Shown: positions 1 to 36,261 of the stretch, one piece after another
How positions within the stretch are numbered: position 1 is the first letter of the stretch
Layout of the letters: the number at the start of each line of letters is the position of its first letter
Assembly (NCBI GenBank): GCA_028709305.1
Contig: JAQVXE010000013.1
Span: forward strand, 1-36,261
Source: Bacillota bacterium
GTDB taxonomy: Bacteria > Bacillota > DTU025
DNA length: 36,261 nucleotides
Direction: 5' to 3'
Notes under the pieces: model-generated
What the model was told of the DNA's origin: nothing
Databases searched by the model: none
Seen by the model: only the letters and a program-made list of their open reading frames with translations
Program-made: the position numbers and the translations under genes

Positions 1-500
1 AGCCCCAACGGGTCCCAATCAGAAGCGGCTGAGGCCCAGAAGCCCCCTGCTTCCCACGGGTCTTCCTCAACGGACTCTTCTTCCCCCACCGGATGCGTCT
101 GCGGCAAGACTATCTCCATTCCCACTCCATCATGGTATGGGAACTCGCACGGCGAGATTGATATGCCATCCACCTGTTCGCGAACCCATTCGTCCACGCC
201 CAGGTTCATCCTCATCGTCGGCGGAGCATCCTTGAATTTCGCGCTCGTCTTCGCCATCCAAGCCGGCGCAGCGAGCCTGTCAGCAAGGTAGAGGTCCTCC
301 ATTGGATCGTAAGGCGCGATGAATGGCGCAAGAAGCGCGACCAGAACGTAGACGATCACAATACCAAGGCCTACCATGCCCTGGGGCTTCCGTCTGTACT
401 GCTCCCAGAAAGTAAGCGGCTTTGGAGCAGCTGCGGTTGCTGCCTTGACGACGGCGGCTCTCTCTTCACTCTTCGATCTTAGCTTAGTCTGCTGACTCAC
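1..500 (-). CDS. ABC transporter permease, OppC/DppC type (3' part outside window)
   Basis: This is the N-terminal 166 codons of an inner-membrane permease of a peptide/oligosaccharide-type ABC importer; the gene continues past the left edge. The start is GTG at 498-500, which overlaps the TGA of the upstream B permease (GTGA), so translation is probably coupled. A basic N-terminus (about residues 1-40) is followed by one membrane segment (about 43-64) ending in the family sequence APFIAPYDP. Normally the GTDxxGRD motif follows within a few dozen residues. Here about 100 acidic, polar residues follow the membrane segment without reaching that motif, so an extra extracytoplasmic insertion is present. 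The family call rests on the first membrane segment and on its position after an OppB-type gene; the catalytic-loop region is not visible. Confidence 0.85.
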   Translation of the reverse strand, partial: MSQQTKLRSKSEERAAVVKAATAAAPKPLTFWEQYRRKPQGMVGLGIVIVYVLVALLAPFIAPYDPMEDLYLADRLAAPAWMAKTSAKFKDAPPTMRMNLGVDEWVREQVDGISISPCEFPYHDGVGMEIVLPQTHPVGEEESVEEDPWEAGGFWASAASDWDPLG

Positions 501-1480
501 TTCGCACCACCTGCCCCAACGCGGATCCTCGGGTCAACAAGACCATACGCAACGTCCGCCAGTAAGTTACATATTACAACGGCCAGAGCTATGAGATAGA
601 AAGCGCCTTGAGCCGCAGGATAGTCCATCTGAAGTGTGGCATCAAGGAGGTACCTTCCAACCCCGTGCCACGAAAATATACTTTCAGTCATGACGGCCCC
701 CGACACCATCCCTGGCAATGACATGAAGATCAAGGTCACTATTGGCGGGAGGACGCTGCGCAACGCATGTTTGTAGAGGACATCTCTCTCTGACATTCCC
801 TTTGCCCGCGCCGTGATAATGTAGTCCTGCCCCAAGGCCTCTATCATCGTGTTTCTAGCATACAATGCCCACGAACCAAAGCCAACGATCATGTTGCTGG
901 TAACGGGAAGCACAAGATGCCATAGTTTGTCCACGAACTGAGGCCACGCTCCAATCGGCGGGGGTGCGCTCATTGTGCCATGTATAGGCAGTATTGGCCA
1001 GTAGTAGCCAAACAGGAGAAGCATGAGCAGCTGGATGTAGAACCCGGGCACCGCATGGGAAAAGAGGCCCGCAGGAATGACTACCCTGTCTCTAAAAGAG
1101 CCTGGCGTCGCCGCGGCTTTGACTCCCAGAGTCATTCCCACAGTTGATGTCAGTACAAACGTGGTAAGGAAAAGCTTGATCGTATTTGGAAGCCTTTCCT
1201 TAAGTTCAGACCAGACATGCCGTCTTGTCGAAAAAGAATAGCCTAAATCAAACTTGAGCAAGTTCTTCATATAAGTGAGATACTGTTTCCATGGGGGTTG
1301 ATCCAGGCCGAACTGCCTCTTTAACTCAGCCTTCGCTTCCGGCGTGAAATTGGGATCTATAATCATCTTCGTCGGATCTCCCGGCATCACACGGAATAGG
1401 ATGAAATTGAGGGTGAGTATGACGTAGAGGACTATCACGGCATATACGAGTCGCCTGATAACATACGAACGAAAACCCAA
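497..1480 (-). CDS. ABC transporter permease, OppB/DppB type
   Basis: 327-residue inner-membrane permease, the usual length for the family. It opens with a membrane helix and the AMPGDP-type motif (here VMPGDP, about residues 31-36), then has a FGLDQPPWKQY segment. The coupling loop that contacts the ATPase lies near residues 215-250 (DYIITARAKGMSERDV). It ends in the usual DPRIR motif. The start is TTG at 1478-1480, chosen because GAGGTGAG lies about 6 bases upstream and no ATG fits. It follows the tandem permuted binding proteins and overlaps the next permease by 4 bases. With 1-500 it should form the B/C heterodimer of the second transporter. The matching ATPases are not in view; either they lie to the left or the D/F pair at 5862-7854 is shared. 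Confidence 0.95.
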   Translation of the reverse strand: MGFRSYVIRRLVYAVIVLYVILTLNFILFRVMPGDPTKMIIDPNFTPEAKAELKRQFGLDQPPWKQYLTYMKNLLKFDLGYSFSTRRHVWSELKERLPNTIKLFLTTFVLTSTVGMTLGVKAAATPGSFRDRVVIPAGLFSHAVPGFYIQLLMLLLFGYYWPILPIHGTMSAPPPIGAWPQFVDKLWHLVLPVTSNMIVGFGSWALYARNTMIEALGQDYIITARAKGMSERDVLYKHALRSVLPPIVTLIFMSLPGMVSGAVMTESIFSWHGVGRYLLDATLQMDYPAAQGAFYLIALAVVICNLLADVAYGLVDPRIRVGAGGAK

Positions 1481-1512
1481 ATCCGTCTCACCTCATTCTG
1501 CCTCATCACTGG

Positions 1513-1550
1513 ACCCGCCGCCCCGGCCCCCGTGGCCCGGGGCGGCGGGT
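1513..1550 (-). promoter_or_regulatory. Intercistronic GC-rich stem-loop after binding-protein gene
   Basis: A perfect 14-bp inverted repeat (1513-1526 with 1537-1550, loop of 10) lies between the end of the binding-protein gene (1569) and the start of the B permease (1480). No T-run follows on the minus strand. It is therefore more likely a transcript-stabilising or partial-termination element that raises binding protein over permease than a full terminator. This function is inferred. Confidence 0.7.
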
Positions 1551-1568
1551 AACCAGCTCACTTTGGCA

Positions 1569-3275
1569 CTACTTGTTCAAACGCCAGTAGTTCGGGTTCT
1601 TAACGAGCCTTACATACTCGCCAGGCACGTAATCCTTCAGAATGAAGGGGCCAGTTCCAACGAGCTTGGAGTAACCCTTAATCTTCGGGTGGGCTTCCTT
1701 CCAAGGCTCGAAGCCCTTCCAGTCCTTAACATCCTTCCAGATATGCTTGGGCAGGAAGGCTAGGCCTGCATTGTAGATGTGCCAGTAGCTGACGTTAGCA
1801 AAGTAGACCTTGACAGTGTACCTATCGATCAGCTCAGCTTTGACAATGTCCTGCGTAGCAGGGAGATACCTCGGCACCTTGTTCTCCTTGAGGTAGTTAA
1901 TGGTGAACTCCACATCCTCAGCGGTGAACGGCATGCCATCAGACCACTTGATGCCCTTCTCGAGATACCAGGTCACAGTGGTGCCCTTCACGCCGGGCTC
2001 AGGCTCCCATACGCCGACATCCCACTTGCGAGCCATCCATGGCATATCGTCGAGCGTCTCAGGATGCATTGCCATGAGGCCGTCGTACAACCTGGAGATC
2101 ACTTCCTGCTCGTAAGCGCTTGATGCGACACATGGGTTGAGGTTCTTCGGCTCCTCCTGGAGCGTCCACCTAATGGTGCCGCCCTCAATGGCATTGCCTC
2201 GGCGGTCAACACGGCGCATGTTCAGCGTGGTCCACTGGTTGTTGTAACTGGCTGCACCGAAGCCCATCATCGGAACGTATCCGGTGACAAGGTCCTTGCG
2301 GAACGCGTCAATGTATGGCCTCGAGTAAAGCGGCACATACGGCATCTCCCTGGCAAGGATAAGCTGGCAGGCGTCTGAAGCCGCCTTGGCTTCCTTCAGG
2401 TCTGCAGCGTAGTTCAGCCGCTCAGACTGCTTGTCGTACTCAGGATTCCGCATGCCTGGGTTATTGTAGCCTGCTTCAACATCCTGTGACGAATGGAAGA
2501 AGGAATACAGGAAGTCCGGATTCCTGCTCAGACCCCAGGCCAGGACATACATGTCAAACTCGTGAATGTCGATCTTGTCGAGCATGACTGGGAAGTCCAT
2601 CGGCTCAGGTACCACAGGAAGACCAACCTTCTGACACGAATCAGCAATCATCTTGCCAAGCTCGGCAGAGGTCGCAGCAACTTCGTATGTGGGTGTGAAG
2701 ATCTTCATCTCGGCGAGCGGCTTGCCCGTCTTAGGATCAATCCTCACGTTGGTCGCAGGATCCAGTTTGTATCCAGCCTTGTCAAGAACCTCAGCGGCCT
2801 TGGCATGGTTGAACGGATAGACAGGGACATCGGCCTTATAGAAGGGCGATACCTGCGGCACAAAGCTCGTCATAGGCAGCATGTAGCCCTTGAAGAGTGT
2901 GCGGATGATGTTGTCACGGTCCACACAGTGTGCAATAGCCTGACGAATTGGCTGGTTCGACAGCGGCTCTTCCCTCATGTTGAAGCAAAGGTAGAACATG
3001 TGGAAACCAAGGGTCATCGTCATGTCAGAGTTAGGCATGGCCTTAGCCCTATCGATATCATCGGGCTGGGTGAGGCCAGACCACACAACACTTTCACCAC
3101 GCTCAAACGCGATTCTTCTGGCTTGCTGGTCCTTTATGATCGGCATGATAATCTCGTCGACGTGCGGACCAGTTGTCTCGAACGCCATCTTCGCGGCGCT
3201 GGGTGCGCCGGCGATGCCGAGAGCAAGCACGAGCGCCAACACTAAGGCAATCGGCAAGCGAACTTTTTTCGGCAT
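1569..3275 (-). CDS. Circularly permuted family-5 solute-binding protein (copy 1)
   Basis: 568-residue secreted binding protein of the SBP_bac_5 (DppA/OppA) family, but with its two halves in reversed order. Residues 1-28 are a Sec signal peptide without a lipobox cysteine. Residues about 36-350 match the usual second half: GPHVDEIIMPII, then LCFNMREEPL, RQAIAHCVDRDNI, the AAEVLDKAGY repeat-like helix and MPYVPLYSRPYIDAF near the canonical C-terminus. A linker (about 351-364) then leads into the usual first half at residue 365: GGTIRW, EEPKNLNP, RLYDGL, GIKWSDGMPFTAEDV, FLPKHIW, GTGPFILKDY, ending at KNPNYW. Normally NPNYW is followed by GP.VDEI, so the new termini cut between these. The start is the ATG at 3273-3275 with GAGGAGGT 10-17 bases upstream; a longer 587-residue reading lacks support. 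Substrate is unknown (peptide, oligosaccharide or other). Confidence 0.93.
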   Translation of the reverse strand: MPKKVRLPIALVLALVLALGIAGAPSAAKMAFETTGPHVDEIIMPIIKDQQARRIAFERGESVVWSGLTQPDDIDRAKAMPNSDMTMTLGFHMFYLCFNMREEPLSNQPIRQAIAHCVDRDNIIRTLFKGYMLPMTSFVPQVSPFYKADVPVYPFNHAKAAEVLDKAGYKLDPATNVRIDPKTGKPLAEMKIFTPTYEVAATSAELGKMIADSCQKVGLPVVPEPMDFPVMLDKIDIHEFDMYVLAWGLSRNPDFLYSFFHSSQDVEAGYNNPGMRNPEYDKQSERLNYAADLKEAKAASDACQLILAREMPYVPLYSRPYIDAFRKDLVTGYVPMMGFGAASYNNQWTTLNMRRVDRRGNAIEGGTIRWTLQEEPKNLNPCVASSAYEQEVISRLYDGLMAMHPETLDDMPWMARKWDVGVWEPEPGVKGTTVTWYLEKGIKWSDGMPFTAEDVEFTINYLKENKVPRYLPATQDIVKAELIDRYTVKVYFANVSYWHIYNAGLAFLPKHIWKDVKDWKGFEPWKEAHPKIKGYSKLVGTGPFILKDYVPGEYVRLVKNPNYWRLNK

Positions 3276-3430
3276 TAAGTACGTACCTCCTCGAATTTTG
3301 ATTTGATTGAATGGGTGATCAGTTCTCGTCACGTTGCGACATATGAGTCATGTGAGTTGAATCGACGTCCCAACAATCCCTGTAACTTAGAGAACACAAC
3401 TTTACAGCAGTAACTCTTTAGCCCATCACC

Positions 3431-3474
3431 ATGCCCAGAAGGTTGATTCGTCACCGCATACCGGAATTCCTTCT
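3431..3474 (-). promoter_or_regulatory. Conserved leader element with Spo0A-box-like core (copy upstream of binding protein 1)
   Basis: This 44-bp segment, 156-199 bases upstream of the start codon at 3275, matches 5568-5611 at 34 of 44 positions without gaps, whereas the flanks have diverged. Its core on the minus strand is TGACGAA (3447-3453), which fits the Spo0A consensus TGNCGAA. The ends AGAAGG and CCTTCT are complementary. The rest of the 370-bp spacer (3276-3645) shows no convincing gene. Confidence 0.5.
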
Positions 3475-3645
3475 ACCTTCGGAGTCTGCTTCGGCCAAAA
3501 CTTGAGGTCACCAGCAGCAAACTGCGTTCTCCGTATTAACTACCCACTATTCTAGACGCAAAGCGAAAGTCCTTCAAACTTCAGCTAGCATTAGCATTTG
3601 TCAGCTCAGTCCGAACTTGATGCCCGCCAGACAGAGGAAAGGAAG

Positions 3646-3675
3646 TGCCGCCCAAGGCTAAGGCCCCAGGCGGCA
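3646..3675 (-). terminator. Stem-loop after binding-protein copy 2
   Basis: TGCCGCC (3646-3652) pairs with GGCGGCA (3669-3675), and wobble pairs extend the stem inward. It lies 20 bases past the stop codon at 3696, and on the minus strand is followed by a pyrimidine tract (CTTCCTTTCC). It could be a terminator or partial terminator between the two binding-protein genes. Confidence 0.5.
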
Positions 3676-3695
3676 TCCTAAAGAACGTCAGCGCC

Positions 3696-5399
3696 TTACG
3701 GGTTAAGACGCCAGTAGTTCGGGTTCTTGACGAGCCTTACGTACTCGCCAGGCACGTACTCCTTGAGAATGTATGGGCCATGGCCAACGAGCTTGGTAAA
3801 GCCCTTGATCCTCGGGTGAGCTTCCCTCCAAGGCTCGAACGCCTTCCAGTCCGTAACATCCTGCCAGATGTGCTTAGGCAGGAAGCTGGCGACACGGTAC
3901 AGATTCCAGTAACTGATCTCCCTGTAGTAGAGCTTCACGGTGTACCTGTCGATCAGCTCAACCTTCACCACCTCGTCAGTGGTGGGCTTGTATCTCGGCA
4001 CCTGGTGCTCCTTGAGGTAGTCCATGGTGAACTTAATATCCTCGGCTGTGAACGGCATGCCGTCGGACCACTTTATGCCCTTGTTAATATACCAGGTCAC
4101 AGTAGTGGCCTTCTTGCCGGGCTCAGGCTCCCATGTGCCAACATCCCACTTATAGGCCATCCAAGGCATATCCTCGAGGGTATCAGGGTGCATCTGCTGC
4201 AGGCCGTCGTAAAGCCTGGAGAGAACTTCCCACTCGTACGCGCTTGACGCAACGCATGGGTTCAGGTTCTTCGGCTCCTCCTGCAAGCTCCACCTGATGG
4301 TGCCGCCTTCGATGGGATTGCCACGCCTATCAACGCGGCGGATGTTCAGTACCGTCCACGCGTTGTTGTAGCTAGCCGCGCCGTAGCCCTTCATCGGAAC
4401 ATATCCGGTAACCAGGTCAGTCCTGAACGCATCAATGAAAGGCCTTGAATAGAGCGGCACGTACGGCATCTCTTTGGCGAGGATCAACTGAGCCGCATCT
4501 GACGCCTTCTGAGCAGCGTCAAAGTCAGGAGCCCAGTTCAGAGCCTCCAGGTGCTTATCCAACTCAGAGTTACGAATTCCAGGTCTGTTGTAGCCAGCCT
4601 CGACGTCCTGCGAACTATGGAAGAAGCTGTACAGGCTCGTCGGGTTTCTGCTGAGGTTCCAAGCCAGGCAGTACATGTCGAACTCACCAATGTCGAGTTT
4701 GTCGAGCATGACCGGAAAGTCCATCGGCTCAGGCACTACCGGAAGACCAACCTTCTGACACGAGTCAGCAATCATCTTGCCGAGTTCGGCGGAGGTCGGA
4801 GCAACTTCGTACGTGGGTGTGAAGATCTTCATCTCGCGCAAAGGCTTGCCTGTCTTGGGATCGATCCTCACCTTGGTTACGGGATCTAGCGTGTAGCCAG
4901 CCTTGTCGAGAACCTCGGCGGCCTTTGCATGGCTGAACGGATAGACAGGAACATCAGCCTTGTAGAAAGGCGACACCTGAGGAATGAAACTCGTCATGGG
5001 GAGCATGTATCCCTTGAAGAGCGTACGGATGATGTTGTCACGATCGGTGCAGTGTGCAACGGCCTGACGAAGTGGTTGGTTCGCCAGCGGCTCTTCCCTC
5101 ATATTGAAGCAAAGATAGAACATGTGGAACCCAAGTGTCATTGTGAGTTCAGTGTTGCTAAGAACCTTTGCCCTGTCAATATCCTCGGGCCTCGTAAGGC
5201 CAGACCAAACAACACTTTCACCGCGCTCAAACGCAATCCTTCGTGCCTCGGCCTCCTTGATGATCGGCATAATGACCTCGTCAACATGGGGGCCCCACGG
5301 CTCGAAGGCCACCTTGGCAGAACCGGACGCGCCGGCAAGACCAAGGGCAAGCGCGAATGCCAACAATAATACAATCGGCAAGCGTACCTTTTTCGGCAT
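3696..5399 (-). CDS. Circularly permuted family-5 solute-binding protein (copy 2)
   Basis: 567-residue extracytoplasmic binding protein, close paralogue of the product of 1569-3275 and permuted at the same place. Signal peptide about residues 1-28, no lipobox. The mature chain opens with GPHVDEVIMPII and the usual second half (LCFNMREEPL, RQAVAHCTDRDNI, MPYVPLYSRPFIDAF). After a linker (RRVDRRGNPIEGG) it continues with the usual first half (EEPKNLNP, RLYDGL, GIKWSDGMPFTAED, FLPKHIW, GPYILKEY) and stops two or three residues after NPNYW. The start is ATG 5397-5399 with AGGAGGT upstream. It is separated from the upstream ATPase gene (stop at 5862) by 460 bases containing the leader element, so it probably has its own promoter and starts the second transporter operon. 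Residues that differ from copy 1 in an otherwise near-identical pair hint at altered ligand preference; this is inference. Confidence 0.93.
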   Translation of the reverse strand: MPKKVRLPIVLLLAFALALGLAGASGSAKVAFEPWGPHVDEVIMPIIKEAEARRIAFERGESVVWSGLTRPEDIDRAKVLSNTELTMTLGFHMFYLCFNMREEPLANQPLRQAVAHCTDRDNIIRTLFKGYMLPMTSFIPQVSPFYKADVPVYPFSHAKAAEVLDKAGYTLDPVTKVRIDPKTGKPLREMKIFTPTYEVAPTSAELGKMIADSCQKVGLPVVPEPMDFPVMLDKLDIGEFDMYCLAWNLSRNPTSLYSFFHSSQDVEAGYNRPGIRNSELDKHLEALNWAPDFDAAQKASDAAQLILAKEMPYVPLYSRPFIDAFRTDLVTGYVPMKGYGAASYNNAWTVLNIRRVDRRGNPIEGGTIRWSLQEEPKNLNPCVASSAYEWEVLSRLYDGLQQMHPDTLEDMPWMAYKWDVGTWEPEPGKKATTVTWYINKGIKWSDGMPFTAEDIKFTMDYLKEHQVPRYKPTTDEVVKVELIDRYTVKLYYREISYWNLYRVASFLPKHIWQDVTDWKAFEPWREAHPRIKGFTKLVGHGPYILKEYVPGEYVRLVKNPNYWRLNP

Positions 5400-5567
5400 T
5401 GAGCATGTACCTCCTAAAAATGTTTGATCGTGCTAATCAGTCCTTAACTCTCACCACACTGCTATGGGACAGTAAAGGGAATCAAATCGGCCGCCAATCC
5501 CTCCTCTCCTACACATCACAACAATTGCAAAAACGCACTATCGTCAGCCTTTTCAGCAGCTAAGAAT

Positions 5568-5611
5568 ATGTCCAGAAGTTGCATTCGACACCAACTACAA
5601 GAATTCCTTCT
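5568..5611 (-). promoter_or_regulatory. Conserved leader element with perfect Spo0A-box core (copy upstream of binding protein 2)
   Basis: This is the partner of the element at 3431-3474 (34/44 identical). The minus-strand core TGTCGAA (5584-5590) is an exact Spo0A box. AGAAG and CTTCT arms flank it. It sits 169-212 bases upstream of the start codon at 5399. Apart from this element, the 460-bp gap 5400-5861 holds no gene I can support. Confidence 0.5.
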
Positions 5612-5861
5612 TCGATTTGCATTTTATCGCCCATCAATGTTCTCTGTTGCTTGCTTTGTCTTCCGCTTTCGACTGGTTTCACAGCCATTGTTCTATCATT
5701 GACTTCCATATGATCAACACAGAGTGCACGAATGACCAGGCCCACTGAGAATTGCGCCTTGGCTACCTACCGGTGGTTCCGAAGCAATTACAGCCACTCT
5801 CAGCATCGTCCATAACATGACCTGGAGCCATGTCGCGCCCTGTGGCAATCGCATTCCGCAG

Positions 5862-6878
5862 TCACCTCGCCACAAGAATGTGGCAGGCGACGAGGTGCCC
5901 AGGGGACACCTCTGCCAAATCAGGATAGTCGCGGTCACTGCAGATTGACCTCGCTGCAGGACAACGCGGATGGAACCTGCATATTGGCGGAGGATCGATG
6001 GGCTTGCTCACTCCGCCTCGGATATTCGGAACATCTCGCCGTATGGCCGGATCCGGAAGGGGCACGGCTGAGATTAGAGCCTGCGTATAGGGGTGGAGTG
6101 GGTTCTTGATGACCTCCTCAGCTCCAGCCATTTCCACTATCTTCCCCAAGTACATCACTGCAATCCTGTCGCACAGGTACCTGGCAACCGCAAGATCATG
6201 TGTGATGTACAGATAGCTCATTCCGAAATCCTCTTGCAGCTCTGCGAGGAGCTTCATGACACCCGTCCGAATCGATACGTCCAGCATGGAAGTGGGCTCG
6301 TCAGCAACTATGAACTTGGGGTTCACGACAAGGGCCCGGGCAATAGCCACCCGCTGCCGCTGGCCGCCCGAAAGCTCGTGAGGAAATCTGAAGAAGAACA
6401 TATCGGGCGGGGTTATGCCAACGCGGGACAGCATGTAGGCTACTCGCTCCTCCCTATTCACCAATGTGCCGATGTGGTTCACATTGAGCGGTTCCGAGAT
6501 TATGTCGAATACCGTCATCCTCGGGTCCAGCGACTCATATGGATCTTGGAATATCATCTGCACCGTCTGTCGGAATTCGCGCATTCCTTGGCCGCCAATA
6601 GCCGCAACATCCTCATTGTCTATGAGTATGCACCCGGCAGTCGGATCGGTCAGCTTGACCAGCATTCTCCCGGTAGTCGTCTTGCCACACCCTGATTCGC
6701 CCACCAGGCCAAGCACCTCTCCTCGGGCGATCTCAAAGCTCACATCATCGACTGCATGGAGCCAAGCCCTCTCTTTTCTGAAGAATCCCCGCCCCACCAA
6801 AAAGTGTTTCGTCAATCCCCTGACTACCACAATCGGTTCACACGCCTTATCAGGCTGTAGCAACGCCAATTCGGTCAC
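5862..6878 (-). CDS. ABC transporter ATPase, OppF/DppF type
   Basis: Cytoplasmic nucleotide-binding subunit of about 339 residues that powers the importer as a heterodimer with the D subunit. Walker A GESGCGKT is at about residues 60-67, the Q-loop at FQDPYESLDP (about 110-119), the signature LSGGQRQR at 169-176 and Walker B FIVADE at 189-194. The C-terminal oligopeptide-transporter extension is complete, with the cysteine motif CRFHPRCPAARSIC and a final VACH, which in some family members binds a metal or iron-sulfur cluster. I chose GTG at 6876-6878, which overlaps the end of the D gene by 29 bases. A TTG nine bases further on has a better-spaced GGGGGG upstream and is a fair alternative. 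No strong terminator follows. Confidence 0.95.
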   Translation of the reverse strand: MTELALLQPDKACEPIVVVRGLTKHFLVGRGFFRKERAWLHAVDDVSFEIARGEVLGLVGESGCGKTTTGRMLVKLTDPTAGCILIDNEDVAAIGGQGMREFRQTVQMIFQDPYESLDPRMTVFDIISEPLNVNHIGTLVNREERVAYMLSRVGITPPDMFFFRFPHELSGGQRQRVAIARALVVNPKFIVADEPTSMLDVSIRTGVMKLLAELQEDFGMSYLYITHDLAVARYLCDRIAVMYLGKIVEMAGAEEVIKNPLHPYTQALISAVPLPDPAIRRDVPNIRGGVSKPIDPPPICRFHPRCPAARSICSDRDYPDLAEVSPGHLVACHILVAR

Positions 6879-7854
6879 CCCCCGACGATGGAGCTGGAAA
6901 CGGATTGTAACAGGCAACGGAATGATTGGGTCCTACATACCGCGCCGGTGGCTCCACCGTGCCGCATTCGTCAGTCGCCCAATCACACCTCGGATGAAAT
7001 CGGCACCCTTCAGGCGGGAATACCAAGTTAGGGGGTTCCCCTGGAATCGTTGCCAGGTCGCGCTTCTCACCCAGAATGCTTGGGTAAGCGTTCATCAGCC
7101 CGTACGTGTATGGATGCCTTGGGCGCTTGAATATGTCATCTGCAGGGCCGATTTCCACCAGCTTCCCGGCGTACATCACACCCACTACGTCGCTTACTTC
7201 AGCTATTACAGAAATGTCATGGGAAATGTATATCATGCTCATGTCCGTCTTGCGCCTGATCTCCTCCATCTCACGGAGGATCTTGTCCTGCACTATGACA
7301 TCCAACGCAGTCGTAGGCTCATCCGCTATGATCAAGCTCGGACTACAAGCCAGGGCCATAGCTATCACGGCGCGCTGCTTCATCCCGCCACTGTATTCAT
7401 GGGGATAGTGATCCATTCTCTCCTCTGGAATGCCCACAGTGCAAAACAACTCAGCAACACGCTCTCGGGCATCCCGTTCCGATGCAGCTGGTTCGTGTTC
7501 GAGTATGACCTCTGTTATCTGGCTTCCTACTGTATATACAGGGTTCAGCGCGTTCATGGCTGCCTGAAATATCATGGCAACCTCTTTCCACCTGAGTTTT
7601 CGGAAGTCTTCCTCGCGCATTGAATACACATCCTGTCCGCCAAGGAAGACCCGGCCACTCTTGATCTCTGAGTTATAGGGCAACAACCTCATTATCGACA
7701 TGGCTATCGAAGTCTTTCCGCATCCCGATTCGCCTACGAGGCCTAACGACTGCCCGCGTGCGAGCGAGAAGGTTACGTCATCCACTGCCTTGACATGTCC
7801 TGCCGTAGTACGATAGTGCATTGTAAAATTCTCAACCTTCAGGAGAGCATCCAT
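6850..7854 (-). CDS. ABC transporter ATPase, OppD/DppD type
   Basis: 334-residue nucleotide-binding subunit. Walker A GESGCGKT at residues 41-48, Q-loop FQAAMNALNP near 96-105 (the D-subunit form), signature YSGGMKQR at 154-161 and Walker B LIIADE at 174-179. The C-terminal domain carries GCRFHPRCDWATDEC and a final SVACY, the four-cysteine motif of the OppD/OppF extension. The start ATG (7852-7854) has GAGGTGAG upstream. It lies 7 bases after the C permease gene and overlaps the F gene, as expected for an operon in the order binding protein-B-C-D-F. Confidence 0.96.
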   Translation of the reverse strand: MDALLKVENFTMHYRTTAGHVKAVDDVTFSLARGQSLGLVGESGCGKTSIAMSIMRLLPYNSEIKSGRVFLGGQDVYSMREEDFRKLRWKEVAMIFQAAMNALNPVYTVGSQITEVILEHEPAASERDARERVAELFCTVGIPEERMDHYPHEYSGGMKQRAVIAMALACSPSLIIADEPTTALDVIVQDKILREMEEIRRKTDMSMIYISHDISVIAEVSDVVGVMYAGKLVEIGPADDIFKRPRHPYTYGLMNAYPSILGEKRDLATIPGEPPNLVFPPEGCRFHPRCDWATDECGTVEPPARYVGPNHSVACYNPFPAPSSGGDRIGVATA

Positions 7855-7861
7855 TCTCCGC

Positions 7862-8854
7862 TCACCTCTTTCTGAGCCGGGGATTCACAACTTCATCGAG
7901 ACCTCTTCCCACCATGTAGAATGCGGCGCAAAAGAGTGTGATTGCTAATCCCGATGGAAGCCATAACCACCAGTACCTTCCATAGTCGAATAGATATCCT
8001 GCAGTCTCGGCTGTATGTATCATCATCCCCCAGCTCATGTCTATATTCAGAACTCCAAAGAATGACAAAGTAGCTTCGCTCAAGATTGCTGCCGTAACGT
8101 TGAACATCATATATAGGAAGGAAAGCGGGAGAACGTTGGGTATGATGTGCGAACGTATGATGTGCAAGTCATCTCCGCCTGCAACCTTTGCCGCATCTAT
8201 GTAAGGCCTAACCTTGACCTGCAATGCCTGGGCTTTAAGAATTATTGTGATGCCGCCAAATGCCTCCAGAAACCCCAAGATAATCGCGAATGAGAACATG
8301 TCGAGCCTGACTAGGGAGCCTACAACTACCAGAAGAGGCACAAACGGAAAGAGCATCACTATGTCTGCAAGCCTCATGAAGAAAGCATCCGTAAATCCAC
8401 CGTAGTAGGCGGCCATTGCGCCGATAAATGTCCCAACAACTACGCTGATCATGGCGGAGAGCACGCCGAGCAGAAACTCGCGGCCAGTGCTGAACATCAA
8501 CTGCGCCAATATGTCTCGCCCAATGGGGTCGGTTCCTAGCAAGTGCCCTCGGCAGGGCGCGGCAGGATGCATCATAGTAGGATCAAAACCTACAACCGGG
8601 TGGTATACGTTCGGGTCCCATACGTTTCTGAACATTAGGGGCCACATCATTCCAAAAACCCCGAAGCAAACAATGACAACTAGGCCGGCGATACCAATGC
8701 GACTTTCCCTGAAGATAGCCCAATGCTGGGCAAGGGAGCGCATGTTCAGTCTCCATCTGATTCTCCATAACGGCTCGCTTATGACTCGTGGATGCACCAC
8801 TGGCTCCATGCCTGATCCGGGGCGTATGTTTGGGCTCTTTGCAGATTCAGTCAT
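7862..8854 (-). CDS. ABC transporter permease, OppC/DppC type
   Basis: 330-residue inner-membrane permease. A cytoplasmic N-terminal region of about 55 residues precedes the first membrane segment (GIAGLVVIVCFGVFG). The family motif LLGTDPIGRDILAQ lies near residue 105. The coupling loop (YIDAAKVAGGDDLHIIRSHIIPNVLP) is at about 220-245, and the end DEVVNPRLR is typical. It is slightly longer than average because of the extended N-terminus and loop. The start ATG (8852-8854) follows AGGTAA. It is packed 10 bases after the B permease and 7 bases before the D ATPase, so it belongs to the complete first transporter. Confidence 0.95.
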   Translation of the reverse strand: MTESAKSPNIRPGSGMEPVVHPRVISEPLWRIRWRLNMRSLAQHWAIFRESRIGIAGLVVIVCFGVFGMMWPLMFRNVWDPNVYHPVVGFDPTMMHPAAPCRGHLLGTDPIGRDILAQLMFSTGREFLLGVLSAMISVVVGTFIGAMAAYYGGFTDAFFMRLADIVMLFPFVPLLVVVGSLVRLDMFSFAIILGFLEAFGGITIILKAQALQVKVRPYIDAAKVAGGDDLHIIRSHIIPNVLPLSFLYMMFNVTAAILSEATLSFFGVLNIDMSWGMMIHTAETAGYLFDYGRYWWLWLPSGLAITLFCAAFYMVGRGLDEVVNPRLRKR

Positions 8855-8864
8855 CGCAAGTTAC

Positions 8865-10043
8865 CTACCCTTCAGCCACAGGTTCTCCGCCATAGGAGAT
8901 CCTTGGATCCAAGGCGGCATAGAGCATGTCGGCAACGAAATGGGCTATTAAGAGGAAGATACCCGTAAACACCAATGCACCCGTGGCAAGGGGATAGTCG
9001 TTTGCCAAAGCCGAACGGAAAAGAACCTGACCCAAACCGGGCCAGGAAAACATGGTCTCTGTAACCAATCCCCCGCTCATCGAAGCTGCCAGAGAAAGCA
9101 CAAGGCTGGTCACCGTAGGAAGGAGGGCATTTCGGGCAGCGTATCTATCACGGACCACAGCATCTGGCAATCCTTTGGCCCGAGCAGCCATTACGTAGTC
9201 CTCTTCGACAGTCTCGAGCATCGAGTCGCGCATCAGCAACATAGTGCCGGCAAAGTTGATAAGGGTGAGGGTGACAACAGGAAGCACCATGTGGCGTACG
9301 ATATCCCACATGTACACCAGCATTCCCGCACTTGCGGCAACTCCGAGCCCTGCAGCGAAGACTCCTGCGGACAGCGCCCAAGCCAAACCGATCTTCCTTC
9401 CCGTCTTGCGCTGGCCTCGGCCCAAACTCCAGAGGATCGCGAAAACGGCTATCGAGATCACAGCAATCCCAAACACCATGTACCCAAAGACTGTATTGGA
9501 AGGCCACGGAGCATACACCCATAAACTAGGTTCTATGAACTGATTGAGCGGCAGCCATTTGAGGGTGTAGGCAAACAGCCAGATCAAGATCAAGGAAAGG
9601 AGCGGATAGAAGGCGGTCCAAAAAGCTATGCCCACGACAGTGGCTGCATGGTCCACAGTAGCCCCGCGCCGCCAGGCAATGACCCTACCCAACATGAAAC
9701 CTACATAGAATGATAGAGCATTCGCAGTAATGAACAAGACGAGAGTCCGTGGCAGGCGTTCAAGGAGTATGTCCCAAACAGGCCTTGGATACTGCGAAAA
9801 TGAAACTCCCAGGTTTCCTGTAAAGAAATTTCTTATGTACGAAAGAAACTGCACAATTGGGGGCTGATCCAAACCCAGCTGCTTCTTCAGTTCCTCCCGC
9901 GCCGCCTGTGGTATCCTCGGGTTCTGAAGGTATATCATGGAGATATCGCCCGGCATAGCCTGCAGCAGGAAGTAGACTAGCGCTATGTAGATAAACAAGG
10001 TTATGACCAGCTGACCGACGCGGCCAAGAACGTATCTGCGCAT
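8865..10043 (-). CDS. ABC transporter permease, OppB/DppB type, with extra membrane hairpin
   Basis: About 392 residues, some 60 longer than usual for the family. The N-terminus has the first helix and AMPGDI motif, then KQLGLDQPP. The extra length lies in the middle (about residues 190-250), where two additional hydrophobic segments flank a basic loop (GRGQRKTGRK). After them the normal family sequence resumes at HMVLPVVTL and the coupling loop DYVMAARAKGLPDAVV, ending in DPRISYGG. The ATG at 10041-10043 (AAGG 8-9 bases upstream) is preferred; an in-frame GTG nine bases earlier is possible. It probably pairs with the product of 7862-8854. Confidence 0.93.
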   Translation of the reverse strand: MRRYVLGRVGQLVITLFIYIALVYFLLQAMPGDISMIYLQNPRIPQAAREELKKQLGLDQPPIVQFLSYIRNFFTGNLGVSFSQYPRPVWDILLERLPRTLVLFITANALSFYVGFMLGRVIAWRRGATVDHAATVVGIAFWTAFYPLLSLILIWLFAYTLKWLPLNQFIEPSLWVYAPWPSNTVFGYMVFGIAVISIAVFAILWSLGRGQRKTGRKIGLAWALSAGVFAAGLGVAASAGMLVYMWDIVRHMVLPVVTLTLINFAGTMLLMRDSMLETVEEDYVMAARAKGLPDAVVRDRYAARNALLPTVTSLVLSLAASMSGGLVTETMFSWPGLGQVLFRSALANDYPLATGALVFTGIFLLIAHFVADMLYAALDPRISYGGEPVAEG

Positions 10044-10082
10044 CTTGATCACCCTTGCTTTCCGGTATTCTTCGAGAGATGT

Positions 10083-10123
10083 GGCGCGAGCCGAAATCCC
10101 TGAGAAAGACGCCGGCCCGCGCC
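10083..10123 (-). promoter_or_regulatory. Intercistronic stem-loop after binding-protein gene
   Basis: GGCGCGAGCCG (10083-10093) and CGGCCCGCGCC (10113-10123) form an 11-bp stem with one mismatch, between the binding protein (stop at 10158) and the B permease. The placement is the same as at 1513-1550 and 26312-26327, and it probably sets the ratio of binding protein to permease. Confidence 0.5.
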
Positions 10124-10157
10124 GCGCATGGCCAGGAATACTACGTTATTCCCTGCA

Positions 10158-12032
10158 CTAGTTCTTCAGCTTGACTGTACTGGTCATGCCTCCGCTGTAC
10201 TGGATTCCGCTAAGCGTCTTGGTGTACGGAAAAGCAAGGCGATCGCTACGATATGCTTCAATAAGAGGTGTGTCGAATATTACAATATAAGGTAACTCGT
10301 CAGCAAGGATCTCCTGGAGCCTAAACGCCATCCTGCGAGCCGTCTCCATGTCGGCTTCTCGCAAGAACTCCTCAACCATCTTGTCGAAATCAGGATTGCT
10401 GTACATTTCGTAATTGAATCCGCCGGCCGGACACTGGCTGCTGTGGAAGAACCAGTACATGTGGTCAGGGTAGAGGCCCAAGCTCCAACCAAGCATGAAA
10501 CAGTCGAAGTCGCGCTCATCTGTCTTCGAAATAACCACGTTGAACTCGGTGGGAACTACTTCAACCGGGATCCCAACCTCCTGCATCCATGTGGCAATAT
10601 TCAGTCCGAAAGTGTAGCGAAGCGGGTCGTAGCCTGCAGTCATTACATTGAACTCAAAGGACGGCATCTTCTTGCCGTTGGGCATGATCAATCCCCTGCC
10701 GCGCCTGAGTACCCTGTCTTTGGCGAGGTCAACCTGAGGTTCAACCTCCCACGAGAACCCAGCGCTCTTCAGCAGCCTAACAGCCTCAGTAATCTTCTGG
10801 CTCCGCGTGAAGCCTTTGCCCCACATCGGAACGTTGGGGTTGAACCAATAGGCATTGCCCGGAGGGACCACAGAATACTGAGGAAATGCGACCCCCTGTA
10901 ACACTCTCTCACAGATGTATTCTCTATCAATGAGAACAGATACAGCCTGCCTGAACTCTTTTATGTTGAAGGGATACTTGGTCAGGTTGAACGCCATATA
11001 CCTAAATCCGTTAACGTTGTTCTCTACTACCTCAACACTGGCCGCCTTCTTCAGCTGATCCTGAAATCCACGCTGCAGGCCAAGGGAGTTGAGAATGAAA
11101 TCCACTTCTCCGGAGATCAGGGACAGAACGGCCGCGTTCTGGTTCTGCAGTATGCGGAACATCAGCCTGTTGGCATACGGCCCCTCGGTCACGGCAAGCT
11201 TGATATCGCCGATTGGATTCCCGAGGATATATCTGAATCCCGTCTTCTTGTTCTCTGTCACGAACGCGCCATTCTTGTAGAAGGTATTAGTGTCGCCCGT
11301 CATGGCGTAATAAGGGTTGCGGGTGTGAGTGACAAAAGCGCCCTTCTCCCACCTCTCCATCATCCACGGTCCGGCCACCGGCTCACCCTTGGGATCATGG
11401 GCCAACAGCTCCTTGATGGGATCTGCAGCCTTAAGAGCCTTGCTTACCACAGGATCCCAATAGGCCTTGGGTAGAATGAGAGCCTGCAACATCCCGTACT
11501 GCCACTGAGCCAAACCCGGGAGCTCCGTCAGGTAGAACTTGACGCTATAGTCGCCAGCCTTCTCCACCTTCGCTAGGATCTCAGGGTCAATATTGCCAGG
11601 CCAGTTCCCACCCAGCTTGTTCGGGTCCAAAGCTAGAGGCGCCATGTAGCTGAAGACAACGTCGTCAGCAGTCATGGGTTTCCCGTCGCTCCACCGAAGC
11701 TCCTTACGTATGTTCACAACTGAAGTGTAGTAGGTCTTATTGTCCATTTTCTCTTCTACTAGACGAGATGGCATACCCGAAGCAGCCTGCGGGCAGAACA
11801 CATAGTCAGGAGCTGCGTTTCCGTACAGACCTATGTAGCTCTGCTGGTAACCGACAAATGAATTCCAGACCGTTGCGTCAGGGCCGAGAGCAGCCCACAC
11901 ATTTACTGTGGTCGGGTCTTCGAAGATAGCCATTTCGTAGACACCGCCCGCAGCCGCCTGTCCGATGATGCCCATGCAGAATACAACCGCCACAAACAGC
12001 AGGACCGTCATACTGTAACGCACGACCTTCAT
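10158..12032 (-). CDS. Family-5 solute-binding protein, normal domain order
   Basis: 624-residue secreted binding protein for the first transporter. The signal peptide is about residues 1-28 (ends GQAAA) and has a cysteine in its core but no lipobox. The domain order is canonical: IFEDPTTVNVW near the N-terminus, LRWSDGKPMTADDVVFSY at about 110-130, GPWMMERW and NPYYA, then NAAVLSLISGEVDFI, FNLTKYPFNIKEFRQAVSVLIDREYI, and LPYIVIFDTPLIEAYRS near the C-terminus. It is longer than the permuted paralogues because of an insert after NPYYA (about residues 245-285) and other loops. The start ATG has AAGGAGG 11 bases upstream. The order contrasts directly with 1569-3275 and 3696-5399. Substrate cannot be read from sequence. 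Confidence 0.95.
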   Translation of the reverse strand: MKVVRYSMTVLLFVAVVFCMGIIGQAAAGGVYEMAIFEDPTTVNVWAALGPDATVWNSFVGYQQSYIGLYGNAAPDYVFCPQAASGMPSRLVEEKMDNKTYYTSVVNIRKELRWSDGKPMTADDVVFSYMAPLALDPNKLGGNWPGNIDPEILAKVEKAGDYSVKFYLTELPGLAQWQYGMLQALILPKAYWDPVVSKALKAADPIKELLAHDPKGEPVAGPWMMERWEKGAFVTHTRNPYYAMTGDTNTFYKNGAFVTENKKTGFRYILGNPIGDIKLAVTEGPYANRLMFRILQNQNAAVLSLISGEVDFILNSLGLQRGFQDQLKKAASVEVVENNVNGFRYMAFNLTKYPFNIKEFRQAVSVLIDREYICERVLQGVAFPQYSVVPPGNAYWFNPNVPMWGKGFTRSQKITEAVRLLKSAGFSWEVEPQVDLAKDRVLRRGRGLIMPNGKKMPSFEFNVMTAGYDPLRYTFGLNIATWMQEVGIPVEVVPTEFNVVISKTDERDFDCFMLGWSLGLYPDHMYWFFHSSQCPAGGFNYEMYSNPDFDKMVEEFLREADMETARRMAFRLQEILADELPYIVIFDTPLIEAYRSDRLAFPYTKTLSGIQYSGGMTSTVKLKN

Positions 12033-12077
12033 TGCCTAACTGCCTCCTTGTCGTGTTAGTAGCCTACTGTTTGTATT

Positions 12078-12105
12078 AATTCGGCCCAACTGTGGAAAGT
12101 CCTTC
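12078..12105 (-). promoter_or_regulatory. Diverged copy of the leader element
   Basis: On the minus strand AAGGA..TT, AGTTGG and CGAAT occur in the order and nearly the spacing seen at 5568-5611 (one base shorter). The Spo0A-like core is degenerate (GGCCGAA) and the CTTCT arm is missing. It is 46-73 bases upstream of the start codon at 12032. Confidence 0.3.
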
Positions 12106-12143
12106 CGATTACAATACTTAAAGTCCCAATGTTTCCATATATA

Positions 12144-12671
12144 TTAGGGGATTTGTGATATGATGTCTCCAATTTCGGACTCCGTCTTCCTGTCCCAACC
12201 CTCCTTGACGTAGATGATTACTCCCGACCTGTCGATGACAAACACAGCAGGAACTCCGCGGAGCTTGTAGGCTGCAGCGGCGGAAGAGGCTCCGCGCCCG
12301 CTCGCAACAGGAAAGCCCAGGTTCATCTGGTCCGCCAGTTGCTTCACCACTCGATCCGCTTCTTCCATATCATTGAAGCCAACACACTCAACCCCTTTTC
12401 TGCGGCACGCTTCCCACACCCTCTGGATACCCGCAAGAGCGTCTAGGGATAATCTATATTTGCTGTTCCAGAAGACTACAACAGTAACACTGCCGAGTGC
12501 AGGCACCTGGATGCTTTCGTTCTTGACGCCCACTGTTTTCACCTTAGGCGCCTTCAACCCAACCAGAGTGGTCGGCTGCGCCAGAACAGACCAGCCATGG
12601 CCAATCACGAGCATCGACACCACCAGGAGAACCACTGAAGACCCAATAGCACGTTTACACGTACTGCACAT
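12144..12671 (-). CDS. Secreted thioredoxin-fold (TlpA/AhpC-like) protein lacking the redox cysteines
   Basis: 175 residues with a signal peptide or N-terminal anchor (about 1-31). The rest reads like a TlpA/ResA-type thiol-disulfide protein: a VTVVVFWNS strand (about 62-70), a helix, an FNDMEEADRVVKQLADQMNLGFPV segment and RGVPAVFVIDRSGVIIYVKEG with the conserved cis-proline before the last strands. Where the family has FWATWCPPC, this protein has FWNSKYRLS, so the CXXC pair is gone. It cannot do standard thiol-disulfide exchange and may be a structural or binding relative. The start ATG (12669-12671) follows GAGGTGA. It is 111 bases upstream of the binding protein at 12032 and could be co-transcribed with it. 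Confidence 0.8.
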   Translation of the reverse strand: MCSTCKRAIGSSVVLLVVSMLVIGHGWSVLAQPTTLVGLKAPKVKTVGVKNESIQVPALGSVTVVVFWNSKYRLSLDALAGIQRVWEACRRKGVECVGFNDMEEADRVVKQLADQMNLGFPVASGRGASSAAAAYKLRGVPAVFVIDRSGVIIYVKEGWDRKTESEIGDIISQIP

Positions 12672-12873
12672 TCTTGATCACCTCAACGTAAAGTGCTCCT
12701 CAAGCCGGGGAGCATCTTCCCATACTAAATAGGACGCCAGAACTCCCTGGGAGTTTCGTGACCGACGCATTTTCGGGCATACAGTTTTTTCCTAGAAATG
12801 CGGCCTCTGCTTCAACTGAACAGACAGACAAACCACAGGACACATGGCGCACGCCCGCAAACCCTGTACGCAC

Positions 12874-12906
12874 AAACCAGGGCCCTCAGTAACATGAGAG
12901 CCCTGG
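12874..12906 (-). terminator. Terminator of the ndk-yhaM unit
   Basis: An 11-bp stem with one mismatch (12877-12887 with 12896-12906, loop 8) is followed on the minus strand by TTTGTG. It begins 13 bases after the stop codon at 12919. Confidence 0.7.
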
Positions 12907-12918
12907 CCTCAACTAACA

Positions 12919-13971
12919 CTACCGCTTGTGTCCATCGAATGAACCCGGTGGCACCCATACCATCTTGCCGACGTGTTCCGAGTAACGGTATTGGCCATCG
13001 CCTGTTCCAAGCATGTCTCTGATAGCACGTTCATACTTGTTCACCTGGGCGTCCATGTTGTCAGCGTGATGGAGAATACACGCTTCGATAGTAGCTGGTT
13101 GAACTGGAGACCCCCACTCAAGGTTCCCGTGATGGCTTGTGATAAGGTGCGTCATGTGCAGAGTCGCCTTCTCAGTCCAGCACGGCCCTGCGCACGAGCT
13201 CTTTCTTTCGCATCCATTTATGAGGTCGGCTATGCGCCTGTTGATAACCTCAACGCCGATGACAATGTGGTCGGTCATCACGCCAAGCAGCGACATGCTC
13301 GCAGCCCCTTGAGTTCTGTCGTAGTCGTAACTGCGCAGCTTGCCTACATCATGGAGCAAAGCTCCGGCAATCAGAATGTCACGGTCAACGAACTCATACT
13401 GGTCAGCGGCACACAAGCAAATCCTGAGAACCCCAGTAGTGTGCTCAAGCAGGCCCCCGGAATACGCATGATGATGCCTTACCGCTGCAGGCCACTCCAC
13501 GAACTTGGTCCTAAACTCAGGTGCGTGGAAGAATGATTGAAGCAGACACTTTACGGGCCCAGTCCCAATGCTTGCAATAGCGCCGTCAATCTCCTTTAGC
13601 ATCGCATCTACGTCTCGCACTGTCGCAGGAACAAATTCGGCTAGATTACACTCAGCCGGGTCGCAAAGTGTGAGCGCCCCTCCGAACTGCGCTGTTTCAC
13701 ATGACAGCTGCAATGCGCCATTGAACTCCGTAACAGACACATTCCTCACCCTCACGAATGCGCCAGGCTCGAGCCCCTTCACCGCATCCGCAGAGTAATT
13801 CCAAAGCTTCAGGCTAATCTCGCCCGTTCTATCCACAAGGCGCACATCCGCAAACTGTGAGCCTGATTTCGTCGTTCTCACCTTGATATCAGCACATAAA
13901 AAGACCGTGTTCACAACAACGCCAGTTCTAAGTTCCGATGCATACTGTGTTTTCGCAATGCGGTCAACCAT
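12919..13971 (-). CDS. yhaM: YhaM-type 3'-5' exoribonuclease (OB fold plus HD domain)
   Basis: 350-residue cytoplasmic nuclease. An N-terminal OB-fold nucleic-acid-binding domain spans about residues 15-100 (DVRLVDRTGEISLKLW is typical). It is followed by an HD metal-dependent phosphohydrolase domain: HHHAYSGGLLEHT at about 166-178, LLHDVGK at 205-211, and later the MTHLITSHHG segment with further metal ligands. The family in Bacillus and Staphylococcus trims RNA 3' ends. Length fits the family, apart from a somewhat extended C-terminus. The start ATG (13969-13971) has TGAGG about 7 bases upstream, overlapping the end of ndk, so the two genes are probably one operon. Confidence 0.9.
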   Translation of the reverse strand: MVDRIAKTQYASELRTGVVVNTVFLCADIKVRTTKSGSQFADVRLVDRTGEISLKLWNYSADAVKGLEPGAFVRVRNVSVTEFNGALQLSCETAQFGGALTLCDPAECNLAEFVPATVRDVDAMLKEIDGAIASIGTGPVKCLLQSFFHAPEFRTKFVEWPAAVRHHHAYSGGLLEHTTGVLRICLCAADQYEFVDRDILIAGALLHDVGKLRSYDYDRTQGAASMSLLGVMTDHIVIGVEVINRRIADLINGCERKSSCAGPCWTEKATLHMTHLITSHHGNLEWGSPVQPATIEACILHHADNMDAQVNKYERAIRDMLGTGDGQYRYSEHVGKMVWVPPGSFDGHKR

Positions 13972-13980
13972 CTGAAAACC

Positions 13981-14403
13981 TCATTTCATGTTGCGCAGCG
14001 CAATCGCCGGGAAGAAACGCGCAATCTCTGTGGCAGCAGCCTCCGGACTATCTGATGCATGAACAAGATTCCGGCTGACTGATGTTGCAAGATCGCCACG
14101 TATGGTTCCTGGGTCCGCTTTCATCGGATCAGTTGCGCCTATAATCTCCCTGACTGCTTCTACAGCATTGGGCGCTCCGATCGCCAATGCAATCACAGGA
14201 CCGGACATCATGTAGTCTGTCAGTTCATCGAAGAAAGGCTTACCTACAAGGTGCGCATAGTGCTCTCGCAAAAGCTCTTCAGTCATGTTTAATGTTGTCG
14301 CCAACACGATCCGACAGCCTTTGCGCTCGAACCTGGAGACTATCTCGCCTACCAGACCCCTCCTGATTCCATCGGGCTTTACAAGAACGCATGTAAGCTC
14401 CAT
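13981..14403 (-). CDS. ndk: Nucleoside-diphosphate kinase
   Basis: 140-residue cytoplasmic enzyme that balances nucleoside triphosphate pools through a phosphohistidine intermediate. The lysine of the VLVKPDG motif is at residue 9. The active-site histidine is His115 in NLVHASDS; the family usually has NxxHGSDS, so Ala replaces Gly beside the histidine. Other family landmarks are RRGLVGEIVSRFE and ADPGTIRGD. Length is normal. The start ATG has GGAGGTG close upstream. yhaM follows within 9 bases. Confidence 0.96.
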   Translation of the reverse strand: MELTCVLVKPDGIRRGLVGEIVSRFERKGCRIVLATTLNMTEELLREHYAHLVGKPFFDELTDYMMSGPVIALAIGAPNAVEAVREIIGATDPMKADPGTIRGDLATSVSRNLVHASDSPEAAATEIARFFPAIALRNMK

Positions 14404-14494
14404 GACACACCTCCGCTAGCTGCACAAACTGTCTGTCGCAATGCAGCTTTGCTAGATAGGGCTGCATTTGCATATGTAGACGTAATTTGACGTA

Positions 14495-15673
14495 CTAGTC
14501 CGAAATCCTCCATGCAGGCACCATGTGAGGACAATCTACGAAAGAGTGGGGCAGCATTCCAATTCCGGCAAGTAGGCGCACTCCGCATTCCTCTAGCCGT
14601 AACAGGGCCTCGAGAAACTCCGCCTCCATCCCCCAAGCTCCATGAAGGCATTCACAAGCAGCCTGGGCTTCAATGACCTCCTCAAATAACTTGATGAAAC
14701 ACATCGCGCTTCGAGTTCTCTCAGCCTCAACCCTCGCCTCAAACGCCTCTCGGGAGGTTCCGATATCACGCGGAACACGACTTCCGTCAAGGGCAAACCC
14801 AATCGCGTATGTCCCGCCTGGTGCCGACGTAGACTGCTCTGCCGTTGCCACAAGGGATGCAGCATGTATCAGCTCCGCCAGTCCCCGCCTGGGTTTGGCA
14901 GCATAGTCGATCATGGCCCCAATCACATTGGGATCGCGCCGAATCCACTCGCTGCAAAGAACCTCGACATCGGAGTTGGCGACAGTCCCTATCAACGACC
15001 TCAAAGAGTCGAATTCGTCCATACGGAGTGCCCGAAGAATCCCCTCTCTACCGTGTTGGCCAAGCCTCAAAGCTAGCTCCATCTCCACCTTATGAGCCTC
15101 ACTCATGTCTCCTCTGACAGATGCTATCTGGGCACGTCTCAAACACCTCAACGCGCCAACCACAGCTTCGCCCTCCGCCCTGGCAAGCCTCGCCTTGGCA
15201 AAGTCCGAAGAGGTAGCTGAAGGCTCAGGGCGTGCCCTCCTTAGTACGTTCGCAAAGACAGGCAGAGGGACTTCGATCCCGAGCGTTGCCCACTGCACAT
15301 GATCCTCAATGCCAATATCGCACTTGTATGAAAACCCAAGTCTCACGCCAGTCTCTCCCTTTGCAGAAATCGACCCCCTTACGGCAGAATCACATCCCCA
15401 CATGGTCAACGAGTAGACCCAAGATCGTCCTAGATCGTCGCTGAACCTTGATTCATTCACCTCAATCCATGCAGAAAGGAAAGTGGGATCGCAAGCCATA
15501 GAGGCAGTGAAGAATTCCTCGACGCCTATGGTTCCAACGGAGAGAACGTCATCTTCGCCATGAATCGCCGCACTAGAAACCTGTGTCTCCTTGCCGAGCG
15601 TTGCAGAGGCAGATGCCATCAGAATTGCCACAATCAGCAAGAGCGGGCGCACAACACTTCGCCCCTTTTCCAC
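14495..15673 (-). CDS. Secreted protein with TolC-like (outer-membrane efflux protein) layout, function unknown
   Basis: 392 residues, not assigned to a family with certainty. Residues 1-27 are a signal peptide. Two similar halves can be seen. Each has an acidic segment containing a DPxxxxA pattern (CDPTFLSAWIEV near 60; RDPNVIGAMIDYA near 245), a short strand region (LGIEVPLPVF near 135; YAIGFALDG near 288) and then a long Ala/Glu/Arg-rich helix (about 155-210 and 305-345). This two-fold strand-helix pattern, with 'PLPVF' before the helix, is what TolC/OEP proteins show, although it is shorter than most. The GTG start (15671-15673) has GGGGGG 9 bases upstream. If the assignment is right, the organism may have an outer membrane; a coiled-coil surface protein is the alternative. 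Confidence 0.6.
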   Translation of the reverse strand: MEKGRSVVRPLLLIVAILMASASATLGKETQVSSAAIHGEDDVLSVGTIGVEEFFTASMACDPTFLSAWIEVNESRFSDDLGRSWVYSLTMWGCDSAVRGSISAKGETGVRLGFSYKCDIGIEDHVQWATLGIEVPLPVFANVLRRARPEPSATSSDFAKARLARAEGEAVVGALRCLRRAQIASVRGDMSEAHKVEMELALRLGQHGREGILRALRMDEFDSLRSLIGTVANSDVEVLCSEWIRRDPNVIGAMIDYAAKPRRGLAELIHAASLVATAEQSTSAPGGTYAIGFALDGSRVPRDIGTSREAFEARVEAERTRSAMCFIKLFEEVIEAQAACECLHGAWGMEAEFLEALLRLEECGVRLLAGIGMLPHSFVDCPHMVPAWRISD

Positions 15674-15853
15674 TCCTCGATTCCCCCCAATATGATCAGT
15701 ACACTACACAATAAGCGAATGTAGAACATCCTGCCATCGCCCATTGGGATGATTTGGCATGCCTTGTGTATCAGAGAGAATCTGGGCCTGAGCCGAAGAG
15801 GGCATCAGTCAGAAGCCATGATGCGGGCAATTTGGAAGGAGCAACCAGTAATA

Positions 15854-15871
15854 GCGGGGCAAGAGCCCCGC
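15854..15871 (-). terminator. Terminator of the Gly/Trp/Phe-rich gene
   Basis: A perfect 7-bp stem GCGGGGC/GCCCCGC with a 4-base loop lies 41 bases after the stop codon at 15912, followed on the minus strand by TATTACT. The remaining sequence to 15673 shows nothing convincing. Confidence 0.55.
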
Positions 15872-15911
15872 CGCGACGATATGTCACCCTCAGTGCAAGG
15901 GATTGGCAAGC

Positions 15912-16166
15912 CTAGAACCAGGACCAGGGGCGAAACCCCCGCCACCCCAAACCGAAGCCTGGAAAGCCGAAACCGAACCATGGCCATCCAAGTCCGAACC
16001 AGGGAAAGCCGAAAGGTCGCCCGAACCCCCAAGGACCGAAGAAACCGCCACCCGGGCCCCATCCCCACATGCCGAACTGGGCAGGCTCCACTCGTCCTGT
16101 CGCTTGCGTCCAAGCTCCGTCAACAGCTCCCGCGTTCTGAAAACCTGAGTATCCTGCCGGGTACAT
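15912..16166 (-). CDS. Small Gly/Trp/Phe-rich protein, possible spore-surface or cell-surface component
   Basis: 84 residues, no recognised family. The first 30 residues are ordinary and polar (MYPAGYSGFQNAG...). The last 50 consist almost only of Gly, Phe, Trp and Pro in an irregular FGxGW/FPGFG pattern, ending WSWF. Such low-complexity aromatic-glycine tails occur in structural coat or sheath proteins, but that role is a guess. The start at 16164-16166 was chosen because GGAGGTGG lies 8 bases upstream; an upstream ATG at 16262 would add 32 residues that look unrelated. A hairpin just downstream (15854-15871) supports transcription on this strand. The opposite strand has a long Pro/Arg-rich frame that I take to be a shadow. 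Confidence 0.6.
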   Translation of the reverse strand: MYPAGYSGFQNAGAVDGAWTQATGRVEPAQFGMWGWGPGGGFFGPWGFGRPFGFPWFGLGWPWFGFGFPGFGLGWRGFRPWSWF

Positions 16167-16539
16167 CTCCAGTGCCACCTCCATCACATGATTAGTCCGC
16201 TCAGTCAAGCATATTCCGAATGCCGCACCACTGAACTGAGCTAGGTGGCACATGATGGGCAAAACAGGCCCAACAGCATGATGCCTACTGCTAATATCTT
16301 GCTATCACGAACCGTCCATGATTATGGATTGCTACCTGATATCCCCTTCATGCCAAAGATTATCTCCATGTACGCCTCATGCGCCCCAGGGAAGAAACTC
16401 ATTAGCTAGTTGTTGTCAATGTCACCATTGTATGTGAGAATCCTGGCGACCTGATCATCAACGACCAAGAAGGACGAGCATACGCAATGTTGGCTCTGGC
16501 AACGGCCCCCACAGTAACGCGCCTCACTGGATTTTGCCT
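16167..16539. other. Intergenic region, no gene recognised
   Basis: 373 bases between the Gly/Trp/Phe-rich gene and the MFS gene. On the minus strand a short open stretch ending near 16400 reads FLVVDDQVARILTYNGD and then stops. It has no recognisable start and no relative that I recognise. No strong hairpin or promoter was seen. Confidence 0.4.
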
Positions 16540-17835
16540 TCACATAGATTCCCGTCCTCCGACGTCAACATGGCGCCGTTGAGACATGAGTTTCCGAGCT
16601 AACAGGAAGAAAGCGATGCTGCCAGCCGCCCGTATTGCTGCGCTGATTCCCAACGCCCAATAGATATCAAACCAATCGACAAGTGCTTTGCCAACAAGGG
16701 GACCTATACAAGATGACAAGTTGACTGCACTGTTGTGGTAGGCAATGAACGAAGTCCTGTTCTTCTCAGGCGCCATCTCGAGCAGAGTATTCAGCATCAG
16801 CAACGTGGTTCCTGAAGTAAAATAGCCCATCGACACATTAAACACGGCCACAAGCCATGCCCATGGAGATACCGCAACCATTAGGGGAGTCAATGCCATC
16901 CCGGCTGTTGCCGCCGCAAGAGCCCACGCGTTTCCCTTCTTCCCTGCGTACCTGCTCCACCGTGGAAACGACACGTACCTTGCAATGCTCGAAACCACAG
17001 AGAATACGGCAACCCATAGACTTCCGCAGTTGAGCACTCGCACATAGTAGATTGTAAAAAGCGGCTGCGACATCATCCAGCCGAAGTAGAAAAGCATCGC
17101 CTTCAGCGTAAAGCTGACATATGCCTTGTTCTCCATGACCTCAGCGAACGTCGATTGGCTTGCCTGCGCCTCCTGGGGTTGGGGCTTCATTCTGACGCGC
17201 GCAGGTTCGCGCAAACCACTCAGAACCTTGACTTCTACTAGCGAAGCCAAGAATGCCGCCACGAAAACGAGCTGATATCCGATGGGAAAGGGCATCGAAT
17301 CAAACAGATACCCGCCTAATAGCGCAGGGACAATGCCCACAGCTGTCACCAGTCGGCTTCTCGCAGCGAACGCGTCACCCCTGAACTCTGCCGGTATGGT
17401 ATCGCCCATGAGGCTCTGCCATGATATGTGGCCAACGGCACCCGGCACATTCATCAATGCCACTAGCCCTACGAGAACCCAAGCCTGCCTATGGTCTGGA
17501 ACCAGTGGAAGCGCGGCAATAGCCAGCAAGAACGCTCGGTGCGCGATGATCAACCCACACGTTGCCTGCCTTTTCCTTTGAACAGACTTGAGAAGAGCGG
17601 CCCCCGCGAAGCTCGCAACGGAGGATACGGCAGCTGGAAGTGCAGATATCAGAGCAACCTGCAGATTTCCCGCTCCAAGCCTTATTGCGAGCAACCCGAG
17701 GAATGGACTGTAGAGGTTGAGGGCAAGGCTTTCCCATACCCCATGCCTGTTGTTGACTCTGATGTTATGCCGAATGGCGCTTCGTTCTTCCTTTTCTTCT
17801 GCGGTCAGTGGTTCTCGTTGCCCATGGGATGTCAA
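16540..17835 (-). CDS. Major facilitator superfamily transporter
   Basis: 431-residue inner-membrane protein with about 12 hydrophobic segments in two halves separated by a charged loop near residues 205-225 (REPARVRMKPQPQE). The GDTIPAEFRGDAFAARSRL sequence after the fourth or fifth helix resembles the cytoplasmic loop motif of MFS permeases. The likely start is TTG at 17833-17835, with GGAGG 9 bases upstream lying inside the last codons of the adenosine deaminase gene, so translation would be coupled to it. A longer frame to 17910 overlaps that gene by 74 bases and starts with unrelated sequence. The context suggests a nucleoside or purine carrier, or an exporter of related compounds; the substrate is not shown by sequence. 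Confidence 0.85.
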   Translation of the reverse strand: MTSHGQREPLTAEEKEERSAIRHNIRVNNRHGVWESLALNLYSPFLGLLAIRLGAGNLQVALISALPAAVSSVASFAGAALLKSVQRKRQATCGLIIAHRAFLLAIAALPLVPDHRQAWVLVGLVALMNVPGAVGHISWQSLMGDTIPAEFRGDAFAARSRLVTAVGIVPALLGGYLFDSMPFPIGYQLVFVAAFLASLVEVKVLSGLREPARVRMKPQPQEAQASQSTFAEVMENKAYVSFTLKAMLFYFGWMMSQPLFTIYYVRVLNCGSLWVAVFSVVSSIARYVSFPRWSRYAGKKGNAWALAAATAGMALTPLMVAVSPWAWLVAVFNVSMGYFTSGTTLLMLNTLLEMAPEKNRTSFIAYHNSAVNLSSCIGPLVGKALVDWFDIYWALGISAAIRAAGSIAFFLLARKLMSQRRHVDVGGRESM

Positions 17836-17836
17836 C

Positions 17837-18829
17837 TCATAATGCCTCCAGAATAGAACGCACTCTGGCGCGTTGCTGCTCTTCAGCAAACGCCGCCTCG
17901 ATTGCCTCAAGGTTCGTCCTCACAATTTCGGATTCGCTCAGCCCCATAATTCTATGGGCAATCTCGTACTCGCCTCCGAGAGTAATCCCAGATATTCCAG
18001 GATCATCGGTGTTGATGCAAACAGCCACTCCTCTTCTTACCAGTTCAGGCAAGGGATGTTCGTCGATGTACGCAACGACTCCGGTATGCACGTTGCTTGT
18101 GGGGCAGACCTCAAGCAGAACACCTTTTTCAGACAGGAGCGTAACTACGGATTGATCCTCCAAAGCCCTCACTCCATGTCCTATCCTTGTTGCGCCTAGC
18201 CTTTCAACGGCCACTCGCACCGACTCCGGCCCCTCAGATTCGCCTGCATGCACCGTTACTCCTAGGCCGTTCGCGCGCGCCCAGGCCAATGGCCTTACGT
18301 ATTCCTCTAGGCCAAGCACTCTTGTGTCATCTGCAATGTCTACACCTGTTATTCCGTCCGACATATAGTCGCGGGCAAGCCTGACGCTGTCCCAACCTGC
18401 CTTCTCGCCTGCCGGCTGTGGGATTATCACGATGAAGTTCACTATCGGACCCGAGTCCACCGCCTGCGCCCCCTGAAGGACTGATTCTACAGCTTCCACG
18501 TATGAAAGCCCAGTCAGACCCTTTATGAAGACCGGAGAGAACCGCAGTTCTACGTAGACTATCCCCTCCGCCGCACAGTCCTCTATTGCCTCACGAGTAA
18601 TTCGGGTTATGTCTTCTGACGAACGAAGGCAGGGCATGAAGAACTCAAATTTGGCCAAGAAATCAGCGAGCGAACGGTCAGCCCCTGTTATCTGTACTTT
18701 AGGCAGGATACTCTCGACAGACTCGTCAATGAACATTCCGCAATTCTTTCGAAAGAGATCTAGAATAGTAGCTGGCCTCACGGCACCCTCCAGATGCCGG
18801 TGAAGCTCCACTTTGGGGAGTTTGCCCAT
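17837..18829 (-). CDS. add: Adenosine deaminase
   Basis: 330-residue cytoplasmic zinc enzyme converting adenosine to inosine. The zinc and catalytic residues are all present: HRH at 10-12 (ELHRHLEG), VTVHAGES at 191-198 with His194 and Glu197, IGHG with His218, and NTDDP with Asp275-Asp276. Length is normal. Some family members use adenine or 6-aminofutalosine, so the exact substrate is likely rather than certain. I chose the ATG at 18827-18829 because GGGAG lies 8 bases upstream and the protein then begins at the conserved KVELHRH; a GTG 15 bases earlier is the alternative. The MFS gene follows directly with translational coupling. Confidence 0.93.
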   Translation of the reverse strand: MGKLPKVELHRHLEGAVRPATILDLFRKNCGMFIDESVESILPKVQITGADRSLADFLAKFEFFMPCLRSSEDITRITREAIEDCAAEGIVYVELRFSPVFIKGLTGLSYVEAVESVLQGAQAVDSGPIVNFIVIIPQPAGEKAGWDSVRLARDYMSDGITGVDIADDTRVLGLEEYVRPLAWARANGLGVTVHAGESEGPESVRVAVERLGATRIGHGVRALEDQSVVTLLSEKGVLLEVCPTSNVHTGVVAYIDEHPLPELVRRGVAVCINTDDPGISGITLGGEYEIAHRIMGLSESEIVRTNLEAIEAAFAEEQQRARVRSILEAL

Positions 18830-18874
18830 ATTCGAAGCTCCCACGTTTGTCTTCCCCCTATGTCAGGGCCTATC

Positions 18875-18934
18875 AGGCTCGGCGGCACAAGGTGCCGATC
18901 AGTGTCACCTGCCGAGCCTCCCCCTGATCGGCAC
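18875..18934 (-). promoter_or_regulatory. Overlapping alternative stem-loops between the DUF4438 gene and add
   Basis: Two mutually exclusive structures share the same bases. Stem 1 is 18875-18883 with 18911-18919 (9 bp), enclosing a small GGCAC/GTGCC hairpin (18884-18896). Stem 2 is 18892-18902 with 18924-18934 (11 bp perfect) and begins at the last base of the upstream stop codon. Neither is followed by a T-run. It may be a terminator or a read-through switch ahead of add. Confidence 0.5.
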
Positions 18935-19818
18935 TACTTCCTATACCGTCCGATACCCAGATAATGTCCGATGTTGGCCGTATCATCTATCACAGGCTCA
19001 ATTATCGGTTTGGCTGTAGTCATGATAGTGGCAACACCTGGACCATGCCCCGCAACAAGGCAATCTGAGTGGACCACTACTCCGATGCTCATAGCACCCT
19101 GCCTATAACTTCGTCCAAAAAGGTTGTCGCAATCCTCGAGGGCCACGATATCGCCGAACCGCAACTTGTCGATGCCAAGACGTTCAATCTCGGCTTTGTC
19201 AGTAGTAGTAATATCATAGTCCCCCGACGCCACGTCCGAAGATCCTATTCCTGAACCCATAAACACGGCCGGTATTACAGCCGCAACTCCCACTCGGAGC
19301 TTGGTGCCGGCTTCCTCTATGCGGATCAAATCGAGAAGATCCGGGTCGAGGTTGAACATCTTGACGTCCGGATAGTCAAGCAGCCTCAGGCCCTGCCCGC
19401 ACGCACGGATCAGGATCTTGTCATCTATCGCCAATTTGTCCATGGCGTCATCGTCAAAATCTATCAGGACATGTTCGATGCCGCCGTGATGGCCGGTTAC
19501 GACTCCTTCGGCCCCTTTTGCATCCCCTGATATCACACGAGCCTTGTTTCCTATGCATGCGAGGACATTGTAGGCACGGTTCTTCTGATCTCCGCGCTTG
19601 TCGTAATCTGCAGCTGTTGAAACACCAGGCTCCACATGATCGCCCGCCCATCCAAACACAGAATCTCCCACTAGCACATTATAGGTGATCCCCCCAACTC
19701 CGGGCAGAACAAACGGAACCCCATCAGCATCAATGCGGAAAGCCTGTCGTCTCACGTGTGGCGCCACCACGCCCTGTACTGAAACTATTACGAGCTTGTC
19801 TCTGTTGGTCCTAATCAT
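18934..19818 (-). CDS. DUF4438 family protein
   Basis: About 294 residues, uncharacterised family found in Thermotogae and Bacillota; I recognise it by the overall pattern ([32 protein letters not shown] near the start, [11 protein letters not shown] in the middle, and [27 protein letters not shown] near the end). No signal peptide or membrane segment. Several conserved His/Asp/Gly loops suggest ligand or metal binding. The ATG at 19816-19818 is preferred (AGGAAGG 9 bases upstream) over a GTG nine bases earlier. It stands upstream of add and the MFS gene on the same strand. It is divergent from cotJA, with 177 bases between. Confidence 0.8.
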   Translation of the reverse strand: [294 protein letters not shown]

Positions 19819-19995
19819 GCTGACCACCCTTCCTAATGTCTAGGGAAAGGATTCACCTTGTATGCGCCGATTCCTTCACGCATTTGTCCCCGAAGCACAA
19901 ACTCGGTCAAATATGCGAACCGCAACATTCCTCAGGATGAAAGACCGAATAGTATGGACTGAGTGTTCACACGTGCAATCAGGGAGGAAAGCGAA

Positions 19996-20184
19996 ATGGG
20001 CCAGGAATACCCAGAATCGGCCAACACGATGAAATTTGCTCGCGCCTACGTGCGCCCTCAACGATACACCCAGCGCTTCAACCCTCTGGAGGGCTTGCAG
20101 CATGGCACTATCTTCCCGGAACTAGTAATGCCTTACGCGCCGCCTGCTGAGGCGCCACGTAAGCTTGAGGAGGCGTCAGACTAA
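19996..20184 (+). CDS. cotJA: Spore coat protein CotJA
   Basis: 62 residues. The family signature is the YVRPQRYTQRFNPLEGLQHGTIFPEL stretch around residues 18-43, with a proline-rich end (MPYAPP). CotJA is a small inner spore-coat component, made in the mother cell and interacting with CotJC. The ATG at 19996 has AGGGAGG 9 bases upstream; an earlier ATG at 19963 lacks one. The stop codon overlaps the cotJB start by one base. In Bacillus the operon is under sigma-E. I could not find a convincing sigma-E promoter in 19828-19995. Confidence 0.9.
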   Translation: MGQEYPESANTMKFARAYVRPQRYTQRFNPLEGLQHGTIFPELVMPYAPPAEAPRKLEEASD

Positions 20185-20441
20185 TGCGGCCTCCGGTCAA
20201 TCGGGAAGAACTTCTCTTGCGCATCCAGGCCTTGGAATTCACAGGAATAGATCTGGGCCTTTACCTCAACACGCACCCCAACGACACAAGGGCCCTCGCA
20301 GACTATAATCAGATATCTGCGGCCCTCGCTCAAACACGCGCGGCGTATGAACAAGCTTTCGGTCCACTCATGAACTTCGGACAATCGCAATCCCGATGCA
20401 GATGGGCTTGGGTCGACGAACCGTGGCCTTGGGAAGTATAG
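20184..20441 (+). CDS. cotJB: Spore coat protein CotJB
   Basis: 85 residues. It has the family landmarks LLLRIQALEFTGIDLGLYLNTHPND, ALADYNQ and the C-terminal WxWVDEPWPWE motif. It starts at the ATG whose A is the last base of the cotJA stop codon (TAATG). It contributes to the inner coat together with CotJA and CotJC. Length is normal. Confidence 0.92.
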   Translation: MRPPVNREELLLRIQALEFTGIDLGLYLNTHPNDTRALADYNQISAALAQTRAAYEQAFGPLMNFGQSQSRCRWAWVDEPWPWEV

Positions 20442-20475
20442 GCAAGATGAGACATAAACCAGGGGGGATATGGGA

Positions 20476-21048
20476 ATGTGGGTATATGAAAAGAAGCTCG
20501 AATACCCCGTCAGAGTCAGTGGGCCGAATCCCAAATTGGCCAAGACGGTGATAACGCAGTATGGAGGCCCAGACGGCGAATTGGCTGCTTCCCTGCGCTA
20601 TCTGACCCAGCGCTACACAATGCCTACTTCTCAGGCCAAAGGGGTTCTAACGGACATAGGCACTGAAGAACTGGCGCATATGGAAATAGTCGCAGCATTG
20701 GTGTATAATCTTGTGAAGGGTGCTACTTTAGGCGAGATCAAAGCAGCCGGAATGGAAGGCTACTACGCGGACCATGACCGTGCACTCTATTTCGTGAACG
20801 GAGATGGAGTCCCATGGATAGCCTCATACATCCAGTCCAAGGGCGACCCAATAGCCGACTTGCATGAGAACATGGCGGCTGAGGAGAAGGCCAGAGCTAC
20901 GTACGAGCATCTGATCAATCTCTCAGACGACCCCTTAGTTACTGATGTTCTGAGGTTCCTGCGGGAGCGCGAGGTCGTGCATTTCCAGCGATTCGGCGAG
21001 ACTTTGAATATAGTCCACGATTTTCTCAATTGCCGAAAGGTGTGGTAA
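20476..21048 (+). CDS. cotJC: CotJC, manganese-catalase-like spore coat protein
   Basis: 190-residue four-helix-bundle protein of the Mn-catalase family. Dimetal ligands are visible in the usual order: Glu of GELAASLRYLTQ (about residue 35), EELAHMEI (E and H, about 66-70), EEKARATYE (about 138-146) and REREVVHFQRF (about 168-178). It probably protects or builds the spore coat by peroxide disproportionation; activity is not proven by sequence. I chose the ATG at 20476 (MWVYEKK, the family's usual start) because AGGGGGG lies 8 bases upstream; the ATG at 20470 would be only 2 bases from it. It is the third gene of cotJABC, followed by a terminator. Confidence 0.95.
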   Translation: MWVYEKKLEYPVRVSGPNPKLAKTVITQYGGPDGELAASLRYLTQRYTMPTSQAKGVLTDIGTEELAHMEIVAALVYNLVKGATLGEIKAAGMEGYYADHDRALYFVNGDGVPWIASYIQSKGDPIADLHENMAAEEKARATYEHLINLSDDPLVTDVLRFLREREVVHFQRFGETLNIVHDFLNCRKVW

Positions 21049-21119
21049 TCGTGGGCAATAGGTACAATCATTGGCTATCACCGCAGAGGCGCGCCACAAG
21101 AGGCTAATATCTCACACTA

Positions 21120-21143
21120 TGCCGCCCCGCGTTAAGGGCGGCA
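21120..21143 (+). terminator. Terminator after cotJC
   Basis: TGCCGCCC and GGGCGGCA (8 bp, loop 8) followed by TTCTTGT, 71 bases after the cotJC stop codon. Confidence 0.7.
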
Positions 21144-21295
21144 TTCTTGTGGGCAATGCACTGCAATAGGCCTCGAGGCGAGCGTAGTCCCCTCTACATT
21201 GCCGGTGAGGCAGAATGATGCATATTGGCATACTTATGATAGGCAATTCATGTGGCAATCATTACTCAACATCTTCAGCACAGGAAGTGAGCACA

Positions 21296-22876
21296 ATGAC
21301 AGATATCTTATCCGAATTTCGATCCATCGGTCTTTGCAACATTGGACCAATTCACCGCAACCTCTCAGCCGCTCAGCTTACTGAGGCATCACTCGCTCGT
21401 GGAGAAGGCGTGCTGGCGTCCAACGGGGCGCTCCGTGTCGCCACAGGCAAGTACACAGGTCGTTCACCTGAAGATAGGTTCACCGTGGACGATGGTGAAA
21501 CCCATTCTACGGTTGATTGGGGTGACATCAACAAGCCGATGCCGGAAGAGACCTTCGACCGGCTGTATGCTCGCCTAACCGCCTATATGCAGGGGCGTGA
21601 GCTCTTTGTGTTTGACGGTTATGCCGGAGCCGATCCCCGCTACGAGCTTCCAATTCGCATAATCAACGAGCTGGCATGGCAGAACCTCTTTGCCCACCAG
21701 TTGTTCATACGGCCAACACCCAGCCAATTGGAGTCACACAAGCCCGAGTTCACCGTGATAGCGGCTCCGGGATTCAAGGCCAATCCTCAAACTGATGGGA
21801 CGAACTCGGAAGCCTTCGTAGTCGTCAACGTCTCCAAGCGCCTCGTAATCATAGGAGGAACAAGTTACGCAGGTGAGATCAAGAAATCCGTATTTTCGGT
21901 CATGAACTATGTCATGCCAACGGTGAACGTTCTCCCAATGCACTGTTCAGCCAATATAGGCCCCGATGGACGAAGTGCCCTCTTCTTTGGTCTTTCAGGA
22001 ACTGGCAAGACTACGCTATCAGCAGATCCTGACAGACAGCTGATTGGCGATGACGAACATGGTTGGAGCGAACACGGCATATTCAACATAGAAGGCGGCT
22101 GCTACGCCAAGTGCATAAACCTTTCACGTGAACACGAGCCGCAGATATGGGACGCCATACGTTTCGGAACCGTCCTTGAGAACGTAATTGTGGATCCTGA
22201 AACACGCCTTCCCGACTACGATGACGGTGCAATTACGGAGAATACCCGTGCAGGGTATCCAATAGAGCACATGCCAAGCGCAGCCGAGCCAAGCATGGGA
22301 GATCATCCATCTACCATAATATTCCTCACGGCGGATGCATTCGGTGTCATGCCCTTGATATCCAAGCTCGACACGAATCAGGCCATGTACTATTTCCTGT
22401 CAGGCTACACAAGCAAGCTTGCAGGCACTGAGCGCGGCATTGTGGAACCAGAAGCAACATTCTCCGCGTGTTTTGGCGCTCCGTTCATGCCCCTTCCTCC
22501 AATGGAATATGCAACGATGCTGGGGGAGAAACTGACGCGAAATGGCTCAAGCGTGTACATGGTCAATACTGGTTGGATAGGCGGCCAGTACGGCATCGGA
22601 AGGCGGGTAAGCCTCAAGCATACCAGGGCCATGGTCTCGGCAGCTCTTAGCGGGGCTCTCGACCATGCATCTTATCGGCCTCATCCCATCTTCAAGCTAA
22701 TGATGCCCACTGAGTGCCCGGGTGTGCCATGCGAGATACTTGACCCTAAGAGCCTATGGAAAGATGGAGATGCCTATGATCGGGCTGCATCCGCGTTGGC
22801 TGCAAGGTTCCGCGACAACTTCGCCAAGTTTCATGACGTATTGCCAGAGGTAGCGTCAGCGGGTCCTAAGGCATAA
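21296..22876 (+). CDS. pckA: Phosphoenolpyruvate carboxykinase (ATP)
   Basis: 526-residue cytoplasmic enzyme linking oxaloacetate and PEP, in gluconeogenesis or as an ATP-forming carboxylation in anaerobes. Key motifs: [10 protein letters not shown] (51-60, substrate arginine), the kinase P-loop GLSGTGKTT (232-240), LIGDDEHGW (249-257, the second metal/kinase motif) and the [10 protein letters not shown] segment. Length is normal. The ATG at 21296 has AGGAAGTGAG upstream and gives the family-like N-terminus. An in-frame ATG at 21215 (GGTGAGG upstream) would add 27 residues unlike the family. A terminator follows at 22904. Confidence 0.97.
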
Positions 22877-22903
22877 CAGGACGATCATAGTAGCTTGGTG
22901 AAA

Positions 22904-22960
22904 AGTGCCTGGCTGGCTCAGAGCATCTGTGCTCTAAGCTCGCCCGGCACTCTTTGTGTT
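22904..22960 (+). terminator. Terminator after pckA
   Basis: AGTGCC (22904-22909) and GGCACT (22946-22951) close an extended, imperfect stem with an inner GAGC/GCTC hairpin, followed by CTTTGTGTT. It starts 28 bases after the pckA stop codon. Confidence 0.7.
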
Positions 22961-23015
22961 GGGGAGGTCACATGCACTGCCGAAACATGATGAGGAAGCG
23001 ATGCCCGAGATGCAT

Positions 23016-23231
23016 TCATGGCTTCGAGTTAGCCTTTTGGGCATATGCAAGGCATGTCACGGTATTAGCAGCGCCATAGTAGATCTTCATTCCCCCTATT
23101 GCAGCCTCTACAAGAGCTGCACACGAGAGAACGACATCGGGCACATTGCCAACACGTTCACGTATTCCATAGGCTCTCGTGTACAAAGCAGAGCTCCAGA
23201 GCGAATCAGTGCCCTGGAGCCGCACTAGCAC
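23016..23231 (-). pseudogene. Remnant of a GH130 glycoside phosphorylase/hydrolase (C-terminal end)
   Basis: A 71-codon open stretch on the minus strand contains VGNVPDVVLSCAALVEAAIG and MKIYYGAANTVTCLAYA. These match the C-terminal hallmark of GH130 (VPNVVFxCGA...YYGAADTVTGLA). Just upstream, the adjacent frame reads RSGALLCTREPMEY, which fits the preceding GH130 strand (TREPxxxPExxYE), so a frameshift separates them. No catalytic domain is present. The fragment lies directly downstream of treT (stop at 23267), so the sugar operon probably once had a GH130 enzyme as its last gene. Between 22961 and 23015 nothing else was seen. Confidence 0.65.
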
Positions 23232-23266
23232 TATGGCAATGCATTCTCAATGCAAGCCTGTGACTG

Positions 23267-24523
23267 TTACAAGCGACCCGCGAAAAGGTTCAGGTAATTC
23301 ACGACGTGCTGGGTTGAGAGGAATCTTCTCCTCACAGTCTCACGGGCCTTATTACCAAGCCTAGCCCCGAGATCTGGATCTTGCAGTATCTCGTCGATTC
23401 TGTTGGCGCACTGCTCGGTCGTTTCCACTATGAAACCGTCCACACCGTCACTTATCTGTAATTTGCACCCTGTAGCATTTCCTGCAACGACCGGTCGCCC
23501 CTTCCACATGGCCTCAGTAATTGTGAGGCCAAAGCCCTCTCGAGTTGACTTCTGTATGACCACATCCGCGCACTGCTGGAATCCTGCTACCTCCCGTGCG
23601 CCAACACCATCCTCATTCGACAGCACGTGGATGTCGCCGTCCTCCTCCGCATCCTCTTTCAGCTTCGCAAGTATGCCCATGCCTTCGGGATCGTCGGCAG
23701 CTATGGAACCCACCATTGCCAGTTGGAGATTGGGCCACTTCTTCTTCAGTATGCGGTACGCCTCCACTACGCCGAACGGGTCCTTCCAAGGATCGAACCT
23801 TGATACCTGCACAATAAGAGGCCTTTCGGGATCAATTCCGAATGAAACCATCATCTTCCTGGCCTCATCCTCAGGGATGGGAAGGTTTTTCGGGCTTGTA
23901 GGGTCTGTGGACGGGGTTATTTCAGCAACCGGAATCGTAATCTCATCCCTGGCATATTCCTGACTGGTGACAATGGCTCCATCGTACTCATTCACAAACG
24001 GCCAGAGCCTATGCCAAGTATCGTCCAAAGGTGTCGACAAGTCGATATGGCACCGCCAGAACCATCTGTCCACAGCAGGACGCTCCGATTCGGGAACCGC
24101 ATCCAAGAAAGCCAAAGTGGCCAGAGGTTGAGGATCATGGATTATGACCACATCCCATGGGCCCCCCGGAAAGGCCTTCGCAAGCTTCATGTTGACATCC
24201 TCATACAAACGCCATTCGCCGTCGCTCAGAGGAGTGTCAGCCCCCTGTAAGCTGTTGTGTATCTTCTTGGTGATGTCAAAGAACTCGTCAGGCACGCCGT
24301 CAATTACATGCCACTGGGCATCCAGGCCGGCATCGCACATAAGCGGCACTATAGTATAGAGAAGTTCGGCCACGCCACCGCCGTAAGAAGTCGAATTGAC
24401 GTGAAGGACCCGCAGGTTGCCGAGGCCTTCAGCAAGCCGCCTGACTTCGGCTATTCTGTCCTCTCCTACATATGGCGCATGGTCGTTCAGGAATTTCTCC
24501 ATAAAATCAACTCTGCGAAACAT
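23267..24523 (-). CDS. treT: GT4 glycosyltransferase, trehalose synthase TreT type
   Basis: 418-residue cytoplasmic retaining glycosyltransferase with two Rossmann-like domains. The N-terminal domain has VLHVNSTSYGGGVAELL (about 38-54), VIIHDPQPLA and WRCHIDLS. The C-terminal domain has VQVSRFDPWKDP (about 240-251) and REGFGLTITEAMWKGRPVV (the E-x7-E nucleotide-sugar motif). This pattern is that of TreT (trehalose from a nucleotide-glucose plus glucose, reversible) and of related trehalose phosphorylases. In hyperthermophiles TreT also lies beside a sugar ABC transporter, as here, where it could cleave imported trehalose. The start ATG has AGGGGG 7 bases upstream. Phosphorylase versus synthase activity is not settled by sequence. 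Confidence 0.85.
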   Translation of the reverse strand: MFRRVDFMEKFLNDHAPYVGEDRIAEVRRLAEGLGNLRVLHVNSTSYGGGVAELLYTIVPLMCDAGLDAQWHVIDGVPDEFFDITKKIHNSLQGADTPLSDGEWRLYEDVNMKLAKAFPGGPWDVVIIHDPQPLATLAFLDAVPESERPAVDRWFWRCHIDLSTPLDDTWHRLWPFVNEYDGAIVTSQEYARDEITIPVAEITPSTDPTSPKNLPIPEDEARKMMVSFGIDPERPLIVQVSRFDPWKDPFGVVEAYRILKKKWPNLQLAMVGSIAADDPEGMGILAKLKEDAEEDGDIHVLSNEDGVGAREVAGFQQCADVVIQKSTREGFGLTITEAMWKGRPVVAGNATGCKLQISDGVDGFIVETTEQCANRIDEILQDPDLGARLGNKARETVRRRFLSTQHVVNYLNLFAGRL

Positions 24524-24556
24524 ACATCATCCCCCTTGTCCTTGTTGCTGCACGTG

Positions 24557-25402
24557 CTACTTTGACACCCAGCCGACCATGCCGCGGATGTAGTACCTCT
24601 GCATGACGGCAAAGACGATGATTGGAACGGCCATCACAATAATGCTGCCTGCGGCCAAAATGCCCCAATCCACATGATAAACCCCACGAAGCAACGGCAC
24701 GCGTTGCGTAGCAAGTAGCTTCGAAGGCGAGTAGATGAGGATCAATGCGAGGAAGAAATCGCTCCACACCCACATGAACTGCAACACAGCTGCAGAAGCT
24801 ATTGCAGGAAGCGCCATGGGCATTATGATCTGGAAGAAGATTCTCCAATCAGACGCCCCATCCACTCTTGCAGCCTCTTCTACTTCGATTGGCAAGGCCA
24901 TGAAGTAGTTCCTCATAAAGAAGAGGGTCCATGGAATCCCCCAGGCAGAGTGGACCAGTATCAAGCCTAGGTACGAGTCGACTGCCCCAATCTTGTTCAT
25001 CATCTGAAACATGGGCACTGCTATCATCTGCTGCGGCAGAGTCATCAGGGCCACCACAAGGATGAAGAGAGGATCTCGCCCTCTGAACTTGAACCGCGCG
25101 AATCCATACGCCGCGATTGATGCTACGAGCACAGGAACAATCGTTGCAGGAATCGCAACCTTAAGCGAATTAAGCATTCCTTTGGAGATTGGGGATGCAG
25201 GATGATTCCAGGCACCTATGAAATTCTTGAACGTGGGAGTGAACGAATCAAACTTCCACCATCCACGATTGATCTCGGACAGGGGCCTTATCGAGGCCAT
25301 GAAGACTCCCAAGAATGGGATGAGCCATATCAGCGCTATGAGCCCCGCAGCGATGTAGAGAGCCACCTTCTGGCCATGACTGCGCCCTACGGTTCTCATC
25401 AT
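24557..25402 (-). CDS. Sugar ABC transporter permease, MalG type
   Basis: 281-residue inner-membrane permease with six hydrophobic segments. The ATPase-contact loop EEAARVDGASDWRIFFQIIMP is at about residues 180-200 and has the EAA-x3-G-x9-I-x-LP pattern (Ile-Met-Pro here). The C-terminal YYIRGMVGWVSK is typical of MalG-type carbohydrate permeases (CUT1). The start ATG overlaps the stop codon of the F permease (ATGA), so the two are coupled. treT follows 33 bases later. No ATPase gene lies in the cluster, so a shared MsmX/MalK-type ATPase encoded elsewhere is expected. Confidence 0.95.
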   Translation of the reverse strand: MMRTVGRSHGQKVALYIAAGLIALIWLIPFLGVFMASIRPLSEINRGWWKFDSFTPTFKNFIGAWNHPASPISKGMLNSLKVAIPATIVPVLVASIAAYGFARFKFRGRDPLFILVVALMTLPQQMIAVPMFQMMNKIGAVDSYLGLILVHSAWGIPWTLFFMRNYFMALPIEVEEAARVDGASDWRIFFQIIMPMALPAIASAAVLQFMWVWSDFFLALILIYSPSKLLATQRVPLLRGVYHVDWGILAAGSIIVMAVPIIVFAVMQRYYIRGMVGWVSK

Positions 25403-26271
25403 TCTTCACCCCCCGCTGCCTTGAATGTAGGAATCGAGACTACCAAAGCTACTATCATGAGAAATGTGGCCACGACCGCGGCGGCGTTCGGGTTGAACTG
25501 CCGGAATGCGTACATGTACATCTGTAGCGCCAGCACGTTAGACGCGCCTCCAGGTCCGCCCATTGTGGCCACAAAGACGATGTCGAAAATCTTGAGGACC
25601 CAGAGAAATGTCATCGTAATTACAACACCAGTGACCGGCCTTAGCAGCGGCACCGTTATGTTGAAGAATATCCGCCACGGTGAAGCTCCGTCTATCACGG
25701 CGGCTTCATAGACGAAATCGGGTATGGTTTCCAGACCTGCCGAGTAGAGCACCATGCTGAACGGAGTCCACAACCATAGCGACCCGGCTATGAGAGAAAA
25801 AAGGGCAGTGTCGGGGTAGGCTGTCAGTGTTCGCGGCGTGAAGCCGAAGAGGGCCAGTACCGACGGGACGATTCCAACATTCCCATCAAAGAGGAATCTC
25901 AAGATAATGCCTCCCACAACCATGGGAGTGACCATGCCAAGGAAGACTATTGACTTGACTATGGCTCCGCCCTTGACATCTCTGAGAATCACGGCGAATA
26001 CCAATCCTAGCATTACGGTAAGTGGCAGATGCAGCACGATCCATATTACGTTGTGGATCAGAGCCCCGTACGGAAATCCTCGTTCAAATCCTCGCGAATC
26101 GAACATCTCCGGCTCTGACAGAACATCAGCATAGTTCTTAAGAAGTGCAAATTCACCTTCAGGAGTGAAGAAACTGAGCCATACAGTGTTTATTACTGGG
26201 TAAACAACGAAAATAGCCAGCAGCGCCAGCGCTGGCACAAAAAAGAGAGCCCTGCCTCGCGCCTGACCCAT
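25399..26271 (-). CDS. Sugar ABC transporter permease, MalF/UgpA type
   Basis: 290-residue inner-membrane permease with six hydrophobic segments. The EAA loop is YEAAVIDGASPWRIFFNITVPLLRP (about residues 195-219). It pairs with the MalG-type permease that overlaps its end. The ATG at 26269-26271 is preferred because GGGAGGTGG lies just upstream; a TTG 15 bases earlier is possible but has no ribosome-binding site. It follows the binding-protein gene after 94 bases that contain a palindromic stem-loop. Confidence 0.95.
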   Translation of the reverse strand: MGQARGRALFFVPALALLAIFVVYPVINTVWLSFFTPEGEFALLKNYADVLSEPEMFDSRGFERGFPYGALIHNVIWIVLHLPLTVMLGLVFAVILRDVKGGAIVKSIVFLGMVTPMVVGGIILRFLFDGNVGIVPSVLALFGFTPRTLTAYPDTALFSLIAGSLWLWTPFSMVLYSAGLETIPDFVYEAAVIDGASPWRIFFNITVPLLRPVTGVVITMTFLWVLKIFDIVFVATMGGPGGASNVLALQMYMYAFRQFNPNAAAVVATFLMIVALVVSIPTFKAAGGEE

Positions 26272-26311
26272 AGCGCCACCTCCCAACTGACATCTCCGCC
26301 TCGGTGAAAAG

Positions 26312-26327
26312 GGCGCTCCGGAGCGCC
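26312..26327 (-). promoter_or_regulatory. Intercistronic palindromic stem-loop after sugar-binding-protein gene
   Basis: A perfect 16-bp palindrome GGCGCTCC/GGAGCGCC, followed on the minus strand by CTTTT. It is likely a partial terminator or 3' protector for the binding-protein message ahead of the permease genes. Confidence 0.6.
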
Positions 26328-26365
26328 TTCATGTAAGCGCTGCCCCGGAGCGCACGCATTGCTGG

Positions 26366-27547
26366 CTAGTCTGCCTTCCGCTGCAGATTGTCGACTACCT
26401 CATCCACTCTGCCCGGGCTCACCCAAAGAAGCTTCAGCTGATCCCAGAAGGCTGCCTGCCACTCGCCGCCTATGGTGTCGTCGAGGTCTGGCAGAGCAAC
26501 AGTACCCTTGAGAAGAGAAGCCACTCCACGGTCAACAGGCGGATATGCGCTCAGCGGCACTCTGTATGTTGCTATGTGTCCGCCAGTGGCCACCTGAACC
26601 TCCTGCCCCCTCGTTGCCAGGAAGGCAAGTAGCTGCCTTGCCTCTGCAGGATACTTGGTGTAGGCTGGCACAAAAGCATAGTCAGGTGCGAAGACGATTC
26701 CCTTACAGCCAGGCAAGGAGAAGACGCCAAGGTCATCTGGATTGTCGACCATGCCCGTAATCCAGCTGCCCATGAAGAAGAGACCGTAATCTCCCCTCCA
26801 CCACAGGTCGAGAGCCATGGTCCACTCGATCGGCTCACTGAAGTAACCTGCCTTGAGCAGGGGAGCAAGTCTCTCAGTGAACACAGACTTGACCACCGGA
26901 TCGGTCCACTTGATCTTCTTGTTTATCAGGCCATGCGTCACATCTGGCCCAGCATACGTAGCGATGAAATGCTCGGTGATATCCGAGAGAGGCCATCCCA
27001 CCCCGTTGCCACTGGCGATTGGCGCTTTGACGCCTGATATCTTCTTCAGCTTCCCGCACAACTCCACGAACTCGTCCCACGTTGCAGGAACCGAAAGTCC
27101 ATGCTTTTCGAAGAATGACTTGCGGTACCAGAATCCAGGCTTCACCTTGCCGGTATATACTCCGCCCCAAAGCTTGTTGTTGAGCTTGACGGGATCAAGC
27201 GAGCCTGGGATGAAGTCGGCTTCGTTGATCTTCCCGGTGATGTCAAGCACATGGCCATCCTGGGCATGCTTGGCAATGAACCATGACCACATGTATATGA
27301 CGTCTCCAGGTGTTGTTTTCGCATTGAACTGAGCAGGCAGCAATACTGCCAAGTCCTCGGCCCGGTAAATCTGGTAGTCCACCTTAATGCCTGTTTCCTT
27401 TTCGAATGCCTTCAGCACAGGCATGAACGCATCCATCTCAGGCCCTGACCATCCACTGATCACTGTAAGCTTCTTTTCAGCGGCGGCTCCAGGCAGACTG
27501 CAGATGGCAATCGCAAGGATTAGCAACGCAACTATCTTTCGTTTCAC
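26366..27547 (-). CDS. Sugar ABC transporter solute-binding protein (family 1)
   Basis: 393-residue secreted binding protein. Signal peptide about residues 1-23 ending PGAAA; the core contains a cysteine but no lipobox. The mature protein follows the SBP_bac_1 pattern: LTVISGWSGPEMDAFMPVLKAFEKETGIKV at the start, PGDVIYMWSW, WYRKSFFEKHGLSVPATWDEFVELC, MALDLWWRGDYGLFFMGSWI and, late, TKYPAEARQLLAFLATRGQEV. The start is GTG (27545-27547) with GGAGGG 6-7 bases upstream. It lies 144 bases after the LacI gene on the same strand and before MalF/MalG-type permeases and TreT, so trehalose or a related glucoside is the likely ligand (inference). Confidence 0.95.
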   Translation of the reverse strand: MKRKIVALLILAIAICSLPGAAAEKKLTVISGWSGPEMDAFMPVLKAFEKETGIKVDYQIYRAEDLAVLLPAQFNAKTTPGDVIYMWSWFIAKHAQDGHVLDITGKINEADFIPGSLDPVKLNNKLWGGVYTGKVKPGFWYRKSFFEKHGLSVPATWDEFVELCGKLKKISGVKAPIASGNGVGWPLSDITEHFIATYAGPDVTHGLINKKIKWTDPVVKSVFTERLAPLLKAGYFSEPIEWTMALDLWWRGDYGLFFMGSWITGMVDNPDDLGVFSLPGCKGIVFAPDYAFVPAYTKYPAEARQLLAFLATRGQEVQVATGGHIATYRVPLSAYPPVDRGVASLLKGTVALPDLDDTIGGEWQAAFWDQLKLLWVSPGRVDEVVDNLQRKAD

Positions 27548-27691
27548 AATAATCCCTCCATTTTCGCAGTTTCCTTGGCTTACTCATGCACGCTGACAAA
27601 GACTGTTAATCATCGATCAAGCCTGATGATATGGCTGTTGCATCACCCCCAACTAGTAGGCGCATGCCAATGGTGGCACCTCGTGGCGTAT

Positions 27692-28735
27692 TCAATCGCA
27701 ACCTAAGTGAGTGTTTCGCTGCCCGGGCGGGGCTACAGAACCAGCAGGCTGGAATCTCGCCGGCAGCACGCGGTGTATCGGTCCCTTGTTTTCTCCGCGC
27801 ATCAACTCTATGAGGATTCCAACCGCAGCACTTCCAAGCTCATCAATGGGCTGTCGCACGGTGGCCAAAGGAGGCGCCGAGTACTGTCCAAAGGCTATTC
27901 CGTCGAAGCCGACGATAGACACATCTTCTGGTATTGACAGCCCGCGTTCCCGAAGTGCGCACATGGCGCCCAGCGCCATGACATCATTTGACGCAAATAC
28001 GGCTGATACGGCATTCCCCCGCTCCAGGATCTCGGCCATAGCTGCGTATCCCCCAGCTTGCGTAAAATCACCTGAAGCCACAAGATTGAGGTCAAGCGGA
28101 ATGCCTGCCTCTAGCAATGCCTTGCAGTAGCCCTGATAACGAGCCTCAGAGGCGGTTTGGTCAGCAGGACCGGCAAGGCACGCAACTCTAACGTGCCCAA
28201 GCTTGACGAGCCATCCTACTGCTTCAGCAGATCCAAGCTTGTTCTCACAGCTAACCCAGGATGCATCCTGATCTTGTGTCATTCCAAGAAAGACGAATGG
28301 GAGACGCGCTTTCTTGAGGGCTTCAACTCGCTCATCTTTGATCTTCGGTTCAGTAAGTATCATCCCATCAACCCTGGCAGAGCTGGCCAGCTCTACATGG
28401 GCGTTGTGAGCGCCTGCCCCGTCTTCTTCCGCCGCCGACAGCAGAAGGCTGTAGCCGCACTTCATCGCCGCATTGCCCGCATATCCCAGAAACTCCAGGT
28501 AAAACGGGTCGGAAAGTGAGCGCGGAGCACACGGGACTGCCAGGCCGATCGTATTAGTCCTCCGAGTTGCAAGCCCCTGCGCAATCGGATTGGGTGTATA
28601 GCCTATCTGCAGGGCCAGGGACTCGACCCGTGCGCGGGTAGCCTTGGCTACTCGGGGATCACCCGACAGTGCCCTTGATACTGTCGATTTGGACAAGTTG
28701 AGGATATCAGCCATATCCTGAAGCGTTGGCCTCAT
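27692..28735 (-). CDS. LacI-family transcriptional regulator of the sugar operon
   Basis: 347 residues. The N-terminal helix-turn-helix reads TLQDMADILNLSKSTVSRALSGDPRV (about 4-29), followed by the hinge helix NPIAQGLATRRTNTIG (about 50-65). The periplasmic-binding-protein-like effector domain fills the rest (DPFYLEFLGYA, DGMILTEP, FASNDVMALGAM, DVSIVGFDGIAFGQYSAPPLATVRQP). The ATG at 28733-28735 is set by GGAG 8 bases upstream and by the HTH position; the longer frame to 28930 would add 65 unrelated residues. Being the first gene of the sugar cluster, it probably represses itself and perhaps the operon in response to an imported sugar. Confidence 0.95.
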   Translation of the reverse strand: MRPTLQDMADILNLSKSTVSRALSGDPRVAKATRARVESLALQIGYTPNPIAQGLATRRTNTIGLAVPCAPRSLSDPFYLEFLGYAGNAAMKCGYSLLLSAAEEDGAGAHNAHVELASSARVDGMILTEPKIKDERVEALKKARLPFVFLGMTQDQDASWVSCENKLGSAEAVGWLVKLGHVRVACLAGPADQTASEARYQGYCKALLEAGIPLDLNLVASGDFTQAGGYAAMAEILERGNAVSAVFASNDVMALGAMCALRERGLSIPEDVSIVGFDGIAFGQYSAPPLATVRQPIDELGSAAVGILIELMRGENKGPIHRVLPARFQPAGSVAPPGQRNTHLGCD

Positions 28736-28755
28736 TGCAACATCTCCTACGATAT

Positions 28756-28765
28756 CAATCGGTTG
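28756..28765. promoter_or_regulatory. Operator-like site, proximal
   Basis: CAATCGGTTG differs by one base from the palindrome at 28824-28833 and has the central CG typical of LacI-family operators. It lies 21-30 bases upstream of the lacI start codon. Confidence 0.4.
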
Positions 28766-28822
28766 TTTTTCTAGTAATACCTGATTTAACAAGACATTAT
28801 CACTATGACCCATCTGTGTTGC

Positions 28823-28834
28823 ACAACCGGTTGT
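28823..28834. promoter_or_regulatory. Operator-like site, distal, perfect palindrome
   Basis: ACAACCGGTTGT is a perfect 12-bp palindrome in the form bound by LacI-family regulators. It overlaps the region where a -35 would lie for a possible minus-strand -10 (GATAAT, 28796-28801). Weaker related sequences occur at 28899-28906 (TTGCGCAA) and 28929-28937 (AAACGGTTT). Confidence 0.5.
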
Positions 28835-29048
28835 ATTACTTTCATACTTCAACAATGCTTCCAAAATTCCTCCTGTAGTTCCCTTGCGGATGCCACTTTT
28901 GCGCAACCAGGAACCTATCTGTTGCGCCAAACGGTTTCAGCGTAAGCTCTATCCACAACAGAACCAAACTTCGCGATGGCTCGTGGCCGCATGCTGACCC
29001 GAATCTTGCCGATGCCGAGCGGTAGCCACATCTCTCAAAACTCGATGA

Positions 29049-29066
29049 TTCTCGAAAATCCGAGAA
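29049..29066. promoter_or_regulatory. Inverted repeat upstream of a promoter, possible operator
   Basis: TTCTCG and CGAGAA separated by six bases, ending 28 bases before the -35 at 29095. Its binding protein is unknown. Confidence 0.3.
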
Positions 29067-29094
29067 CTATCTCAAGCTGTTCCCTGAAACTTGG

Positions 29095-29123
29095 TTGACA
29101 GGGTTGGCCAGAAGTATTATGCT
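29095..29123 (+). promoter_or_regulatory. Sigma-A type promoter
   Basis: TTGACA (29095-29100), a 17-base spacer and TATGCT (29118-29123): a near-consensus housekeeping promoter for the small membrane protein at 29247. Confidence 0.75.
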
Positions 29124-29246
29124 AATAGTTGGAAGCTACATGATGTGGCTTCCATAGCATGTCGGGAACGGAATCGAACGCGACGAGGCCGGCGCAGTCG
29201 AGCCGAACCAGGCATCCACTCATCACTAACATAAGGAGGGGCCAAA

Positions 29247-29522
29247 ATGCGAGTTACAGGACTCATCCTCGGATTGATTGGATCGATCTGGGGCATGTTC
29301 ATTCAAGTAGAAGAGCTGAGATGGCTTCTTGTTCTTATCTCCATAGCAGGGCTGATTGCAGCCTGCTGCGCTATGGCTTACCCTAAGTGGGCTGGCATCA
29401 TAATGCTTATTGCTGCCGTTCTCGGCTGGATCGTTGGCAAGGGGGCCTTCGGTTGGCCCGGCGCAATTCTGCTGATTGGCGGGATTTTCGCCTTATCTGG
29501 CCAAGGCGAACTAGAAAGATAA
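29247..29522 (+). CDS. Small membrane protein, DUF4064-like
   Basis: 91 residues with four hydrophobic segments (about 4-20, 25-44, 49-65 and 68-84) and short polar ends. The LGLIGSIWGM opening and LLIGGIFALSG ending resemble DUF4064-type small membrane proteins; the function is unknown. ATG at 29247 with AAGGAGG upstream, behind a near-consensus promoter and 120-base leader. It is followed by a stem-loop at 29563. Confidence 0.75.
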   Translation: MRVTGLILGLIGSIWGMFIQVEELRWLLVLISIAGLIAACCAMAYPKWAGIIMLIAAVLGWIVGKGAFGWPGAILLIGGIFALSGQGELER

Positions 29523-29562
29523 CAGCACCAAGGAACTGATGGACTAATATCATCCTAATACC

Positions 29563-29617
29563 AAAGGGCGGGGAAACGACGCGGCCTCATGATTACGTCG
29601 AAAATCCTCCGCCCTTT
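29563..29617 (+). terminator. Stem-loop after small membrane protein gene
   Basis: AAAGGGCGG (29563-29571) pairs with CCGCCCTTT (29609-29617), 9 bp perfect, enclosing a second CGACG/CGTCG stem. No T-run beyond the stem itself. It lies 40 bases after the stop codon and probably reduces read-through towards 29822. Confidence 0.5.
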
Positions 29618-29821
29618 GTCGATAACGCTACTTCCGGCGCCTCCACCTGAACTTCTTGTCAAGCCTAGTCCCCGCTCTTAGGGTATCTCCGTACGCAAGC
29701 CCAGACATGCTCAATCTGTACTCCAGATCGCCTCAACTCCGTGTGGCCATGGGTTGCTGAATGGATAAATACTGGCCGCGAAATACTGAAAATGCTAAGT
29801 GGTTCAAGTGGAGGCTTCCTG

Positions 29822-30532
29822 ATGCAGATGATCCTGCGAGTGCTAATGAGAATCATGGCAGTTGTGGCTGTCTTTCTTCCTGTATCTTTGCTTATGGGCA
29901 AAAAACACGTCGGCGAACTCTCCGTCCTCGACCTGATGATAGCCCTCACCTTGGGCTCAGTGGCAGGAGCGGATCTGGGGGACCTTTCTGTGTCTCAGGG
30001 GCCCACGCTTACCGCCATAGTCGGTCTGGGACTGGTGCAGATCATTCTGACATCAGCATATATTCGAAGCCGCGTACTCAACAGGGTTCTCACCCTGTCT
30101 CCAGCCGTAGTTGTGCAAAACGGGATTGTGATAAACGAGAACCTTGCCACAAACAGATACACCGTTGAGGACCTCCTGTCGCATCTACGCGAAAAGGACG
30201 TGTTTGATCTAGCAGAGGTGGAAGTTGCAATACTCGAGCCCAATGGCATGCTGAGTGTGCTAAAGAAAAGCCAGTTTCAGCCGGCGACTCCGAAGGACAT
30301 GGGGATACCCACGGGGTACAGGGGACTTGCTACTGCCGTGATTCTGGAGGGAAAAGTACACTATGAAGGCCTCAACGCGCTTCACTTGACAGACGACTGG
30401 CTACAGGCCGAGCTAAGCAAAGCCGGATACGCCTCAGTCAATGAGGTGTTCCTCGCAATGCTCAACACCGCCGGTGAACTCTACATATCGCCGTACGCAA
30501 ATCCCCTTCCCCCGCAGGAAGTTTACCATTGA
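29822..30532 (+). CDS. DUF421 (YetF-type) membrane protein
   Basis: 236 residues. Three hydrophobic segments in the first 95 residues contain the family pattern LLMGKKHVGELSVLDLMIALTLGSVAG. The cytoplasmic part follows (SPAVVVQNGIVINENLATNRYTVEDLLSHLREKDVFDLAEVEVAILEPNGMLSVLKK), also diagnostic of DUF421. In Bacillus such proteins are spore or stationary-phase membrane proteins of poorly known function. The ATG at 29822 is chosen for GGAGG 7 bases upstream; the ATG at 29741 would add 27 residues. It converges with the macrodomain gene, 30 bases apart. Confidence 0.85.
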   Translation: MQMILRVLMRIMAVVAVFLPVSLLMGKKHVGELSVLDLMIALTLGSVAGADLGDLSVSQGPTLTAIVGLGLVQIILTSAYIRSRVLNRVLTLSPAVVVQNGIVINENLATNRYTVEDLLSHLREKDVFDLAEVEVAILEPNGMLSVLKKSQFQPATPKDMGIPTGYRGLATAVILEGKVHYEGLNALHLTDDWLQAELSKAGYASVNEVFLAMLNTAGELYISPYANPLPPQEVYH

Positions 30533-30562
30533 TTGGTGAAACGTGATGAGCGAAACTCTGGA

Positions 30563-31129
30563 TCAGCCAGCATCTCTATTTCGGGGCACCACGCCTGATT
30601 GGCTTGGAGCGTCCACATGCTCGCGGAGCGCCTTTGAGTACGCATTATGGGTGCGCTCATCGAAGCAGACGAACCTCACCTCGGCTATTGTGTCATCTGC
30701 AGATAAGAACTCCCCTACCACGCACACTGCAAGTTGGGATGCCTCGTCTACAGGGTAGCGGTAAGCTCCGGTGCTTATTGAAGGAAAAGCTACTGTGCGC
30801 ACCCCGTGCTCCGAAGCAAGGCGCAGAGCATTCCGGTAGCAGCTTGCAAGCAACTCCGCTTCGCCATGAGCCCCTCCCCTCCACACTGGGCCAACCGTGT
30901 GTATTACCCATTTCGCAGGAATCCGATATCCTTCTGTAATTACCGCTTCGCCGGTCTCACATCCGCCAATCTTTCTGCATTCCGCAAGCAGGTCAGGACC
31001 GGCAGCGCGGTGTATCGCGCCATCTACTCCTCCTCCGCCGAGGAGTGTGCGGTTTGCCGCATTGACAATGGCGTCTACATGTTCTGCAGTGATATCGCCT
31101 TGCACTATCTTCATTCGATCGCTTCTCAT
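30563..31129 (-). CDS. Macrodomain protein, O-acetyl-ADP-ribose deacetylase type
   Basis: 188 residues, essentially one macrodomain. Ligand-binding motifs: GDIT (11-14), IVNAANRTLLGGGGVDGAIHRAAG (21-44, with catalytic-type Asn and Asp), HTVGPVW and FPSISTGAYRYP. This is the MacroD/YmdB pattern, predicting removal of ADP-ribose or deacetylation of O-acetyl-ADP-ribose. The start ATG (31127-31129) has GGAGGTG upstream. It follows the flavodiiron gene by 48 bases and may share its transcript. Confidence 0.93.
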   Translation of the reverse strand: MRSDRMKIVQGDITAEHVDAIVNAANRTLLGGGGVDGAIHRAAGPDLLAECRKIGGCETGEAVITEGYRIPAKWVIHTVGPVWRGGAHGEAELLASCYRNALRLASEHGVRTVAFPSISTGAYRYPVDEASQLAVCVVGEFLSADDTIAEVRFVCFDERTHNAYSKALREHVDAPSQSGVVPRNRDAG

Positions 31130-31177
31130 CAACACACCTCCTCGCTTGGCATTCCAGGACTGCCTCGCAGGATGTGA

Positions 31178-32356
31178 TTACTTTATGCCAATCTCCCTGT
31201 GCTTTTCCTCTATGACTCGGGCAAGCTGTGCAATCTGCTTGAAATCATCCTCCCGGGGGTATCCCTTACAGACAACCGGCTCCAGAACCTCGGCTCTTAG
31301 ATTCGAGATCATCGCTGCGATCTGGTCGACAGTCTTCCCTCCCCAGCTGTAGGAGCACATGACTGACACGAACTTGGTCCTTGGTCTTAGCGCATTGGCA
31401 AGGAATGCTACGTAGGCGGCAGCAGGGTGGGCGCCTGCAAGCACTGTGGGCGTAGCTATTACCACTGTGGCCGCGTCCACAAGCGACATGGCAATGCTGC
31501 CCGTGTCGGATGCTGTAAGCTCAAACCTCTTCACTCCGACTCCCCGTTCAACTAGTTCTTGAACGAGGGCGTCCACCATTGCCGTCGTGCTCCCGTGCAT
31601 ACTCACATACGGAATGCAGACCTCATTCTTCATCGGTCCTGATGTCCATTGCCTGTATCTATCAATGATGAACCCGGGATCATCATGAATCGGACCGTGG
31701 CTGGGCGCGACAATCTCGACATCATAGGAAGAGATCTTGTCCAGATTCTTCACTATCATGTTACTGAAAGGCATCATTATCTCGGCGAAATACCGTTTGG
31801 CCGATGCCTCCTCAATCAAGCCTTTCTCGAAGTACAGGCTGCTTGTGGCAAGGTGTGAACCGAGGAAATCACACGTGAAGAGGATCTTGTCCTCTTCCAG
31901 ATATGTAAACATCGTTTCCGGCCAATGAACCCAGGGCGCATGTATGAACCTCAAGGTCCGTCCACCAAGGTCGATACTGTCTCCATCCTCAACCGACGTA
32001 ATTCGCTCCCCGTCTATGTGGAGAAGATCCACGAGCATGTCTTTGCACTTTGGCGTGCATACGACTCGAGCCTCAGGATACAGCTGGAGAACTCTGGAGA
32101 TCGATCCTGAATGGTCTTGTTCCGCGTGGTGGGCAACTATGTAATCCACCGTCGGGATGCCCGACAGATGATCTGCAAGTTGGTCTACCATGCTCGGATC
32201 CACAGTATCCAAAAGTGCTGTCTTCTCTGCGCCCTGCACCAAGTATGCATTGTAGCTCGTGCCATCGGGAATCGGCACCAGGGCGTCAAATAGACGCCTG
32301 TCCCAATCCACCGCGCCCACCCAATTCACGCCTTCTCGAATAATCCTTGGCTTCAC
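31178..32356 (-). CDS. Flavodiiron protein (FprA-type, NO/O2 reductase)
   Basis: 392-residue cytoplasmic protein. The N-terminal metallo-beta-lactamase-like domain carries the diiron ligands: HHAEQDH (76-82, giving His77, Glu79 and Asp81), His144 (WVHWPETM), Asp163 (TCDFLG) and His220 (APSHGP). The flavodoxin domain begins at about residue 245 (CIPYVSMHGSTTAM, the FMN phosphate loop), with the later SYSWGGKTVDQI loop. It is the class A, two-domain form without rubredoxin. Such enzymes detoxify oxygen or nitric oxide in anaerobes. The start is GTG (32354-32356) with GGGGG 8 bases upstream. Confidence 0.95.
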   Translation of the reverse strand: MKPRIIREGVNWVGAVDWDRRLFDALVPIPDGTSYNAYLVQGAEKTALLDTVDPSMVDQLADHLSGIPTVDYIVAHHAEQDHSGSISRVLQLYPEARVVCTPKCKDMLVDLLHIDGERITSVEDGDSIDLGGRTLRFIHAPWVHWPETMFTYLEEDKILFTCDFLGSHLATSSLYFEKGLIEEASAKRYFAEIMMPFSNMIVKNLDKISSYDVEIVAPSHGPIHDDPGFIIDRYRQWTSGPMKNEVCIPYVSMHGSTTAMVDALVQELVERGVGVKRFELTASDTGSIAMSLVDAATVVIATPTVLAGAHPAAAYVAFLANALRPRTKFVSVMCSYSWGGKTVDQIAAMISNLRAEVLEPVVCKGYPREDDFKQIAQLARVIEEKHREIGIK

Positions 32357-32445
32357 GGTCTATACCCCCACTTCATTTTGTCCTTCTCTTGCCAGAGCAA
32401 CTAGCTCTATGCACGTAGCGGATCACGCCGCATTCACCTAACAAT

Positions 32446-32976
32446 TCAACCATCCTTCGTGCGAAGGATGAGCAGGATGCCTGCAACGATAAGAAGAGCA
32501 GGCCAGTACGTAGCTATCCATTCCACAACCCCAGGTGCTGTCCTCGCAAGGATAAGTGGGATGCCAACTGCTGCCAACACCGCACTGGGAACAAGCAGCC
32601 ACCATGCCTCTCGACCTCCTGCCATACGAGACATAGCATATGCCACTAACCAACCTGACGCAAAGCAGACGAGGAAAACGCCGGCAGTCGCGGGTTGTCC
32701 AAGATGCCCAAGCATTTCTTGGGAAACTATCACTCCAAGGCCTATGCCAAGCAGCACTCCTCCTGGAACTCCAAACCACTTTCTCCGCTCCACAACTCCC
32801 ACCGCAATGAACAGAATTCCAAGCAAAGGGATTACCAGGAGACCAACCAACCTCGCTTCAAGGAACTGGGCTGCCAGAAGAAAACAGCCTATGATGATCA
32901 ACACTATTCCAAGGACCCTGCCCCGCCCCTGCGGTCGCGTTTCCGGATCCTCCTTGGGCCCGCGGTATTCTGTCAT
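32446..32976 (-). CDS. Membrane protein with LiaI/LiaF-like (DUF5668-type) helices
   Basis: 176 residues. A charged N-terminus of about 20 residues precedes six or so hydrophobic segments, including GRVLGIVLIIIGCFLLAAQ and a last YWPALLIVAGILLILR, which is the WPxLLIxxGxLLLxR pattern of LiaI/LiaF-like membrane regions. No catalytic motif. The ATG at 32974-32976 (GGAGG 8 bases upstream) is preferred; an ATG three bases earlier and a GTG at 32985 are possible. It lies 59 bases after the RNase HIII gene and 89 before the flavodiiron gene on the same strand. Confidence 0.7.
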   Translation of the reverse strand: MTEYRGPKEDPETRPQGRGRVLGIVLIIIGCFLLAAQFLEARLVGLLVIPLLGILFIAVGVVERRKWFGVPGGVLLGIGLGVIVSQEMLGHLGQPATAGVFLVCFASGWLVAYAMSRMAGGREAWWLLVPSAVLAAVGIPLILARTAPGVVEWIATYWPALLIVAGILLILRTKDG

Positions 32977-33035
32977 CATACGCACCTCCGATCACTTGCA
33001 CTGCTGCTCCCTGCCGAGCTGGCCTGAATATCACA

Positions 33036-34001
33036 TTATAGACCCAGAGCTTCGGTGGTTCTGAAATGAATCTTCGCATATTCCGCCAGGGCCTCTCGGC
33101 CCTCACTCGCGACGATATCAGAACCTACTTCTAGAATACGGGGGTCCGATGCCCCCTTCGGCAACTCAACCCCGGCCCTCTTGGAAAGCACCTGCAATCT
33201 TCGGACGAACTCCGCCCGCGCCAATATGGACGCGGCCGCAACTGCCACATCCTCCTCCGCTCTGGGCCGCTGTTCCAGGGTGATCTGCCTTCCCCGACGC
33301 ATCAAAGCATTATCAAGATACGACTCGTCGCCAAACTGGTCTGAGACTGCAAGCTCGCAACAGACGGTCTGGAGCAAGTTCTCAAGACATCTTGCATGAG
33401 CCCATGCAAGCATGCGATTGACGTTGCCAATCCTCTTGTACAGCTCATTGTAGCGTGAAGGCCCAATCGTCACCACTGAGTGCGGGCAAGATGCAACGAT
33501 CAGCTCTGCAAGCGCCAATATGCGCTTATCGGACAGACGTTTGCTGTCCTGCACTCCACTGTCTGCAAGCTTGGTCTCAGTCTGGACGTCTACATACACG
33601 CCGGCCGCCACCAGTGGACCAAAGTAGTCCCCTTTGCCCGACTCGTCAATTCCGATCCTTGCGACACCTCTTGTGCATGCCTTCCAACCGTGGTGAGGCA
33701 CGCCAACGGCGCCGCCATCTGTCTTCGCATTCGGTGGTGGCACATACGCGCTGCGATTCGAGTGCGAACTCGCCCACCAGGAGTCCAGCTCCTTGGTGAG
33801 TGGGGATAGTCGGCCCTGAATAAGCGCCTTTCCTGTGGCGTAGAATGCAACAGTCGCCTTGTTTTCGCCGTCACTCACTCTCGCCTGACGCCCGTAATTA
33901 ATGTCCCGTACTTCTACGGTCCATCCACGTTCCTCGGCCAGCCTCCGAAGAGTTGAGAGGGATTCCGCTATGACATGCTCTTTTCCCAATTCAGATTCCA
34001 C
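33036..34001 (-). CDS. rnhC: Ribonuclease HIII
   Basis: 321 residues. The N-terminal TBP-like substrate-binding domain covers about residues 1-85 (YGRQARVSDGENKATVAFYATGKALIQG). The type 2 RNase H catalytic domain begins at IGIDESGKGDYFGPL (117-131), whose Asp-Glu pair is the HIII form, followed by DSKRLSD, a later Asp in EEDVAVAAASILAR, and LPKGAS. The enzyme cuts RNA in RNA-DNA hybrids. The start is GTG (33999-34001); the ribosome-binding site is weak. Normal length for the family. Confidence 0.95.
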   Translation of the reverse strand: MESELGKEHVIAESLSTLRRLAEERGWTVEVRDINYGRQARVSDGENKATVAFYATGKALIQGRLSPLTKELDSWWASSHSNRSAYVPPPNAKTDGGAVGVPHHGWKACTRGVARIGIDESGKGDYFGPLVAAGVYVDVQTETKLADSGVQDSKRLSDKRILALAELIVASCPHSVVTIGPSRYNELYKRIGNVNRMLAWAHARCLENLLQTVCCELAVSDQFGDESYLDNALMRRGRQITLEQRPRAEEDVAVAAASILARAEFVRRLQVLSKRAGVELPKGASDPRILEVGSDIVASEGREALAEYAKIHFRTTEALGL

Positions 34002-34193
34002 CTAAACATGCTTACATAAGCCTAAACGAATGCGCGGTGATTTCTTCGTCAAGCCCCTGCCAAATCCTTTGATCCAAACCGGTCATGGTCTCCTGAGCGG
34101 ATAGCCTATTTCATCTTCCCTCTCTTTCGCAGTATTCCTCTGGAAGATCGCACCCTCCCAGTAGCATAAACATGCGCTGAACTTGCTCCAATA

Positions 34194-34221
34194 TTGCACA
34201 ATAGTTCGCTTATGTTATACT
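34194..34221 (+). promoter_or_regulatory. Promoter of the pilin operon
   Basis: TTGCAC (34194-34199), 16-base spacer, TATACT (34216-34221) preceded by TGT (extended -10). It lies 88 bases upstream of the first pilin gene. The rest of the 307-bp gap 34002-34308 holds no gene I can support. Confidence 0.55.
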
Positions 34222-34308
34222 ATACCTTAGAAATCGAGGCAGAATCGCACGCAACCACCAAGAGAACTCAAACAAGGCTACTTCCCGCAGGCGAGGTGAG
34301 CTGGCCCA

Positions 34309-34695
34309 ATGGAGATTCGACGCAGCGAGTCCGGTCTGTCCCTTGTTGAAATTCTCATTGCCGTAGTGCTGGTGGGCGTGGTAATCGTTGCATTGCTCCG
34401 TTCCATCACTCAAGCAATAGATGTGCAGAAATCTGCGGAGCTGGCTTCTACCGCTTCCAACCTTGCCCTTGAGTCTATTGAGTTGTACCGATGCTACTTC
34501 AACGCCCACGAATACAACAAGCTCATAAATAGAACTTCTGAGGATGTAGGCGACGATGCTTTCAGTCGAAGCATAGATGTCACACCCACTGGAACCGAAC
34601 CTAACCGAACCTGGACGATATCGGTCACCGTCACATATCAAGTAAGGGGGAGCAGCAGGAGTGTCACGCATCAGACGCTTTTTGCGGAACGCTGA
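34309..34695 (+). CDS. Type IV pilin-like prepilin
   Basis: 128 residues. A short basic leader (MEIRRSESG) ends in the prepilin peptidase site G|LSLVE, with the conserved Glu5 of the mature protein and a hydrophobic helix to about residue 30. The remaining part is a small extracellular domain with strand-rich TWTISVTVTYQV near the end. The size suggests a minor pilin or type II secretion pseudopilin. GAGGTGAG precedes the ATG by about 7 bases. It overlaps the next gene by 35 bases. Confidence 0.9.
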   Translation: MEIRRSESGLSLVEILIAVVLVGVVIVALLRSITQAIDVQKSAELASTASNLALESIELYRCYFNAHEYNKLINRTSEDVGDDAFSRSIDVTPTGTEPNRTWTISVTVTYQVRGSSRSVTHQTLFAER

Positions 34696-35143
34696 GGGCT
34701 TGACCCTTGTGGAAACGATGATAGTCATTGCTGTCTCGTCCATTGTGCTGGCAGCAATTGCCGCCGCAATGGCGGCTGGAGCTAGGTCGTGGCAATCCAC
34801 ATCTTCTGCAGCTGCCATGTCGCGCCAGGCGGACGCAGCCCTTGCTTCTATTATCTCGAAGATCAGAATCGCCTGCAAAGTGGATCTGTCTACTCCCGGT
34901 TCTCCCGAAGTCGTCGTTGTTAGAACAGCCGGAGAATACAAGTACTCATTTACCTTGACCGAAGGAAACATAATCATGCAGATCACAAATCCAGACGCCA
35001 CCACATCCAGCAGCGTGATTGGATCTGACGTTACCCTCATGGAAATCACAGAGGTCGGAACGGATTCATACGAAATCACTGTTAGGTGCGAGGATTCTGA
35101 AGCCTCCAAAACCGCATCGACTAGGGTTACTATCAGACAATAG
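34661..35143 (+). CDS. Type IV pilin-like prepilin (minor pilin/pseudopilin)
   Basis: 160 residues. The leader MSRIRRFLRNAEG is followed by the cleavage site G|LTLVE and an alanine-rich membrane helix to about residue 40. The extracellular domain has a long helix continuation (AAAMSRQADAALASIISKI, PilW/GspJ-like) and a strand-rich end. The start is GTG at 34661, with AGGGGG 11-16 bases upstream; it overlaps the previous pilin gene, indicating coupled translation. It lies 14 bases before the PilX-like gene. Confidence 0.88.
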   Translation: MSRIRRFLRNAEGLTLVETMIVIAVSSIVLAAIAAAMAAGARSWQSTSSAAAMSRQADAALASIISKIRIACKVDLSTPGSPEVVVVRTAGEYKYSFTLTEGNIIMQITNPDATTSSSVIGSDVTLMEITEVGTDSYEITVRCEDSEASKTASTRVTIRQ

Positions 35144-35157
35144 GGGGGTCGTGCGGC

Positions 35158-36129
35158 ATGGCCGAACTCTTGCGTTGCCGACGTGGATCTGCATTGGTGG
35201 TATCAATGGCGGGCATCGTAATACTGTCCATATTCAGCGTTGCACTTCTTACAGTATCTTCGTCTACATATCAAATGCAGGCCAGCAACAGACAGAGGAT
35301 GCAAGCCCTTCTGATAGCGGAAGGCGGTGCTGAGAGAGTCTATAACCTCATAAAAACGGACCCTGCATATAGGACAAGCAGACCCTTTAGAGTACGGGTA
35401 GGAACAGAAACGGCAAAGGGCGACTTGATGAAGACAATCGTGGATAGGTTCTCATATTACACAATCACATCCACAGGCACTTCGGGCAGAAGGTCAGAAA
35501 CGGTGACCCTCATCGTATATGCAGGCGTCTACGAGTACGGGCTATACGCAGGAGAGTACATATTCGGCAAGAATAACAACATCGTTCATGGAGCAGACGT
35601 AGTCTCGGGCGGAACGATCGATGGGATTTCTGTGGATCCCGGTTTCGCACTTTACCCTGCATGTCGCCAGACGTTCCCGGAATTTGCAGCGGCTGATTAT
35701 TGCAGTTATCCCGCACCGCACATTGACGGATACTCTGTCACTGTCAGCGGCATAAACTACTTGGAGGGCGGGTTTGGCGACGAAAATAACGATGTAGTAA
35801 TAACATGTCCACCCGGAGAAGAGGGTGCACTGTACATTAAGGGCGACCTTCTCGTCAAGAATAACCTGGAGTTCTGCGGCAACCTAGTCGTTATTGTAGA
35901 CGGAGATGTCGATGCAAAGAATTCCGAGATGACCACATCAGGCAAGACCCACCTCATAGTCACAGGGGATGTGGATCTCAAGAATAGCAAGGACTTTCAT
36001 GGCAGCATCATCGTTGAGGGCAAATTCGAGTGCAAGAATAACCTTGAAATAGTTTATGAGCGTGTGGAACATGCGCTGGTGCCAGGAGGCCCCGGGTCGG
36101 TAGGCTACTCCGTTTCCTGGCAACGGTAG
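35158..36129 (+). CDS. PilX-like pilus-assembly protein with C-terminal repeat (beta-solenoid-like) domain
   Basis: 323 residues. The N-terminus is PilX_N-like: a basic RCRRGSALVVS leader, hydrophobic helix about 11-32, then SNRQRMQALLIAEGGAERVYNLI. Residues about 125-310 carry short recurring units with G-D-V/L and K-N-N/S (KNNNIVHGADVVSGG, IKGDLLVKNNLE, VDGDVDAKNSE, VTGDVDLKNSK, VEGKFECKNNLE), as in polymer-like right-handed solenoids such as bactofilins and adhesin-like PilX proteins. It may form the tip or core of a pilus, or an adhesin; this is inferred. ATG at 35158 with GGGGGG about 11 bases upstream. Confidence 0.85.
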   Translation: MAELLRCRRGSALVVSMAGIVILSIFSVALLTVSSSTYQMQASNRQRMQALLIAEGGAERVYNLIKTDPAYRTSRPFRVRVGTETAKGDLMKTIVDRFSYYTITSTGTSGRRSETVTLIVYAGVYEYGLYAGEYIFGKNNNIVHGADVVSGGTIDGISVDPGFALYPACRQTFPEFAAADYCSYPAPHIDGYSVTVSGINYLEGGFGDENNDVVITCPPGEEGALYIKGDLLVKNNLEFCGNLVVIVDGDVDAKNSEMTTSGKTHLIVTGDVDLKNSKDFHGSIIVEGKFECKNNLEIVYERVEHALVPGGPGSVGYSVSWQR

Positions 36130-36208
36130 TTGGCCTTCGATCCATGTCGGCTTGAAAGCTCTTCTGTAACCCTGCAGCTACAAGCAAACAATTTCCACCA
36201 CATGCCAA

Positions 36209-36232
36209 ACGGAGACCTGTTTAGGTCTCCGT
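36209..36232 (+). terminator. Stem-loop after the pilin operon
   Basis: ACGGAGACC (36209-36217) and GGTCTCCGT (36224-36232), 9 bp with a 6-base loop. No T-run follows, so it may be a weak terminator or a regulatory hairpin. It starts 79 bases after the stop codon. Confidence 0.5.
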
Positions 36233-36261
36233 CAGGATCACTATATGTATGTTTAGACGAT

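Follow-up and report, generated by a model that had tools for sequence, protein, structure and literature searches.

Two tandem genes of a Bacillota bacterium very probably encode naturally circularly permuted extracytoplasmic binding proteins of family 5 (DppA/OppA/AppA-type, cluster C), and sequence alignments show the old termini to be fused by a short linker, the chain to be opened at the equivalent of AppA 209–211, and an apparent signal peptide to stand before the new N-terminus. The window analyzed here is a 36,261-nucleotide stretch of one contig of that genome. Proteins of the type found in the window, which we call class I, form one clade, have been found in ten or more family-level groups within the Bacillota, and are mostly followed by their own DppBCDF genes. 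Our prediction is that the permuted proteins are, most likely, working binding proteins of dedicated importers.

Segment order in the two window genes

Both genes are on the minus strand (Table 1), where the preliminary description had placed them, and only the start of gene 1 has been moved. We prefer ATG 3275 to GTG 3332, since AGGAGG (3291–3286) stands 10 nt ahead of this ATG and the protein then opens with MPKKVRLPI, like that of gene 2. The two proteins are 80% identical to each other, and their signal peptides are evident by eye and conserved in relatives. When the reading frames were checked, no stop or frame break was found inside either gene, and the uninterrupted frames together with the low dN/dS values given below rule out a misread frame or stop. 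The earlier view that these are real genes, each with a signal peptide and a strong ribosome-binding site (AGGAGG) before the permuted start, is retained. Elsewhere in the window, a 392-residue reading frame at 14495–15673 (−) has no Pfam match.

Table 1. Features of the window, with the evidence or remark for each
Feature	Position	Strand	Evidence or remark
Gene 2, permuted binding protein, 567 aa	3699..5399	−	Stop at 3696–3698; Pfam, PDB alignment, doubling test
Gene 2 signal peptide, about residues 1–28	5316..5399	−	Sequence inspection; no lipobox seen
Gene 2 ribosome-binding site AGGAGG	5410..5415	−	Sequence
Gene 2 old C-terminal part (C1+C2, about residues 36–352), now first	4344..5294	−	Profile/alignment
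Gene 2 linker from old C-terminus to old N-terminus, about residues 353–364	4308..4343	−	Sequence comparison
Gene 2 old N-terminal part (GGTIRW...NPNYW), now last	3699..4307	−	Profile/alignment
Gene 1, permuted binding protein, 568 aa	1572..3275	−	Stop at 1569–1571; ATG start at 3275
Gene 1 signal peptide, about residues 1–29	3189..3275	−	Sequence inspection
Gene 1 ribosome-binding site AGGAGG	3286..3291	−	Sequence
Gene 1 old C-terminal part, now first	2220..3170	−	Profile
Gene 1 linker	2184..2219	−	Sequence comparison
Gene 1 old N-terminal part, now last	1572..2183	−	Profile
DppB-type permease after the permuted genes, conserved class-I neighbor	497..1480	−	Pfam, locus comparison
Start of partner DppC-type permease and beginning of its extracytoplasmic insert	3..500	−	Cut by contig end
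DppB, DppC, DppD, and DppF genes of neighboring normal operon	5862..10052	−	Pfam, locus comparison
Normal-order family-5 binding protein of neighboring importer operon	10158..12032	−	Pfam, segment HMMs

Family 5 is a very large family of binding proteins that is usually detected by order-dependent profiles. The SBP_bac_5 profile (PF00496) matched the two window proteins with E values of 1.2e-71 and 7.3e-66 (242 and 223 bits, cut-off 32.4), and in both of them profile positions 146–365 matched first and positions 4–142 second, within one frame. The whole profile is not collinear with either protein and becomes collinear only after circular permutation, and because of this non-collinear match we regard them as a permuted variant of SBP_bac_5 and not as ordinary members. 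In sequence they are closest to oligopeptide-type members (AppA, Opp4A) and far below any equivalog cut-off, none of the NCBIfam cut-offs being reached by either protein. A phmmer search against the PDB aligned residues 36–318 of gene 2 with residues 211–488 of Bacillus subtilis AppA (1xoc) and residues 438–564 with AppA residues 86–209, which places the new ends between AppA residues 209 and 211. The new termini are thus neighbors in the normal chain, as the preliminary description had it, and the old termini are joined by a short linker. Measured from the profile boundary of the old C-terminal segment to that of the old N-terminal one, the junction is 18–26 residues long, and in gene 2 the stretch RRVDRRGNPIE stands between LNI and GGTIRW, which fits the linker of about 14 residues proposed earlier.

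Family-5 proteins were cut into three segments, N, C1, and C2, by iterated segment HMMs, and 88 proteins were sorted by segment order, giving 29 in the normal order N-C1-C2, 38 in the window order C1-C2-N (class I), and 21 in the order C2-N-C1. We then used a doubling test, in which proteins were aligned by Smith-Waterman with normal proteins doubled head to tail (gain threshold 20); profile-HMM doubling was uninformative, since HMMER splits domains at the linker, and Smith-Waterman with a control was used instead. Class-I proteins gained score with the doubled normal protein in every one of 1102 comparisons, with a median gain of 137, and doubling raised the score in 584 of 609 comparisons for the C2-N-C1 type and in none of 406 for the normal-order controls. 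With each of the 29 normal-order proteins, gene 2 gave a single near full-length alignment only when the normal protein was doubled. Such a pattern is the classical mark of a circular permutation, and the negative control is clean. The binding protein of the neighboring operon in the window has the normal segment order, and Pfam and the segment HMMs agree on this point with the preliminary description.

Conservation, selection, and predicted fold

Other genomes from the same genus, family, and order also encode full-length class-I proteins, and a contig scan of named Bacillota MAGs gave 19 class-I loci (UBA10085, UBA5389, UBA1393, DTU025, DTU087, the AS23 set, and others). The protein has intact order in 17 of the 19; of the other two, L075 is damaged in its N-terminal part, and L077, at the end of a contig, is a fragment. 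Using a profile of the C2-N junction to search 399 Bacillota genomes, we counted by hand at least 25 that carry class I, from 10 family groups; scoring covered the few best candidates of each genome, which makes these counts lower bounds. Class-I matches reached at least 390 bits over the whole profile, with a wide score gap from partial matches. In 299 Pseudomonadota genomes the same profile gave no intact junction-spanning match among the matches listed. Two class-I paralogues are divergent, being about 50% identical and without an adjacent DppB: L043/L074 (G003:C97), where a partial class-I match at 9965–10585 lies in another frame just before the intact copy, and L044/L075 (G003:C74), whose N-terminal part is disrupted.

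The window-type proteins are under purifying selection, with dN/dS values of 0.07–0.10 between class-I orthologues, 0.15 between the two window paralogues, and 0.08–0.16 for the short linker. Class I is a heritable, conserved, and selected gene form. If two normal tandem genes had been wrongly joined during assembly or binning, the halves would only appear swapped, and the window's genome, fragmented into 192 contigs and with a tandem pair of similar copies, is a setting prone to misassembly. However, class-I relatives in MAGs from different projects, at 50–92% identity, have the same order, an apparent signal peptide and a ribosome-binding site stand ahead of the permuted start in each window gene, the window type is under purifying selection, and the other permuted type is present in single-contig genomes. 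Because the order recurs in independently assembled MAGs, we consider an assembly error refuted for practical purposes and its probability negligible. It is also very improbable that the permuted proteins are rearranged copies in decay or without function, as the damage in L044/L075 and the broken frame of the permuted L125 might suggest, since the window type has intact frames with dN/dS near 0.1, is conserved across ten family groups, and keeps a conserved importer operon. With segment order, the doubling test, purifying selection, and independent genomes in agreement, the claim that the tandem proteins are circularly permuted family-5 binding proteins stands.

An AlphaFold2 model of class I made with 20 class-I sequences had a pLDDT of 82.3 and a pTM of 0.74; a control with the normal-order window protein, made from a 3-sequence alignment, had a pLDDT of 32. 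The 50 best PDB neighbors of the class-I model are nearly all named as family-5-type binding proteins (NikA, DppA, AppA, and others), with about 280–350 columns aligned and TM values of 0.40–0.48, a partial alignment that is expected because the order-dependent aligner uses only part of a permuted chain. We infer a closed two-lobed fold from homology and model confidence. In PDB searches by sequence and by model, no solved chain matched with the permuted order.

A second cut site and the number of origins

The C2-N-C1 proteins are cut open in the segment equivalent to AppA 358–375, so that they begin with C2 behind a signal peptide or a lipobox-like sequence and end at motifs such as AGYEWDSEGRLYYPE. 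We split them into class II (e.g., L052–L056, L104, L105, L108, and L126) and class III (L003 and L114–L123, with the assignment of L124 uncertain). The class III protein L003 (G000:C73, about 1501–3055 (−)) is in the window's own genome, where three of the six recognized family-5 proteins are permuted; its stop codon overlaps, as ATGA, with an ATG that is the apparent start of the following gene. Several class III proteins sit in single-contig genomes. The class-II-like permuted protein L125 (G212:C27) has a shortened frame and an internal TGA and is possibly a decaying copy. Two further sets considered as permutants were rejected: the distant matches L079–L083 (Mucispirillum, Pseudoalteromonas) have the normal order, as do the long proteins L057–L059 by segment HMMs. 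L057 and L058 (G004:C18 and G007:C147) combine normal order with about 200 additional N-terminal residues that resemble S-layer-homology repeats.

In a tree of canonically re-ordered segments, the 38 class-I sequences form one clade with full support. A single origin of all C2-N-C1 proteins is rejected by the AU test (p=0.0046), and neither class II alone (p=0.61) nor class I plus class II (p=0.39) is rejected, in a tree that is limited by long branches and with AU groups partly named after the tree was seen. Because a common origin of all second-site proteins is rejected, the safe statement from these sequences is that permutation arose at least twice, with two cut sites. Three permutation events are likely. 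For the window type, the probable route is a tandem duplication in frame, after which the outer parts were lost.

Importer partners, precedents, and significance

In most class-I loci, DppB, DppC, DppD, and DppF genes directly follow the permuted gene, although some contigs end early; L074 and L075 are exceptions to this layout, without an adjacent DppB. The window contig ends inside DppC, and the DppD and DppF genes of the class-I operon are seen in relatives only. Upstream of the permuted genes in the window, the normal-order protein has a full operon of its own. Of the 17 class II and III loci examined, 16 have DppB and DppC genes next to the permuted gene, and L146 is the exception.

By a crude hydrophobicity rule, TM1 and the permease core are separated by 189–261 residues in the DppC beside class I (15/15 measurable cases) and by 12–22 residues in the other DppC proteins (18/18). 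This insert of roughly 190–260 residues (for example in L067:12752–14347, and beginning in the truncated DppC of the window) has no Pfam match and no significant PDB relative by sequence. The P2 region of MalF is likewise a large extracytoplasmic region on a permease subunit of a binding-protein-dependent importer and, according to a reference quoted in PMC3150292, has been reported to contact MalE. Unlike it, the window-type insert follows TM1 of a DppC-type subunit, and any contact with the binding protein is conjectural. By this analogy, the DppC insert of about 200 residues might perhaps help the permuted protein to dock. The association of the insert with class I belongs to one lineage, in which a single historical event may account for it. 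That at least three permutations at two preferred sites occurred in Bacillota and that the window type co-evolved with a new DppC extracytoplasmic domain giving a different docking mode is, taken together, a tentative proposal that we regard as rather doubtful.

The window proteins share with SBP_bac_5/cluster C members (DppA, OppA, AppA, NikA) a significant family match in both segments, an apparent signal peptide, and a DppBCDF-type operon, and differ in their circularly permuted chain order. In the open-access literature searched, we found no description of a permuted family-5 binding protein, and the only precedent found is in cluster B. Tp0684 (MglB-2) of Treponema pallidum is a natural circularly permuted glucose-binding protein that binds its ligand, with such permutation also reported in Gram-positive relatives (PMC4990184). 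It is likewise a natural circular permutation of an ABC-importer binding protein, but it is a sugar-binding protein of cluster B (type I), a different family, and its permuted part is poorly conserved in sequence, whereas both segments of the window proteins are clearly homologous to the normal family. We rejected the window proteins as Tp0684-type cluster B members, since Pfam gives only SBP_bac_5 and the PDB matches are of cluster-C type. The authors of that study raised membrane anchoring as a possible reason for the permutation (PMC4990184), an idea that is not simply transferable to the window type because no lipobox is evident. The window's genome encodes an Omp85 protein, in keeping with a periplasm and with binding proteins that have no lipobox.

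Permutation can favor segment swapping. With termini located elsewhere and a partner DppC that has an unusual extracytoplasmic region, the permuted proteins might dimerize by swapping halves, or adopt some other arrangement, and serve in a changed role such as that of a sensor, and not act as ordinary importer binding proteins. We consider this unlikely, because the linkers permit intramolecular joining, the operon has the makeup of an importer, the single-chain model is confident, and Tp0684, although permuted, has kept the ligand binding of a binding protein (PMC4990184). As ordinary binding proteins of their importers, the permuted chains would fold into the usual two-lobed form, capture solute in the periplasm, and deliver it to their DppBCDF importer.

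Evolution has repeatedly moved the chain ends in a large and well-studied family of transporter proteins, apparently without published description. Beyond the first observation, there is a second permutation site, a protein of that type in the window's own genome, and a modified partner permease. For annotation, the warning is that a pair of half-matches may belong to a single intact permuted protein. The design of biosensors from peptide-binding proteins could take the natural cut sites as a guide. Natural permutants of repeated origin show where the family-5 fold tolerates new ends, and they let one ask, as a natural experiment, whether docking to the importer depends on where the N-terminus lies.
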